A stretch of DNA of 64,000 nt from Solirubrobacterales bacterium (GTDB lineage: Bacteria > Actinomycetota > Thermoleophilia > Solirubrobacterales > Solirubrobacteraceae): assembly GCA_013815355.1 (NCBI GenBank), contig JACDGG010000001.1, positions 35,175 to 99,174 on the forward strand, given 5' to 3'. Position numbers and translations under genes: made by a program. Shown piece by piece: positions 1-64,000 of the stretch (position 1 is its first letter; each line of letters opens with the position of its first letter). A model generated the notes under the pieces. That model was not told the origin of the DNA, did no database searches, and saw only the letters and a program-made list of their open reading frames with translations.

Positions 1-1
1 C

Positions 2-3000
2 GTGGCGCTGTTCCTTGAGCCCTCGCTCGAGCTTGCGGTCGCGATCCTCGGCGTGCTCAAGGCCGGAGCGGGATACCTGCCGCTTGACCCCGAGCATCCA
101 CAGGAGCGCCTTGATTTCGTGATCGCCGACGCGGGCGCCGGGCTGGTCGTCACCGAAGCGCGGTTGCTCGAGCGTCTCGGTGACATCGAGGTCACGAGCA
201 TCTGTCTCGATCGTGACGCGGCCGAGCTGGAGGCGTTGAGCGGCGCGAACCCGGCCACCGCGGTGACGGAGGAGAACCTCGCCTACGTGATCTACACCTC
301 GGGATCGACCGGTCGGCCGAAGGGCGTGCAGGTCGAGCACCGCCAGATCGCGCGGCTGTTCAGCGCCACCGAGGAGTGGTTCGGCTTCGGCCCAAGCGAC
401 GTCTGGGTGCTGCTTCACTCCTACGCGTTTGACTTCAGCGTCTGGGAGTTCTGGGGCGCGCTCGCCCACGGAGGCCAGCTCGTGATCTCGCCGGTCTGGA
501 CGACCCGCTCGCCCCAGGCGCTCGCCGAGCTGCTTGCAGCGCGCGGCGTCACGGTGCTCAACGCCACGCCGAGCCTGTTCACCGCGGTGCAGGATGAGCT
601 GCTGCGACACACCGGCGAGCTGAAGCTGCGTTTCGTGGTGTTCGGTGGCGAGGCTCTGCGGCCGTCCGCGCTACGTCCCTGGTTTGGGCGCCACGGCGAG
701 AACGGGCCGATGCTCGTGAACATGTACGGGATCACCGAGACGACCGTGCACGTCACCTACCGCCCGCTGAGCGCAGCCGACTGCGAGCGCGAGGCGAGCC
801 CCGTCGGCGTGCCGATCCCGGATTTGAGCGTGTACGTGCTGGACGGAAAGGGCGCACCGCTGCCCGCCGGTGTCGCCGGCGAGCTCTACGTGGGGGGTGC
901 CGGGGTCGCGCGCGGCTACCTGAACCGGGCAGAGCTGACCCGCGAACGATTTGTCGAGAACCCGTTCGGGTCCGGGCGGCTGTATCGAACCGGTGACGTG
1001 GCGGCTCGGCGTGCCGATGGCGAGCTTGAGTTCCGGGGGCGGGCAGACGACCAGGTCAAGATCCGTGGCTTTCGGATCGAGCTCGGCGAGATCGAGGGTA
1101 CGGTCCGTGAGTACCCAGGCGTCAGCGACTGTGCGGCGGTTGCGCTCGAGGTCTCACTCGGCGACATGCGACTGGTGGCCTACGTGGTCGCAGACAGCGG
1201 CGGCGAGGATCTGCGGGACGGGCTGATGGCACACCTGGCGCAGCGGCTGCCGAGCTACATGGTGCCGAGCGCGCTGAGCATGCTCGAGCGTATACCCCTG
1301 ACTCGCAACGGCAAGATCGACCGGCGTGCGCTGCCCGCGCCGAGCTGGGTGCTGCAGGCGCCCACCGACTCGCTGCAGGCGCAGACAGAGACCGAGCAGA
1401 TCGTTGCCGAGGTGTGGCAGGACATCCTCGCGATCGATCTGGTGGGGGTCGAGGACAACTTCTTCAACCTGGGTGGGCACTCGCTGCTCGCTGCCCGCGT
1501 CGTCACCCAGGTGCGCAAGCGCTGTGAGATCGAGATCTCGGTCAGGGCGCTGTTTGAGCAGCCCACACTCAGGGAGTTCGCGGCGGTGCTTGACGCCGCG
1601 AAGGGCGCGCCTGCAGTCGCCAAGGAGTCCTCCCAGGAACCGACACCACCGCACGTGGACGCTGGTAGCTCTGTGGCGCCCACCGCAAGCGCAGCCGCCG
1701 GAGCCCATCCACTGTCCTTTCCCCAGCAGCAGCTGCTGTTCTTCGACCAGCTCACGCCGGGGAGCGTGACCTACAACGCGGCGCTCGCCTGGCGCGTCTC
1801 GGGCTCGCTTGAGCTGGGCGTGCTGCGCGAGGCGCTGGAGGAGGTGTTCAGGCGCCAGGAGGCGCTGCGCACCGTGCTCGTGTGGGGAGCAGAGGCGAGC
1901 CCCAGCCAGGTGGTGCTAGAGGAGTGGAGCATCGAGCTGGCGCTCATCGAGCTCGCGCAGCTAGGCGAGCGCGAGCGTGAGCACGAGCTCACGCGGCTGT
2001 TGCGCGAGCACGCGCTGATGCCGTTTGACCTCGCCGCGGAGCTGATGCTGCGCACGACGCTCTTTCGGCTCGCTGAGCAGGAGCACGTGATCCTATTCGC
2101 GGCTCACCACGTAGCCTTCGACGCCTGGGCGGTCGAGGTGCTCTACCGCGAGCTCGGCGAGCTCTATGCGGCGAAGCTCAAGCGACGCAAGGAGACGCTG
2201 CCGGCGCTGCCGCTGCAATATCGCGACTTCGCAGCGTGGCAGCGAGAGCACCTCAAGGGTGAGCTGCTGCGCGAGGAGCTCGACTTCTGGCGTACGCATC
2301 TGGCGGGTGCGCCGACCGTCACAGAGCTGCCCTCCGATCGTCCACGCCAGGCGGCGCAGAGCTTTGCAGGTGCGACGCATCACTTCGCGCTTGACTCGGC
2401 GATCACCGACGGTGTGCGCGAGCTGTGTGCTGCTACGGGCGTAACGCCCTACATGCTGTTGCTGGCGAGCTTTGCGACGCTCCTCTACCGGGCCGGTGGC
2501 CAGGACGACATCCTCTTCGGCGGCCCGATGGCCAATCGTGAGCAGCCCGGACTCGAGCACCTGATCGGGTTCTTTGCCAACACGATCGTGGTCCGGGTGC
2601 GCCTCGGCGCCAACCCGAGCTTCAACGAGCTGCTGGCGCGCGTGCGCGACTCCGTGCTCGCCTCCTACGAGCATCAACAGGTGCCGCTGGAGCTCGTCGT
2701 CGAGGCGGTGCGCCCGGAGCGCGATCCCGGCGTGAACCCGTTGTTTCAGGTCAACTTCCGCGTGCGGGTCGGCGATGGTCCGCGCCTGGATCTGGAGGGC
2801 ACCGAGACGCGTCAGGTCGCAGTCGATCTCGGGCTCGCGCGATTTGACCTGGCACTCGAACTTCACATGCTCGAGGACCGGATCGAGGCCGAGCTCAACT
2901 ACAACGTCGCGCTGTTTGACGGGCCGAGCGTGGAGCGTCTGGCGGGCGATCTGGAGGCGATGCTGCGCACGCTGACCGGCGCGCCGGAGACGCGTCTGCT

Positions 3001-3103
3001 CGGCGTGCAGATCGCATCACAGCACCTCTCCGCGAAGGCGAGCGCCCCCTCGGCGGGCGCCGGGATCCGCAGCTTTCGCCGGGGCTCGGGCTCACAGCTC
3101 TAG
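2..3103 (+). CDS. Non-ribosomal peptide synthetase, left-truncated at window edge: A (predicted Thr) - PCP - C
   Basis: A-domain motifs YTSGSTGRPKGV, YGITETT, YRTGD, NGKIDR; PCP motif NFFNLGGHSLLA; C-domain HHVAFDA; the ORF is open from base 2 with no complete A-domain N-terminus. Confidence 0.95.
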   Translation: MALFLEPSLELAVAILGVLKAGAGYLPLDPEHPQERLDFVIADAGAGLVVTEARLLERLGDIEVTSICLDRDAAELEALSGANPATAVTEENLAYVIYTSGSTGRPKGVQVEHRQIARLFSATEEWFGFGPSDVWVLLHSYAFDFSVWEFWGALAHGGQLVISPVWTTRSPQALAELLAARGVTVLNATPSLFTAVQDELLRHTGELKLRFVVFGGEALRPSALRPWFGRHGENGPMLVNMYGITETTVHVTYRPLSAADCEREASPVGVPIPDLSVYVLDGKGAPLPAGVAGELYVGGAGVARGYLNRAELTRERFVENPFGSGRLYRTGDVAARRADGELEFRGRADDQVKIRGFRIELGEIEGTVREYPGVSDCAAVALEVSLGDMRLVAYVVADSGGEDLRDGLMAHLAQRLPSYMVPSALSMLERIPLTRNGKIDRRALPAPSWVLQAPTDSLQAQTETEQIVAEVWQDILAIDLVGVEDNFFNLGGHSLLAARVVTQVRKRCEIEISVRALFEQPTLREFAAVLDAAKGAPAVAKESSQEPTPPHVDAGSSVAPTASAAAGAHPLSFPQQQLLFFDQLTPGSVTYNAALAWRVSGSLELGVLREALEEVFRRQEALRTVLVWGAEASPSQVVLEEWSIELALIELAQLGEREREHELTRLLREHALMPFDLAAELMLRTTLFRLAEQEHVILFAAHHVAFDAWAVEVLYRELGELYAAKLKRRKETLPALPLQYRDFAAWQREHLKGELLREELDFWRTHLAGAPTVTELPSDRPRQAAQSFAGATHHFALDSAITDGVRELCAATGVTPYMLLLASFATLLYRAGGQDDILFGGPMANREQPGLEHLIGFFANTIVVRVRLGANPSFNELLARVRDSVLASYEHQQVPLELVVEAVRPERDPGVNPLFQVNFRVRVGDGPRLDLEGTETRQVAVDLGLARFDLALELHMLEDRIEAELNYNVALFDGPSVERLAGDLEAMLRTLTGAPETRLLGVQIASQHLSAKASAPSAGAGIRSFRRGSGSQL

Positions 3104-3125
3104 GCCCGAGCGCCGACTCAGGATC

Positions 3126-3941
3126 TCAGCGTGCGGTGAAGCCGGTGTCGATCGGGATCACCGCACCGGTGACGTGCCCGGCACCATCTGAGCACAGCCA
3201 CACGATCGCCGATGCCACATCACCTGCGCTGATCAGCGAGCCGAGCGGATGGTGCGGAAGCGAGAGCGCTTCGTAGTCCTCCAGGTCGACGCCGAGCATC
3301 GAGGCGACCCCGGTGAGCATCCCCGAATCTAGCTGTGGCTCATCGCGGATCGAGGTGGGGCAGACGGCGTTCACGCGAATCGCGTGTGGTGCGTAGTCGA
3401 GCGCCAGCGCACGCGTCAGCCCGATCAGCCCGTGCTTGGCAGCGACGTAGTTGGCGAAGAACGGGAAGGCGACCATGCCGGCCGTCGAGGCGACGTTGAT
3501 GATCGTGCCGCCGCGCCGAGAGAGCATGTCGGGGAGCACCGCCTTGGCACAGCGCCACGGCCCGTTGAGGTCGACGTCGACCATCGTGGTCCAGTCGCTC
3601 TCGCGGAGCTGATGCGCGGGCATCCCTCCGGGTCCGACGAGGCCCGCGTTGTTGATCAGCACATCGATCTGGCCGAGCTCGCCGTGGCAGTGCTCCACGG
3701 CCGCGTCGATCTGTGCCTGGTCGCGGACGTCGAGCACCGCGGTGGCGACGCGGCTGCCCAGCTCACGGCAACGGCTTGCGCTCTCCTGTAGCTGCGCCGA
3801 GGTGCCGAGCGGATAGGGGCACTCCTCGATCGGAGCGCAGATGTCGCTCAGCAGCAGGTTCGCGCCCTCGCGTGCGAAGGCGAACGCCGTTGCGCGTCCG
3901 ACGCCACGTGCGGCTCCGGTAATGAAAACGATCCTCCTCAC
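3126..3941 (-). CDS. SDR family oxidoreductase, resembling mycofactocin-coupled SDRs
   Basis: TGAARGVGRA, NNAG, YVAAK motifs; insertion DICAPIEECPYPLGTSAQLQE typical of mycofactocin-coupled SDRs. Confidence 0.85.
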   Translation of the reverse strand: MRRIVFITGAARGVGRATAFAFAREGANLLLSDICAPIEECPYPLGTSAQLQESASRCRELGSRVATAVLDVRDQAQIDAAVEHCHGELGQIDVLINNAGLVGPGGMPAHQLRESDWTTMVDVDLNGPWRCAKAVLPDMLSRRGGTIINVASTAGMVAFPFFANYVAAKHGLIGLTRALALDYAPHAIRVNAVCPTSIRDEPQLDSGMLTGVASMLGVDLEDYEALSLPHHPLGSLISAGDVASAIVWLCSDGAGHVTGAVIPIDTGFTAR

Positions 3942-3995
3942 GCCGCAGATCCTACGTTGAGCGCCTGTCCTTCTCGCTGGGGGCCGCGCTGCAAT

Positions 3996-4928
3996 TCAGT
4001 GCTCCCAGCCGAAGTCGCTTCCAACGAGCTCATACAGCCGCTCGTTGTGAGGGCGGAAGTAGCTCGCCAGCTGCGCGCGTGCCGCGGGGTCGATCGAGCT
4101 GTACTGCGCACTGTGTAGGTGCGGCAGCTCAGCGTAGTCGTGGCGCGGGATCTCAAGAAAGTCGTGTACGCCGTCAAGCGCCTGCTGCGGCGCGCTTGCG
4201 AGCTGCTCGAGCGTGATGAAGTGGAACTGATCGCCCCCGAAAAAGCTCATCCAGTGTTCGAGCTGCTCGGCATAGCGACCGCGCATCAGATAGGACCAGC
4301 AGCCGATCGGCCAGCTGTTGTAGCTCTCGTCGGCGAGCATTCGTGCTCGCTCGGGCACGAGCCGCTCTTCCTCGGCGGCGATCGCGTCGCTGAAGGAGTC
4401 AAGCGGCTCCTCGTGCTCGCGATGCGACATCTGAAACTGCGAGTAGGCGCGGTCGATCGGGTTGCGCAGCGCGATCAGCAGCTTGACGTCGGGCTTGAGC
4501 CGCGCGAGACGTTCGGGCACCCAGTGATGGGAGAGGTAGGAGGGGCTTGCCTCACCCGTGATGAACGGGCGGCCGTGCTCGCGGGCGAAGCGCTCGCGCT
4601 CAGAGCTGAGCGGGAAGTGCTTGCGATACCAGTCCTCGCCGCGGAAGTGGTTGTAGTCGAAGTAGTGGACCTCCTTCTTGGAGGCGGGCTCGATGAACGG
4701 GTGCTCGCTCAGCCACCCGAACAGGCTCGTCGTCCCGGCCTTCGCGGCGCCGGCGATCACGAAGTCGGGTAGCAGCCGCCCGCGGCCGGGTCCACGGCCG
4801 CTCAGCGTGAGCAGGTCGTGGTAGCCGCCGACGAGCGTGCGATAGAGCGGCTTTGGCAGGCGCCGGCGGGCCTGGATGTCCAGGTCCCCGAGCCATCGCG
4901 TTCTCCGGCCTGCGCGGGAGGCACTCAC
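3996..4928 (-). CDS. Sulfotransferase (PAPS-dependent family)
   Basis: IAGAAKAGTTSLFGWLSEHP (5'-PSB loop), KEVHYFDYN, LIALRNPIDRAYSQF (3'-PB loop); GTG start overlaps the NRPS stop (GTGA). Confidence 0.85.
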   Translation of the reverse strand: MSASRAGRRTRWLGDLDIQARRRLPKPLYRTLVGGYHDLLTLSGRGPGRGRLLPDFVIAGAAKAGTTSLFGWLSEHPFIEPASKKEVHYFDYNHFRGEDWYRKHFPLSSERERFAREHGRPFITGEASPSYLSHHWVPERLARLKPDVKLLIALRNPIDRAYSQFQMSHREHEEPLDSFSDAIAAEEERLVPERARMLADESYNSWPIGCWSYLMRGRYAEQLEHWMSFFGGDQFHFITLEQLASAPQQALDGVHDFLEIPRHDYAELPHLHSAQYSSIDPAARAQLASYFRPHNERLYELVGSDFGWEH

Positions 4929-7900
4929 GCTGCGCTCGCGGCCTCTGGCTGCGAGTCCGGCGTGCGGCCCTGCAGATACTCCTGGAGTTGCTCCGCGACG
5001 AACTGCACGGCCGGCTCTTTCATCACGTCGCGGTTGTTGTTCTGCTCGCCGGGGACCGCGAAGGTGTGAACCCCGCCCTCGGCGAAGGGGCCCCAACCCA
5101 GCTCGGGGTCTTCATAGAGACCGTCGCCGTAGAAGACCAGGAGGCCCTTGGCGTAGGGGATCGGCGCGTAGGCGCGCTCGGCACGTGCGTGCAGATCGAA
5201 GAAGAACTCCTCACGCAACTTCTCCGGTATTGGGCGAGCGCGCGCCAGCGCCAGCTTCACGCGAAGCTTGCCCAGCCGTTGTCCGGCGTGATAGGCGAAG
5301 GCGGTGAAAAAGCGCCACGGCTGGCGGATCGCTCTGCGCAGGCGCTGCTTGCGCGTGATCCGTGTCGGACGTGGCCTGAGCTTGCGCTGGGAGGGCTGAT
5401 TGCCGAACCATGCCCACTCGTGGATCCACGCTGGGCTCGGGCCGTTGAACAACGCCACCATCTGCACCTCCTCACCCTCTGCCAGCAGTCGCTGTGCGAT
5501 CTCAAACGCGACGATCGTCCCGAAGCAGTAGCCGGCGATCAGCCAGGGCCCACCAGGGTGTACCTGGCGCATCTCGGAGAGATAGTGCGAGGCCATCTCC
5601 TCAACGCTCTGGATGGGCGTGCTGCCGCCGTAGAGGCCGCTCGATTGCAGCCCGTAGAAGGGCTGCTCTTCCCCGAGCCGGCGAGCGAGCGGCTGTAGGT
5701 GCAGGATCGTCCCAGCGCCACCATGCACGCAGAAGATCGGCTGGCGCGAGCCCTGCGGCTGGATCGGGATCAGCGAGCTCCAGCGCGAGGCGCCATCGCC
5801 ATCTTCGATCAGGCGGGAGAGCGTCTCGATCGTCGGAGCCTTGAAGATCGCCCCGAGCGGCAGGCTGTCGCCGAGGTCGTGCTCGATCGCGGCGAACAGC
5901 GTCGCGGCGACGATCGAGGTGACGCCGAGGTCGAAGAAGTTGTCGGTTACACCGATCGGCTCGATCTCCAGCTCGCGTTCCCAGATCGCCGCCAGACGTC
6001 GCTCCAGCGGGGTGCGAGGTGCGACGAGCTCGTGGGCTCCGGAGCGTTCGCGCACCGGCTCGGGGAGCGCCTTGCGGTCGACCTTGCCGTTTGGTGTGAG
6101 CGGAAACGCCTCCAGCGTGTCGACGGTCGAGGGCACCATGTAGTCGGGAAGCGTTTGCCCGAGATACAGGCGCAGCTCGTGAGCCGCAACCGGCTTCTCG
6201 CGGGCGGTGACGAAGGCGGCGAGCTCGGCCTCGGCGCCGCTGCCGCGGGCGACGACGATCGCATCGACGACCTCTGGGTGACGCGCGAGCACCGTCTCGA
6301 TCTCGCCGAGCTCGATGCGAAAGCCGCGCACCTTGACCTGATGGTCGATCCGCCCGAGGAACTCGACGGTGCCGTCGCTGCGATAGCGCGCGAGGTCGCC
6401 GGTGCGGTAGATCCGCGCGCCGGGGGTCTGATCGAAGGGGTGTGCGACGAAGCGCTCGCCGGTCAGGTCTGCTCGTCCGCGGTAGCCGCGGGCCAGCCCA
6501 TCACCGCCGATCCAAAGCTCGCCGGCAACCCCCACAGGCACGGGCGACATCAGCGCGTCGAGGATGTAGAGGCTCGTGTTGGCGATCGGCCGGCCGATCG
6601 TCAGAAGCTCCCCCTGCGTAGTTATCTTCGCGCACGTGGACCAGATCGTCGTCTCGGTCGGGCCGTACATGTTCCACAGCTCAAGGCCGGCCGCAACGAG
6701 CCGATCGGCGAGCGCGACGGGGAGCGCCTCGCCGCCGCACAGCGCCTTCATCCCGGTCATGGGCCGCCAGCCTCCATCGATCAGCATCCGCCATGTGGTG
6801 GGCGTCGCCTGCATGATGCTCGCCTGCGTCTGCTCGAGCAGCGCTGAGAGCGCGCGCGGGTCCTCGCATGTCTCACTCGACGCGAGCACGATCCGCGCCC
6901 CGCTCGTCAACGGCAGATACAGCTCCAGCCCCGCGATGTCGAAGGACAGCGTTGTGACCGCGACGAGCACGTCCTCTGCCACCAGCCCGGGCTTCTCGCG
7001 CATCGTCGTCAGGAAGTTCACGAGCGCGCGGTGGGAGATCTGCACGCCCTTCGGATTGCCGGTCGAGCCCGAGGTGTAGATCACGTAGGCAAGCTGCTCG
7101 GCCTCTGCCGCGACATCAGGAGGCTCGCTCGGACGAAGCGCGATCGTCGGCCAGTCGGTGTCAAGGCAGACGATCTTGGCCGTGCCCGGCGGCAGCGAGT
7201 CCTGAAGGCTCGACTGCGTGACGATCACCGGTGCCTGCGCGTCGCCGAGCATGTAGGCCTGGCGATCGGCCGGATAGGCCGGATCGATCGGCACGTAGGC
7301 GCCGCCGGCTTTGAGGATGCCGAGCAGCCCGACGACCATTGCCAGCGAGCGTGTCGTACAGATGCCGACGAGCACCTCTGCTCCCACGCCGAGATCGACG
7401 AGGTGATGCGCGAGCTGGCTGGCGCGAGCCTCGAGCTCGGCGTAGGTGATCTGCTCCTCCGCGAACTGGACCGCAATGGCGTCGGGGGTGCTCCGCGCCT
7501 GCTGTGCGATCAGCTCGTGCACACACTCCCGCGGGTAGTCGGCGGCGGTGTCGTTGAAGTCGATCAGCAGGCGCCGGCGCTCAGGCTCGGTGAGCATCGC
7601 AAGCGCCGCGATCGGCGTGCTCGGATCGGCGCGAGCAGCGTCGAGCAGCGTGCGCAGATGCCCGACGATCGCGGCGGGCTCGCCGTCGCTCCCGAGCGCC
7701 GAGCCGTCTCCGTGGAGCTCCAGATCGACGCTGGCCTCGGTGCGCCGAGCAAGGATCCAAGCCTCATCACCAGAGTTTTGGGCGGGCTGCTGGTCGATCG
7801 CAAGCACGGCGTCGGCTGGGGGGTCCTGGTCGGCTGCCGGCGCGCCGGGAAGGGCGGCACGGGTCTGCTCGAGGAGCTCGGAGAAACTGCTCTGCGCGTC

Positions 7901-8080
7901 AACCTGCACCGTGATTCGCAGACGCTCCTCGGCGCCCGTCACGTGGTCGATAATGATTTGTGAACGGTCGCTGTAGCGGAGTATCAGTGCGCCCAGCGCA
8001 GCCGTGAGCTCGCAGCGCAGCTCACCGTCCCGTTGGGCCGGGTCTGGAAGTCGGTCGGTCGAAATAGCCTCTGGTTCCAC
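4925..8080 (-). CDS. Non-ribosomal peptide synthetase: truncated C-like N-terminus - A (predicted Gly) - PCP - TE
   Basis: YTSGSTGNPKGV, YGPTETT, YRTGD, NGKVDRKAL; PCP DNFFDLGVTSI; TE PIFCVHGGAG...AGYCFGT; N-terminal ~170 aa resembles only the C-terminal lobe of a condensation domain. Confidence 0.93.
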   Translation of the reverse strand: MEPEAISTDRLPDPAQRDGELRCELTAALGALILRYSDRSQIIIDHVTGAEERLRITVQVDAQSSFSELLEQTRAALPGAPAADQDPPADAVLAIDQQPAQNSGDEAWILARRTEASVDLELHGDGSALGSDGEPAAIVGHLRTLLDAARADPSTPIAALAMLTEPERRRLLIDFNDTAADYPRECVHELIAQQARSTPDAIAVQFAEEQITYAELEARASQLAHHLVDLGVGAEVLVGICTTRSLAMVVGLLGILKAGGAYVPIDPAYPADRQAYMLGDAQAPVIVTQSSLQDSLPPGTAKIVCLDTDWPTIALRPSEPPDVAAEAEQLAYVIYTSGSTGNPKGVQISHRALVNFLTTMREKPGLVAEDVLVAVTTLSFDIAGLELYLPLTSGARIVLASSETCEDPRALSALLEQTQASIMQATPTTWRMLIDGGWRPMTGMKALCGGEALPVALADRLVAAGLELWNMYGPTETTIWSTCAKITTQGELLTIGRPIANTSLYILDALMSPVPVGVAGELWIGGDGLARGYRGRADLTGERFVAHPFDQTPGARIYRTGDLARYRSDGTVEFLGRIDHQVKVRGFRIELGEIETVLARHPEVVDAIVVARGSGAEAELAAFVTAREKPVAAHELRLYLGQTLPDYMVPSTVDTLEAFPLTPNGKVDRKALPEPVRERSGAHELVAPRTPLERRLAAIWERELEIEPIGVTDNFFDLGVTSIVAATLFAAIEHDLGDSLPLGAIFKAPTIETLSRLIEDGDGASRWSSLIPIQPQGSRQPIFCVHGGAGTILHLQPLARRLGEEQPFYGLQSSGLYGGSTPIQSVEEMASHYLSEMRQVHPGGPWLIAGYCFGTIVAFEIAQRLLAEGEEVQMVALFNGPSPAWIHEWAWFGNQPSQRKLRPRPTRITRKQRLRRAIRQPWRFFTAFAYHAGQRLGKLRVKLALARARPIPEKLREEFFFDLHARAERAYAPIPYAKGLLVFYGDGLYEDPELGWGPFAEGGVHTFAVPGEQNNNRDVMKEPAVQFVAEQLQEYLQGRTPDSQPEAASAA

Positions 8081-8191
8081 AGCGCGAATGTGACGTAGAA
8101 ATACGCCTGAGTAACGTCTGGGCTGCGGGATTCCTGACGCGGCCGGCCCAAGTTCGGTGAGGATGGTAGCGGATGGCCCTACAATTAATGC

Positions 8192-8986
8192 GTGGTCCTA
8201 GCGACCGACAGGGGCGATATTGGTAGGCCGACGCAGGCGTTCGGGGGTGCAGACGTCCGCTTTTCCCTGCCCGCCGGCGACGTGCATGTCTGGCAGGCAT
8301 CGCTCGAGCGCAGCCCGCAGATCGTCGCGCAAATGCACCATGTGCTCGCTGCTGATGAGCAGGCTCGCGCGGCGCGGTTTCGCTTCGCGCGCGATCGCGC
8401 GCGCTACATCGTCGGCCGCGCACTACTACGCGAGCTGCTCGCTCGCTACCTGCAGAGCGAGCCCGAGGGCTTGGTGTTCCAGTACGGCGAATTTGATAAG
8501 CCCGTGCTGCGCTCGGGACCCTGGTTCAACCTCGCTCACTCGGGGTCATTGGCCCTCTATGCGTTCAGCGCTGCAGGCGAGATCGGCATCGACGTGGAGA
8601 TCGATGACGCGGATTTCGCCAGCGAGCGAATCGCTGAGCGGTTCTTCTCCCCAGCGGAGGTGAGCACCCTGCGTGCGATGCCTGCGGAGGAGCAGCCGCG
8701 CGCTTTTCTCACCTGCTGGACGCGCAAGGAGGCTTTCATCAAGGCCCGCGGGGACGGGCTGAATTTGCCTCTGGACAGCTTCGATGTCACACTCGCGTCT
8801 GACGCTCACGCTGAGCTGCTGCGTACCGCCTGGTGCGCAGAGGAGGCGGGGCAGTGGCACATGGAGGACCTGAGTGACCGTCAGGCCGGCTACATCGCGG
8901 CCGTGGCACAGCGCGGAAACGGATTTCGCGTGGTCAGGCGAAAGGTAGAAGACACGATCGAGGGCAGCATGCCCGGACAGGAGTAG
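8192..8986 (+). CDS. 4'-phosphopantetheinyl transferase (Sfp type)
   Basis: GIDVEIDD and WTRKEAFIKARGDGL motifs; adjacent to NRPS genes. Confidence 0.9.
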   Translation: MVLATDRGDIGRPTQAFGGADVRFSLPAGDVHVWQASLERSPQIVAQMHHVLAADEQARAARFRFARDRARYIVGRALLRELLARYLQSEPEGLVFQYGEFDKPVLRSGPWFNLAHSGSLALYAFSAAGEIGIDVEIDDADFASERIAERFFSPAEVSTLRAMPAEEQPRAFLTCWTRKEAFIKARGDGLNLPLDSFDVTLASDAHAELLRTAWCAEEAGQWHMEDLSDRQAGYIAAVAQRGNGFRVVRRKVEDTIEGSMPGQE

Positions 8987-8988
8987 CA

Positions 8989-10044
8989 ATGAGCGCACAA
9001 CAAGGAGCGTCTAGCGCCACGGGTGGCCTGCGAGGCATGCGACGCAAGGCGGTACAGGCAAGCGAGCTGGTCCAGACCGGCTTTCTGGCGGACGGCGAGG
9101 GACGCCTGCCGCTGGTGATCACGCCAGCTGTCGACAACGTCGATCTGGCAGCGTGGTGTGCAAGCCACCTCGAGGACGTCGAGGGTCATCTCGATCGTCA
9201 TGGGGCGATCCTCTTCCGTGGTTTCCCGATGACGGGAGCCCCCGAGTTTGAGGCTGTCGCATCCACGATCGCGGGGGAGCTGTTCGGCGAGTACGGTGAC
9301 CTGCCGCCGGAGGAGACCGGCCAGCGGATCTACCACTCAACGCCCTACCCGCCCGACAAGACGATCCTCTTCCACAACGAGAGCTCACACTTCTCGAGCT
9401 GGCCGCTGCGTCAGTTCTTCTTTTGTGTGGTTCCGTCGGCCGAGCAGGGCGAGACGCCGCTGTTGGACTGTCGCGAGGTATACGAGAAGCTCGACAGGGA
9501 GATCGTCGAAGAGTTCGAGAGCAAGGACCTGATGTATGTGCGGAACTTCTCCGAGGGTGTCGATGTGCCCTGGCAGGACTTCTTCCACACCGACGACAAG
9601 GCGGCGGTCGAAAAGACCTGCGCAAACGCCGGCATGACCTGTGAGTGGACCGATCTCGGTCTACGGGTTCGCCAGCTCGCCAAGGGTGTGCGCACGCATC
9701 CGCGCACGGGTGAGCGGATCTTCTTCAACCAGGTGCAGCTGCACCACGTGGCATGCCTGGATGAGGAGACGCGCACAGCCCTACGGCAGCTGTTCGCCGA
9801 CGAGGACCTGCCTCGCAACGTCTACTACGGCGACGGCACACCGATCCCGGATGCCGTCGTCGACAGGATCGGCGAGGTCTACGAGGAGCTTTGCGTCGAG
9901 GCTCCATGGGAGAAGGGCGATCTGATCGCGCTCGACAACATGCTTGTCGCGCACGCACGACGTCCCTTTTCGGGAGAGCGCAAGATCATCGTCGGCATGG
10001 GCAGGATGGTCCACGCCGACGACACGGCGCCGACGGCGGCCTAG
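8989..10044 (+). CDS. TauD/SyrP-like Fe(II)/2-oxoglutarate-dependent dioxygenase
   Basis: ILFRGF, LFHNESSHFSSWPLRQFFFC (HxE metal motif), C-terminal DNMLVAHARRPFSGERKIIV; starts 2 nt after the PPTase stop. Confidence 0.88.
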   Translation: MSAQQGASSATGGLRGMRRKAVQASELVQTGFLADGEGRLPLVITPAVDNVDLAAWCASHLEDVEGHLDRHGAILFRGFPMTGAPEFEAVASTIAGELFGEYGDLPPEETGQRIYHSTPYPPDKTILFHNESSHFSSWPLRQFFFCVVPSAEQGETPLLDCREVYEKLDREIVEEFESKDLMYVRNFSEGVDVPWQDFFHTDDKAAVEKTCANAGMTCEWTDLGLRVRQLAKGVRTHPRTGERIFFNQVQLHHVACLDEETRTALRQLFADEDLPRNVYYGDGTPIPDAVVDRIGEVYEELCVEAPWEKGDLIALDNMLVAHARRPFSGERKIIVGMGRMVHADDTAPTAA

Positions 10045-10077
10045 CGCACTGAACCTAGCCCCACCGGTCGCGGGCGC

Positions 10078-10983
10078 TCAGCCGCGTGACCGGTGAGCGG
10101 CGAAGAATGCCCACACATCCTCGCTGGCGTTGTACTGCGCATCAGCGCTTGAGGGCGCCAGGCCCGAGGCCCCCGGATAGGTGTGGGTGCCCCCGTTGAT
10201 CACGTAGAAGCCGACGGCCGCGCCGCCCGCACACGAGGTCCAGATCCGCTTGGTCACGGGGCCCGCCCGCGAGACTTTGGGCGCGGCGCTTGAGCAGTGA
10301 TCGAGCCCTCGCCATCGGGCCGTGACCGACGCGGGAGCGGGAAACCTGGCGTTCCCGGTGAGCGGGATGATGTCGTGCGTGCCGATGATCGTGAGCTCTG
10401 AGACCGGCTGTGTGGGCCGACAGCGCTGGCTTGCCATCGCGCCTGAGACGGGTGCTATCGCAGCGACCGTCGCGCTGAGACGGCAGCCGACGAAGTAGGT
10501 GATGTAGGCGCCGGCCGAGAAGCCCGTGACGTAGACGCGTCGTGGATCGATGTTGTAGCGGGCCTTGATCCGCTTGATCTCCGCGCTGACGTATGCGACG
10601 TTCGATGGGTCCTTCCAGGCCGGGCTCCCGGAGCCGAGATAGGCGAGCACGAAGTCATGCTCATCAGCGACCGTGTCCCAGCCTGACTTTCCCTCAAAGC
10701 CCGCGGGCGTGCCACCGCTGGCGTGCAATGCGATCACGAGCGCCCGTTGTCTGTGCGCGCTCCAATGTGGTGGGAGATGGATGACCGGCGCGGGTCTGCG
10801 CCCTGAGCTGGCTTCGGCCGTGTCCGGGCGTTCCTGGACGGGCCCGCCCAGATCCGCGGCTCGGGCTGGTTGCAGGGCCGATGCGCCACCACAGCCCGCG
10901 ATCGTGAGCGCGCCGAGCAGCGCCACGGGGATCAGCCGGTTTTGCGCCCTTCTGCGCGTCGGTGTTCGGCTGCTTGAGCTCAT
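10078..10983 (-). CDS. Putative lipoprotein esterase, PHB-depolymerase-like
   Basis: Lipobox-like signal VALLGALTIAGCGG; VYVTGFSAGAYITYF (GxSxG); start trimmed to MSSSSRTPTRRR. Confidence 0.75.
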   Translation of the reverse strand: MSSSSRTPTRRRAQNRLIPVALLGALTIAGCGGASALQPARAADLGGPVQERPDTAEASSGRRPAPVIHLPPHWSAHRQRALVIALHASGGTPAGFEGKSGWDTVADEHDFVLAYLGSGSPAWKDPSNVAYVSAEIKRIKARYNIDPRRVYVTGFSAGAYITYFVGCRLSATVAAIAPVSGAMASQRCRPTQPVSELTIIGTHDIIPLTGNARFPAPASVTARWRGLDHCSSAAPKVSRAGPVTKRIWTSCAGGAAVGFYVINGGTHTYPGASGLAPSSADAQYNASEDVWAFFAAHRSRG

Positions 10984-11118
10984 CAATTTGCCGCTCCGCT
11001 GGATGATGCGGCGCCACCTGCCTCTCTCAAGGACATCTTGACAGAGCCACGCCGCTCGATTTCTCGCAAAATACGACAAATGCATTGTCGGCGGGTTGTG
11101 CGTAGACTTTCTCATCAG

Positions 11119-12546
11119 ATGGCAGGGACGCAGTCACGGATGGAGGCGTCTTCAAACGGGCTAGAGAAGGCCCCGGGAGTACTCCAACAGGCATCGGTTC
11201 GCACACCGGTTCCTGGTCCCCTGTCCGCTCGGCTGCTAGAGCGTCAGGTGCTGAACGAGTCAAACGTGCGCACCTACCCGCGCGGCCTGCCGATCGCGAT
11301 CGGACGCGGAGCAGGCTCCTACCTCGAGGATCTTGACGGGAACGTGTTCATCGACTTCCTCACCGGGGCCGGCGCGCTGCCGCTCGGTCACACCCACCCC
11401 GAGCTCGTCGAGGCGATCACACGCCAGCTGAGCCGGCTCACGCACGGGCTCGACTTCCCGACGGAGATCCGCGACGAGTTCATCTCCGCGCAGATCTCAA
11501 TGCTTCCCGAGCGAATGCGCTCGAGCATGCGGATCGAGTTCTGCGGTCCCAGCGGTGCCGACGCCGTCGATGCTGCGCTGAAGCTCTGTAAGACGGCGAC
11601 GGGGCGCTCGGAGATCGTCACCTTCCAAGGTGCATTCCATGGCTGCTCACACGCGGCGATGACGATCACAGGGCTCGTGGCGGCCAAGGAGCGCGTTGCC
11701 GGACGAGTGCCTGGTGTTCACTTCTTCCCTTACCCCTACCCGCTCAGGTGTGCGCTTGGGGGCGGCGAGGAGAGCGGACAGCGATGCCTTGAGTACCTCG
11801 AGCGATCGCTTCGCGATCCGCTCGGCGGCATCCCGCGGCCGGCCGCGGTGATCGTCGAGATGGTTCAGGGCGAGGGAGGTGTGATTCCCGCGCCAGGCGA
11901 CTTCGTCCGCGGGCTGCGCAGGGTCACACGCGAGCTTGAGATACCGCTGATCGTGGATGAGGTGCAGACCGGCGGTGGGCGTACCGGCACGTGGTTTGCC
12001 TTTGAGCAGCACGGCATCGAGCCAGATGTGATCGTGGCCTCGAAGGCGATCGGCGGGATGGGAATGCCGGTCGCGGTCGTGCTGCACGACGAACGCCTCG
12101 ATGCGTTTGCGCCGGGCGCACATACCGGAACGTTCCGCGGCAATCAGCTGGCGTTCGCCGCCGGCGTGGCCTCTGCCCGCATCATCAGGCGAGACGGCAT
12201 TCTCGAGCACGCACGTGAGCAAGGCGCCTATGCGCTGGGCGTGCTCGAGGGCTTCGCTCGCGATCACGAGATCGTCCGGGAAGCACGCGGGAGCGGCTTG
12301 ATGCTCGGCTTTGAGCTGGTCGACCCGGTCACCGGTGAGCCGAACACGCAAGCCGCCAGTGCAGTGCAGCGCGGCGCGATCGAACGTGGGCTGATCGTCG
12401 AGCTCGGCGGACGCGGCGACTGCGTCGTCAGGCTCCTGCCGCCGCTGAACGTCTCGCGCGAGACGCTCGATGAAGGATTTGAGATCCTCGACTCGGTGCT
12501 CGCCGAGATTCCGCTCGCCGTCGCGCACGAAGCCCAGCTTCGCTGA
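11119..12546 (+). CDS. Class III aminotransferase, diaminobutyrate--2-oxoglutarate aminotransferase-like
   Basis: GPSGADAVDAALKLCKTATGR, FHGCSHAAM, IVDEVQTGGGRTG, SKAIGGMGMPVAVV; start trimmed to MAGTQSRM. Confidence 0.87.
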   Translation: MAGTQSRMEASSNGLEKAPGVLQQASVRTPVPGPLSARLLERQVLNESNVRTYPRGLPIAIGRGAGSYLEDLDGNVFIDFLTGAGALPLGHTHPELVEAITRQLSRLTHGLDFPTEIRDEFISAQISMLPERMRSSMRIEFCGPSGADAVDAALKLCKTATGRSEIVTFQGAFHGCSHAAMTITGLVAAKERVAGRVPGVHFFPYPYPLRCALGGGEESGQRCLEYLERSLRDPLGGIPRPAAVIVEMVQGEGGVIPAPGDFVRGLRRVTRELEIPLIVDEVQTGGGRTGTWFAFEQHGIEPDVIVASKAIGGMGMPVAVVLHDERLDAFAPGAHTGTFRGNQLAFAAGVASARIIRRDGILEHAREQGAYALGVLEGFARDHEIVREARGSGLMLGFELVDPVTGEPNTQAASAVQRGAIERGLIVELGGRGDCVVRLLPPLNVSRETLDEGFEILDSVLAEIPLAVAHEAQLR

Positions 12547-12564
12547 GCGACCCGGTAGCTCGCC

Positions 12565-14871
12565 TCAAGGCTGTTTCGAGACGCTTCGCGCGAGCAGCGT
12601 TGCAAGCGCTGACTGCCCGAGCCGGTTGGGCGTCAAGCTGGCGTTGAGATATGGACGGGATGTGCACAGCCCGTGTCCGGCGAACGCGTCATAGGAGCCG
12701 CCGAGATAGGTGATGTGGGAGGCGGCCGCTGCGGAGGCGATCGTATGGTCAAGGCGCGCGATCGCAGCATCGATCCAGCGCATCGCCGGGCGTGTGAACT
12801 CGAGCCCGCCCGAGCTGAGGGGGCACAGCCGTGCACGCGCGGCGAACAGCCGCGGGTATCCGGTCACGATCACCCGTGCGTTTGGTGCCGCCGAGCTCAG
12901 ATCATGGAAAAGGTGTCGCAGCGAGCGCGAGCTTGAGCTTGAGCTTGAGGAGGACAGCGCGGCGATCGCCGCGGCGAACCTCTGCTCCGAGCTGGCGCGG
13001 CAGCGATTGGGCGCACGGCCACAGCGGATGATCGCGGAGGGCATCGCGGAGTCCTTCCAGCCAACTGTGAGCGCAAGCACGCCGACCGTGTCGTTGGCCC
13101 AGCTGAGCTGAGGCGGCTCGTGATCGTTGATGTCAGCGCCGTAGAAAGCCGCGAGGCCTGCACCTCGACAGGCGTGGAGCGTCACCAGCGAGGGGGAGAC
13201 GTGCAGGATGGCGGCGGCGAGCGGCGCATAGGCCTTCGTGGAGCGATGACAGCGATCGGCGTGCGTGTCGCTGCCCGCAAGGTAGGGAGGGCTACCCTCG
13301 CCTGCTGCGTAGTCGTCTCCGAGCACCAGCCACGCCAAAGACACGGCGCCCGGGTTCGGCGGGACGCTCGGGTCTATGGGGTCTATGGGGGCTATGGGGG
13401 CTATCGGGGCTATCGGGGCTATCGGGGCTATCGGGGCTATCGGGGGATCTTCGATCTTGACGGGAGGGGTCGACGTGTTCTTGACGGTTACCGCCACGGA
13501 GGAGACCGCCAGGTTGCCCGCCGCGTCGGTTGCGAGCGCGCGTAGCTGGTGGCTTCCGTCTGCCACGGTGTTCGTATCCCAGGAGCGGGAGTAGCCCCCT
13601 TCGGGGCTCGTGAGGCCCGCCGCGCCGAGCGGGGTGCCGTCCACTTCCAGCCCCACGGCGGCGACACCGATGTCATCGCTTGCGTGAACCCCGATCGCCA
13701 CCGTGCCCGATACGGTCGAGCCCTGGGCGGGCGAGATCACGCCGACAAGCGGCGGGGTGTTGTCTTCCAGGGGTGGGGCGGGCACCGAGGAGGAGATGCC
13801 CTGGGCCACGAAGTTCCAGAACGCTGCCTCGACGAAGAGGCCGTTGGTCATCGGCAGCCCTTGTGAATCAAGCCCGGGTGGGTTCGGCATCACCATGCAC
13901 TGGTTCGGCCTCGCGAGCGCGTCGGAGTCTTGGCAGGGCCATCCGTGGGACCCGTTTCCGATACCGAGCGAGACGACCGCCGGTGAGCCGGCGCTCGCAT
14001 AGGCGCATGGGCCTGAGTAGGTGTCGGTGAGCGTCGAGGCGAGCGGGAGGCCGATGGCTCCAAGCGCGGGACCGCTCCTACAGCCGAGGCGCCCGGCAGC
14101 CCAGTCCGCGAACGTGAGCGGGTCCAGGTGTGGGTTGGGCGCCGTATCGTAGTAGAGGCCCGCATCGGCGCCGAAGTTGCTGAGCGCGAGCATCACGAAG
14201 TAGTTGCGGTTCGAACTCGGACAGTGCGGCGCCCCGTTGAACAGCTGCAGGCTCGAGCTGTCGATCATGTAGCCACGAAACAGCGGCGAATTGCTCGGGT
14301 CGCACATGATGTCGGCCACCATGCTGCCGCCACTGCTCATCCCGGCGGCATAGATGCGCTGCGGGTCCACGCACTGTCCCGGGCATTGCGTGATGTCATT
14401 TACGACAGCGCTCACGTATGGCTCGTCGTTCGGAGTGCTTATCGCGGCCGAGTCGACGTTTCGCTTGCCCCACCCAAGGCTCTGACCGCAGGGACGAGTC
14501 ATGTAGACGACGATGAGCCTGTTCGCGACAGCCAGCTGGGAGAATCTGCTGGAAGTGATCAGGCCGCAGTTGCCCCCGCCGTAGAACACGAGCACGGCAG
14601 GGGCAGGGCCGCTCAGGTTCTTCGGGCGGTCAATCGCATACGCGCGCGTCGAGGTGGTGCCGTCGTCGTTGCTGACGTTCGCCAGCCCGACGGTGAGCAG
14701 GCTCGTAGCGGGCTGGCAAGGGGCCGGTTCGCAGCTGGCAAGGCTGGCGCCGCTCATCGTGGCGCCGCTTGAGGTCGTCGTGCCAACCAGGATCAGCAAG
14801 ACGCTGATGAGAGCCAGCGAAACTACCCGCCCTCGCCAGAGTGGCGTCAATCGCCTGCTCAGCTGCATCAT
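12565..14871 (-). CDS. Secreted multidomain protein: PHB-depolymerase-like esterase + Ig-like domain + (PIA)n linker + SGNH-hydrolase-like C-terminus
   Basis: N-terminal signal-like sequence; GMSSGGSM lipase box; linker PIAPIAPIAPIAPIAPIAPIDPIDP; C-terminal LVLGDDYAAGEG resembling a degenerate GDSL block I. Confidence 0.7.
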   Translation of the reverse strand: MMQLSRRLTPLWRGRVVSLALISVLLILVGTTTSSGATMSGASLASCEPAPCQPATSLLTVGLANVSNDDGTTSTRAYAIDRPKNLSGPAPAVLVFYGGGNCGLITSSRFSQLAVANRLIVVYMTRPCGQSLGWGKRNVDSAAISTPNDEPYVSAVVNDITQCPGQCVDPQRIYAAGMSSGGSMVADIMCDPSNSPLFRGYMIDSSSLQLFNGAPHCPSSNRNYFVMLALSNFGADAGLYYDTAPNPHLDPLTFADWAAGRLGCRSGPALGAIGLPLASTLTDTYSGPCAYASAGSPAVVSLGIGNGSHGWPCQDSDALARPNQCMVMPNPPGLDSQGLPMTNGLFVEAAFWNFVAQGISSSVPAPPLEDNTPPLVGVISPAQGSTVSGTVAIGVHASDDIGVAAVGLEVDGTPLGAAGLTSPEGGYSRSWDTNTVADGSHQLRALATDAAGNLAVSSVAVTVKNTSTPPVKIEDPPIAPIAPIAPIAPIAPIAPIDPIDPSVPPNPGAVSLAWLVLGDDYAAGEGSPPYLAGSDTHADRCHRSTKAYAPLAAAILHVSPSLVTLHACRGAGLAAFYGADINDHEPPQLSWANDTVGVLALTVGWKDSAMPSAIIRCGRAPNRCRASSEQRFAAAIAALSSSSSSSSSRSLRHLFHDLSSAAPNARVIVTGYPRLFAARARLCPLSSGGLEFTRPAMRWIDAAIARLDHTIASAAAASHITYLGGSYDAFAGHGLCTSRPYLNASLTPNRLGQSALATLLARSVSKQP
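13371..13445. repeat. 9-bp tandem repeat (ggggctatc)n encoding the PIA linker
   Basis: Read directly: ggtctatggg gtctatgggg gctatggggg ctatcggggc tatcggggct atc... Confidence 0.95.
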
Positions 14872-14881
14872 TCGCGAAAGA

Positions 14882-17875
14882 CTACGGGAGCGTTCCACCC
14901 CCAAAGCTTGTCAGCCTGACGGCACCGTTGCGCTGAGTGAGATTCAGATACCCGGCACTCGGGAAGGTGCTGTCGGTCGCGAGCAGGAGCCGCGTCCATG
15001 TGCCGGTGCTGGACCGCCATAGCTCGAGCGTCGTTCCGATCGCTCGGAACAGGAGCTGATCGCCGGCTTTGAGCGTCGGCCCGTTGACGCTCGCGAGCGT
15101 CGTGCTCGTCGTCCCGTTCGTGCGCGCGATGATCTTGTACTGATCGGCCTGGCTTGAGCGGAAGATGTAGTAAGCCTGGTATCCGCTCGCGTTGGCGGCG
15201 CCGGGGTTCTGGAAGCGAAGCCCGAGCACGACGGGATCCAAATCGACGTTCGGCTTAACGGCCACGGTCAGCCACACCTCGCTGTTGGGGCCATAGGCCT
15301 GTGGGTTCCAGTAGTCGGCGTTGCTGCCCGAGCGGCCCGTGATCTGCTGGTTGATGATGAACAGGTCGTTTGTGGGGCCGGTGCTCGAGACCTGCATGTG
15401 TGTCCAATTCGGACCCGGTGGTCCGGAGTTGTTCGGGCGCGCGAAGTCGTCGAGCAGCGGCGTCAAAGGCCCGGCGGCAGCGATGACAACCGCACTCGCG
15501 CTTGAGTTGGCTTGTGTGTTGCCTGCGCTGTTCGAGGCGGTGATGGTGACCATGAGCTTGGCGCCAACATCGGCTGAGAGCAGCGTGTAGGTAGGGGTGG
15601 TCGCGCCGGAGATCGCGTTGCAGTTCAGCCCGCTCTGGTCGCAGCGCTGCCATTGGTAGGTGAACGTTGGTGTGGGGTAGCCGCTCCAGGAGCCGGTTGT
15701 GGCGGTGAGCGTCTGGCCCTGTGTAGCGGTGCCGGAGATTGTGGGCGGGGTGGTGTTTGCGGGCGGGCCGGTGATGATGCTGCTCGTGGCGGAGTTGGCC
15801 TGGGCGTTGCCAGCGCTGTTTGAAGCGGTGACCGTGACGACCAGGGTGCTGGCAACATCGGCGGCTCCGAGCGTGTAGGTAGGGGTGGTCGCGCCGGAGA
15901 TCGCGTTGCAGTTCAGCCCGTTTTGGTCGCAGCGTTGCCATTGGTAGGTGAAGGTTGGTGTGGGGTAGCCGCTCCAGGAGCCGGTTGTGGCGGTGAGCGT
16001 CTGGCCCTGTGTAGCGGTGCCCGTGATCGCAGGTGCGGCGATGTTCGCCGGGGGCGCCGAGACGACGCTGCTCGCGGCAGAGCTTGCCGGTGTGGATCCG
16101 GCGCTACTGCTCGCCGTCACGACAGCGACCAGGGTGCTGGCAACATCGGCGGCTCCGAGCGTGTAGGTCGATGTGGTCGCGCCGGAGATCGCGTTGCAGT
16201 TCAGCCCGCTCTGGTCGCAGCGCTGCCACTGATAGGCAAACGACGGAGACCCCGTCCACGAACCCGTCGAAACCGACAACGTCTGCCCCTGCGTCGCTGC
16301 ACCCGAAATCACCGGCGGCGCCGTATTCACAGGAGCCGTGACCGTCCAGCTGTAGCTGGGGATGCTTGTGTTGCCGGCCGCGTCGGTCGCCTGCACCGAA
16401 AACGTGTGCGAGGCCGCCCCAAGCAGATCGTAGGACTGGCTCGTCTGGGTGGCGCACGGCAGCCATGGCCCGCTGTCGAGCCGGCAGCGCAGCGAGGCGA
16501 CGGCGTCGTTGACCGAGAAGCTGAAGTTTGCGGAGGTTTGTGCGGTGGGGTTGGCCGGCTCAGAGGCGGGCGAGATGCTCACCGCGATCGGCGAGGGATC
16601 GAGCGTGATGACCGACGTTGTGCCGGTCAGGGTCGGTCCGCCGGGTTGCAATGCGTAGGGGGGGTAGTTGGGCTGGGCCTGAGTGGAGAGGAACGGCGAG
16701 CTTGCCACCAGATAGCTCCCCGACGGATCTAGGTCCAAGCCGGTCGTCTTGTTGAGATGGGCGGTGTCGGTGACGGTTGCCGCGAGGCGTGGGATCAGCG
16801 GGTTGGAGATGTCGAGGACCGCAACATCGGCCGCAGAGGAAGCGGAGACGTAGGCGAAGTCACCGCGGATGCGGATGCGGTAGGCCCCGTTCAGCGATGC
16901 GCTTGCCAGCGAGGTCACGATCTGCGGGCTGGTGGGATTGCTCACGTCGAGTACCGTCAAGCGACCGGGTGAGATCTGATCGACGACGTAGGCGTACTGT
17001 CCGCTTACGGCTACGTCCACAGGGAACTGCAGGTTCGTGGTGTCCTTCGGCGAGGAGATAATTTTCGGGCTGAGTGGATTGGCGATGTTCACCACCGTCA
17101 CGCGGGTTTGGTAGGCGGCGGTCACATACGCGTAGTTCCCCGAGATCGCGACCGAGGTTGCGTGGCCCAGCGCGCCGCTACCGCCCCACGGCGGAGGTAG
17201 CGGCGTGCTGTGGATCGCGGCTACGATCCACGGCGCAGAGGGATTGCTCACGTCGATCACCGCAAACGCGCACCCGACCGAGTGGTCTGCACACGGCTGA
17301 CCGCTCAGGCATCCCTGCGAAGCGACGTACACGTAATGGCCGGACATCGCTACCCCGTAGGAGCCAAACAGCGTGTTGGGGTCCCTGATCGAGCCGACGA
17401 TCGTGGGTGAGGCCGGGTTGGTGGCGATGTCCAGGATCGTGAGGCTGTTGCCGCTGCCGTCGTCGTTGTTGTTCGATCCGTTGGTGGCGTTGCGGTTCTT
17501 GGAGACCACATAGGCATAGCCGCCGGAGATGTTGACAGTCGAGCCGTTGAGCAGCGAGTTGCTCGCGGCGCTCGACCCGGCGATCACCGGCGCCGCCGGG
17601 TTTGAGATGTCGACCGCGGTCAGCTTGCCCGCGTAGTAGTCGGTCACGTAGGCGTAATGGCCTGCCACGGCGACCGCCGTCGCGCCCGGGAGGGTCACCG
17701 AGTCGCTCGCGAAGCCGTTCAACACCGGGTTGACGAGCGCCTGCGCACCGGCGGGGGCGAGAGCCATGATCGCGCCGAGAAGCGCACAGGTCCAACGCGC
17801 GGCACTCACCGAGCGCGACCACTCACGCTGCGGATTGATGTCCCGGCGCAACGTCCTCTCCGTGGTCAGGCGCAT
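14882..17875 (-). CDS. Secreted LVIVD-repeat protein with three ~96-aa Ig-like repeats and a C-terminal laminin/LamG-like module
   Basis: Repeats GHYAYVTDYYAGKLTAVDISNPAAP; three QGQTLTATTGSWSGYPTPTFTYQWQRCDQ..NCNAISGAT repeats; start trimmed to MRLTTERT before a signal-like sequence. Confidence 0.8.
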   Translation of the reverse strand: MRLTTERTLRRDINPQREWSRSVSAARWTCALLGAIMALAPAGAQALVNPVLNGFASDSVTLPGATAVAVAGHYAYVTDYYAGKLTAVDISNPAAPVIAGSSAASNSLLNGSTVNISGGYAYVVSKNRNATNGSNNNDDGSGNSLTILDIATNPASPTIVGSIRDPNTLFGSYGVAMSGHYVYVASQGCLSGQPCADHSVGCAFAVIDVSNPSAPWIVAAIHSTPLPPPWGGSGALGHATSVAISGNYAYVTAAYQTRVTVVNIANPLSPKIISSPKDTTNLQFPVDVAVSGQYAYVVDQISPGRLTVLDVSNPTSPQIVTSLASASLNGAYRIRIRGDFAYVSASSAADVAVLDISNPLIPRLAATVTDTAHLNKTTGLDLDPSGSYLVASSPFLSTQAQPNYPPYALQPGGPTLTGTTSVITLDPSPIAVSISPASEPANPTAQTSANFSFSVNDAVASLRCRLDSGPWLPCATQTSQSYDLLGAASHTFSVQATDAAGNTSIPSYSWTVTAPVNTAPPVISGAATQGQTLSVSTGSWTGSPSFAYQWQRCDQSGLNCNAISGATTSTYTLGAADVASTLVAVVTASSSAGSTPASSAASSVVSAPPANIAAPAITGTATQGQTLTATTGSWSGYPTPTFTYQWQRCDQNGLNCNAISGATTPTYTLGAADVASTLVVTVTASNSAGNAQANSATSSIITGPPANTTPPTISGTATQGQTLTATTGSWSGYPTPTFTYQWQRCDQSGLNCNAISGATTPTYTLLSADVGAKLMVTITASNSAGNTQANSSASAVVIAAAGPLTPLLDDFARPNNSGPPGPNWTHMQVSSTGPTNDLFIINQQITGRSGSNADYWNPQAYGPNSEVWLTVAVKPNVDLDPVVLGLRFQNPGAANASGYQAYYIFRSSQADQYKIIARTNGTTSTTLASVNGPTLKAGDQLLFRAIGTTLELWRSSTGTWTRLLLATDSTFPSAGYLNLTQRNGAVRLTSFGGGTLP
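15585..16240. repeat. Three near-identical Ig-like repeat units, 288-bp period
   Basis: gtgtaggt..ggtcgcgccggagatcgcgttgcagttcagcccg starts at about 15585, 15873 and 16161. Confidence 0.85.
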
Positions 17876-18128
17876 CCTTGTCGTCCGTGCTCCATCGCTG
17901 CCTCCGTGCCGCCGCTGACCTATGTGCATCCACTGAACATAAAGCACCGTGGAGCCGCTTGCGCGACCGTTGCAGCTAGGCCCAACCAGTATGCCGGACG
18001 GGGGTCGGGGAATCAAGAGTCCAAAGTTCAAGCCCCTTGCTCACGAAGCTTGAGTGCTGGTCCGATACGTGCAGCGATCGTATCCCGCGGGCGAGTGCCG
18101 CAGCCTGCCAAGAGACAAGGACGTCACT

Positions 18129-19598
18129 ATGTCGCGTGCCTACCGCGTACCGAGGCTCCAGATCTGCCTGCTGGTTATCAGCGTGATGCTGTGGAGCGCA
18201 ACCGTCGCATTTGCCGCCGGATCAGCTTCGGGCAGAGCTCACGTCTCCGCTCGCTCGCACGCGAAGTGCGTGGCGCCAGCGCACCGACGTGGTCACGGCG
18301 CGAACGCCAAGGCGTGCGCCAACAGAAGCGCTAGGCACAACGCGATCAAGCGGGCGGCGCTGCGGCGCCGGACGGCCACGAGCCCATCCGGCGCGCCGAG
18401 CTCCTCGCCAGGTGTGCAGACATCGGTGACGTCAGGCTCCCCTCTCGCCCTGTCCGGCCCCGGCTCAGAAGTCGGTTCTCGCGGCGCACGAGGCCTGGAC
18501 GGACCGCCCGTGGTGGTGCCGCCGGTCGAAAAACCGCCCATCGAAAAACCAGTGCCCCCGGTTGAAGAAGTTGTTCCGCCCGTCGAAAAACCGATTCCCC
18601 CGGTCGAAGAAGTGATTCCCCCGGTTGAAGAAGTGGTGCCGCCGATCGAAATCGCCGCGCCGTTTCATTTCTTCGCCGCGGCGAGCTTCTGGAATCAGCC
18701 GCTGCCGGCGAGCGCGCCGCTCGATCCGATGTCGGCCGCGGTGATGGGTGCTTTCAACAGGCTGATCGCCAACGAGTCACCCAAAAACGAATTGAACATC
18801 AACACGACGGCGTGGTCTGTTCCGATCTACACTGTCCCCGCTGGCCAGCCGACCGTCAAGGTTCTCGTCAATAAACCGAACTCATCGGGATATGCCATTC
18901 AGGCGGCGTGGGCCTCGGTGCCGCTGCCGCCGGGCGCCCAGCCCGCGAAAGGCACCGACAAAACCCTTACGGTGTGGCAGCCGAGCACCGACAAGCTCTG
19001 GGAATTCTGGAACTTCGAAACCACGGCCAACGGACCGGTCGCGAAGTGGGGCGGGGCGATGGAAAAGGTCTCCGCGTCCCCCGGCTACTACAGCTCGTTG
19101 TCGTGGCCCGGCTCAAAGCCTCAGTGGGGCTCAAGCGCCTCCTCGCTGGCGATTGTCGGCGGGCTGATCACGCTCGAAGACCTCGAACGAGGCTCGATCG
19201 ACCATGCGCTGGCAATCGCCATCCCCAATCCGCGCGCTGGGGTCTTCGCATCGCCGGCGCAGCGCACCGACGGGTCCTCTCTGGAACCCACCTCGCTGCC
19301 CGAGGGGGCGCACATGCGTCTTGACCCCAACCTCGACCTCTCAACGCTGCACCTCCCGCACCTGGTCCAGATGATGGCCGAAGCGGCACAGCGCTACGGG
19401 ATCGTCGTGAGGGATCGTTCGGCGAACGTGACCTTCTACGCCCAGGACCCGACGCCGACCGGAACCAATCCCTACCTCGGTGCGCACGGGTACTACGAAG
19501 GGCATTGCCAGTGCAAACTGCTCACGTCCTTCCCCTGGAGCCATCTCCAGCTGCTGAAAATGGAACTGCACAGCATGGAAGCGCACGTGGGAGGCTGA
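18129..19598 (+). CDS. Secreted protein of unknown function with Pro-rich PPVEKP/PPVEEV linker
   Basis: Signal peptide LQICLLVISVMLWSATVAFAAGS; repeat PPVEKPPIEKPVPPVEEVVPPVEKPIPPVEE. Confidence 0.75.
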   Translation: MSRAYRVPRLQICLLVISVMLWSATVAFAAGSASGRAHVSARSHAKCVAPAHRRGHGANAKACANRSARHNAIKRAALRRRTATSPSGAPSSSPGVQTSVTSGSPLALSGPGSEVGSRGARGLDGPPVVVPPVEKPPIEKPVPPVEEVVPPVEKPIPPVEEVIPPVEEVVPPIEIAAPFHFFAAASFWNQPLPASAPLDPMSAAVMGAFNRLIANESPKNELNINTTAWSVPIYTVPAGQPTVKVLVNKPNSSGYAIQAAWASVPLPPGAQPAKGTDKTLTVWQPSTDKLWEFWNFETTANGPVAKWGGAMEKVSASPGYYSSLSWPGSKPQWGSSASSLAIVGGLITLEDLERGSIDHALAIAIPNPRAGVFASPAQRTDGSSLEPTSLPEGAHMRLDPNLDLSTLHLPHLVQMMAEAAQRYGIVVRDRSANVTFYAQDPTPTGTNPYLGAHGYYEGHCQCKLLTSFPWSHLQLLKMELHSMEAHVGG

Positions 19599-19651
19599 CA
19601 GACCATGACACGGTCGTGCAGCGGGGTCGAAGCCTGTAGATTCAGTACAAG

Positions 19652-20836
19652 GTGTCGACTCTGAAGTCCAGCTCGCAGGCCGAACGACAGCTCATTCTGC
19701 TCAGCGCCGGGACTGAGGCTCGCCGCGAATTGATGCGCGAGCACGCCCGGCGCTTGATGCTGGACGTGGAATGGTCGCGGCTGACCGAGACGCTGCGCTG
19801 GCGCAAGCTGCTGCCGGTCCTCGGGCCGCGTATCCAGGAGCTGGCGCAGGGGTCCGCGAGCAGCGAGTTCCTCGCCGCGGTTGAGCAGGCGCTTGAAGCG
19901 GGACGTCGGCAGGGATCGTTCCTGCAGCTGGTCTGTCAGCGTGTGATGGCGATGCTGGACGGTGCCGGGATACGCTCGGCGCCGCTCAAGGGCCCGCAGC
20001 TGGGTGAGGCGATCTACGGCGATCCCGGGCGGCGGCTATCCGGCGATATCGATCTGCTCGTGGCACCCGAGCAGCTGACGGCGGCTGTTGAGGTCGTGCG
20101 TGCGCTCGGCTATCAGGCCCCCAGGGACTATGTGCACGACCACGGTCTGCCGCTGCTGCACTTCGTGCTCGTCCATACGCGGGAGGAGCTTCCGCCCGTG
20201 GAGCTCCACTGGCGGGTTCACTGGTATGAGCGCAGCTTTGCGCGCGAGCGACTGCTGCCGCCCGTCGGGCATCCCTCCGGGGACTGGCGTCCCGCTCCCG
20301 CCGATGAGCTCGTCGCGCTGCTGCTGTTCTACGCTCGCGACGGCTTTATCGACCTGCGCCTTGCCGCCGACCTGAGCGCATGGTGGGATGCATGCGGAGC
20401 TGGGGTGCGTGCCGGCGCGGTCGACGAGCTGCTCGATGTCTACCCCGAGCTTGCACGCGTGATCGTTGTCGCGCTCAACGTTGCCGAGAAGCTCGTCGGC
20501 CTGCCGGCGGCACAGATCATCAACGGCGCCCGCGCGCACGGCGCGCACGGCATGCGCGAGCACATCGCCGTGCGCCTGGCGAACCCCAACCCGCATACCA
20601 GCCCGTCCCAGCTCTATGCGGACATGGGCTTGATCGACGGGCTGCTGGCGCCGAGGGGGGGCTTTGGCGAATTCGTACGGCGCCAGCTGCTTCCGCCTTC
20701 GGCGGTGTTGGATGAGCAGGCCCGCAACGGGGCAAAACAAAGGGCTCGCTCGCCGCTTGCGCGCTGCGCCGGGATGCTCACGCGCTACGGCTTGACGCTC
20801 GCTCGCCTGGCGCGCTCTCCCGAAGCGCTCTCCTAG
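19652..20836 (+). CDS. Nucleotidyltransferase family protein (NTP_transf_5-like)
   Basis: KGPQLGEAIYGDPGRRLSGDIDLLVAPEQL and ELHWRVHWYERSF. Confidence 0.75.
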   Translation: MSTLKSSSQAERQLILLSAGTEARRELMREHARRLMLDVEWSRLTETLRWRKLLPVLGPRIQELAQGSASSEFLAAVEQALEAGRRQGSFLQLVCQRVMAMLDGAGIRSAPLKGPQLGEAIYGDPGRRLSGDIDLLVAPEQLTAAVEVVRALGYQAPRDYVHDHGLPLLHFVLVHTREELPPVELHWRVHWYERSFARERLLPPVGHPSGDWRPAPADELVALLLFYARDGFIDLRLAADLSAWWDACGAGVRAGAVDELLDVYPELARVIVVALNVAEKLVGLPAAQIINGARAHGAHGMREHIAVRLANPNPHTSPSQLYADMGLIDGLLAPRGGFGEFVRRQLLPPSAVLDEQARNGAKQRARSPLARCAGMLTRYGLTLARLARSPEALS

Positions 20837-20838
20837 TA

Positions 20839-22143
20839 CTACTGGTAGGTAGCGGCAGCTCGCCGGCCCGCGCGGCTGAGCGCGCTCGAGCGCGCTCCTG
20901 GCTTGATGCTCGGAACGCTGAGCAGGGCGGCGATTATCAGCGCAGCTGCGTAGCAGGTGGGGCTGTCCAGCAGCGTGTTATCCGCGAGTGAGTTGACAAG
21001 GCACCCGACGATCACCAGGAGTGCAAGCGCCGTCGTGTTGGGTGCACGCCCATCCCACTGCCTTCTTCTGAGCAGGACGCGGCGGATCAGGATCGTGACT
21101 GCCCACAGCAGGATCGCCAAGCCAACCACACCGCTCTCCACGAGGTAGCGAACGTATTCATTGTGGGGTGGCTCACCTGCATATTGATCGCCGGGGCTAC
21201 CCGCTTCGGTCGTGGTCGTGCCGAGACCCCGGCCGATGATTGGTGAGCCTTCCCAATCGGGCATCAGCAGTTTCCACTTGTGCACGCGCCAGGCCAGCGA
21301 GCTGCCGTTGGCGCCCGCGTTGATAGGGCTGTTCACACGGGCGATCCGCCGTGCCCCGAGCGGCGTCGCAAGGAAGATCGCGACGATCAGCCCCGCCATC
21401 AGCCAAGGCCCGCCTTTGCTGCGCAACGGGCCGGGGCGCAGCGCTCCGAGCGCGATCAGCATCGCAATCAGCGCCGCGAGGCCATCGACGCTGTAGGTGG
21501 AGAGCAAGGCGGTGGTGAAAAGTGCAAAGAGCAGCACATCGATCGGGCGTCTGTCGCATTCGAAGTACAGCCACAGCGATACGCCGGCGCCGATCGCGAA
21601 GAACATCGCGGCGCTGTTGGGATGTGCGAACGTGCCGTTTGAGCGGATGTTGCCGGCGATGTCCATGCCCGTGTCGGTGGCGAGCTGATAGACGGCGATG
21701 ACGGCCGCGACGAAGCCCACGAACTGCAGCATGCGTGCGGCGTTTGTAGGTGTGAGGGCCCCGCGCAGGTTGTAGACGATTACCGCCAGCGCGATCACAG
21801 ATCCCTCGCGTACGCCCTCGCGAAGCGTCTCTGTTGAGGCGCCGCTCGTGCCGAGGGCGATTGCGGTCCATATGCACAGCCACAGCGAGGCGAGAATCGC
21901 CGGCAGCACGCCCCTGCCTCTACGCGCCAGCATCGCGACCGCGAGGAGTATGAACACGATCGCGATCACGCCCGAGAGGTTGAGCCTGCCGGAGTGGTGA
22001 CTGCCGGGTGAAGAGCGGTTGTCGGTCAGGACACGGACGAGCAGGGCGATGGCGAGCAGCGCCACCCACGGGAGATCGCGACGATCAGCTGCACCGGCCC
22101 GTTCGCGCCAATGCGACCGCGCACGCGGGGATGAAGCGCTCAT
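20839..22143 (-). CDS. O-antigen ligase/polymerase family membrane protein
   Basis: Multiple TM segments; PIIGRGLGTTTTEAGSPGDQYAGEPPHNEYVRYLVESGVVGL (Wzy_C-type loop). Confidence 0.82.
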   Translation of the reverse strand: MSASSPRARSHWRERAGAADRRDLPWVALLAIALLVRVLTDNRSSPGSHHSGRLNLSGVIAIVFILLAVAMLARRGRGVLPAILASLWLCIWTAIALGTSGASTETLREGVREGSVIALAVIVYNLRGALTPTNAARMLQFVGFVAAVIAVYQLATDTGMDIAGNIRSNGTFAHPNSAAMFFAIGAGVSLWLYFECDRRPIDVLLFALFTTALLSTYSVDGLAALIAMLIALGALRPGPLRSKGGPWLMAGLIVAIFLATPLGARRIARVNSPINAGANGSSLAWRVHKWKLLMPDWEGSPIIGRGLGTTTTEAGSPGDQYAGEPPHNEYVRYLVESGVVGLAILLWAVTILIRRVLLRRRQWDGRAPNTTALALLVIVGCLVNSLADNTLLDSPTCYAAALIIAALLSVPSIKPGARSSALSRAGRRAAATYQ

Positions 22144-22336
22144 CGTGCACCCGGGGCGTTGATCGCCGAGCGTGCGGTCTGCGACACGAGCGGCCCAGAA
22201 CGAACGAACGCCGCGCCGCATACCCTGGAACGTCGCAGCATAAGGATTGTTTTATGCTGCATTCTCAAAAGTTCTTGTGCATCGAGGCGGTTCTTATACG
22301 CCTGGAGAACTGCAGCGACCTGAGAGGATATACGAC

Positions 22337-23941
22337 GTGCAGCAGGATTCCGAAGCGCCCAGCCTCGAGAGGATCCTCGGCGTCATTCGCCGGCGCTTGC
22401 CCTGGATCGTGCTCAGTGTCGTGATCGTCGCGGGTGCCGCGTATGCCGTCTCCAAGCATCAGACCAAGAAGTACACGACGGGCTCCTCGCTGATTTTCAG
22501 CGAAAACTCGCTCAACCAACAGATCGCCGGGCTCTCTGGGGGTGCCAGCACCAACAGCGCGGGGCTGCTTGCCCAGCAGGCCAACAACCTCGCGCTCGTG
22601 CGAGGCGGCGATATCGCTGAAAAGACCGCGCTTGCGATCGGCCGTGGGGTGACGCCGGGCAGGGTCTTCGGCAGCTTGAGCATCGGCTCACAGGGCGAAA
22701 CCGGCATCGTCAGCATCTCCGCGACCACGACCTCGCCGACGCTCTCGGCCGCGATCGCGAATACCTACGCCGATCAGTTCGTCAAAGAGCGCCAGCAGGC
22801 CGACCGTCTCTACTTCAAATCTGCGCTCGCGCTCGTGCACAAACAGCTCGCGGCGCTCTCGCCGCAGCAGCGGATTGGCCCGGACGGTCTCCAGCTCCAG
22901 AATCGTGCCCAAGCGCTGACGCTGCTGACGGGGCTGAGCCACGGTGACGTGCAGGTCGCCCAGCAGGCGTACGTGCCTTCGAGTCCCTCCTCGCCAAGGA
23001 CCACGAGGAACACGGGGCTCGGCTTGTTCTTGGGTCTGTTGATCGGCGTCGCGCTCGCCTTCATCTTCGACCGGCTCGACCGCCGTGTGAAGGGGCCCGA
23101 GGACCTGGAGACGATCTATGGTCTGCCACTGCTCGGTGTGGTCCCCGAGAACGCCGCCCTGGCGCGCTCGGTGCGTGACAAGAAGGGCCGGCGGTCCGTG
23201 CTGCCGCCTGCCGAGGCCGAGGCGTTCAGCCTGATCGCCGCGCATCTGCGGTTCCTCGACGGCGGGCGCGAGCTGCGTACGATCGCGATCGGATCAGCTG
23301 ATCCCGGCGATGGCAAGACCACGGTAGCCCGTCACCTCGCCGAGGCTATCGCGCGGCTCGGCTCGCGAGTGCTGCTGCTCGAGGTCGATCTGCGCAACCC
23401 GACGGTCGCGCGCCATCTGGACCTGCAGCCCGGCCCGGGTCTCAGCGATGTGCTCAGCAGCGGCGTTGCGATGAGCCCGGCGGTCCAGCACGTCCTGCTG
23501 GGTGACGCATCCGCCGACGGCGCACATGCCCGGATGCTCGACGTGCTCGCCGCCGGGAGCTTTTTGCCACCCAACCCGGCCGAGCTGCTCGCGAGCCAGA
23601 CGATGGAAGCGGTGCTTGAGCAGGCGAGGTCTGAGTACGACCTCGTCGTGATCGACACGCCCCCGCTGACCACCGTCTCCGATGCCTTCCCGCTGCTGAC
23701 CAAGATCGACGGCGTCGTGATCGTTGGCTGGGTCGCGCGCAGCCGGCGTGACGCTGCCGAGCGACTGCACCAGGTGCTTGCCGGTAGCGCCGTGCCGCTA
23801 CTGGGCGTGGTGGCCAACGGCGCGAAGTTGGGGCGCTCAAGCTCCTACACATACGCGAGCGAGGGCAAGCCCTCGCCCGCCGTCGGATCGGTCAACGGCG
23901 CTGCCCCGTCAGGGGATCTCGTGCCAACCGCCAAAGCCTAG
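22337..23941 (+). CDS. Polysaccharide co-polymerase/tyrosine autokinase (Wzz + CpsD-like fusion)
   Basis: N-terminal TM and Wzz region; SADPGDGKTTVARHLAEAIA Walker A, LLLEVDLRNPTV, YDLVVIDTPP; GTG start with upstream GAGAGGA. Confidence 0.88.
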   Translation: MQQDSEAPSLERILGVIRRRLPWIVLSVVIVAGAAYAVSKHQTKKYTTGSSLIFSENSLNQQIAGLSGGASTNSAGLLAQQANNLALVRGGDIAEKTALAIGRGVTPGRVFGSLSIGSQGETGIVSISATTTSPTLSAAIANTYADQFVKERQQADRLYFKSALALVHKQLAALSPQQRIGPDGLQLQNRAQALTLLTGLSHGDVQVAQQAYVPSSPSSPRTTRNTGLGLFLGLLIGVALAFIFDRLDRRVKGPEDLETIYGLPLLGVVPENAALARSVRDKKGRRSVLPPAEAEAFSLIAAHLRFLDGGRELRTIAIGSADPGDGKTTVARHLAEAIARLGSRVLLLEVDLRNPTVARHLDLQPGPGLSDVLSSGVAMSPAVQHVLLGDASADGAHARMLDVLAAGSFLPPNPAELLASQTMEAVLEQARSEYDLVVIDTPPLTTVSDAFPLLTKIDGVVIVGWVARSRRDAAERLHQVLAGSAVPLLGVVANGAKLGRSSSYTYASEGKPSPAVGSVNGAAPSGDLVPTAKA

Positions 23942-23951
23942 AGTCCTCCTC

Positions 23952-25442
23952 ATGGCCGGGTTCACAGGCGGCCGTCCCACGGTGGCCGCGTTGACCGTGA
24001 TCTTGGCCGTGTCCTGTACGTGGGTGTGGGCGCGATCGACCTCGAGCGGAGGATCGCCAGCTGCACAGCTCCTCACGACGCCCACGTTGACGCTCGATAC
24101 CCAGCGGCCCGGAAGCGTCTTCAGTCGTGGCGCCGTCGGCTTTTCGACAGAGGCGGGAGAACTCGCTCGCCGCCGGCTGAGCGGTGAGCGCCCGAGCCTC
24201 GTGCGACTGATGCGAATGCTGGGGCCATCGGTGCTGCGCATCGGCGGCAACAGCGTGGATCGCTCATGGTGGACGAGCAAGGGCGAACCGGCTCCTGCGT
24301 GGGCCACGGCCACGATCACGCCGCGCGACCTGGCGATCCTTCACGGCCTCATTCGTGCCACGGGCTGGCGCGTTCTGCTCGGCGTAAACCTCGGCCACTT
24401 CGAACCGGCCCGCGCGGCCGATGAGGCTCGGGTTGCCCAGCAGCGGCTCGGCAGCGGCCTACTGGGGGTGGAGCTCGGCAACGAGCCTGACTACTACGCC
24501 CCGCAATACCGCCCGGCAGGCTACAACGTTGCTGCCTATCTTCGCGACGCCGAAGCCTACGCCGGCGCCCTGAAAGCCCAGGCCCCGGACATCGCGATCC
24601 TCGGGCCGGCGAGCACCCAGACCTCCTCGCTGCTCAGCCAGCTCGGTGGTGCTGGACAGATGTTCTCCGAGCTCACGCAGCACTTCTACGCGAGCAGCAC
24701 CTGTCCGGGCAAGCCGCCGGTCGTTGCGCCGAGCGTGAGCGGGCTGTTCTCAGCGGCCGAGCGCCAGCTGGAGGAACGTGTGCTCGCGATGCTCGCCGTC
24801 GCGGCCGCCGCAGCGGGCCGCCCGACACGAATCGGTGAGACCAACGACACCGCCTGCATGGCGAGCGCCGCGATCAGCCCGGTGTTCGCGAGCGCCCTGT
24901 GGGCCCTGGACTGGACGCTACGGGCTTCCAGCAGCGGCGTCAGCGGGGTGAGCTTCCACGGTAACCTCGGCGGCGTCTGCGGCGCGAACCCCGAGAGCCC
25001 GATCTGTGCCGCCGGTCCCGACGCCGCACTTCGCGGCGAGCTCAGCCCGCAGCCGGAGTACTCAGGTCTGCTCGCGGCGAGCCGACTGGAGGGCGGGCGC
25101 TTCGTGCCTACGAGCATCACCGCCTCCACGCCGCCGGCGAACCTCACGAGCTGGGCCACGCTTGCACATGACGGCACGCTCCGGGTCGCGCTTGAGAACC
25201 TCGCGACCGTGGGTGCGCCTCAGGCCGTGTTGATCCCGATGTTCGGATACACAGCAACCGAGGAACCGCTCGAGGCTCCTTCACCGACAGCGAGACAGGA
25301 TGTTCTGCTGGCGGGAGCGCGTGTCACGGGCAGAGGCTGGCGGTCAAAGCCCAAGCGCATCCGCCACCGGCGCACGCTCCGCGTCGAGATCCCCGCCGCG
25401 AGCGCGCTGATCCTCACCCTAAGACCGCTACACCGCTCCTGA
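23952..25442 (+). CDS. Glycoside hydrolase, GH79/heparanase-like, secreted
   Basis: LRIGGNSVDRSWW, LGVELGNEPDYY, TRIGETNDTACM; N-terminal signal-like sequence. Confidence 0.7.
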   Translation: MAGFTGGRPTVAALTVILAVSCTWVWARSTSSGGSPAAQLLTTPTLTLDTQRPGSVFSRGAVGFSTEAGELARRRLSGERPSLVRLMRMLGPSVLRIGGNSVDRSWWTSKGEPAPAWATATITPRDLAILHGLIRATGWRVLLGVNLGHFEPARAADEARVAQQRLGSGLLGVELGNEPDYYAPQYRPAGYNVAAYLRDAEAYAGALKAQAPDIAILGPASTQTSSLLSQLGGAGQMFSELTQHFYASSTCPGKPPVVAPSVSGLFSAAERQLEERVLAMLAVAAAAAGRPTRIGETNDTACMASAAISPVFASALWALDWTLRASSSGVSGVSFHGNLGGVCGANPESPICAAGPDAALRGELSPQPEYSGLLAASRLEGGRFVPTSITASTPPANLTSWATLAHDGTLRVALENLATVGAPQAVLIPMFGYTATEEPLEAPSPTARQDVLLAGARVTGRGWRSKPKRIRHRRTLRVEIPAASALILTLRPLHRS

Positions 25443-25459
25443 GAGCCGCGGCTCCGAGC

Positions 25460-25990
25460 TCAGTGGTGGGCTCTACGCCGGGGCGCGAGGCCCGGGAGCC
25501 TGCGCCGCGTCGAGGGCTGGGCCGCCACGGCGTCGGCAATCGCGCTGCGTAGCTCTACGCTGCCGCGACCGAGTTGGCGTCCGTTGCTCGTTCGGCGCGG
25601 CGTGAGCAGGATTGCGAGGTTCGTCTCGGTCGTGACGCAGCGAACGAGGCCCCGCTCGGCGAACCGGGTCGCGATGTCCTGTTGGTGGTTATCGACGTGC
25701 TCTCCGTGCTGAGCCTGACGCGGGATCACAACGGGGGTGTGGCCCGCCTTCAGCGCGGTCATGATGCTCCCGACGCCGGCGTGGCAGACGACGCTGTCGG
25801 CCTGCGCCATCGCCGCGACCACATCCTCATAGGGCATGAACTCGATCCAGACCGTGTTCGGCATCTGCGGCCTGGCGGGGGTGCTCCCGTGTTGGATAAG
25901 GAACTCCCTGCCCCCACACGCCAACGGCTCGACGAGGTCGAGCGCTCTTGGGAATGCCTGCTGGTGGGTGCCGAGGCTAAGAAGGATCAA
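25460..25990 (-). CDS. Glycosyltransferase subunit, PssE/Alg13-like
   Basis: MILLSLGTHQQAFPRAL (TTG start assumed), CHAGVGSIMTALKAGHTPVVIPRQAQHGEHVDNHQ. Confidence 0.8.
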   Translation of the reverse strand: MILLSLGTHQQAFPRALDLVEPLACGGREFLIQHGSTPARPQMPNTVWIEFMPYEDVVAAMAQADSVVCHAGVGSIMTALKAGHTPVVIPRQAQHGEHVDNHQQDIATRFAERGLVRCVTTETNLAILLTPRRTSNGRQLGRGSVELRSAIADAVAAQPSTRRRLPGLAPRRRAHH

Positions 25991-26465
25991 AGACGGTTCC
26001 AAATGCCTGCGCGCGCTTGAAGTAGCGGCGAAGGCCAGGCCACTGGACGATGAACGTGTTTGCAAAGGGGTAGACGAGCCGTCCCGTGAGCGACGGAGAG
26101 GTGATCCTGGCCATCGATTCGATGTAGACGACGTTGACGCCACGCAGGCGCGCCACGATCGCAAACGGCACCGACACCCCGGCTCCCGTGGTCACGATCG
26201 CCTGGATCTCACGGCGACGGACAATCCGCAGTGCCAGGCCGAAGTTGCGGATCAGGTTCCGCGGATTGCGATTGGTGGGGTGGTGTGCCCAGGTCGTCTT
26301 TTCTCCGGCCAGGCGCGGCATCACGTCGGTCGTGCAAAATGTCACCCAGTGGCGGCGCTCTTGCGGCCACAGATCGGCGAGCTGCAGCAGCTCGAGCAGG
26401 TGGCCGCCGTTGGAGGCCACGAGGAGGACCTCGCGAGGTTTAGCCTGCTGGACAGCGGATAGCAT
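25977..26465 (-). CDS. Glycosyltransferase membrane/chaperone subunit, PssD/Alg14-like
   Basis: VLLVASNGGHLLELLQL, VTTGAGVSVPFAIVARL, VVYIESMARI; overlaps pssE-like gene by 14 bp. Confidence 0.85.
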   Translation of the reverse strand: MLSAVQQAKPREVLLVASNGGHLLELLQLADLWPQERRHWVTFCTTDVMPRLAGEKTTWAHHPTNRNPRNLIRNFGLALRIVRRREIQAIVTTGAGVSVPFAIVARLRGVNVVYIESMARITSPSLTGRLVYPFANTFIVQWPGLRRYFKRAQAFGTVFDPS

Positions 26466-26605
26466 GATTAAACAACGCAGGAACAGGCCCTAAGCTGTCA
26501 CGGACATTCTGGAGAATGCTGCGGGCGTGCGAACACCTAAAGTCGCGCGGCTGCGGTCGCAGATCCGGATTCTGGCTGGGGAACGTGGCTGAAGGCCCTG
26601 GAATC

Positions 26606-27625
26606 ATGGTCAATCGCCGCACTATCCACCACTTCGGACCGGATCCGGAATACGTCGGCGGCATGGGGAGTGTGATTCGCGTGTTCACCGAGCACCAGAT
26701 GGGTGGCGGGTCGGTTCGCTCCCATCCCACCTGGAGGCCCGTCGCGTGGCTGGGGAGCATCCCTCTGGCGCTCAGGGCAGCGCGGCACGTGCTCGTTGCG
26801 CGCAGACACGACGTCATCCATGTGCACCTGGCCGAGGATGGCTCGTTCGTGCGTGAGGGCGCGATCGTGCTCCTTGCCCGGCTGCTCGGCCACGCCACCG
26901 TCGCGACGATTCACGGCGCCAACTTTCTTGAGTTCACAGAGCGCCACGCCCGTCTGGCGGGGTTCGTGTTGCGGCGCGCCGATGTCATCACATGCCTCGA
27001 TCCGCAGGTGTGCAGCCTCGTGAAAGCGCTCGCGCCAGGAGTCCAGGTCGAGCTTCTGGCGAATCCCGTCTTGATGGACATGGACTCACCAAGCGCAGAG
27101 GAGACGGAGGAGGTCGTTCTGTTCGCGGGAGAGGTCGGCTTCAGGAAGGGGGCTGACATCCTCTGTCAGGCGTGGAATCTCGTGGCAGCAGCCCGCCCCG
27201 ATGCGCGCTGCATCATCGTGGGTCCAGACGGCGACTTTGACGTCCCGCAGCTGGATCGGCTCGAGCGTCTGCCCGCGACGGATACAGCTGGGATGAGGAC
27301 GCTGATGCGGGCGGCCCGCGTGGTGGTTCTGCCCTCCCGCGCCGAGGGCATGCCGATGGTGCTCACCGAGGCGATGGGCGCCGGGCGGCCCTTCGTGAGC
27401 ACCCCTGTAGGTGGTATCCCCGATCTGGCACGAGAGGGCGGCGTGCTCGTCGCCGCAGGCGATGCAGCGGGACTGGCTCGCGCCCTGACCGACTTCCTCG
27501 CAGTTCCTGGGCTGGCGGGAGCGGTTGGCGAGCGCGCTCGGCGTTTCTGTCAGGAGACTCGCAGCATCGATGTGATCGACGAGCGGCTCGGGGTGCTCTA
27601 TCAGGCCGCGATCGGCAGCTCCTAG
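26606..27625 (+). CDS. Glycosyltransferase family 4
   Basis: VVLFAGEVGFRKGADIL, VVLPSRAEGMPMVLTEAMGAGRPFVSTPVGGIPDL. Confidence 0.87.
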   Translation: MVNRRTIHHFGPDPEYVGGMGSVIRVFTEHQMGGGSVRSHPTWRPVAWLGSIPLALRAARHVLVARRHDVIHVHLAEDGSFVREGAIVLLARLLGHATVATIHGANFLEFTERHARLAGFVLRRADVITCLDPQVCSLVKALAPGVQVELLANPVLMDMDSPSAEETEEVVLFAGEVGFRKGADILCQAWNLVAAARPDARCIIVGPDGDFDVPQLDRLERLPATDTAGMRTLMRAARVVVLPSRAEGMPMVLTEAMGAGRPFVSTPVGGIPDLAREGGVLVAAGDAAGLARALTDFLAVPGLAGAVGERARRFCQETRSIDVIDERLGVLYQAAIGSS

Positions 27626-27679
27626 CCGGGCCCGGCGCTGCGCAGCAAAGGGGCCATGAGCCTGTCCACGGGGGCGGCG

Positions 27680-28567
27680 CTAAACGCTCCAGGTGGGAAA
27701 TGCCTTGCCGGTGAGCACGCGCAGCCGGCGGACCTCCTCGGCAAAGTATTCCTGCAGGCGCGCGCGCGTATCTGGGTCGAGCTCCGGCGCGGCCAAAGGC
27801 TTCGAGAAGAGGCGCTGAATCGCCTGGCGGATCGAGCGGCGCAGGCCGGGCGACATTCTTTGCAGCAGCAGCCGCTGCAGCAGCAGCGAGCCCTGCACAC
27901 GACGATGGAGGACCACGAAGTAGGAGTAGGTGTTCAGCTCATCTCCGGTGTTCACTTCCTCCTCAAAGCGAGGCGAGACGAAGGTACGGTCGACGGAGAG
28001 AAAGGCGAAGATCTCGCTGAGCGCCTCCTGGCGATTGGCGAGGAGGTCAGCCTGGTCAATGACAAGAATTTGCTCGTCGCGAAAGTGCTTTCGATACAGC
28101 TCCAGCTGCGTGACGTAGAGGCCTGGGGAGGTGTAGAGCGAGTATGGGTCGCTGAAATCCGTCAGCGCCTCGCTGAGCGGGCGGCGCTCATCTTCCACGG
28201 CGACGCTGAAGTGGTAGTGCGATACCGCGCGGTCAATCGGATCACGGACGAGGTAGATCAGCTTGGCATCGGGGATCAGCTGGCTGATTCTCTCCGGTAC
28301 CCCCTGACGTCTGGGGTGAATCGCGTAACAAGGCGATATCTCACCTCGCACCTCATACGCAGAGTCGAACAGCTTTTCGTAGTCCTCGAGCCGCTCGATC
28401 CGCTTCGAGCCTGGCGGGTAGGGGATGCCGTTAGGTGGGCCCGAGAAGAAGTTTGTCTCCTTCATCGCGGGAAGCTTCTGGATTTCCGGATGCTCCCCCA
28501 GATAGTGGTGGAGACTGCTGGTACCGCTCTTCATGGCGCCGATGATGAGGAATGTCGGGAGAGTCAT
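27680..28567 (-). CDS. Sulfotransferase
   Basis: FLIIGAMKSGTSSLHHYLGEHPEIQ, KETNFFSGPP, IYLVRDPIDRAVSHYHFS. Confidence 0.9.
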   Translation of the reverse strand: MTLPTFLIIGAMKSGTSSLHHYLGEHPEIQKLPAMKETNFFSGPPNGIPYPPGSKRIERLEDYEKLFDSAYEVRGEISPCYAIHPRRQGVPERISQLIPDAKLIYLVRDPIDRAVSHYHFSVAVEDERRPLSEALTDFSDPYSLYTSPGLYVTQLELYRKHFRDEQILVIDQADLLANRQEALSEIFAFLSVDRTFVSPRFEEEVNTGDELNTYSYFVVLHRRVQGSLLLQRLLLQRMSPGLRRSIRQAIQRLFSKPLAAPELDPDTRARLQEYFAEEVRRLRVLTGKAFPTWSV

Positions 28568-28686
28568 GTCTAAGTGCTTGCGGTCATCCGTGAGCAGGCG
28601 AGTCTATCAGCGGCTGGAGTGCTGAAGAGCGGGCTGAGCGACCCTGGGCGGCTCTTCTGCGGCCCATCAAATGCGCGTGGGATGCT

Positions 28687-29772
28687 CTAGCGGATCGCTT
28701 CAAGCGCGGCCAGAAGGGTGGCTGTGCTCTGTGCGCTTGAGAAGCGATCGAGCCAGGCGCCGAGGTTGATCTCTGAGCGCAGCTCAAGAGCGGAAGCGTC
28801 CAGCACCGCATCGGCATAGGCTTGCGGGGTATCGCTTGGCGCGAGCTGGCCGGTGATCCCCGGAACGATCGCGTCGGCAACGCCCAGGGCCCGCGAGCTG
28901 GCCACGGACGGTATGCCCGCCGCCGCGGCCTCGACCAGCACGTTGGCCAGGCCCTCGGCGTTGGCGGTGAGCAGCAGGCAATCGACGTCGGATGCCGCCT
29001 CCCACCACGGCTCTCGCCAGCCGAGAAACGAGACGTTGAGGCCCAAGCGCGCGGCCTCCTGCTCGGTTGACTGGCGCAGAGGGCCGTCACCGATCACGCT
29101 GGCGCGCACGCTCACGCCGCGCTTTGCAAGCTCGCTGAGAACCTCGAGGAAGAGGTGCGGGCGCTTCTGCTTTGCGAGGCGACCGACGAGAGCGAGATGA
29201 AGCTCGGCAGGCAGCTCGAAGCTGAGGTCGCCGGCTGTTCTCGAGGCGACGACGGGGTTCGGGACCACGAACACACGATCCGCGGGAACGCGGAATGCTG
29301 AGACCAGCTCGGCAGCGACAGGGTGTGAGACGGCGAGCGCGCCGCTGGCGTACCGATACAGGCGCCGGGCGATCCACACGGTCAGCCTGTCGCGTCGCCG
29401 GACGTTGACGCGCTGCAGGGCCTGGACATTGTGCTCTGAGACCATCAGCGGCACGGGGTTGGCCCGACCCCGTTTCAGCGCAAACAAGGTGATCACGTTG
29501 CTGAAGGTCATCAGCGAGAGAACGACATCGGGTTTGTCCTCGCGGATGCGGGCCCGCAGCCAGCCCGGCATCAATGCTGGTCGCAGCGGGCCTCCACGGC
29601 TGGCGAGCCTGTGGCTGACCACTTCGCCTGGCAGCTCGACGCTCGGCTGTCGGCGGCCGTAGGCGTAGACGGTGATCGTGTGCCCCTGGGCCTGCAGTTC
29701 GGCGATCCACTGCCGGGCGATCGCCTCGGCGCCGCCGCCGTGCAGGTTGGGAGTGACGATCGCGGCGTGCAT
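28687..29772 (-). CDS. Glycosyltransferase family 4
   Basis: NLHGGGAEAIARQW, LVGRLAKQKRPHLFLEVL, DCLLLTANAEGLANVLVEAAAAGIPSVAS. Confidence 0.9.
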   Translation of the reverse strand: MHAAIVTPNLHGGGAEAIARQWIAELQAQGHTITVYAYGRRQPSVELPGEVVSHRLASRGGPLRPALMPGWLRARIREDKPDVVLSLMTFSNVITLFALKRGRANPVPLMVSEHNVQALQRVNVRRRDRLTVWIARRLYRYASGALAVSHPVAAELVSAFRVPADRVFVVPNPVVASRTAGDLSFELPAELHLALVGRLAKQKRPHLFLEVLSELAKRGVSVRASVIGDGPLRQSTEQEAARLGLNVSFLGWREPWWEAASDVDCLLLTANAEGLANVLVEAAAAGIPSVASSRALGVADAIVPGITGQLAPSDTPQAYADAVLDASALELRSEINLGAWLDRFSSAQSTATLLAALEAIR

Positions 29773-29957
29773 CAGGCGCCCGGAAGAGCTAGCGCAGAAC
29801 GCAAGATGGCCTGGGGAAGGAGTTTGACGATGCGGCTTTCATCTCACAGGCTCGCGGCGGGATGATACTAAGCGTCGATCGCGGTGCTGTGGCTCCTCCC
29901 GGAGCAGGCGCTTTGGCTCAGCTGCGGCGGCGGTAGCGACGGCCCGCCGTGAAATCC

Positions 29958-30965
29958 TCACGCGGAGTCCACGTTGGTAGAGGGCGATCGCCGCAGTAGC
30001 GAGCTGAGGGTGGCGCGAGCGCGCGGATACGCGCCGCTCACCGGCGGTGCGTCGAGACAGTCCAGAAGCGATGAGCGCAGTAGGGCTGCGCTTTGCGCCT
30101 TGGCAGCCGCGCGGCCGCCAACGAGCGGCAGCAGGCTCGCCAGATGTACGATCAGCGATAGGGCCTGCAGCGTGCGCAGCACCGTGCGTGCGCTGCGCCT
30201 TCCTGCTGCGCTGCCATCCCACTTCTCGATGTTCTCGAGAAAGCTGAGCAGCGCAAAACCCTGGATCCTCTCGTGCCCACCATGCTCGGATCCCTGGCCG
30301 TCGTGTGTCACGACGATCGCATCGGTCGTGCCGACGCCGGCGCCATCTGCTCTGTATCGCCGCGAGAGATCGACATCCTCGCAGTAGAGAAAGAGGCTCT
30401 CATCAAAGCCACCCAGCTCCAGAAACTCGCTGCGATCAACAACGAACGCGGCGCCCGAGATCCATTGCCGAGATCTTCTCAGGCGCGAGCTTGGCCGGCG
30501 CACATGCATCTCCCGCGGGACGAGAAACCACAGCACCATCAGCCAATAGAGCTCACGCCGCCAGCCCCATTCGGAGTACTTGAGATAACGAGAGCGGCGT
30601 CCGTCGTGCAGCACGCATCCGAGCATGCCGACGGGCCGATGGGCAGACAGCTCTGAGAGCCGTGCCGGGTTCGCGTGCAAGATCGCGGCATCGGGGTTCA
30701 GGACGAGGAGCAGATCACCACAGGCGGCGCGCGCGCCGACGTTCACACCTGCACCGAAGCCGACGTTGCCATGCCCCTCGAGGACCTCGACCGAGCCCTG
30801 CTCTCGCGCGATTTGACACGTCTGATCGGTCGAGCCGTTATCGACCAGGACGATCTGTGCGTCCGGCAGATGGCTTGCGATCGAATCGATCGCCGCTGCG
30901 ATCGTCTGCTCTGAGTTGTATGACACAAGGACGACCGACACGGCGTTGGCGTGCGGCGTGCTCAT
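29958..30965 (-). CDS. Glycosyltransferase family 2 (rhamnosyltransferase-like)
   Basis: VVLVSYNSEQTIAAAIDSI, VDNGSTDQTCQIA, NVGFGAGVNVGA, GGFDESLFLYCEDVDLSRR. Confidence 0.9.
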   Translation of the reverse strand: MSTPHANAVSVVLVSYNSEQTIAAAIDSIASHLPDAQIVLVDNGSTDQTCQIAREQGSVEVLEGHGNVGFGAGVNVGARAACGDLLLVLNPDAAILHANPARLSELSAHRPVGMLGCVLHDGRRSRYLKYSEWGWRRELYWLMVLWFLVPREMHVRRPSSRLRRSRQWISGAAFVVDRSEFLELGGFDESLFLYCEDVDLSRRYRADGAGVGTTDAIVVTHDGQGSEHGGHERIQGFALLSFLENIEKWDGSAAGRRSARTVLRTLQALSLIVHLASLLPLVGGRAAAKAQSAALLRSSLLDCLDAPPVSGAYPRARATLSSLLRRSPSTNVDSA

Positions 30966-31021
30966 CGTGGTCGGACAGGATACTCAGGCGGGCCGCACCG
31001 TAAACGCATCTCGGGCCGTGG

Positions 31022-32113
31022 ATGGCGCCGCTCGCGAGCACTTATGATGCGAGCCTCGTGAAGGACACGCTCGATTTCATCATCATCGGTGCGCAAAAGG
31101 CGGGAACCACATCTCTCTTTGAGTATCTGAGAAACCATCCGGACCTCCAGCTTCCCGACGGCAAGGAGGCGCCGTTCTTCAGTCATGCAAGCGCATACGA
31201 GCGTGGCTGGGAGGACTACATCCTCAAAACGTTCGCGCTCACCGAAAGCGATGCTAGGTGGGGCACCGCGACGCCCCAATACATGGTCGGTGGCCTGTGG
31301 GAGCAGCCAAACCCAGCAGGCGAGAATGGCTATGACGAGCGCACCGTGCCGCGGCGGATCTATGAACAGCTTCCGCAGGTGCGCCTGATCGCGATCCTGC
31401 GCGATCCAGCTGAGCGTGCTCGCTCACACCACCGTATGTCTGTCATGAACGACATCGAGCAGCGCCCGTTTGCCCAGGCGATCGACGATCTGCTGAGACC
31501 CGAGGCTCTCGCTGAGGCACGTAGGGAACCGCGCGAGATCACGGGCTATGTGACGTGGGGAGAGTACGGGCGGATCCTCACTGGGTACTTGGATGTCTTC
31601 CCACGTGATCAGATCCTCGTGCTGTTCACCGATGAGCTCGAGCGCGAGCCCGAGCGGCTCCTGCGTCGCATCTATGAGTTTCTCGGGGTGAGGGCCGACT
31701 TCATGCCAGCGAACGTCGGCGAGCGCTACCGCGTAGGTGGTAGCGATCGGCGCTTCTCCTGGCTGGGGACCAACTCGCCGCTGAACCCCTGGGCAATGCA
31801 GCGCGCGCTCACCTCAAGCAAGGGCGCAACGCGCCTCTGGCACGCTTTGCCGCAGACCAGGCGCCGGCAGATCGACGGCCTCGTGCGGCGCGTCGGGTAC
31901 AGGATGGATCTATGGAACCGCCGTAGCGCGGCGGCACCGGTCGATGACGACGAGGCGACGATCAATCGGCTGCGAGAGCACTACGCGCCGGACGCCCTGC
32001 GGCTCGCGGAGCAGATGGGCGGCGAGCCTCCCTGGGCGCAGTCCAGCGGCGCTGGTGGCGAGCTCACCGCCGCTCGTTCGTCATCGCCAGAGGCCAGAAC
32101 GCCGTCGCATTAA
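31022..32113 (+). CDS. Sulfotransferase
   Basis: FIIIGAQKAGTTSLFEYLRNHPDLQ, KEAPFFS, LIAILRDPAERARSHH. Confidence 0.9.
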   Translation: MAPLASTYDASLVKDTLDFIIIGAQKAGTTSLFEYLRNHPDLQLPDGKEAPFFSHASAYERGWEDYILKTFALTESDARWGTATPQYMVGGLWEQPNPAGENGYDERTVPRRIYEQLPQVRLIAILRDPAERARSHHRMSVMNDIEQRPFAQAIDDLLRPEALAEARREPREITGYVTWGEYGRILTGYLDVFPRDQILVLFTDELEREPERLLRRIYEFLGVRADFMPANVGERYRVGGSDRRFSWLGTNSPLNPWAMQRALTSSKGATRLWHALPQTRRRQIDGLVRRVGYRMDLWNRRSAAAPVDDDEATINRLREHYAPDALRLAEQMGGEPPWAQSSGAGGELTAARSSSPEARTPSH

Positions 32114-33476
32114 TTTTCAGGCGCCTACGGCAGAGGATGGTCAGGGCGACGTTCCACACGACAAAGCTCGCCGCGTCGGCGATCGCGGCTCCCGTCACGC
32201 CCAGAAACGGCACGAGCACGATCGTCAGAACCACGGTTGTCAGCAGGCCGAGCCCGACACCCCAGCAGGCCGCACGCTCGTGGCCGGTCATGATCAGCAC
32301 GGCGCCAACGGGACCGGCTGTGGCGTTGAACAGCTCGCCAAGCACGAGGATCCTGAGAGCTGTCCCGCCTGACGTGAACGCTGAGCCGAACAGGCCGAGA
32401 TAGACGCCGGGAAGCGCCACGAAGAAGATCACGATCGGCAGTGAAGCGATCACGCTCGCCTGCGCGATGCGTTCGGCGCCGTGCTCCATTCCCGCTAGAT
32501 CCCCCTTGGCGCGCATGCGCGCCACGAGCGGGGCAAACGGCATGTTGGCGGCGATCAGCAGCAGCACGATCAGCACGCCGCCTTTTTCTACCGCGCTGTA
32601 GATACCGGCGTCGCGTGTGCCCCCGATCGTGCCCACTGCGATCGTCGAGACATAGCCGTTGAGCTGCCAGATGCCTCCGATCAGCATCATCGGTAGCGCC
32701 GCAGAAACCCATTCTCGCATCTGGTATTTGGGAGCGGCAGAGCGCACCTGCTCAGGCACGGCTTTCCTCAAAGCGATCACGCCGGCGATAAAGGCCGTGC
32801 TCACCGCCGCCACGTTTACGAGCATCGCGGCGACGGGCGTGAGCACTTTCCCCCCCACGAGTGCCAGCGCGCCTACGCCGGCGATCAGGATCAGGGGGCG
32901 GATCACGAACTCAGGTATCTGCCCGACCACGACGCGCCCGAGCGCCTGCATCGTGCTCTGGCGCAGGATCGTCAGCGCGTTGATTGGGATCAGGGCCATC
33001 GCGAGCACGAACACGAGGCGCAAAGGTTCTGCAAGCGTCAGTAGGGCGATCGCCGAGCCGGCCGCCGCGATCGCGATCGAGGCGGCCGCGACGAGCGTGT
33101 TGGCGCGAATCAAAAGGCCGCGCAGGTGCTCCCACTTCTGCTTGACCTCATAGCCCGCGACGCCACGCACGACGAACAGGTTCAGGCCAAGCCCCGCGGG
33201 GATCGTCAGCGCCGAGGCCCACGCGAGCGCGAACACGTAGGCGCCATAGCCATGGCCGCCGAGCAGCCGCGCCAGCGCGACCGCCACGAGAAACCCGATC
33301 GCGCTCGAGGACGCCTGCAGCAAAGCTGTCGCCGAGGCACCAAACAGCATCCTGCGAACAAGCGAACGTGGCTGGGGAGCCTCCTGCGCGGTCGAGTCCT
33401 CCGAGGAGGTGAGGTCGGGCTGGCCTTCGGTGGGCGACGGCTCCAGCCGGCGTGTCACGCTTGGCATCTCACGCAT
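32064..33476 (-). CDS. Polysaccharide flippase (Wzx/MATE-like)
   Basis: About 12 predicted TM segments; RLLGGHGYGAYVFALAWASALTIPAGLGLNLFVVR. Confidence 0.85.
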   Translation of the reverse strand: MREMPSVTRRLEPSPTEGQPDLTSSEDSTAQEAPQPRSLVRRMLFGASATALLQASSSAIGFLVAVALARLLGGHGYGAYVFALAWASALTIPAGLGLNLFVVRGVAGYEVKQKWEHLRGLLIRANTLVAAASIAIAAAGSAIALLTLAEPLRLVFVLAMALIPINALTILRQSTMQALGRVVVGQIPEFVIRPLILIAGVGALALVGGKVLTPVAAMLVNVAAVSTAFIAGVIALRKAVPEQVRSAAPKYQMREWVSAALPMMLIGGIWQLNGYVSTIAVGTIGGTRDAGIYSAVEKGGVLIVLLLIAANMPFAPLVARMRAKGDLAGMEHGAERIAQASVIASLPIVIFFVALPGVYLGLFGSAFTSGGTALRILVLGELFNATAGPVGAVLIMTGHERAACWGVGLGLLTTVVLTIVLVPFLGVTGAAIADAASFVVWNVALTILCRRRLKINATAFWPLAMTNERR

Positions 33477-33648
33477 GCGCGAGCGTCATCCCGGAATCGG
33501 CGCGAGCGTGCAGCCGTGCTACGGCAAAGGGGTGCACGGCGGGCGCGTTGAGCCTCGCCACGCACATCACCACGATGCGATCCGTGCTCAAGCGCGCCAC
33601 GCTAATACGTTGGATGCGAGGTGGCTATCGTCGTTTTGTCCATTGCCG

Positions 33649-35406
33649 CTAGCGCTGGAATCTCCGTCGAGCGCGCCTGCGCCAGCGCATGAACGCCTGC
33701 CACCCGCCGGCCGAGAGATCCTGCCGCTGGACCGGGATTGCGTCGCCAATGCCAGAGGCTGGTGTGAGGATCGCCGCGCCGCTCGCCGCGGCAGACACGA
33801 ACGTGGGCTCGGTCCGGTAGGGCGAGGAGCGGGTCGCGAGCATGCGCTGCCATTCACCGACCCGCGGGACGGGACGGGCGGGCACTCGCGCTCTCGCCTG
33901 CGGGTTGCCCGCGACATCCGGATCGACGAGCACGGTCAAAAGGACGGCCGCGAGAGCGAGCCCGCTGGTGCTGAAAAGCGTCACGAGCGTCACCGAGGAG
34001 GTGAGGCTCGCCACGATCCAGATCGCCCCGCCGTAGCGCAGCCACGCATAGCGGCTTGGGCCCGCGGAGCGCCGCAGGCACATGATCAGCGTCAGCACGA
34101 CAGGCAGATAGATCAGCGCCGCTCCGATGGCTCCCATTGGCATGATGGCGTTTAGCACCCCGAGGTCTGGGTCCTCTATCGATCCGTGCGGCAGGCCATC
34201 GAAGTAGTGCACCGAGGGCGAGAGGAAGCCGAGCCCGCCGATCCACTGTTCACCCAAGTAAAATTTCATCGTCTTCGTCACAGCCTCTCGCACCGCGAGG
34301 GTTCCGCCGCTGCTTTCGATGTCGGAGAAGATCGATGTGATGCGTTCGATAAACGGGCCGCCGGAGAACAGGCCCGGCGCGATCAGAAGCACGGCGGCGA
34401 TGATCAGCACGATCCCACCGACGACGACGACCATCCGTTTGCGAAGTACCTTCGCGATCGCGACGCTGTTGGCGCTGTAGAGGACGAGCCACAGCGTGAC
34501 GAGCACAAAAGCCAGGATCAGGCCGATCCAGCGGGCCCGCGTGAGCTGCACGACAACGCTGACGAACAGCAGCAAAGCCACCGGGCGCGCGGCGATGCGC
34601 AGCGAGCGTTGCGGGGCCAGCAGACTCGCCGCGAGACTCAGCGCGAGCCCCGCGGTGACGAGGTCGGTCATCTCCGCATAGACGCGGGTCAGGCCGTCCT
34701 GGTGCAGGGTGTGCCCGACATGGATCAGCGAGCCGGGATTGCCCAGGCCCACGGCGGTCGCGGTCTGGACGAGCGCGAACAGGCAGACCCCGGCGGTGAG
34801 CGTTGCCAGCAGGGCGTGGAGGTCGCGGGTCGCTAGTCGCACGCGGGGAAGCAGGAGCAGCAGCACCGCAAAGTAGAGGTAGTTGCGGGCAAACGCGATC
34901 GTGGCCGTGATCCCCACGTGGTTTGAGACCATCGTCCGCGCTGCGGTGAACACGCACCACGTAAAAAGCAGCGTCGCGGCACCTATCACGAACCGTCCCG
35001 CGAAGCTCGGCCGATAGGGATTTGCATCCATCGCGATCCAGCCCAGCACGGTAAGCAGCAGCGTGCACAGGACGAGATCCTGCGTCGTGAAGTGACCGAT
35101 CAGATAGCGCGAGGTGTTCAGCACCGGGATGCCGTTCATCGCGGCGAGCACGAAAAGGCCTATGAACACGCCGCGATGGGCGAGCGCGAGCCTGCCCAGG
35201 AGGAGCACCGCGACCGCGATCGCGAAGGTCTTCATGCGTCCCTCTGCGATTGCCCACCCGCTCGCTGCCAAAAGGGCGACAGCTACGCCCGCAATTACGG
35301 CCGTCGTCGAGCTCCGGTTTGAGATCCCCCCGCGCCGCACGGCAGCGGCGCTGCCAAGCGCCAGCGCGCGTCCGATCGAGCCGATGTTTCGCTCTTGCGG
35401 GGGCAT
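33649..35406 (-). CDS. O-antigen polymerase/ligase-like membrane protein
   Basis: Multiple TM segments, large loop, position in the polysaccharide locus. Confidence 0.7.
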   Translation of the reverse strand: MPPQERNIGSIGRALALGSAAAVRRGGISNRSSTTAVIAGVAVALLAASGWAIAEGRMKTFAIAVAVLLLGRLALAHRGVFIGLFVLAAMNGIPVLNTSRYLIGHFTTQDLVLCTLLLTVLGWIAMDANPYRPSFAGRFVIGAATLLFTWCVFTAARTMVSNHVGITATIAFARNYLYFAVLLLLLPRVRLATRDLHALLATLTAGVCLFALVQTATAVGLGNPGSLIHVGHTLHQDGLTRVYAEMTDLVTAGLALSLAASLLAPQRSLRIAARPVALLLFVSVVVQLTRARWIGLILAFVLVTLWLVLYSANSVAIAKVLRKRMVVVVGGIVLIIAAVLLIAPGLFSGGPFIERITSIFSDIESSGGTLAVREAVTKTMKFYLGEQWIGGLGFLSPSVHYFDGLPHGSIEDPDLGVLNAIMPMGAIGAALIYLPVVLTLIMCLRRSAGPSRYAWLRYGGAIWIVASLTSSVTLVTLFSTSGLALAAVLLTVLVDPDVAGNPQARARVPARPVPRVGEWQRMLATRSSPYRTEPTFVSAAASGAAILTPASGIGDAIPVQRQDLSAGGWQAFMRWRRRARRRFQR

Positions 35407-35481
35407 GCGCAGTTCAGCGGCGAGCGATCGAGGGTTGTGAGGCCCTGGTGCTCTGCGCCGTGAGAGCTGTCTCGCCTCTCA

Positions 35482-36180
35482 TCAAACCGCGGCCAGCGTC
35501 GGCGCCACGGGCTCTCCTCCGAGTGCCAGGATCCCCATCCCGAGGCCGCGTTCTGGATCGAGGATCAGGTTCACAGCCTCGTTGCGCGAGCGCACACCGA
35601 GCTTGCGAAACGCCGAGGAGAGATGGCTCTTGACGGTGCTCTCGGCGAGGAACAGCTGCTGGGCGATCAAGCCGTTTGTGTAGCCCATCACGACCAGGCC
35701 GAGGATCTGCTTCTCGCGCGAGGAGAGCGCGGGCGGCTCGAGCTGGCGCCATTGGGTGCGAGGCACGCATGCCTGGCCTGCCTGCACCGCTTGCGCGCAC
35801 GGCCCCAGCGTCGTTGCGAGGTCCTTCCAAAGCACGATCCCGGCAGCGCCGGCAGTCAGCGCGGCGCGGATGCCCCATCGCTCGATGCTGCGGCAGGCGA
35901 CGATCAGGGGCGTCTCAAGGAAGGCCCGCGTCAGCGGCTCGACGCAACGCGTGAGGCCGGAGGATGCGTTCTCGACCCAGAGCACGATCAGGGCCGGCCG
36001 CGACTCAGCTTGCTTCAGCAGCGCCTCGACGTCGTCGAAGGCGAGGAAGCTGTGCCCTTCCTTTGCGAGTATCTCGGCAAGCTTCTCGCTCGGAGCACCG
36101 ACAGCGACCACCGCCACCTGTCCGCCAGCCAACGTTCCCGCTGTGCCTGAGGCTCGAGCCTTAATGACAGCGCTTGGCAT
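35482..36180 (-). CDS. LuxR/NarL-family regulator with atypical receiver-like domain
   Basis: C-terminal HTH LSSREKQILGLVVMGYTNGLIAQQLFLAESTVKSHLSSAFRKLGVRSRNEAV; N-terminal receiver-like region without the expected phospho-acceptor Asp. Confidence 0.85.
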   Translation of the reverse strand: MPSAVIKARASGTAGTLAGGQVAVVAVGAPSEKLAEILAKEGHSFLAFDDVEALLKQAESRPALIVLWVENASSGLTRCVEPLTRAFLETPLIVACRSIERWGIRAALTAGAAGIVLWKDLATTLGPCAQAVQAGQACVPRTQWRQLEPPALSSREKQILGLVVMGYTNGLIAQQLFLAESTVKSHLSSAFRKLGVRSRNEAVNLILDPERGLGMGILALGGEPVAPTLAAV

Positions 36181-36327
36181 ATCTCCTTAACGACCAGCTC
36201 TCTGGCGAACTTTTGCCGACTGTTCCCAGGCTTCCGAGCACGCAAGCATAGCTACCGACATTGTCGGCGCAATACGCAGCGACACCAGGAGCTGGCGGCG
36301 TTTCGAGCAATCAGGCGAGCCTGAACA

Positions 36328-36359
36328 CAAAACAGCCACCCCTGGGGATGGCTGTTTTG
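36328..36359. terminator. Hairpin (terminator-like) downstream of lasso precursor
   Basis: AAAACAGCCA-CCCCTGGGGA-TGGCTGTTTT inverted repeat with T-tract. Confidence 0.75.
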
Positions 36360-36396
36360 CTGCTGCTACGTCAACAAGCGCCAGTGGCGCCGACGG

Positions 36397-36579
36397 CTAC
36401 GGCGTGGATTTGCAGCCGGCTGCCGGGTTGCTCGCGCCGACGCTGTATCCGCCCGCCACACCCGACGGGTCGAACGCGTCTCCGCCGGTTCCGCCCAGAC
36501 AAGCGGCCGTCAGCTCCTGCAGGTCGCCGTAGTCGACGACCTGAGGCGTCTGGTAGGCCAATACTCTCGTCTCATCCAT
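36397..36579 (-). CDS. Lasso-peptide-like RiPP precursor, 60 aa: MDETRVLAYQTPQVVDYGDLQELTA/ACLGGTGGDAFDPSGVAGGYSVGASNPAAGCKSTP
   Basis: Leader matches the YxxPxVxxxGxLxxLT pattern; Asp at core position 9 if Thr is at -2; directly downstream of B1/B2/cyclase genes. Confidence 0.85.
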   Translation of the reverse strand: MDETRVLAYQTPQVVDYGDLQELTAACLGGTGGDAFDPSGVAGGYSVGASNPAAGCKSTP

Positions 36580-36686
36580 GGATGTGATCCTATCTGTCGA
36601 TATTCGCCCCGCAGGATACGAAGCGGCCCCAACCACTGCTAACCAGCGGAACATCTGCCATCAGAGTAGAGGACCCCACGATTCAG

Positions 36687-38591
36687 TCAAGGTGGAAAAA
36701 CGTACTGGCCGCCCACAGCGGCCCCGCTGGGGACCCTACGAGTCACGATTCGTGCTCCGCTCGCGCGCTCGGTGATCCTCATCGTATCCTCGCCTTCCTG
36801 GGCCCGCAGCCAGCACTCGGCGGTGAGCAGCCTCCACACCTGCCACATCCAGCGGAACGACCGTTGACCGCTGGCCGCGGGTCCGAACAGTGCGTGCTGC
36901 ATCTCCGCTAGATCGACATAGCTGCCCAGACGGGCGTGCGGATCGCCGATCAGCTCCCGCGCGGGCGCTCCGTCAGAGCCGGCGAGGCAGTCCAAGAGCA
37001 GCGAGTCAAATAGGGCCTTCTCTGGACGCAGGCGCACCGAGTCTGGCAGAAGGCCCGCCATCGCGAGCCGAAGCCCGGTGCGGCTGCGATGGCGGTCGAA
37101 GGTGCTCAGCGGCGCCATGCTCAGGCAGAGCTCCAGGAGCTCAAGGTCAAACAGCGGATGGCGTGCCTGCATTCCGGCCGAGGCCGCCCGACGGCGCTGG
37201 TGCTCAAAGACGCCGGTCTCCTCGACGCCACGCGTGAGCCCGTGCGCGGCAGCCGCCCACCAGCGCGGCCCGTCCAGGCGCTTCCACGCGTGCGGATCCT
37301 CGCTATCGATCAGGTCGCGGGCGAGCGGCGACTGCAGCCAGCTGGGTAGGGCGCGCCGTGCGCCCGATCGCTGCAGAGCAACCTGAAGTCGACGGGGCAG
37401 GGCACCGGACAGGGCGGTGTTGGCGAAGATCCTTGCCATGTCGCGTCGCGCTGGGTGATCACCCGCGCCGGGTAGCTCCCGCGTTAGGGCCAGTGCCTCA
37501 AACGGATGCCCTGCACGCAACCGATCGGCCATCAGGTAGGAGCGCGCGCCAAAGAGCTCATCGCCGCCGTCACCGCCAAGCGTCACCCGCACCCCGGCCG
37601 TGGCCGCAGCGCGCAGCAGCGGAAGCGCCCAGAAGTCCCCCCAGCTACGAAGCGGCAGCTGCCACTCATCGATCGACTCCACGGCGCTCGCCAGCAAGCC
37701 CCCGGCGCGGACCTCGGCCGTTATCCCAGGGAGCTCGAGCGCCGCGCGCAGCTCCTCGATCAGATCGGACTCATCGACCGCCGGATGCTCGGGGAACACG
37801 GCTGCCTGCGCGCGCACCCGGCCGGGTGCGCATGCGCAGGCCACGGCGGCGATCGAGGAGGAGTCAAGGCCGCCGCTCATCAACACGCCCGTGAGGCCGT
37901 CGTTGCTGATCCGGCGCGTGACCGCGCGCTCGAGCGTCGTGCGGATCTCCCCGGCGAGCTGCGCTTCGGTTCTGAGCGGAGGCTCGCGGAAGCGAGGCTC
38001 CCAGTAGGACACCTCGCGCGCACCGTCACGATCGAGCAGCAACGCCGCGCCCGGGTTCAGGCGACGAATGCCCACATAGAGGGTTGCCGAGCCGGGCCTG
38101 TTGCTCATCGTGATCCAGTGCGCGACGCTTACCCGATCAGGCTCCGGGCGGCGGGGCAGCAGCGCGAGCAGGCTGCGGATCTCGCTGGCGAAGTGCAGGC
38201 GCCCGGAGCTCTCGTGCAAGAACATCGAGCGCACGCCGAGCTGATCGCGTGCGAGCAGTCCCTCGCCGCGATCCTGATCCCAGATCAGCACGGCGAAGTC
38301 ACCGCGTATGCGCGGCAGGAGATCCGCTCCCCAGCTCCGCCAGGCGGCCGCGAGCAGCTCCTCCTCTGGGGCGTCGAAATGCGAGCCGAGCGCGGAGCTG
38401 AGCTCTGCCGCGTTGTCGAGAAAGCCATCGAGCAGACACAGCGTGGAGCCCTGGAGAGGCTGCACGCCGCTATAGGCCACGTGCAGCGCTCCGCGCTCGA
38501 TGACCGACGCATCACCGGGCAGCGCTCCTGCCAGGCGCAAGGAGTCCATCCGAGCGCTCGGATCAAAGACCCCGGCGAGCCAGCGGGTCAT
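36687..38591 (-). CDS. Asparagine-synthetase-like lasso cyclase (C protein)
   Basis: SGGLDSSSIAAVACA, GGDGGDELFGARSYL; N-terminus MTRWLAG lacks the Cys2 glutaminase nucleophile. Confidence 0.9.
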   Translation of the reverse strand: MTRWLAGVFDPSARMDSLRLAGALPGDASVIERGALHVAYSGVQPLQGSTLCLLDGFLDNAAELSSALGSHFDAPEEELLAAAWRSWGADLLPRIRGDFAVLIWDQDRGEGLLARDQLGVRSMFLHESSGRLHFASEIRSLLALLPRRPEPDRVSVAHWITMSNRPGSATLYVGIRRLNPGAALLLDRDGAREVSYWEPRFREPPLRTEAQLAGEIRTTLERAVTRRISNDGLTGVLMSGGLDSSSIAAVACACAPGRVRAQAAVFPEHPAVDESDLIEELRAALELPGITAEVRAGGLLASAVESIDEWQLPLRSWGDFWALPLLRAAATAGVRVTLGGDGGDELFGARSYLMADRLRAGHPFEALALTRELPGAGDHPARRDMARIFANTALSGALPRRLQVALQRSGARRALPSWLQSPLARDLIDSEDPHAWKRLDGPRWWAAAAHGLTRGVEETGVFEHQRRRAASAGMQARHPLFDLELLELCLSMAPLSTFDRHRSRTGLRLAMAGLLPDSVRLRPEKALFDSLLLDCLAGSDGAPARELIGDPHARLGSYVDLAEMQHALFGPAASGQRSFRWMWQVWRLLTAECWLRAQEGEDTMRITERASGARIVTRRVPSGAAVGGQYVFPP

Positions 38592-39523
38592 GCCGAGGAG
38601 CTCAGCCGTTGCAAGAGCGCCCCGGCCAGCTCCGGGGCGCTCGTGGCAGAGCCACAGCTGATCAGCTCAACCCGTGCTCGGGCCGCGAGCGAGCACACCT
38701 CGAGCAGGCCGCTGAGGCGCTCGGGGGTGGCCAACACGAAGTTGAAGGTTGCCGAGAGCAGAATCTGCGCGTCCGTGCCCGACGCGAACTGTGGGCTTTC
38801 GGGCCCGTCAGGGCGGCGGTCGATGAAGAACAGCGTGTTGAGCGGCGCAGGCTCGGCAGCCCCCGCGACCCTCACCATCCGCTCCCTGTCGTTTACCGCG
38901 ACGACATCCTGCGCTGTATCGCGCTCGTCGCGATGATCGCGGGTGACGCCCGCGATCGGCGTCCCTGGCAGGGCGTAGAGGCTGCCGCCACGGGCTTCGA
39001 GGGTGAGAACGTCGTCGGCGAGGAAGCTAGCGCCAGCCCTACAGAGCTCGAGGGCCAGCGTGGTCTTGCCCGCGCGCGAGGGGCCAAGCAGGGCGATCGC
39101 CTGCCCCGCGTGCACGACGGCGCTGGCGTGGAAGACCTCCAGGCCGTGCAGCAAAGCGGCAAACGGCAGGACCTGGGCGATGAGCAATCGCTGCCATACC
39201 CCGTCGGGCCGGCCTTCGGGGAAGCACCTCAGCGTCTCCCCGTCGGCCGCGAGGAGATGGGCTCCATACGCCGGTCCGTAGATCAGATAGCCCGCCTCGG
39301 GGCGTGTCTCGATACGGAAGTTGACGCTCCCATCCGGTCCTCGTTCGTCACAGATCAGCTCCGCGCCTGGCGGCCAATGCGACGCGGCCTGATCGAAGTG
39401 CGTGGAAATCGCAAGCGTGCGACCACTCGGCGTCGGTGAGGGGCCAGCGAGAAACCACAGCGGTATCTCAGAGCTGATGTCTAGGCCAAAGGCCGTGGCT
39501 GTCGTTGACAGCAGCTGTCCCAT
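38588..39523 (-). CDS. HPr kinase-like protein (putative lasso tailoring kinase)
   Basis: LLGPSRAGKTTLALELCRAGASFLADDVLTLEA (Walker A plus downstream Asp pair typical of HprK-like proteins). Confidence 0.82.
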   Translation of the reverse strand: MGQLLSTTATAFGLDISSEIPLWFLAGPSPTPSGRTLAISTHFDQAASHWPPGAELICDERGPDGSVNFRIETRPEAGYLIYGPAYGAHLLAADGETLRCFPEGRPDGVWQRLLIAQVLPFAALLHGLEVFHASAVVHAGQAIALLGPSRAGKTTLALELCRAGASFLADDVLTLEARGGSLYALPGTPIAGVTRDHRDERDTAQDVVAVNDRERMVRVAGAAEPAPLNTLFFIDRRPDGPESPQFASGTDAQILLSATFNFVLATPERLSGLLEVCSLAARARVELISCGSATSAPELAGALLQRLSSSA

Positions 39524-39981
39524 CAGAGCTCGACCAGCCGGCCAAACGAACCATCGCCTGGGTCCAGTACGGGGTCTCCTGCGTGCTCGACCCAGGCGTG
39601 GGCCAGAAACTCGGGTGTCGTGCGTGCGCCGATCACCAGCTTTGCCTCGATACCACGACTGGCCAGCAGCCGGGTGAGTACAAGCGAGCGTGCCAGACAG
39701 CGGGTGTCGCCCGGCACATATCTCAGCAGCCGGGCAACCGCGTGGCTCAGTCGCCGCGCCTCTTCGAGTGAGCCCGGCGAGGGCGGCATGGCCGGGGAGG
39801 ACCGCGATCGCAGCCTCGCTATGACCGGCGCTATCGGCGTGTTGCGAAGCGCTCTGCGTGCCTGGCCGTAGGCCGCGAGGATCTCTACGGCGAGCCGCAG
39901 ACGCTCGAGTTGACCCAAACGCTCGGGTGCTCTCCTCGGCGGAGCTGAAACCTGCCGAGGCTCAGGGCCCGGAGCTGCCAT
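39523..39981 (-). CDS. Lasso peptide biosynthesis B2 protein (transglutaminase-like leader peptidase)
   Basis: Cys-His-Asp: DTRCLARSLVLTRLLASRGIEAKLVIG...LAHAWVEHAGDPVLDPGDG. Confidence 0.9.
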   Translation of the reverse strand: MAAPGPEPRQVSAPPRRAPERLGQLERLRLAVEILAAYGQARRALRNTPIAPVIARLRSRSSPAMPPSPGSLEEARRLSHAVARLLRYVPGDTRCLARSLVLTRLLASRGIEAKLVIGARTTPEFLAHAWVEHAGDPVLDPGDGSFGRLVEL

Positions 39982-40279
39982 CGGTCTCGATCAACCCACG
40001 CTCCAGCAGCGAGGAGCACAGGGTGCAGAGGTCGGCCTCGATCGCGCTCTGGGCCTGCTCGTAGCTCACAGCCAGCTCGGCTGCGGCGTCGCGCACGCAG
40101 TCCGCCCGCTCGAGCACCTCGAGCATGCGCCCGGCCGTCGCGTTGAGCCCGTGGTACTTACCGGTCTGCAGGTTGAGCACCACCGTCTCCGACGGGAAGC
40201 TGCGATAGACGACATGCTGCGGCATCCTGACCTTGGCGGCCAAGAGCAATGAGGCATCTGGCACGGTTCGCGGGATCAT
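39962..40279 (-). CDS. PqqD-like RRE protein (lasso B1)
   Basis: MIPRTVPDASLLLAAKVRMPQHVVYRSFPSETVVLNLQTGKYHGLNATAGRMLEVLE; start trimmed from the larger ORF. Confidence 0.87.
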   Translation of the reverse strand: MIPRTVPDASLLLAAKVRMPQHVVYRSFPSETVVLNLQTGKYHGLNATAGRMLEVLERADCVRDAAAELAVSYEQAQSAIEADLCTLCSSLLERGLIETDGSSGP

Positions 40280-40298
40280 TGGCAATAGGTCCTGACTG

Positions 40299-41159
40299 TC
40301 AGTACTCGATGATCGTCCCGCGCCGCTGACCAAAGCGGATCGCGCGACCGAGGACGAAGATGGATAGGGGTAGCAGCACCGCCGCAAAGCCGACGAGCTT
40401 GAGTAGCGCCGTCTCAGAGGACTCGCCCAGCGAGCTGTCGACGAGCAGATGCCGCAGCAGATCCGTCGCGGCCGTAAACGGCTGCAGCCTTGAGATCGTC
40501 TGTAGCCAGCCCGGCAGCAGCGAGACAGGGAAGTAGAGCCCGCCGACGATCGACAGCATCGCCACCACCCAGCTGGTTCCGACGTTTCCCTGCTTGATGA
40601 CGACCGTGAGGGCGGCAAAGAGCACGCCAAAGGGCAGGAAGGCAAATAGCACGAGCAGCATCACCGGAAGCGCGACCGGCACCGTGGACCAGTGCAGATG
40701 CAGGTCGAAGATCACACAGCCGAGGCCGAGCGTGATCGCCGCAAGCACAAACGAGTACATCATCGGAAAGAACGTCATCGCGAGCACGCTGCGGATCGCG
40801 CCAAACGGCGAGAGCAGCAGCCGGTCGAAGGTGCCCGCGATGAGCTCCTGGCGCACCAGTTCGGGGATCGAGAAGCACGAGTAGAGGACGCTGATCAGCG
40901 AGATGCCAACGACGACAAAGCCGAAGTAGGAGTTGGATGAGGCAAAGCCGTGCACGTGGACGAGCCGCGAGACGTAGTAGAAGAGGGTGAGGCTGAACAG
41001 CGCGGTGAGCACCTGGCTGACCAGGCGGGTGCGGTAGGACCGGTACACGTACAGGTCCCTGCGCATCACCGCGAGAAACGCGTATGCGGCTGTGGTCGCA
41101 TCGCTCATTGAGCCACCAACCGTCCCTGCTCGAGCATCCAGTGGGGTCGCATCGCTCAT
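40299..41159 (-). CDS. ABC-2 type transporter permease
   Basis: Six-TM ABC-2 permease pattern; first ATG (MSDATPLDARAG...) overlaps the ATPase stop; a second in-frame ATG lies 51 bp downstream. Confidence 0.85.
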   Translation of the reverse strand: MSDATPLDARAGTVGGSMSDATTAAYAFLAVMRRDLYVYRSYRTRLVSQVLTALFSLTLFYYVSRLVHVHGFASSNSYFGFVVVGISLISVLYSCFSIPELVRQELIAGTFDRLLLSPFGAIRSVLAMTFFPMMYSFVLAAITLGLGCVIFDLHLHWSTVPVALPVMLLVLFAFLPFGVLFAALTVVIKQGNVGTSWVVAMLSIVGGLYFPVSLLPGWLQTISRLQPFTAATDLLRHLLVDSSLGESSETALLKLVGFAAVLLPLSIFVLGRAIRFGQRRGTIIEY

Positions 41160-41195
41160 TGAGCCACCAACCGTCCCTGCTCGAGCATCCAGTGG
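41094..41195. repeat. Perfect 51-bp tandem duplication spanning the ATPase/permease junction
   Basis: ggtcgcatcgctcattgagccaccaaccgtccctgctcgagcatccagtgg read twice, at 41094-41144 and 41145-41195. Confidence 0.95.
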
Positions 41196-41902
41196 AAGTC
41201 GAAGTTGATGTCCAGGCTTTCGCCGCTCGGTGAGCACCAGAGGACCGCGCCGTCACGCTCGAGCAGTCCGCTCACAGCGCCTTGCAGGAGATCTCCGCCC
41301 TCCGTGTCGAGGCTCGTCAGCGGCTCGTCCAGCAGCACTACCTCCGGATGGGGAAGGAAGGTCATCGCGATGCGCAGGCGTTGACGCTGGCCCATCGACA
41401 TGCGGTCCACCCGGCGATTGGCGAGATCGGCGAGATCGAATCTGACGATCGCCTCCTCGATCCACTCGCGGAAGCGCTCGCGTGGGACCATCGCGATACG
41501 TGCCCAGAACTCGAGCTGGCGGCGCACGGTGAGCCGCGCGTACAGCCCGCGATCACCCGCGGGCAGGAACGAGACGAGCTGCTGGTAGCGCACACGGTGC
41601 TTGTTCGGGTGCAGACCCCAAACTTCGGCGCGTCCGCCGTCAGGCTCGATCAGCCCCGCCGCTATCCGCAGCATCGTCGTCTTGCCGATCCCGTTGCGCC
41701 CGCCCACCCATGTAACCGTTCCAGGCGCGAGCGTCAGCTCGAGCTCATCGAGCACAAGTGGCAGGTCCTTGCGCCAGCGCTTACTGACCCGATCAAGCCT
41801 CAGCGGCGCCGCATTCAAGGACGGCTCCTGGGCATGCTCAGGCGCGGTCAGCATCGGGCGATCGCTCGTGGGAGCGGTTAGGGGCGCCGGTCTCGCCGTC
41901 AC
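41156..41902 (-). CDS. ABC transporter ATP-binding protein
   Basis: WVGGRNGIGKTTMLRIAAGL Walker A, MSMGQRQRLRIAMTFL signature, VVLLDEPLTSLD Walker B. Confidence 0.92.
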   Translation of the reverse strand: MTARPAPLTAPTSDRPMLTAPEHAQEPSLNAAPLRLDRVSKRWRKDLPLVLDELELTLAPGTVTWVGGRNGIGKTTMLRIAAGLIEPDGGRAEVWGLHPNKHRVRYQQLVSFLPAGDRGLYARLTVRRQLEFWARIAMVPRERFREWIEEAIVRFDLADLANRRVDRMSMGQRQRLRIAMTFLPHPEVVLLDEPLTSLDTEGGDLLQGAVSGLLERDGAVLWCSPSGESLDINFDFHWMLEQGRLVAQ

Positions 41903-42858
41903 AGCAGCGCTCCGTTGTCAATCGGCGTTTGGCGGGCGAGCGCGCCTTCGATCAGCTCGGCGAGCACGGCCGGCTCCTGCTCGAGGCTTGCCGTGAGCCG
42001 CACAAGCGCTGTCTGCTCCATCAGGTCTGCATACAGCGAGAAGCGATCGCGCTGGCGCTCCTGCTCGCCGGGCTGGCCCAGCATGTAGGGAGCAAGCGGC
42101 AAGGGGCTCGGCGCCAGCGGGCTGACAGCGGTCGGTAGCTCAGCACCGCGCTCGAGCATGCACAGCATCCGCACCGGGCGTGGCTGGGTCGTCGTGTTGC
42201 CCACCGCCAGCCAGTGCTCGCCGGCGAGGGTCGCAAGCGATTCGCCGAGCGTATGCGGATCGATCCCCCGGAGTGTGCCCGTGGCGAGGTTCATGTGCGG
42301 AGAGCCGGGGTGCGCGAGGACCCCGTCGGCTGTGCGCTGCAGGACCAGCACGTCATCGGCGAACAGCGCCCAGCCGCGGTTGAGCATCTCGATTGCGAGC
42401 GTGGACTTGCCCATCCCGCTGGGTGCCATGATCGCCACCACGCCCTCGCTTGAATCCACGGCCGCTGCGTGTAGGGCCTCATAGCCGCGCATCACGCTAA
42501 TCGCCGGGATCACCTTGCTGATGAGCACTCGCTGCCAATCGAGGGATTCGCGCTCGGGTACGCAATCAAGCTGGCGCATGTCAGCGTGTAGAAGGAAACG
42601 CGCACGATTTCCATAGACAAAGAGTGCCTCGCCGTCGGCTCCTTGTTCGATCAGGAAGTCTTGGCCGTCGCCGAGGCGTCCACGCCACTCAGGTGAACCG
42701 GCCACGGCCCCCCACTCGCGCTCGAGCTCCTCCGGCGTGATCCGCGCGAGCGCTAGTACCGGAAGATCGGGATGTTCGACGGGCGAGATGGGCTCACTTC
42801 CCAGGAGCGGAAACGCGCAGGTCAGGTGCAGACCATAGGCGGCGTAGTGGCTCTCCAT
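41899..42858 (-). CDS. Second HPr kinase-like protein
   Basis: IMAPSGMGKSTLAIEMLNRGWALFADDVLVLQ; overall layout similar to the 38588-39523 gene. Confidence 0.8.
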   Translation of the reverse strand: MESHYAAYGLHLTCAFPLLGSEPISPVEHPDLPVLALARITPEELEREWGAVAGSPEWRGRLGDGQDFLIEQGADGEALFVYGNRARFLLHADMRQLDCVPERESLDWQRVLISKVIPAISVMRGYEALHAAAVDSSEGVVAIMAPSGMGKSTLAIEMLNRGWALFADDVLVLQRTADGVLAHPGSPHMNLATGTLRGIDPHTLGESLATLAGEHWLAVGNTTTQPRPVRMLCMLERGAELPTAVSPLAPSPLPLAPYMLGQPGEQERQRDRFSLYADLMEQTALVRLTASLEQEPAVLAELIEGALARQTPIDNGALL

Positions 42859-42946
42859 TACCAGAGATCAACTCGATGCTGGTGGGCGTTCTTGCGTTCC
42901 TGGGGATACGGCCGACCGCCGGCTTCGGCGATCGTGGCCGGCGTTA

Positions 42947-43786
42947 TCAGTGCCGTTTCTTGGGCTTGGTCGTTTTGCGTTTCGTGCAGGTGTGGTAGGT
43001 CCGGCTACCCGAGATCTGATGCCCGCGAACCGTGATCGCTTTGATCTTTACGGTGAAAGCGCCGTGCGGGAGACCCTTCAGGTTGACGGTGGAGATGTAG
43101 ATGTTGCCACGATGCACGACTGGGATCTTGCGTCCCTTGAGCGTCACCAGCACACTCTTGAATGGGTCGTATTGCGTGTTGCGAATGTGGATGCGAAATT
43201 TTCTGCCGCTCAGGCATTTCTTTGTGTTCGGCAGTGAGACGACGCGCTTAAAGCTCGACACCGCAGAGCCGGACAGCGGCGCGGTCAACGCCGAGCTCTC
43301 GCAGCCGTAGCTTGCCCCGACGCCTTCGCTGTTCGGGGGAAGCTTCGGTTGCGTAGTGCCGGGGGCGCTCAGGCATACGCGCAGGTAGCGTGCGCCGTTG
43401 ACTTCTTCGACAACCCGCCACGCTGTGGAACCGAGCGTCGGGTTCAGCCCGCATGCCGCGGTTTCGAAGTACCACTGGTGGAAGCCCTGGTAGGAGCCGT
43501 CGGTCTGGAGTGTGATGCCGGTCCAGATTTCCTGTCCAATCGGGTGGGTGCAGGTCGCAAATTTCGTCGGCGAGACCACGATGCCCACAAATTTGCCGTT
43601 GGGTGCCGGCTGGACGACGATCTGGCCACCGTTGTACGACCAGACCCCTTCGATGCCTGGTGCCGCTGGTGCCGCTGCGGCCGCTGCGGTGGGGAGAGTA
43701 AACAGGAGCAGGGCTGCGGCGAGCACTCCCAGCAGCGGGGAGCGACGTCTTGGGCAAGTGGGGGCATAAGTCTCGGTTATTGACAT
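42947..43786 (-). CDS. Secreted protein of unknown function (DUF2147-like N-terminal half)
   Basis: Signal LLGVLAAALLLFTLPTAAAAAAP; GIEGVWSYNGGQIVVQP; basic C-terminus. Confidence 0.6.
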   Translation of the reverse strand: MSITETYAPTCPRRRSPLLGVLAAALLLFTLPTAAAAAAPAAPGIEGVWSYNGGQIVVQPAPNGKFVGIVVSPTKFATCTHPIGQEIWTGITLQTDGSYQGFHQWYFETAACGLNPTLGSTAWRVVEEVNGARYLRVCLSAPGTTQPKLPPNSEGVGASYGCESSALTAPLSGSAVSSFKRVVSLPNTKKCLSGRKFRIHIRNTQYDPFKSVLVTLKGRKIPVVHRGNIYISTVNLKGLPHGAFTVKIKAITVRGHQISGSRTYHTCTKRKTTKPKKRH

Positions 43787-43857
43787 TCTCTTATCAACGT
43801 CGGATCGGGCGGATTCTTCCATGCGCGTGGTGCTTGACCCGCGCCTCATCGGGAGGC

Positions 43858-44853
43858 TCAACCGTCGAGCGCGTGTTGGAGGCTCTCGAGCACCCGCACG
43901 ACGCGCAGCCCGCTGTTGCCGTCCGAGCGCGGGCTCGCGCCGCTGCGGATGCATTCGACGAAGTGCTCGCACTCGATGCGCAGCGGCTCGCGGTTGGGGA
44001 TGCGCGGGGAGAACGTGTCCCCTGAGCGCGCGATGTACTCCCCCCAGGAGCGCGTGTCCTCGTCAAAGCCCTTGTCGTAGATCGTCAGCTTGCCCTCGAT
44101 CAGCATGTCGTCGAACGTCGCCATCTTCTGCGCGCCGACGACGGTGATGCGCCGCTCCTTGTGGGGATCGAGCCAGGAGAGGTGAAGGTGCGCGACCACG
44201 CCCGAGGGGAAGCGCAGGTAGCAGAACACCACGTCCTGGACGCCCCCGCGCACGTAGGAGGCGCCGTGCGCCTCACACTCCACGGGCTCCTCGCCGATCA
44301 GGTGCAGCGCCACCGAGACGTCGTGGGCGCCGAGGCTCCAGAGTGCGTTCTCATCGGCGCGCAGCTTGCCCAGGTTCAGGCGGTTGCCATAGATGTAGTA
44401 GAGGCCGCCCAGCTCCTCGCCGTCGATCAGCTCCTTCAGCTTGGTGACGGCCGGGTGGTACTCGAGCAGGTGCCCGACCATCAGGATGCGATTCGCCTGC
44501 GCGGCAGCCGCGACCGCGCGTTCGGCGTCAGGCGCGTTCGTCGCCAGCGGCTTCTCCACGAAGCAGTGCTTGCCGGCCTGCGCCACGGCGATCGCAAGCT
44601 CGGCGTGGGTCGGCACGGGCGTCGCGAGCACGACCGCATCGAGCGTCTCGTCGGCCAGCAGCTCGCCGATCTCAGCCGTGGTGTGTGCGCCCGGAAAGGA
44701 GGCCTTCAGGCGCTCGCGCGCCTCGGCCGATGCGTCGCAGAGCCAGGCAAGCTCGCAGCCGGGGATCGCGGCGAAGTTGCGCGCGAGGTTCGGGCCCCAG
44801 TAGCCGAGGCCGACCACTCCCACACGCACCGGGCTCGGCGCCGGCTCGCTCAC
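43858..44853 (-). CDS. Gfo/Idh/MocA family oxidoreductase
   Basis: RVGVVGLGYWGPNLARNF, FVEKPLATN; GTG start overlaps upstream stop. Confidence 0.9.
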   Translation of the reverse strand: MSEPAPSPVRVGVVGLGYWGPNLARNFAAIPGCELAWLCDASAEARERLKASFPGAHTTAEIGELLADETLDAVVLATPVPTHAELAIAVAQAGKHCFVEKPLATNAPDAERAVAAAAQANRILMVGHLLEYHPAVTKLKELIDGEELGGLYYIYGNRLNLGKLRADENALWSLGAHDVSVALHLIGEEPVECEAHGASYVRGGVQDVVFCYLRFPSGVVAHLHLSWLDPHKERRITVVGAQKMATFDDMLIEGKLTIYDKGFDEDTRSWGEYIARSGDTFSPRIPNREPLRIECEHFVECIRSGASPRSDGNSGLRVVRVLESLQHALDG

Positions 44854-45917
44854 CGAAGCGTTCCGATCGCCTTCACGCAGCGCTCGGCCGCGTGGCCATC
44901 GCCGTAGAGCTCGGGGCGCTCCTCGGGTGGCGTGCGCTCGAGCGCGGCGAGCGCGGCGGCGCTGTCGAGATCCACGAGCGTGTTCCAGCCCGCCCGCACG
45001 GTCTCGACCCACTCGGTGTTGGCTCTGAGCGTCACGCAGGGCACCCCGGCAAGGTACGCCTCCTTCTGGACGCCCCCGGAATCGGTCAGCACCGCCCGCG
45101 CCTGGCAGACCAGCGCGCTGAACTCGAGATATCCGAGCGGCGCGCACAGCTCCAGACCCTCGCCCGCGGCGAGTCCCTCCAGCAGCCCGGCTTCGTTCAT
45201 GCGCGCGCGGGTGCGCGGGTGCAGCGGGAACAGAACCGGCGCGGGCAGTGCTTCGATCAGCGCAACGAGCGCGCCCAGGCGCTCGGGATCATCGACGTTG
45301 CCGGCGCGATGTGCCGTCAGCAGCAGATAGGCGCCTGGCGCCAGACCGTGCGCGGCCGGCACCGAGACCTCCTCGCGTGCGGCGGGCTGCCAACGCATCG
45401 CGACGTCGACCATCACATCGCCCACCACCTCGATGTGACCCGCGATTGACTCCGCGCGCAGGTTCTCGGCGGCCGTCTCGGAGGAGCACAGCAGAAGCTC
45501 ACTCAGATGATCGCTGAGCACGCGATTGCGCTCCTCGGGCATCGCGCGGTCGAAGGAGCGCATCCCGGCCTCGACGTGGATCACGGGCACGCCTGCCTGG
45601 GCTGATGCCAGAGCACCCGCGAGCGTGGAGTTGGTATCGCCGTAGACGAGCGTCGCGTCGGGTTCGCTCGCTGCCAGCAGCGGCTCGAGCGCGGCGAGCA
45701 TGCGTGCCGTCTGCGACGTATTCGAGCCGCCGCCGATCCCCAGCTCGTGCTCGGGGCGCGCCAGCCCCAGCTCGGTGAAGAACACCCGCGAGAGCGAGTC
45801 GTCGTGATGCTGGCCGGTGTGCACGAGGATCTCCTCGTGCTGGGCGCGCAACGGCCCCGAGACGTCCGCTGCCTTGATGAACTGCGGCCTGTTTCCCACG
45901 ACGGTGAGGATGCGCAC
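44850..45917 (-). CDS. wecB: UDP-N-acetylglucosamine 2-epimerase (non-hydrolysing)
   Basis: VVGNRPQFIKAADVS, LVHTGQHHDDSLS, VYGDTNSTLAGALAS, HVEAGMRSFDRAMPEERNR. Confidence 0.93.
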   Translation of the reverse strand: MRILTVVGNRPQFIKAADVSGPLRAQHEEILVHTGQHHDDSLSRVFFTELGLARPEHELGIGGGSNTSQTARMLAALEPLLAASEPDATLVYGDTNSTLAGALASAQAGVPVIHVEAGMRSFDRAMPEERNRVLSDHLSELLLCSSETAAENLRAESIAGHIEVVGDVMVDVAMRWQPAAREEVSVPAAHGLAPGAYLLLTAHRAGNVDDPERLGALVALIEALPAPVLFPLHPRTRARMNEAGLLEGLAAGEGLELCAPLGYLEFSALVCQARAVLTDSGGVQKEAYLAGVPCVTLRANTEWVETVRAGWNTLVDLDSAAALAALERTPPEERPELYGDGHAAERCVKAIGTLR

Positions 45918-45933
45918 CGGGGGAGCCTAGAGC

Positions 45934-47190
45934 TTGGCGATGGCTAGGCTCCAGACCGTGAGCACAAGGCGCGAGATCCCCGGGCTGATCGTGACCGAGC
46001 ACGAGCACCTCGTGCCACTCGATCACGCCGTCCCCGATGGCCCGCGTCTGAGCGTGTTCACGCGTGAGCTGGCCGCTCCCGAGGGCCAGGAGCGGCCACT
46101 GCTCCTGTTCATGGAGGGAGGCCCGGGCTCGGAGGCGCCGCGGCCCTCGCTCACCCACTCCTCACCGCCCTGGCTCGGGCGCGCCCTTGAGGACTTCCGC
46201 GTGCTGATGCTCGACCAGCGCGGCACCGGGCGCTCGAGCCCGATCGGTCCGGCGCTCCCGGGCAGCCCCTCCGAGCAGGCCGACTACCTGGCGCACTTCC
46301 GCGCCGATGCGATCGTCGCGGACGCCGAGGCGATCCGGCGGGAGCTGGGCGTCGAGCGCTGGAGCGTGCTCGGGCAGAGCTTCGGCGGCTTCTGTGCCTT
46401 GCGCTATCTCTCCGCTGCGCCCGAGGGTCTGCGCGAGGTGATGTTCACCGGTGGGGTGCCGCCGCTGCGCGCGCATCCCGACGAGGTCTACCGCGCCACC
46501 TTCGCGCGCATGCGCGAGCGCAACCAGTGCTTCTACGAGCGCTACCCCGAGGATCGCGCCCGCGTGCTCGACCTACTCGAGCGCCTGCAGCGCGAGCCGA
46601 TCGTCCTGCCCAGCGGTGAGCTGCTGCACCCCGCCCGCCTGCGCCAGCTCGGCGGGCACCTCGGGATGAGCGACGGTCTCGAGCATCTGCACTATCTGCT
46701 CGAGCTGGACCCCGCCTCGCCGGCCTTCCTGCACGACGCCGAACAGAACACCTCCTTCGCGCGCAATCCCCTCTACGCGGTCCTCAACGAAGCGTGCTGG
46801 GCACAGGGCTGCGCGACGGCCTGGTCGGCCCAGCGGGTGCTCGAGGCGCAGCCCGACTGGCCCGAGGAGTACTTCACCGGCGAGCACTTCTTCCCCTGGA
46901 TGTTCCAGGGCACCGCGCTTGAGCCGCTGCGGGAGGCCACGGAGATTCTTGCGCAGAGGCAGTGGCCGGTGCTGTATGACCTCGAGCGCCTGAGGGCCAG
47001 CGAGATCCCTGCGGCTGCGGTCGTCTATGCCGAGGACCCCTACGTCGAGCGCGCCTTCTCCGAGCAGACGGCTCGCGCGATCCCCGGCATGCGCATGTGG
47101 CTGACCAACGAGTACGACCACGACGGGCTGCGCAAGGACGGCGAGCGCGTCCTCAGGCGCCTGCTCGACCTCGTGCGCGGGCAGGTGTAA
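45934..47190 (+). CDS. Alpha/beta hydrolase, prolyl aminopeptidase-like
   Basis: MEGGPGSEAPRPS, LDQRGTGRS, LGQSFGGFCALRYLS. Confidence 0.87.
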   Translation: MAMARLQTVSTRREIPGLIVTEHEHLVPLDHAVPDGPRLSVFTRELAAPEGQERPLLLFMEGGPGSEAPRPSLTHSSPPWLGRALEDFRVLMLDQRGTGRSSPIGPALPGSPSEQADYLAHFRADAIVADAEAIRRELGVERWSVLGQSFGGFCALRYLSAAPEGLREVMFTGGVPPLRAHPDEVYRATFARMRERNQCFYERYPEDRARVLDLLERLQREPIVLPSGELLHPARLRQLGGHLGMSDGLEHLHYLLELDPASPAFLHDAEQNTSFARNPLYAVLNEACWAQGCATAWSAQRVLEAQPDWPEEYFTGEHFFPWMFQGTALEPLREATEILAQRQWPVLYDLERLRASEIPAAAVVYAEDPYVERAFSEQTARAIPGMRMWLTNEYDHDGLRKDGERVLRRLLDLVRGQV

Positions 47191-47219
47191 CGCTTCCACA
47201 TTGCGAAGGTACATGCGTG

Positions 47220-47462
47220 ATGGAACACCGACCGCAGATCCAGCTGGATGACGAGCGTTACTCGCGAATCGAGGCCGTCGCACGTGAGCGTGGCGTCTCA
47301 GTTGCCACGGTGGTGAGGGAGGCGATAGACCGAGGGGTCATCGATCCTTCAGACCAACGTCGAGCGGCTGGACATCGCTTGCTCGCTGCCCCTGATATGG
47401 CAGTGGAGGGTCCGGGCGAGCTGACGGAAGAGCTCGATGCGATTCGGTCGCGCCGCGCCTGA
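47220..47462 (+). CDS. Ribbon-helix-helix (CopG/antitoxin-like) protein
   Basis: IQLDDERYSRIEAVARERGVSVATVVREAIDRGV. Confidence 0.7.
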   Translation: MEHRPQIQLDDERYSRIEAVARERGVSVATVVREAIDRGVIDPSDQRRAAGHRLLAAPDMAVEGPGELTEELDAIRSRRA

Positions 47463-47568
47463 TCAGCGGGCCGCTGGCACCAGCGTTCCATCCCAAGCAC
47501 GCGATTGCATGACATGCGTGCTTTCCATCATCGGTCCGAGCGGTTCCCCCGCCGGTTAGCATGAACTC

Positions 47569-48126
47569 ATGGCCATCGTCGCGCATCCGCATATCGAGCC
47601 GGCCGAGTACATCGCGCTGCAAACGCGAGCGGGGTGGCGCATGGATATTGAGCTCATCGACGGTGAGGCCGTCGTGATCCCACCCACGGGAGACCAAGCG
47701 TCCTCTGTGCAGGGCGAGCTGTTCTTCGCGCTCCGTTCCTGGCAGGAGCAGGCCGCCGACGAAGGGCTCATCCTGCAGGACGTTTTCGTGGCCTTTCCCG
47801 GTGGCCGCTATCTTGCCCCCGATATCGCCTGGTGGAGTGCCGGACGACGTCCCGCCCTTTCAGGAGGCGCGGTGGGCGCCATCCCCGACCTTGTGGTTGA
47901 GGTGCTCTCGCCGGCCACACGCAGAAACGACCTCGGCATCAAGCGAGAGCTGTACATGCGCTCGGGCGTGCGCGAGCTATGGCTCGTGGACCCTGACGCT
48001 CACACCGTCACCCGGCCGCGCTCAGACACCCGCGCCGAGGAACTGCTCGGACAGGGAGATGTGCTGCACAGCGACCTGCTGGGTGGATTCGCGCTGCCGC
48101 TCGCGACCGCGTTCAGCGTGCGCTAA
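47569..48126 (+). CDS. Uma2 family (DUF820) putative endonuclease
   Basis: ELIDGEAVVIPP, LAPDIAWW, LVVEVLSPATRRNDLGIKRELYMRSGVRELWLVDP. Confidence 0.85.
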   Translation: MAIVAHPHIEPAEYIALQTRAGWRMDIELIDGEAVVIPPTGDQASSVQGELFFALRSWQEQAADEGLILQDVFVAFPGGRYLAPDIAWWSAGRRPALSGGAVGAIPDLVVEVLSPATRRNDLGIKRELYMRSGVRELWLVDPDAHTVTRPRSDTRAEELLGQGDVLHSDLLGGFALPLATAFSVR

Positions 48127-48135
48127 CCGTCGCGT

Positions 48136-49059
48136 CTACGCCGCGGCGCCCACGACGGACGTCGACCAGTCAATAACCGACGTCGGTCGTACGACGTGGC
48201 GGTTCAGTCCGAGCTCCTTGGGGTCCAGTCCCAGGGCGAGCCCCACGAGCTGCGGTAGATGCAGGACAGGCATGTCGAGCTCGCGGCCCACGACTTTCTC
48301 GGCCAGCGGCTGCTGCAGGTCGAGGTTCAGGTGGCACAGCGGGCACGGCGTGACCAGGCAGTCGGCGTTGGCGTCGGCGGCGTCGCCGAGGTGGCGTCCG
48401 GCCTGCTTGAGCGAAGCATCCTTGTTCATCGTGATGATCGGGAAGCCGCAGCACTTGCGCATGCCGGCGTACTCGATCACGGTGCCGCCGAGCGCCTCGA
48501 TCACCTGATCGAGATAGTGGTCGCGGGGGTGCTCGGCGTTGATGCCGAGGCGATCGCGCGGGCGCACGATGTAGCAGCCGTAGAAGGGCCCCACGCGGAG
48601 GTTCGTGAGCGGGCGCTTGACGCGCGCGTGCAGGTTCTCAAGGCCGATCTCCTCGACCAGCAGCCACAGGAAGTTCTTGTTCGTGAGAGGGTGGGCGGGA
48701 TCCTTTTCATAGCTGAGGCCCTCGCCGGCGAGCGTCGTGTTGACGTGCTCGCGATACTCGGCGTTGGCGTCGAGGCGCTCCTGGCACTCGCTCTGCGCGC
48801 CCTGGCAGGTGGAGCAGATGTTCATCATCATCGCCGCTCCCTCGACCTGCTGGGCGAGGGCGAAGGTGCGCGCGTTGAGCGTGTCGGCGAGCTCCTGGTT
48901 GTGCTCGGCGATCACGCCCGCGCCCGTGCAGCAGGCGCGGTCGAGCTCGACCAGCTCGATGTCCAAGAGCGGCGCCACGCGCGCCATCGAGCCGTGCAGC
49001 TCGGGGGTGAAGCCGCGGCTGACGCAGCCGGGCCAATAGGCGACCTTCATCTGGCTCAT
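48136..49059 (-). CDS. CCG-domain (HdrB-like) subunit of succinate dehydrogenase/fumarate reductase
   Basis: [41 protein letters not shown] Cys motifs. Confidence 0.85.
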
Positions 49060-50261
49060 CCTTCCGTTTGCTCTCTCGTCTCGACAGGCGTGTCCTGCGG
49101 CTCAGAGCCGGAGGGCGAGCCCTCGTGTCCGCCGGGTTCGTGGGTCACGCCGGCCGCGACCGGATCGCCGGGCGATGCGGGGGCCTCATCCTCGCCGGCG
49201 ATGTAGAGGTTCAGCTCATAGCGTTCCTCGCGACTCTCGATCTTGTCGTAGATCGCCTGCACGCTCTTCAGGTCCGCCTTCGGGATCTTGTGCGGTTTCA
49301 GCGCGCCCATCGGCGTGACCTTGCCGCGCACGAGCGCCTTGAGGATCGCGGGCAGCGAGCTGAGCAGCTCTTTGCCGGCGGGGGGCGCGAATTTGCCGAA
49401 CCAGGAGTTGCCGCCGTAGGAGCGGGGCAGGAGCTCGGCCTCCCACAGCAGCCCGTTGTCCTTGATCAACGTCGTGAAGGCCGCCTCGTGGCGCTCGCCG
49501 TTGTTCTGATCGACGATGTGGTGGTCGTTCGTGGCGCTCCGCCGCAGGCGCATGATCTGGCCCATCGGGTTCACGCCCTTGGGGCAGGCATCGACGCACT
49601 TGAAGCAGTGCGTGCAGTCGAAGATCCCCTGCGGGTCCTGCGCGAGGTCGTTGAGCCGCTCGAACTGCTGATCGTCGCGGGGATCGCCGACGAAGCGGTA
49701 GGACTTGGCGAGCGCCGCCGGGCCGATGAAGCCCGGGTCGACCTCCATCGCCAAGCAGTCCGAGACGCAGGCGCCGCACTGGATGCAGGCCATCGACTGG
49801 GTGACGTCGACCATCGCGTCTTTATCGACGATGTACTCGCGCTCGGGCACGGGCTGCTTGGCGAGCAGCCACGGCGTCACACGCTGAATCTTCTTCCAGT
49901 GCACGGCGTCCATGTCGACGATCAGGTCCTTCAGCACGGGCATGTTGCCCATCGGCTCGATCTCGATCACTCCATCCTTCGCCCCCGCCTTGGCGGCGTC
50001 GAGGTGCGTGTGGCAGGCCAGCGATGGTTCGCCGTTGACACGGATGCCGCAGGAGCCGCAGATCGCCTGTCGGCAGGAGCAGCGGATGCCGATCGACCCG
50101 TCGAAGCGGTCGCGCGCCTGCAGGATCCCCTCGAGCACCGAGCGGTGCGGCTCGAGCTCGATCGTGTGCTCGTCCCAGTAAGGCGCCTCGCCGGACTCGG
50201 GGTCGTAGCGGCGCATGCGCAGCGTGAACTGCTCAGGCGGGCGGTCGTGCGCTTCGGCCAT
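49056..50261 (-). CDS. sdhB: Succinate dehydrogenase/fumarate reductase iron-sulfur subunit
   Basis: [48 protein letters not shown] overlaps sdhA stop (TGATG). Confidence 0.9.
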
Positions 50262-51955
50262 CAGTATTTCCTCTCCTCTGGCTGCCACTGGGTGATCGTG
50301 ACGGGGGAGTAGCTGACCTTCGGAGTCTCGCCATCGAGCGTGATGTCGATGTGCTTGAGCCACTCCTCGTCGTTTCGCTCCGGGAAGTCGGTGCGGAACT
50401 GCGCGCCGCGGGACTCCTTGCGCTCGAGCGCCGCGACCACGGTCGCCTCGGCGCAGTCGACCATGTAGCCGAGCTCGATCGCGCCGAGCACGTCCTGGTT
50501 GAAGACCGTGCCGCGATCGTCGATCCAGGCCTTGGCGGCTTCCTCCTTCAGGCGCGCGATCTCCCCGAGCGCGCTCTGCAGCCCCTGCTCCTCGCGGAAC
50601 ACCGCCGCGTGCTTGTTCATCAGCTCGCCGAGCTCGTTCTTGATCTCAGACACGCGGCGCCCGTCGTGGGGGCGGGCGATGATCGCGTCGATGTGCGCGG
50701 CGTCCTCGCGCAGCTGCGCCTTCGTGTCCACGGCGGGCATGCTCATCGAGGCCGCCCGCTCGGCGGCGTGTTCGCCCGCGCGGCGCCCGAAGATCAGCGT
50801 GTCCAGCAGCGAGTTGGCGCCGAGGCGGTTGCCGCCGTGGACGGACACGCAGGCGACCTCACCGGCCGCGTAGAGGCCCTCGATCGGGGTGCGCCCGTCG
50901 ACGTCGGTCTTCACGCCGCCCATGATGTAGTGCTGGCCGGGGCGGATCATGATCGGTTCTTTGGTGATGTCCACGCCCGCGAAGTCGCGCCCGAGGTTGA
51001 CGATCTCGCGCAGAGCCTCAAGCGTGCGCTTGCGCGGCACCACGGTCACGTCGAGCAGGATGCCCGAGCCGTTCGGGCCGACGCCGCGGCCCTCGTTGAT
51101 CTCGATTTGCTCGGCGCGCGAGACGACATCGCGCGAGGCCAGCTCCATCTTGTTGGGAGCCGATTTCTCCATGAAGCGCTCGCCGTTTGCGTTCAGCAGG
51201 TGCGCACCCTCGCCGCGCGCGCCCTCGGTGATGAGGATGCCCGTCTCGACGAGGCACGTTGGGTGGTACTGCACCATCTCCATGTCCATCAGCGGTGCTC
51301 CCGCCCGGTAGGCCATCGCGATCCCGTCGCCCGTCACGATTAGGCCATTGGTCGTGGGCTTGTAGGCCTGTCCGGCGCCGCCGCAGGCGAGGATCACGTT
51401 CTTGGCCGTGAAGGCCTCCATGCGTCCGCTGCGCACGTCGCGCGCGAGCACGCCGCAGCAGTTGCCGTGATCGTCCTTGAGCAGCGAGGTGGTGAACCAC
51501 TCCTCGTAGCGCTCGACCGTCTCGTGGTGCTTCATCAGCTGCTCGTAAAGCACATGTAGCAGCGCCTGGCCGGTGATGTCCGCGACGTAGGCGGTGCGCT
51601 TCATCGACGCGCCGCCGAAGGCGCGCAGGTCCATCTCGCCCTTGTCGTTGCGATGGAAGGTGACACCGATGTGCTCGAGGTGCATGACCTCGCCGGGCGC
51701 CTCGGAGCACATGATCTCGATCGCGTCCTGGTCGCCGAGGAAGTCCGAGCCCTTGACCGTGTCGTAGGCGTGGGAGTGCCAGTCGTCATCGACGCTGATC
51801 GCGGCGTTGATACCGCCGGCGGCGGCCACCGAGTGCGAGCGCACGGGGTGAACCTTGCTCATGATCGCGACGCTCGCGCCCGTCTGGGCGGCGGCCAGCG
51901 CCGCGCGTTGGCCCGCGAGGCCGGCGCCGATGATCAGGACGTCGTGTGCTGGCAT
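50261..51955 (-). CDS. sdhA: Succinate dehydrogenase/fumarate reductase flavoprotein subunit
   Basis: VLIIGAGLAGQRAALAAA, HSVAAAGGINAA, GGVKTDVDGRTPIEGLYAAGEVACVSVHGGNRLGANSL. Confidence 0.94.
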   Translation of the reverse strand: MPAHDVLIIGAGLAGQRAALAAAQTGASVAIMSKVHPVRSHSVAAAGGINAAISVDDDWHSHAYDTVKGSDFLGDQDAIEIMCSEAPGEVMHLEHIGVTFHRNDKGEMDLRAFGGASMKRTAYVADITGQALLHVLYEQLMKHHETVERYEEWFTTSLLKDDHGNCCGVLARDVRSGRMEAFTAKNVILACGGAGQAYKPTTNGLIVTGDGIAMAYRAGAPLMDMEMVQYHPTCLVETGILITEGARGEGAHLLNANGERFMEKSAPNKMELASRDVVSRAEQIEINEGRGVGPNGSGILLDVTVVPRKRTLEALREIVNLGRDFAGVDITKEPIMIRPGQHYIMGGVKTDVDGRTPIEGLYAAGEVACVSVHGGNRLGANSLLDTLIFGRRAGEHAAERAASMSMPAVDTKAQLREDAAHIDAIIARPHDGRRVSEIKNELGELMNKHAAVFREEQGLQSALGEIARLKEEAAKAWIDDRGTVFNQDVLGAIELGYMVDCAEATVVAALERKESRGAQFRTDFPERNDEEWLKHIDITLDGETPKVSYSPVTITQWQPEERKY

Positions 51956-52078
51956 GGCTCCCCGGGGTTGGATTCAGTGCGGAGACTCTTGTGCGCTCGG
52001 GACTCTATAACGCGGCGGCGAGCGAGCCCCGGGTGGTTCCCCGCAGAACGCGGCGCCCGGGGCGGCGGAGCCACGCGA

Positions 52079-53239
52079 TCAGGTCGCTCGCGCGGGCGCC
52101 AGCGCCTGGCGCACCTGCGCGAGCGTCACGACGCCTCGCAGCACGCCGTCGCTGTCGACCGCGACCATCGCGCCGAGGCGCCCGATGCCCTCGGCTCCGA
52201 GCAGGGTTTCAAGCGGCGCCTCCTCGCCGATGCGCACCGGCATGTCCAGCTCGAGCACGTCGACGACCGCGAGCGCCGGGCGCCCGGCGGCGATCTCATG
52301 CTCCACGCGCTGCTGGCGCACGACGCCGAGGAAGTGCTGTGCGGGGTCGACGACCGCGAACCACGGCCAGCGGTAGCGCAGGAAGAACTGCTCCTGCGCG
52401 TCGAGCAGCGTGAACGCGGCCGGGATCGTCACCGGCTCGCGGTCCATGATGTCCGCGACCGTGAGGTCCTTGATGCGCCTGCCGAGCGCGCCCTGCACGA
52501 CCGCGGCGCCGGCGGCCTGGTAGAGGAAGAAGCCGAGCAGCATCGTCAACAGCCCGAGCGAGGAGCCGCCGCTGGCGAAGCTCCACAGCCCCGCGGCACC
52601 GACGAGCATGCCGAAGGCCTGCCCCGAGCGCCCGGTCGCGACCGTGGCGCGGTTGCGGTCGCCCGTGCGCCACCAGATCAGCGCCCGGGCGATGCGCCCG
52701 CCGTCGAGCGGAAAGGCGGGGACGACGTTGAACACGAACAGCATCGCGTTGATGAAGCCGAGCCAGCCGAGGAGCGCGAGCGCTGGCGTCGTCTTGAAGC
52801 CCTGGCGCGGGAGCGCCACGTCGGTGAAGCTGCCGGTCGTGGTGAGGATCGCGGCGGCGCCGACGCACAGCCCGAAAAGCGCCAGTGTGACCGCGGGCCC
52901 CGCCGCGGCGACCTTCAGCTCCTCGCCGGCCGTCTGCGGCTCACGGCGCATCTGCGAGAGGCCGCCGAAGAACCACAGATCGATGCCGACGATGCCGATG
53001 CCGGCCCGCCGCGCCGCGAGCGCGTGTCCGAGCTCGTGCAGGATCAGCGAGGCGAAGTAGCCGAGCGCTCCGGCCACGGCGACGAAGTAGTCGGTCGTCT
53101 GCGATCCGGCGAGCAGTTCGGGGAAGTAGCTGTGCGAGAGCCAGTAGATCAGGAAGAACAGAACGAAGAACCAGCTCGCGCTGACGCCGATGCGGATGCC
53201 GAAGATCCGCGCGAGCTGCAGGTTCGTGCGTGTGGGCAT
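52079..53239 (-). CDS. Site-2 protease family metalloprotease (M50) with CBS domains
   Basis: LILHELGHALAARRAGI (HExxH), NVVPAFPLDGGRIARAL, CBS-like C-terminal half. Confidence 0.92.
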   Translation of the reverse strand: MPTRTNLQLARIFGIRIGVSASWFFVLFFLIYWLSHSYFPELLAGSQTTDYFVAVAGALGYFASLILHELGHALAARRAGIGIVGIDLWFFGGLSQMRREPQTAGEELKVAAAGPAVTLALFGLCVGAAAILTTTGSFTDVALPRQGFKTTPALALLGWLGFINAMLFVFNVVPAFPLDGGRIARALIWWRTGDRNRATVATGRSGQAFGMLVGAAGLWSFASGGSSLGLLTMLLGFFLYQAAGAAVVQGALGRRIKDLTVADIMDREPVTIPAAFTLLDAQEQFFLRYRWPWFAVVDPAQHFLGVVRQQRVEHEIAAGRPALAVVDVLELDMPVRIGEEAPLETLLGAEGIGRLGAMVAVDSDGVLRGVVTLAQVRQALAPARAT

Positions 53240-53277
53240 GCGTCAATGGTAGGCCGCGCGCCAGCGCGTCCCGGCGG

Positions 53278-55002
53278 CTAGGACGCCGGCTGCGAGCGGG
53301 CGATGATCGCCTCGAAGTCCACACCCGCGGGCAGCGTGCCGTACTCCAGGCCTCCCTTCCCACCGAGGCGGGCGGCGCAGAACGCGTCGGCGACGGCCGC
53401 GGGCGCGCCGCGCACGAGCAGCGAGCCCTGCAGGCACAGCGCCATGCTTTCAACGACGCGCCGCGCGCGCGACTCGAGCGTGGCGGGGTCGGCGAACTGA
53501 TCCTTGAGGCGGCGCACGCTCTCATCCAGGCGCGCGTCGGCGCCCTGGGCCTGCTCGAGCTCGGCCACGAACACCTCCAGCGAGCGCGGCGAGCGCGTCA
53601 GCGCGCGCAGCACGTCGAGGCTCATGACGTTGCCCGAGCCCTCCCAGATCGAGGCCAGCGGCGCCTCGCGGTAAAGGCGCGGCATGCCCGACTCCTCGAC
53701 GTAGCCCGCGCCGCCGTGGCACTCCAGCGCCTCGAAGGCGTGGTTGGGCGCGCGCTTGCAGCTCCAGTACTTGCCGACCGCCGTGGCCAGGCGCTTGAAC
53801 AGCTGCGCATCGCTTGAGTCCTCGCCGTCCTGAGCGTCGGTATGGGCCTCGTCGTAGGCGCGCGCGAGGCGCATCGCAAGCGCCGTGGTCGCCTCGGACT
53901 CCAGGCACAGATCGGCGAGCACGTTGCGCATCAGCGGCTGGTCGATCAGCTTCTTGCCGAAGGCGCTGCGGTGCGCGGTGTGGTGAAGCGCGCTGACGAC
54001 GCCCGCGCGCATCCCGGCGGCACTGCCGATCACGCAGTCAAGGCGCGTGTGGCCGACCATCTCGATGATCGTCGGCACGCCGCGGCCGGGGTCGCCGACC
54101 ATCTGCGCCCAGGCGCCGTGGAGCTCGATCTCCGAGGAGGCGTTCGAGCGGTTGCCGAGCTTGTCCTTCAGGCGCTGGATGTGAAACGCGTTACGGCTGG
54201 CGTCGGGAAGGATGCGCGGCAGCAGAAAGCAGGAGAGGCCCTCCTCGGTCTGGGCGAGCACGAGGAAGATGTCGGACATCGGCGCCGAGCAGAACCACTT
54301 GTGCCCGCTCAGCTCGTACTCCGCTCCCGCGCCGCCGCCGTTGATCGGCGTGGCGACGGTGGTGTTGGCCCGCACGTCTGAGCCGCCCTGCTTCTCGGTC
54401 ATCGCCATACCCGCGATCGCAGCGCCCTTCTCGGCGGCGGGGATCGAGCGCGGGTCGTAGTGCGTGGCCGTCACGAGCGGCTCCCACTCGGCGGCCAGCT
54501 CCGGCTGGGCGCGCAGCGCGGGCACTACGGCGAAGGTCATCGTGATCGGACAGGCGAAGCCCGCCTCGGCCTGCATCGCTGTCATGTACATGGCGGCGCG
54601 CGCCGTGTGCGCGGAGGGCTCCTCGCTCGTCCACGGCAGCGAGTGCAGCTCGTGCTCGACGCCGAGGCTCATCAGCTGATGCCAGGCGGGGTGGAACTCG
54701 ACCTCGTCGATGCGGTTGCCGTAGCGGTCGTGGGTGTGCAGGATCGGCTTGTTCTCGTTGGCGAGACGGCCCCATTCCTGCTGCGGCGCACCGCCCACCG
54801 TGCGCCCCAGCGCCGAGGCGCGCTCTGAGATCCACTCGCCGCCCTCTCGGCCGAGCGCCTCGACGAGCGGCAGGTTGCTGGAGAAGACGTCCACTCCGAC
54901 CAGCGGCGGCGCCTGGTTGAAGACCGTGTGGGTCTGCCACGGCGCGGTGCTCTCGCGCGCGCTCTGCGAGACGGTGGCCATACGTTGAAGTGAAGCAGAC
55001 AT
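53278..55002 (-). CDS. Acyl-CoA dehydrogenase (AidB-like)
   Basis: GMAMTEKQGGSDVRANTT, GHKWFCSAPMSD, ECHGGAGYVEESGMPRLYREAPLASIWEGSGNVMSLDVLRA. Confidence 0.92.
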   Translation of the reverse strand: MSASLQRMATVSQSARESTAPWQTHTVFNQAPPLVGVDVFSSNLPLVEALGREGGEWISERASALGRTVGGAPQQEWGRLANENKPILHTHDRYGNRIDEVEFHPAWHQLMSLGVEHELHSLPWTSEEPSAHTARAAMYMTAMQAEAGFACPITMTFAVVPALRAQPELAAEWEPLVTATHYDPRSIPAAEKGAAIAGMAMTEKQGGSDVRANTTVATPINGGGAGAEYELSGHKWFCSAPMSDIFLVLAQTEEGLSCFLLPRILPDASRNAFHIQRLKDKLGNRSNASSEIELHGAWAQMVGDPGRGVPTIIEMVGHTRLDCVIGSAAGMRAGVVSALHHTAHRSAFGKKLIDQPLMRNVLADLCLESEATTALAMRLARAYDEAHTDAQDGEDSSDAQLFKRLATAVGKYWSCKRAPNHAFEALECHGGAGYVEESGMPRLYREAPLASIWEGSGNVMSLDVLRALTRSPRSLEVFVAELEQAQGADARLDESVRRLKDQFADPATLESRARRVVESMALCLQGSLLVRGAPAAVADAFCAARLGGKGGLEYGTLPAGVDFEAIIARSQPAS

Positions 55003-55005
55003 TGC

Positions 55006-56256
55006 CTATTCCCACAGCGTCGATATCGGCAAGGCAAAGATTCGCTCGGCGAGGCGGAACGGCCGCGGCCCGGTGTGCAGCACGGCGCCAGCGAGGAAGC
55101 GGTCTCCGAGTTGCTCGCGCAGCCACTCGAGGTGTCGCGCGTCAGCAAGCCGGGGGGCCGCGTCAGCCTTTACCTCCACAGCAACGACATTGCCCGCCGG
55201 CAGCTCGGCGATGAGGTCGATCTCGTGTGCTCCGTCTCGCGCGCGTAGATGGTAGAGGCGGGGTCGTGCCAGGCTCAGCTCGACCTCGGGCCTGATCTGC
55301 GAAACGACGAACGTCTCGAGGATGCGTCCGAGTAGATCCCCGTCGCGGAGTACCGCGGTCTCGTCCAGGCGGAGTGACGCCGCTACGAGGGAAGCATCGG
55401 TGATGCATCGCTTCCCGGCTCTGGCGAGGCGCGAAAGCCTGTTGTTACTCCAGGCCGGCAACGTGTCGAGCACGAACAGGTTCTCGAACAGACGCTGATA
55501 TGCGACTGCCGTCTTGCGATTGATCCCGGCGGCGTCGTAGATTGTCTTGTCGTGTGCCACCCCGGCGGTGTTGAGCGCCAGGGCTTCGAAGTAACGCCGC
55601 AGCAGAAGCGGGTCACGAGCACCGTCGAGCTGTTCAACATCCCTAGTGAGCAGTTGGTCGAGATAGCCCTCGAGCCATGCATGTCGCGCTGCGCCTGTGA
55701 GATGCAGCGCGGCATCGGGGTAGCCGCCGCGTAGCGCGAGCTCCACGTAGCCGAGCAGATCGGGCGGGTCCCGCGGAGCTTGGAATGCCTCGATGTCGGC
55801 GCGGGCGAGCCTGTCCAGGAATAGCTCCTCCTGCGCCCGACCCAGCATCTCGCGCACGGCGAGCCCGTACATCTGAACACGCACGAGCCGCCCCGTCCCG
55901 GGCCAGGTCTGTGCGTCGAGGTCCGCGCGCACGCTGCCGGTGAGCAGGAAGCGCCCGGCGCCCGCCTCGTCATCGACGGCGCGCTTGACCGCGCCGAGTA
56001 CGCCGGGAACCGCCTGCCACTCGTCGAGTAGCGCGGGCGTTGGGAGCGCCCGCAGCGCGACATCGGGATCGGCTTGGAAGGCGCGGGCCTGTGCCTCGAC
56101 GTCGAGGCGAACGACAGTACGAGCGTGGCGGCGTGCAGTCGTCGTCTTGCCGGTGGCGCGGGGGCCGGTGATGAGCAGTGCAGGCAGCTCAGAGATGAGG
56201 TCCTGTAGGCGTGCGTCAGCCAGGCGGGGAACGTAATCACGCGATGCCACACACAT
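55006..56256 (-). CDS. AAA_14/DUF4143 family ATPase
   Basis: LLITGPRATGKTTTARRHA Walker A, ALLDEWQAVPGVL, C-terminal EIDLIAELPAGNVVAVEVKAD nuclease-fold-like motif. Confidence 0.9.
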   Translation of the reverse strand: MCVASRDYVPRLADARLQDLISELPALLITGPRATGKTTTARRHARTVVRLDVEAQARAFQADPDVALRALPTPALLDEWQAVPGVLGAVKRAVDDEAGAGRFLLTGSVRADLDAQTWPGTGRLVRVQMYGLAVREMLGRAQEELFLDRLARADIEAFQAPRDPPDLLGYVELALRGGYPDAALHLTGAARHAWLEGYLDQLLTRDVEQLDGARDPLLLRRYFEALALNTAGVAHDKTIYDAAGINRKTAVAYQRLFENLFVLDTLPAWSNNRLSRLARAGKRCITDASLVAASLRLDETAVLRDGDLLGRILETFVVSQIRPEVELSLARPRLYHLRARDGAHEIDLIAELPAGNVVAVEVKADAAPRLADARHLEWLREQLGDRFLAGAVLHTGPRPFRLAERIFALPISTLWE

Positions 56257-56319
56257 ACAATACCGCTTTTGCGTGGTCTTTAGTACCGCTTTTGCGTGCT
56301 TCCCGATACCGCTTTTGCG
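56257..56319. repeat. Three direct repeats of 13 bp (taccgcttttgcg), 23-bp period
   Basis: Exact copies at 56261-56273, 56284-56296 and 56307-56319, next to the ATPase ATG (56256). Confidence 0.95.
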
Positions 56320-56427
56320 GTCTTTCAACGCCTCCAGCCAACTTCCGCGGGGACTCGCCGCCCGTCCTCAAAGCGTCGGGCGATAGCATCGGCCGCCCCC
56401 CAACGCCGAGACCCCGAGGACCCATAC

Positions 56428-57642
56428 ATGGCGAAGATCAAGGTGAAGAACCCGGTTGTCGAGCTCGACGGCGATGAGATGACGAGGATCATCTGGTCGT
56501 TCATCAAGGAGCAGCTGATCGTCCCTTACCTGGACGTCGAGCTGAAGTACTACGACCTCGGCATCGAGCATCGCGACGAGACCGACGATCGTGTGACGGT
56601 CGAAGCGGCCGAGGCGATCAAGCGCCACGGCGTCGGTGTCAAGTGCGCGACGATCACCCCCGACGAGGCGCGCGTTGCGGAGTTCGGGTTGAAGGACATG
56701 TACCGCTCACCCAACGGCACCGTGCGCAACATCCTCGGCGGCGTGATCTTCCGCGAGCCGATCGTGATCGCGAACATTCCCCGCCTCGTGCCGGGTTGGA
56801 CGAAGCCGATCGTGATCGGCCGCCACGCCTTCGGCGACCAGTATCGATCGACCGACATGCTCGTTCCCGGCGAGGGCAAGCTGACATTGACCTTCACGCC
56901 GGCCGGCGAGGGCGAGCCGATCGAGCTCGACGTCTATGAATTCCCGAGCAGCGGCATCGCGCTTGCGATGTACAACCTCGACGACTCGATCCGTGACTTC
57001 GCGCGCGCCTCGCTGCGCTACGGCCTGGAGCGCAACTACCCGGTGTACCTGTCCACGAAGAACACGATCCTCAAGCGCTATGACGGACGCTTCAAAGACA
57101 TCTTCGAGGAGGTGTATGAGGCGGAGTTCAAGAGCGACTTCGAGAAGGCCGGCATCATCTATGAACACCGGCTGATCGACGACATGGTCGCGGCGGCGCT
57201 GAAGTGGGAAGGCGGCTATGTGTGGGCCTGCAAGAACTACGACGGCGACGTCCAATCCGACACCGTCGCGCAGGGCTTCGGCTCGCTGGGGCTGATGACG
57301 AGCGTGTTGATGACCGCAGACGGCAACACGGTCGAGGCGGAGGCAGCGCACGGCACCGTCACGCGGCATTACCGGATGCACCAGCAGGGCAAGCCGACCT
57401 CGACCAATCCGATCGCCTCGATCTTCGCCTGGACGCGCGGGCTCTCCGCGCGCGGGCGCATGGACGACACTCCGCAGGTGATCGATTTCGCAGAGACGCT
57501 CGAGCGCGTGTGCATCGAGACGGTCGAAAGCGGAAAGATGACCAAGGACCTCGCACTGCTGATCGGCCCCGATCAGCCGTGGCAGAGCACCCAGGAGTTC
57601 CTCGCCGCGATCGAGGAGAACCTGCAGCGCGCCGCCGCCTGA
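56428..57642 (+). CDS. icd: NADP-dependent isocitrate dehydrogenase
   Basis: [79 protein letters not shown]. Confidence 0.96.
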
Positions 57643-57705
57643 CGGGCCCGGCGCGCGCACGTCGACCGACCACTCATATGAACGCACCGACCAGGAGATG
57701 ATTTC

Positions 57706-58689
57706 GTGAGCAAACCCGTACGAGTTACCGTCACCGGCGCCGCCGGGCAGATCGGTTACAGCATCGTGTTTCGCATCGCCAGCGGCCAGCTGCTCGGCCC
57801 CGAGGTGCCCGTCGATCTGCGTCTGCTTGAGATACCCCAGGCGATGGGCGCCCTGGAGGGCGTCGCGATGGAGCTGATCGACTGCGCCTTTCCGCTGCTC
57901 GCCGGCCTCGACCTGCACGACCGCCCCGCCGACGCGTTCGACGCCACGAACATCGCGCTGCTCGTCGGCTCGCGTCCGCGCGGTCCGGGCATGGAGCGCG
58001 CGGAGCTCTTGAGCGCCAACGGCGAGATCTTCACCGTGCAGGGCAAGGCGCTGAACGCGGTTGCGGCAAGCGATGTGAAGGTGCTCGTGGTCGGAAACCC
58101 CGCCAACACGAACTGCCTGATCGCGATGAACAACGCACCTGACATCCCCAACGAGCGCTTCACCTCGATGATGCGCCTCGACCACAACCGCGCCGTGGCA
58201 CAGCTTGCCGCCAAGCTCTCCGTGCCCGTCACGGACATCACCGAAATGGGCGTGTGGGGCAACCACTCGCCGACGATGTATCCCGATCTCTTCCACGCCC
58301 ACGTCGGCGGGCGCCAGGCGGCGGGCGTGGTCGACGATGAGGCCTGGATCGAGAATGACTTCCTGCCCAACGTCGGCAAACGCGGCGCGGCGATCATCGA
58401 GGCGCGCGGCGCCTCCTCGGCCGCCTCGGCCGCCAACGCGGCGATCGACCACGTGTATGACTGGGTCAATGGCACCGACGGCGCATGGGTGTCGATGGGC
58501 GTCCCCTCCGACGGCTCCTACGACGTGCCCGAGGGACTGATCTCAGGCTTCCCCTGCACATGCGCAAACGGGGAGTACACGATCGTGCAGGGCCTCGACA
58601 TCGACGAGTTCTCCCGCTCGAAGATCGACGCCTCGCTGGCCGAGCTGACCGGCGAGCGCGACACGGTCAAAGAGCAGGGCATGATCTAG
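57706..58689 (+). CDS. mdh: Malate dehydrogenase
   Basis: [50 protein letters not shown]. Confidence 0.96.
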
Positions 58690-58765
58690 CTCCGCGCCGC
58701 GTCCGCGCCGCGGTTCTACCGCGCGCGACGCCATCCCACTGAGCGGCGCTCGTTCTATTAATTAG

Positions 58766-58805
58766 AAAAGGGCGCGGTCTCTCGACCGCGCCCTTTTTCT
58801 TTTCC
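58766..58805. terminator. Bidirectional rho-independent terminator
   Basis: AAAAGGGCGCGGTC-TCTC-GACCGCGCCCTTTT followed by TCTTTT. Confidence 0.95.
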
Positions 58806-58815
58806 AACAGAGACG

Positions 58816-59316
58816 CTAGGACTTGGGGTGCCAGCCGCGGCCTTTCTTCTCCACCTTGCTTTCCTGCTCGAGTCCGGGAAGCACTCGGTAGAGGTAGTTC
58901 TGCTTGATGCCCATCTTGGCGGCCAGCTCGGGGATCGAGATGCCGGGTTGTCCCTGCACGAAGGAGAGCGCCTCGGCCGCGCGCGTCCCGCTGCCTTTGC
59001 GGCGTCCGGCGCGTCCTTTGCCCGGGCGGCCCGCTTTGCGTGCGGCTTTCGCGGGAGTCGCCGTGGCGGTGTTCGCACGGCTGACCGACCCGCGCGGACG
59101 TCCTGGTCCACGGCGGCGGGCCGTCGCGGCGGGGGCGGAGGCGGCCGATCCACCTACGCCTGCGAGAGCCGAGGCGGCGGCCTCGAGGCGGTTGTACTCG
59201 TCGACCAGGGGCTTGAGCTCTGTCAGCCGGCCGGTGATCTCGCGGCGCTTCTCATCAAGAAAGTCAGTCACGGTTTGAGTCCTCTTCACTAGTGTGGATG
59301 CGGTTTCACCCAACAT
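58816..59316 (-). CDS. Putative DNA-binding protein with AT-hook-like linker and C-terminal winged-helix-like domain
   Basis: RRRGPGRPRGS and AGRPGKGRAGRRKGSG basic linker; FVQGQPGISIPELAAKMGIKQNYLYRVLPGLEQESKVEKKGRGW. Confidence 0.65.
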   Translation of the reverse strand: MLGETASTLVKRTQTVTDFLDEKRREITGRLTELKPLVDEYNRLEAAASALAGVGGSAASAPAATARRRGPGRPRGSVSRANTATATPAKAARKAGRPGKGRAGRRKGSGTRAAEALSFVQGQPGISIPELAAKMGIKQNYLYRVLPGLEQESKVEKKGRGWHPKS

Positions 59317-59338
59317 CGTCTGGTGAGTTGACCTTACA

Positions 59339-59797
59339 CTAGTTGCGTTCTGTAACCTGCTCCATGTGGGTGCGCAGGCGCTCGAGGGTGCGCTTCGCCT
59401 CGCGTTCGGGCATGCCGCCGACGAGCGCGCGGCTGACCAGTGCGCCCAGTGGCCCCAGGGGCGGGCGGAATTCGTTGCGGTAGTCAAAGCGGGTGCCACC
59501 GGCGTCCTCTTTGAGGGCATATTCGGTGCGTGCATGCGAACGTGCAGGTCCGCGTCCCTCCCACACGGCCAGCTCGCATGGGCGGCACTCCACGAGCTTC
59601 CAGTGAACCTCGAGGCCGACGCCGCGCATGTGTATCTGCTGGTCCATCGTGTACCCCACTCGCGGGGGACCGCTGTCGGCGTGTTGGAGCTTGCGGTGAA
59701 TCGTGACCCATTGCCCCAGGGCCGCGGGGTCGGTCACGAACGCCCACACCTCTGCTGGCGCCGCGTCAATGCGGATTGTGGCTGTGACGTGGCTCAT
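59339..59797 (-). CDS. SRPBCC family protein
   Basis: ATIRIDAAPAEVWAFVTDPAALGQW, ERTLERLRTHMEQ. Confidence 0.85.
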   Translation of the reverse strand: MSHVTATIRIDAAPAEVWAFVTDPAALGQWVTIHRKLQHADSGPPRVGYTMDQQIHMRGVGLEVHWKLVECRPCELAVWEGRGPARSHARTEYALKEDAGGTRFDYRNEFRPPLGPLGALVSRALVGGMPEREAKRTLERLRTHMEQVTERN

Positions 59798-59864
59798 CGG
59801 GTGGCGGGCGCGGGGAACGCCAGCGGCAACCGTAGCCGTTGGGCGCGCGTTGGGGTATCACCCA

Positions 59865-60854
59865 TCACCGCGCCGCCAGGCGCTCGGTCTGCTCCCATTC
59901 GCCCAGCGCGTGTTCCACGGCGGCGTCGAATGAGTGCAATCGCACGCCGAGCAGCTCTGCGGCGCGGTCCTCGGAGGGGAGCAGGTCACCCTGCAGTCCC
60001 TCCATTAGCGCCAGCACCAGCTCCGGGTCCTCGCCCGCGATCGCGGCCGCCACACGCGCTGTCACGGATGTCAGGTTCAGCCTCAGCCTCAGCCGCAGCG
60101 CTGGGCGGTTGACGATCATCAGCTCGGCGATGCGGCCGAGCATCTCGCCGTAGCTGAGGACGTCCGGGCCGCCGATCTCCAGGTGGCGCGCGCCCCGCTC
60201 AGGGGTGGCGCAGGCGGCGAGCATCGCGATCACATCGCGGGCGTCGATCGGCTGAGTGCGAAAGCGCTGCCAGGCCGGCAGCGCGAGCACGGGCATGCGC
60301 TCGATGAGGCGCACGAGCAGGCGGAAGGAGCGCGAGCGTGCGCCGATCACGATCGAGGCGCGCAGCGCGATCGAATCCTCGATCCCGTCGAGCAGGACCC
60401 GCTCGACGTGCTCGCGGCTCGCGAGGTGGCGCGAGCCGGGCTCGGGCGTTGCATGGCCGCCGTTCTTCCCCGTTGCGCCCCAGCGCGGGACGAGGCCGCC
60501 GAGGTACACGATCCGTCGAACGCCCGCGCGCTGCGCGGCTGCGCAGAAGTTCTCGGCGGCGATGCCCTCGCGCACGGAGAACGAGCCGGGCGCGGGCGAT
60601 GGCTCCATCGAGTGGATCAGGTAATAGGCGACCTCGACGCCCGCGAGCGCGCGGTCGAGTCCGCTACCGCTGAGCGCATCGCCGCGCACGACCTCGAGCT
60701 GGGCGGCTCGGCGTGTCGGCCAGCCGCGGCTGAGCGCCGCCTCGACGCGGGCGGGCTCACGCCCGAGGGCTCTCACCGTGTGCCCTTCGGAGCAGAGGCG
60801 GGGGGCCAGCAGCGAGCCGATGAAGCCACTGGCGCCGGTGACGAGAATTCGCAT
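59865..60854 (-). CDS. NAD(P)-binding epimerase/dehydratase-like protein
   Basis: MRILVTGASGFIGSLLAPRL, RIVYLGGLVPRWG; start trimmed. Confidence 0.87.
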   Translation of the reverse strand: MRILVTGASGFIGSLLAPRLCSEGHTVRALGREPARVEAALSRGWPTRRAAQLEVVRGDALSGSGLDRALAGVEVAYYLIHSMEPSPAPGSFSVREGIAAENFCAAAQRAGVRRIVYLGGLVPRWGATGKNGGHATPEPGSRHLASREHVERVLLDGIEDSIALRASIVIGARSRSFRLLVRLIERMPVLALPAWQRFRTQPIDARDVIAMLAACATPERGARHLEIGGPDVLSYGEMLGRIAELMIVNRPALRLRLRLNLTSVTARVAAAIAGEDPELVLALMEGLQGDLLPSEDRAAELLGVRLHSFDAAVEHALGEWEQTERLAAR

Positions 60855-61082
60855 CGCCAGAGATGATGACGCCGGCGGCGCCGATTCCCGTGAGATGCCC
60901 GGAAAATGCGGCATATCCAGGAAGATCGTCACACCCAAGTGACGACTCGCGAGCTATTTCCGGCTAGAAAAACTGTTTTCCTGCGATTTGCGGATTGGGG
61001 CACGAGCGTGCCTTGAGCGCTCCCGTCGATGGTGCTTTGATCGGGGTCAGGTCAAGTCCATTCCGACTCGCATGGGGGATAG

Positions 61083-61334
61083 GTGCAGGTGCAGAGAACG
61101 CAGAGCGGGCGCACGCCCAAACGGAGCGTGCCGAAGGTCAGCTGCGAGCAGTGCTTCTTCAGGGTCAACCTCCTGTGCGCGCTCGCGGTGGACGAGCCCT
61201 GCAGCACCTTTCGCCCGCACGAGGCGCAGCTGAAACCGCCCCCCCAGCTTCGCTTCGTGTTCCGAGCGGAGCGTCGCACGCGCGCCGCCTGGGCGTTCCC
61301 CTCCGCCCAGGAGCAGGCTGCCCTGCACGTATAG
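61083..61334 (+). CDS. Small hypothetical protein with Cys motif SCEQCFF..LLC
   Basis: 83-aa ORF with SVPKVSCEQCFFRVNLLCALAVDEPCSTFRP; no family recognised. Confidence 0.4.
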   Translation: MQVQRTQSGRTPKRSVPKVSCEQCFFRVNLLCALAVDEPCSTFRPHEAQLKPPPQLRFVFRAERRTRAAWAFPSAQEQAALHV

Positions 61335-61405
61335 ACGGCTTATTTATCGCTTCGCGGGGTATATTGCCTGCAGACCAGCAAGCTTTCGGCAGAGGCGGTG
61401 GCGAC

Positions 61406-61864
61406 ATGGCAGCGAAGGACAAATTGAGCAAGGCCGAACAGGCAGCGAAGGCGGCTCAGAACAATCAGTACCTGCAGCGCCTCGTGGAGGATGAGGATCT
61501 TCGCGCGAGCCTGCAGAGCGCCTACGGCGCGGCGCGCAACGCCTACGGGCGCATCAACAACGGCAAGGCGCCGCACAAGGCGCTGCTCGAAGACCGCAAG
61601 CTCCAGGGCGAGCTCAAGAGCGCGATCGAGTCGCTGCGCGACGCGGGGGGCTCGCTGCGCGAAGGCCCGAAGAAGTCTCGTCGCAAAGCCGGGCTCGGGC
61701 GCATGCTGATGCTGGCGATCATCGGTGGCGCGCTCGCGATGGCGCTCAGCGAGGATCTGCGCTCGAAGGTGCTTGACGCCCTGTTCGGCGCCGAGGAGGA
61801 GTTCGACTACAGCTCGAGCACCGCTCCTGCGACGCCGGCTCCCGAGCCTGTCGCCGGCAGCTAG
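61406..61864 (+). CDS. Hypothetical single-TM protein
   Basis: ATG at 61406 after GGCGGTGG; LGRMLMLAIIGGALAMAL TM segment. Confidence 0.65.
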   Translation: MAAKDKLSKAEQAAKAAQNNQYLQRLVEDEDLRASLQSAYGAARNAYGRINNGKAPHKALLEDRKLQGELKSAIESLRDAGGSLREGPKKSRRKAGLGRMLMLAIIGGALAMALSEDLRSKVLDALFGAEEEFDYSSSTAPATPAPEPVAGS

Positions 61865-61886
61865 TCGGCAGGGGTGGAGAGGACGC

Positions 61887-62525
61887 ATGGGGGCGGTTGA
61901 CGTGGTGCTCACCGACGCCGAGGTCGCGCCGGCGCCGGCACGCTCGCTGTCGGGCGAGAAGGCCAAGCGCATCGTCGATGCGATGCGCTCGAGCGTCGCG
62001 CAGCGCGGGACGGCGGGCTCGACCTTCGATCATGTCTCGCGCGAGGCGGGCGTCTCGCGTGGCCTGCTGCACTACTACTTCGGCACCAAGGAGCAGCTGC
62101 TCGTCGAGGCGGTGCGCCGCGACGGAGAGGTGCGCATGGAGCGCCTGGAGCGTCAGCTCTCGACCGCGACCACCGCGGATGACTTCATCGGGCTGATGGC
62201 GCAGAACCTGCAGGACACGGTGCGCGAGGACCCCGACTTCGTCACGCTCGTGTTCGAGCTCTTCACGCTCTCGCGCCGCAACAAGGACATCGCCGCCGAG
62301 TACGCGGGCCTGATGCGGCGCACGCGCGAACAGGTCGCCGGCATGCTGGCGGGCGCTCAGCGCGAGGGCATCCTGCGCCTGCACGCCGAGCCCGAAGCGG
62401 TCGCCGAGATCCTGTTCGCGCTCGGCGACGGCTTCGCGCTGAGGATGCTGAGCGAGCCCGAGCGCGACTTCGTGCCGACGATCAGCGCCGGCATCACGTG
62501 TGTGCGCGCTCTGCTGAGCGACTGA
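61887..62525 (+). CDS. TetR family regulator
   Basis: STFDHVSREAGVSRGLLHYYFGTKEQLLVEAVRR. Confidence 0.92.
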   Translation: MGAVDVVLTDAEVAPAPARSLSGEKAKRIVDAMRSSVAQRGTAGSTFDHVSREAGVSRGLLHYYFGTKEQLLVEAVRRDGEVRMERLERQLSTATTADDFIGLMAQNLQDTVREDPDFVTLVFELFTLSRRNKDIAAEYAGLMRRTREQVAGMLAGAQREGILRLHAEPEAVAEILFALGDGFALRMLSEPERDFVPTISAGITCVRALLSD

Positions 62526-62545
62526 CGCTCCTATAATCGGCCACC

Positions 62546-62974
62546 ATGCCGATCTATGAGTACCGACGCCCGGACGGCACCAAGTTCGAGCTGCAGCAGA
62601 GCTTTAGCGAAGAGGCACTGACTGTCGATCCCGACACGGGAGTTCCCGTCGAGCGCGTGCTGCACGCTCCGGCCGTGCACTTCAAGGGCAAAGGCTTCTA
62701 CAACACCGACTACGGAACGCGCAACCGCCAGCGCGAGACCGCGGCGGCCGCTGAGAAGTCCTCATCGGAGAAGTCCTCATCGGAGAAGAGCTCCTCGGAG
62801 AAGGGCTCCTCCGGTTCCTCTGAGACGTCCTCGTCCTCGGGCGAGAAGTCATCCTCCTCGGACTCCTCTTCGACCTCCTCCTCCTCCTCCTCCTCCTCGT
62901 CTTCGGCTGAGGGCAAGAGCGAGAAGGGCACTGCCAAGAAGAAGGACTCAAAGCCGCTCGCCGCCAAGGGCTGA
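62546..62974 (+). CDS. FmdB-like protein lacking zinc-ribbon cysteines, with Ser/Lys/Glu-rich tail
   Basis: MPIYEYRRPDGTKFELQQSFSEEALTVDPDTGVPVERVL aligns to the FmdB N-terminus without CxxC; low-complexity tail. Confidence 0.7.
   Translation: MPIYEYRRPDGTKFELQQSFSEEALTVDPDTGVPVERVLHAPAVHFKGKGFYNTDYGTRNRQRETAAAAEKSSSEKSSSEKSSSEKGSSGSSETSSSSGEKSSSSDSSSTSSSSSSSSSSAEGKSEKGTAKKKDSKPLAAKG
62751..62905. repeat. Low-complexity repeats: 15-bp (tcctcatcggagaag)-like units and a (tcc)n tract
   Basis: Read directly; encodes EKSSSEKSSSEKSSSEK and a poly-Ser run. Confidence 0.9.
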
Positions 62975-63006
62975 GCCCGGCCGCCGCTGAGATCCTCTGG
63001 GCTTGC

Positions 63007-64000
63007 TCAGCCGGAGAGGAACTGGGTCACGGCAGCGTGTCGTTCGGCTGCGGAGACATTCAGACCGTCGCCCACGCCGGGCACGACCTCGGCCTGAGGG
63101 TGCTTGAAGACCCGCGTCGGCGGCGTGCCGCCGGCGGCGAGCGCCGCGAACATGCCGATCAGGGTGGGGCCGCTCATGTCGGAGATGATCGTGGGCGGCG
63201 CGTCCCACGCGATCCAGGGCAGGCGCAGGAAGCTGGAGGGTGAGAGCAGGCGGCTCTTCATCGCGTTGAACAGCGCCTGCTGGTGTTCCTCGCGCTGCAG
63301 GTCGTTCTGGTTGGGCGCGCACAGGTTCTCCCGGGTGCGCGCGAGCGCGAGCGCCTGCTTGCCGTCGAGGTGGTGCGTGCCCGCCCGCAGGCGCAGCGTG
63401 TAGCCGCCCTGGCTGAAGCCGCCGTCGATGCGCGAGACGACGCAGCCGCCGCTGTAGTCGATGCCGCCCATCGCGTCGATCAGCTGCGGGAAGTTTTCGA
63501 AGTTGACTTCGACCACGTGGTTGATCGGGATTCCCAGCCAGCGCTTGATCACGCGCACCGACTCGGCCGGGCCGCCGAACGCGTGGGCGGCGTTGATCTT
63601 CTGCAGTCCGTGACCCGGGATCTCGACGATCGTGTCACGCGGGATCGACAGCCTTGCAGCATGCCCGGCGCCCGTGCGGATCAGCATGATCGAGTCCGAG
63701 CGCCCCGGGCCCGAGGTTTCAGCGCCCGGTTCCTTGCTGTTCTTCTGACGGCGGTCGGAGCCGAGCACGAGGATGTTGTTGGCCGAGGTCAGGGGGTAGC
63801 CCGCGGAGTCGAGCGACGCGGAGAGGTCGCCCGGCGGCGATGTACGGTTCAGCGCGGAGCTGAGCAGGAACAGCACGAGCGAGAGCAAGAGCCAGCCGAA
63901 GACGAGCGCGAGCAGTGCGAGCGCCGCGCGTTTCGGAGTCGCCCAGCGGCGCCAGCCGAGCGGCGCCCCGGGCTTCGGCGCGCGCCCGACTCGCCTGCGC
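63007..64000 (-). CDS. LytR-CpsA-Psr family protein, N-terminus beyond window edge
   Basis: NILVLGSDRRQ, GRSDSIMLIRTG, RLSIPRDTIVEIPGHGLQKINAAHAFGG, GIDYSGGCV; frame stays open to the window end. Confidence 0.88.
   Translation of the reverse strand, partial: RRRVGRAPKPGAPLGWRRWATPKRAALALLALVFGWLLLSLVLFLLSSALNRTSPPGDLSASLDSAGYPLTSANNILVLGSDRRQKNSKEPGAETSGPGRSDSIMLIRTGAGHAARLSIPRDTIVEIPGHGLQKINAAHAFGGPAESVRVIKRWLGIPINHVVEVNFENFPQLIDAMGGIDYSGGCVVSRIDGGFSQGGYTLRLRAGTHHLDGKQALALARTRENLCAPNQNDLQREEHQQALFNAMKSRLLSPSSFLRLPWIAWDAPPTIISDMSGPTLIGMFAALAAGGTPPTRVFKHPQAEVVPGVGDGLNVSAAERHAAVTQFLSG

What the first reader, a model, noticed from the sequence alone, without database searches (positions are those of the whole stretch)
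36397..36579. Unusually long (about 35 aa), Gly-rich lasso core with two cysteines
Seen: leader MDETRVLAYQTPQVVDYGDLQELTA, with Thr at -2, gives core ACLGGTGGDAFDPSGVAGGYSVGASNPAAGCKSTP. Asp9 would close a 9-residue macrolactam (Asp8 if Cys is residue 1). Cys2 lies in the ring and Cys31 near the tail end. Most characterised lasso cores are about 15-26 aa. Inference: a ring-to-tail disulfide (class I/III-like) with a very long threaded tail, ending in CKSTP with Ser33/Thr34 as kinase targets.
Basis: partly seen in the sequence, partly recalled or inferred. Interest (0 to 1): 0.72.

Follow-up and report, generated by a model that had tools for sequence, protein, structure and literature searches.

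The report
Long cysteine-bridged lasso peptide gene cluster
A soil actinobacterium of the order Solirubrobacterales carries a complete gene set for a knotted "lasso" peptide whose predicted 35-residue core would be slightly longer than any characterised one and is probably pinned by a disulfide bond; the machinery is of a known kind, and the product has never been seen.

Summary
On the minus strand (36579-36397) lies a lasso precursor: the NCBIfam lasso-leader model is matched above its cut-off. It is the last gene of a complete operon: two HPrK-like kinases, split ABC exporter, B1, B2, cyclase, precursor. A strong hairpin follows it. An orthologous cluster with the same gene order exists in one Solirubrobacterales genome of another family. 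Its precursor is 70% identical, with core ACLGGSGGDSGYPGTVGGYTVGPSNPAAGCTSNP. The core is under purifying selection (dN 0.20, dS 1.74). The leader register (Tyr-17, Pro-14, Thr-2) and Asp9, present in 14 of 15 LTA/LTR-type lasso cores from relatives, fix Ala1-Asp9 as the ring; Asp12 is not conserved. Cys2, the tail Cys and Ser(-3) are conserved; Thr34 is not. A class III-type ring-tail disulfide in a 34-35 residue lasso is the best reading, but threading, disulfide and phosphorylation remain inferred. The Ser33/Thr34 target is only half supported; ring position 6 (Thr/Ser) is an alternative, since a known lasso kinase (BsfK) modifies a ring Ser. Length is notable against characterised lassos (30-33 aa maximum) but 31-34 aa predicted cores recur in the order. 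The family is rare: two members found.

The parts
36397..36579 (-). Lasso precursor gene: leader (codons 1-25) and 35-aa core ACLGGTGGDAFDPSGVAGGYSVGASNPAAGCKSTP
36397..36504 (-). Core-coding part with stop; predicted ring Ala1-Asp9, Cys2 in ring, Cys31 in tail
36320..36360 (-). Strong hairpin (14-pair central stem, T run) just downstream of the precursor: probable operon terminator
   Evidence: z -5.0 for the 87-nt stretch; 0 of 200 shuffles fold as well; not listed by the simple terminator scan
36687..38591 (-). Lasso cyclase (C): glutamine amidotransferase plus asparagine-synthase domains, SGGLDSS ATP-binding motif
38588..39523 (-). HPrK-like kinase 2
39523..39981 (-). B2 leader peptidase; Cys95 and His128 invariant with the ortholog
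   Evidence: NF033537 85.9 bits against cut-off 33
39962..40279 (-). B1 (PqqD-like leader-recognition protein)
   Evidence: PF05402 45.9 bits against cut-off 23.4
40299..41237 (-). ABC-2 exporter permease
41156..41902 (-). ABC exporter ATPase
41899..42858 (-). HPrK-like kinase 1
35482..36180 (-). LuxR-type regulator next to the cluster; neighbours the lasso cluster in the ortholog and in three further relatives
42947..43798 (-). Putative secreted protein upstream; conserved at this place in the ortholog (43%), but relatives elsewhere lack lasso neighbours, so membership is doubtful

Best explanation
This is a lasso peptide biosynthetic cluster with an unusually long core. B1 binds the leader; one or both HPrK-like kinases phosphorylate the precursor on a core hydroxyl; B2 cuts after LTA; the cyclase joins the Ala1 amine to the Asp9 side chain around the tail; Cys2 (ring) and Cys31 (tail) then form a disulfide, probably without a dedicated enzyme, giving a class III-type lasso of 35 residues; the ABC pair exports it. 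Shown: genes, gene order, leader register, and conservation of Asp9, both Cys and Ser(-3). Inferred: ring closure, threading, disulfide, phosphorylation and its site, export.
For: Leader model and B2 equivalog over cut-off; cyclase, PqqD and ABC families; orthologous cluster with the same order; ortholog core keeps A1, C2, L3, G4, G5, G7, G8, D9, GGY, SNPAAGC, S(-3), P(-1); purifying selection; Asp9 in 14 of 15 related cores, no position in 20000 shuffles reaching that; leader Tyr-17/Pro-14/Thr-2 register only with the LTA|A cut (register in PMC10368454); Ala is among experimentally observed first residues (PMC12670498); both kinases keep His, Walker A Lys and Asp-Asp, residues important in BsfK (PMC10368454); the known class III cluster and most class IV clusters lack dedicated disulfide enzymes (PMC9266682).
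Against: Only one ortholog, so conservation rests on two sequences. The Cys-Cys spacing differs by one residue (31 against 30). No product known. The core has few bulky residues to hold a threaded tail, so the lock would rest on the disulfide. No thioredoxin-like gene was seen in the cluster. HPrK2 has Arg in place of a Walker A Gly and is below the Pfam cut-off.
Confidence: 0.66

Rival explanations
1. The macrolactam forms (Ala1-Asp9) but the peptide is not stably threaded: a branched-cyclic peptide with a ring-tail disulfide, giving two covalent macrocycles without a mechanical lock.
For: Gly-rich ring and tail, few bulky plug residues in either core.
Against: The cyclase belongs to the lasso lineage and neighbouring clusters encode ordinary-looking lasso cores; known lasso cyclases pre-fold the threaded state (general knowledge).
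Confidence: 0.17
2. The two Cys do not bond with each other: free thiols, intermolecular dimer, or metal or redox role; the lasso is otherwise as described.
For: No oxidoreductase in the cluster; the Cys-Cys distance changes by one residue between the two members.
Against: Exactly two Cys, both conserved, in a core otherwise changed at about 30% of positions; disulfides in lassos form without dedicated enzymes (PMC9266682).
Confidence: 0.12
3. Core starts at Cys (ring Cys1-Asp8), class I-like.
For: Class I lassos start with Cys, and siamycin-type cores begin CLG (general knowledge).
Against: Puts Thr at -3 and Tyr at -18, off the fixed register; two Cys only, whereas class I has two disulfides; related cores in the order begin A-S-G or A-T-G in the same frame with Asp9 (PMC9266682).
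Confidence: 0.04
4. Decayed or non-lasso peptide whose leader is a relic.
For: No product known; only two members.
Against: dN/dS 0.12-0.16, intact synteny, full gene set.
Confidence: 0.01

Closest known systems
Class III lasso peptides (BI-32169, 9401-LP1)
   Same: One predicted ring-to-tail disulfide (PMC9266682).
   Different: Those cores are much shorter (general knowledge: BI-32169 has 19 residues); the 9401-LP1 cluster has no genes beyond A-D, here there are two kinases.
Pandonodin (class IV, 33 aa) and achromonodin-1 (class II, 30 aa)
   Same: Record-long lassos; pandonodin also has one disulfide (PMC13352647).
   Different: Pandonodin's disulfide lies wholly in the tail; this one would join ring and tail; 35 aa is slightly longer.
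Paeninodin/PadeK and BsfA/BsfK phosphorylated lasso systems
   Same: HPrK-like kinase in the lasso cluster with split B1/B2; His, Lys, Asp-Asp motif kept (PMC10368454).
   Different: Two kinases; no C-terminal Ser (Ser is third from the end) and no Ser3; site unknown.
Other predicted Solirubrobacterales lasso clusters (G078, G031, G143 and others)
   Same: ABC pair, B1, B2, HPrK genes and cyclase; Asp9; often a precursor just after the cyclase.
   Different: Their cores lack Cys and have unrelated tails.

Membership tests
Lasso peptide precursor/cluster | Leader with YxxPxV/L motif and Thr at -2 | tested here: met
   NF033521 over cut-off; Tyr-17, Pro-14, Thr-2
Lasso peptide precursor/cluster | B1 (RRE), B2 (transglutaminase-like peptidase) and asparagine-synthase-like cyclase adjacent | tested here: met
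   the cyclase matches NF033535 but far below its strict cut-off (182 against 525)
Lasso peptide precursor/cluster | Small first core residue and Asp/Glu at core position 7-9, conserved | tested here: met
   Ala1, Asp9 in both orthologs; Asp9 in 14 of 15 related cores
Lasso peptide precursor/cluster | Macrolactam formed and tail threaded | not testable with these tools
   needs the product
Class III lasso peptide | Exactly two Cys, one in ring, one in tail, conserved | tested here: met
   (two sequences only)
Class III lasso peptide | Ring-tail disulfide formed | not testable with these tools
   needs MS with and without reduction
Class I lasso peptide | Two disulfides and Cys at position 1 | tested here: not met
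   two Cys only; register gives Ala1
Class IV lasso peptide | Both Cys in the tail | tested here: not met
   Cys2 lies within the predicted Ala1-Asp9 ring
Phosphorylated (PadeK-type) lasso peptide | HPrK-like kinase with catalytic His, Lys and Asp-Asp | tested here: met
   both kinases keep His, Lys, Ser/Thr, Asp-Asp; one Walker A Gly differs in each
Phosphorylated (PadeK-type) lasso peptide | Ser as the C-terminal residue | tested here: not met
   core ends in Pro; the conserved Ser is third from the end

The most novel reading that the evidence does not exclude
A class III lasso longer than any characterised, in which a Gly-rich, nearly plug-free tail is locked by a ring-tail disulfide rather than by bulky residues, and which is phosphorylated by two different kinases at two sites (ring position 6 and Ser-3).
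Probability: 0.2. Interest if true: 0.65.

Novelty: new variant of a known kind. Interest (0 to 1): 0.42.

Why it matters
Each trait has a precedent (33-aa lasso, ring-tail disulfide, kinase tailoring), but none of the characterised lassos in the papers read combines them. If made, it would extend the length record, add to the very few class III lassos, and let one ask whether a disulfide can replace steric plugs and what a pair of lasso kinases does.

Tried and rejected
Asp12 as ring closer: not conserved. Cys1-Asp8 ring: breaks the leader register. Class I and class IV: excluded by Cys number and position. Thr34 as kinase site: Asn in the ortholog. A dedicated disulfide enzyme: none by Pfam in the cluster, and a WCxxC scan of the window hit only an ORF on the strand opposite the predicted genes. 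Secreted protein 42947-43798 as a cluster member: conserved in the ortholog, but its relatives elsewhere lack lasso neighbours. More family members: none in 232 genomes of the order beyond the one, none in 399 of the class, 398 of the phylum, genome contigs (only the same ortholog) or plasmids. The viral-contig scan failed twice.

Full report
What is there. It passes NCBI's lasso-leader model (23.7 bits, cut-off 19), and the B2 gene upstream passes the lasso B2 equivalog (85.9 bits, cut-off 33). Reading with transcription, the operon is HPrK1, ABC ATPase, ABC permease, B1, B2, HPrK2, cyclase, precursor; coding regions overlap or nearly abut except for about 107 nt before the precursor. An exceptionally stable hairpin follows the precursor (z -5.0 for the stretch), consistent with the end of the operon.

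Relatives. The window lies in a 3.2 Mb assembly. Searching 232 genomes of its order found one true relative of the precursor: G131, of another family of the order, 70% identity over 53 residues. The genome-contig scan with the cyclase pair found the same contig under the name JAJKHV010000123.1, MAG Solirubrobacterales bacterium isolate b13_HoplandSoilSeptJan; this places the order as Solirubrobacterales. Class, phylum and plasmid searches added none. In G131 the order secreted protein, HPrK1, ABC ATPase, ABC permease, B1, B2, HPrK2, cyclase, precursor, LuxR is the same, with protein identities of 43-70%. The divergence is old, yet the core is kept: 24 of 34 aligned codons encode the same residue, 11 of them through synonymous changes; dN 0.20 against dS 1.74 (dS near saturation, so the ratio is rough).

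Ring. With the cut at LTA|A, Tyr, Pro and Thr fall at -17, -14 and -2, the register described for lasso leaders (PMC10368454). Aligning 15 cores of LTA/LTR type from the order and class on this cut, Asp is at position 9 in 14; in 20000 within-core shuffles no position exceeded 8. These cores come from related clusters and some are close paralogs, so 14 of 15 overstates independence, but the window and G131 cores fit the rule with their only shared acidic residue. Asp12 is absent in G131.

Cysteines. Cys2 and the tail Cys (fifth from the end) are the only Cys in both cores. The segment between Asp9 and the tail Cys differs by one residue. One ring and one tail Cys match class III; class I needs two disulfides and Cys at position 1, class IV two tail Cys (PMC9266682). 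No disulfide enzyme was seen, as is also the case for the class III cluster known in the literature and for most class IV clusters. This is a prediction from two sequences.

Kinases. Both HPrK-like proteins keep the His, Lys and Asp-Asp that mattered in BsfK (PMC10368454). Each departs from that motif at one Walker A Gly: HPrK1 has Ala for the first Gly (its mutation to Ala in BsfK harmed solubility), and the window's HPrK2 has Arg for the second (a position where Ala was tolerated in BsfK). A predicted structure of HPrK2 (mean pLDDT 77.8, shallow alignment) matches PEPCK and HPr kinase structures with low TM-scores, so only a shared core is supported. Two kinases also occur in clusters of G078, G031 and G143, so this is a habit of the order and not tied to this core. 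Conserved candidate hydroxyls are Ser33 (Ser32 in G131), Ser25 (Ser24), position 21 (Thr20) and ring position 6 (Thr/Ser). Kinases of the paeninodin kind act on a last-residue Ser, which is absent here, while BsfK acts on ring Ser3; so the site is open.

How unusual. The longest characterised lassos named in a 2026 review are pandonodin at 33 aa and achromonodin-1 at 30 aa (PMC13352647). A 35-aa product would edge past them. Predicted cores of 31-34 aa occur elsewhere in the order (ASG..G.EDGAGK... family), so length alone is not exceptional among predictions; the pair of Cys with this length is.

Verdict. A genuine, selected lasso cluster of known machinery with a new, rare core family. The structural claims are reasonable and specific but untested.

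Noticed in passing
window 38588-39523 and 41899-42858; L039, L040, L041, L045: Two different HPrK-like kinases per lasso cluster is recurrent in the order; one literature search for 'two kinases' with lasso peptides found no description of such a pair.
   Followed up: partly
window 28687-35406 and 43858-45917; L039:13778-15310: The cluster sits inside an exopolysaccharide locus (glycosyltransferases, sulfotransferase, flippase, O-antigen ligase, epimerase) and next to a sugar transferase in the ortholog.
   Followed up: partly
window 35482-36180; L039, L043, L044, L045: A LuxR regulator neighbours several lasso clusters of the order.
   Followed up: no
L003, L019, L061: Predicted Cys-free 31-34 aa cores of the form (A/G)(S/A)G..G.EDG(A/S)GK...LP, a separate long-core family, also after LTQ and VTR leaders.
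   Followed up: no
L057, L068, L073: Lasso-type leaders (LTQ/LTL) followed by 34-41 aa Lys-rich or His-rich cores, without a clear ring acid at 7-9; may be another peptide class.
   Followed up: no
L052: Two neighbouring precursors with two Cys each (GCNKDYVGSDGFTFQNQQVACTSG and TGCYWNKQFGGTDGWTFMGISVPISNCSS) in another family of the class.
   Followed up: no
window about 41130-41230, minus strand: The start of the ABC permease reading frame holds a tandem duplication (LDARAGTVGGSMSDAT twice), overlapping the end of the ATPase gene.
   Followed up: no
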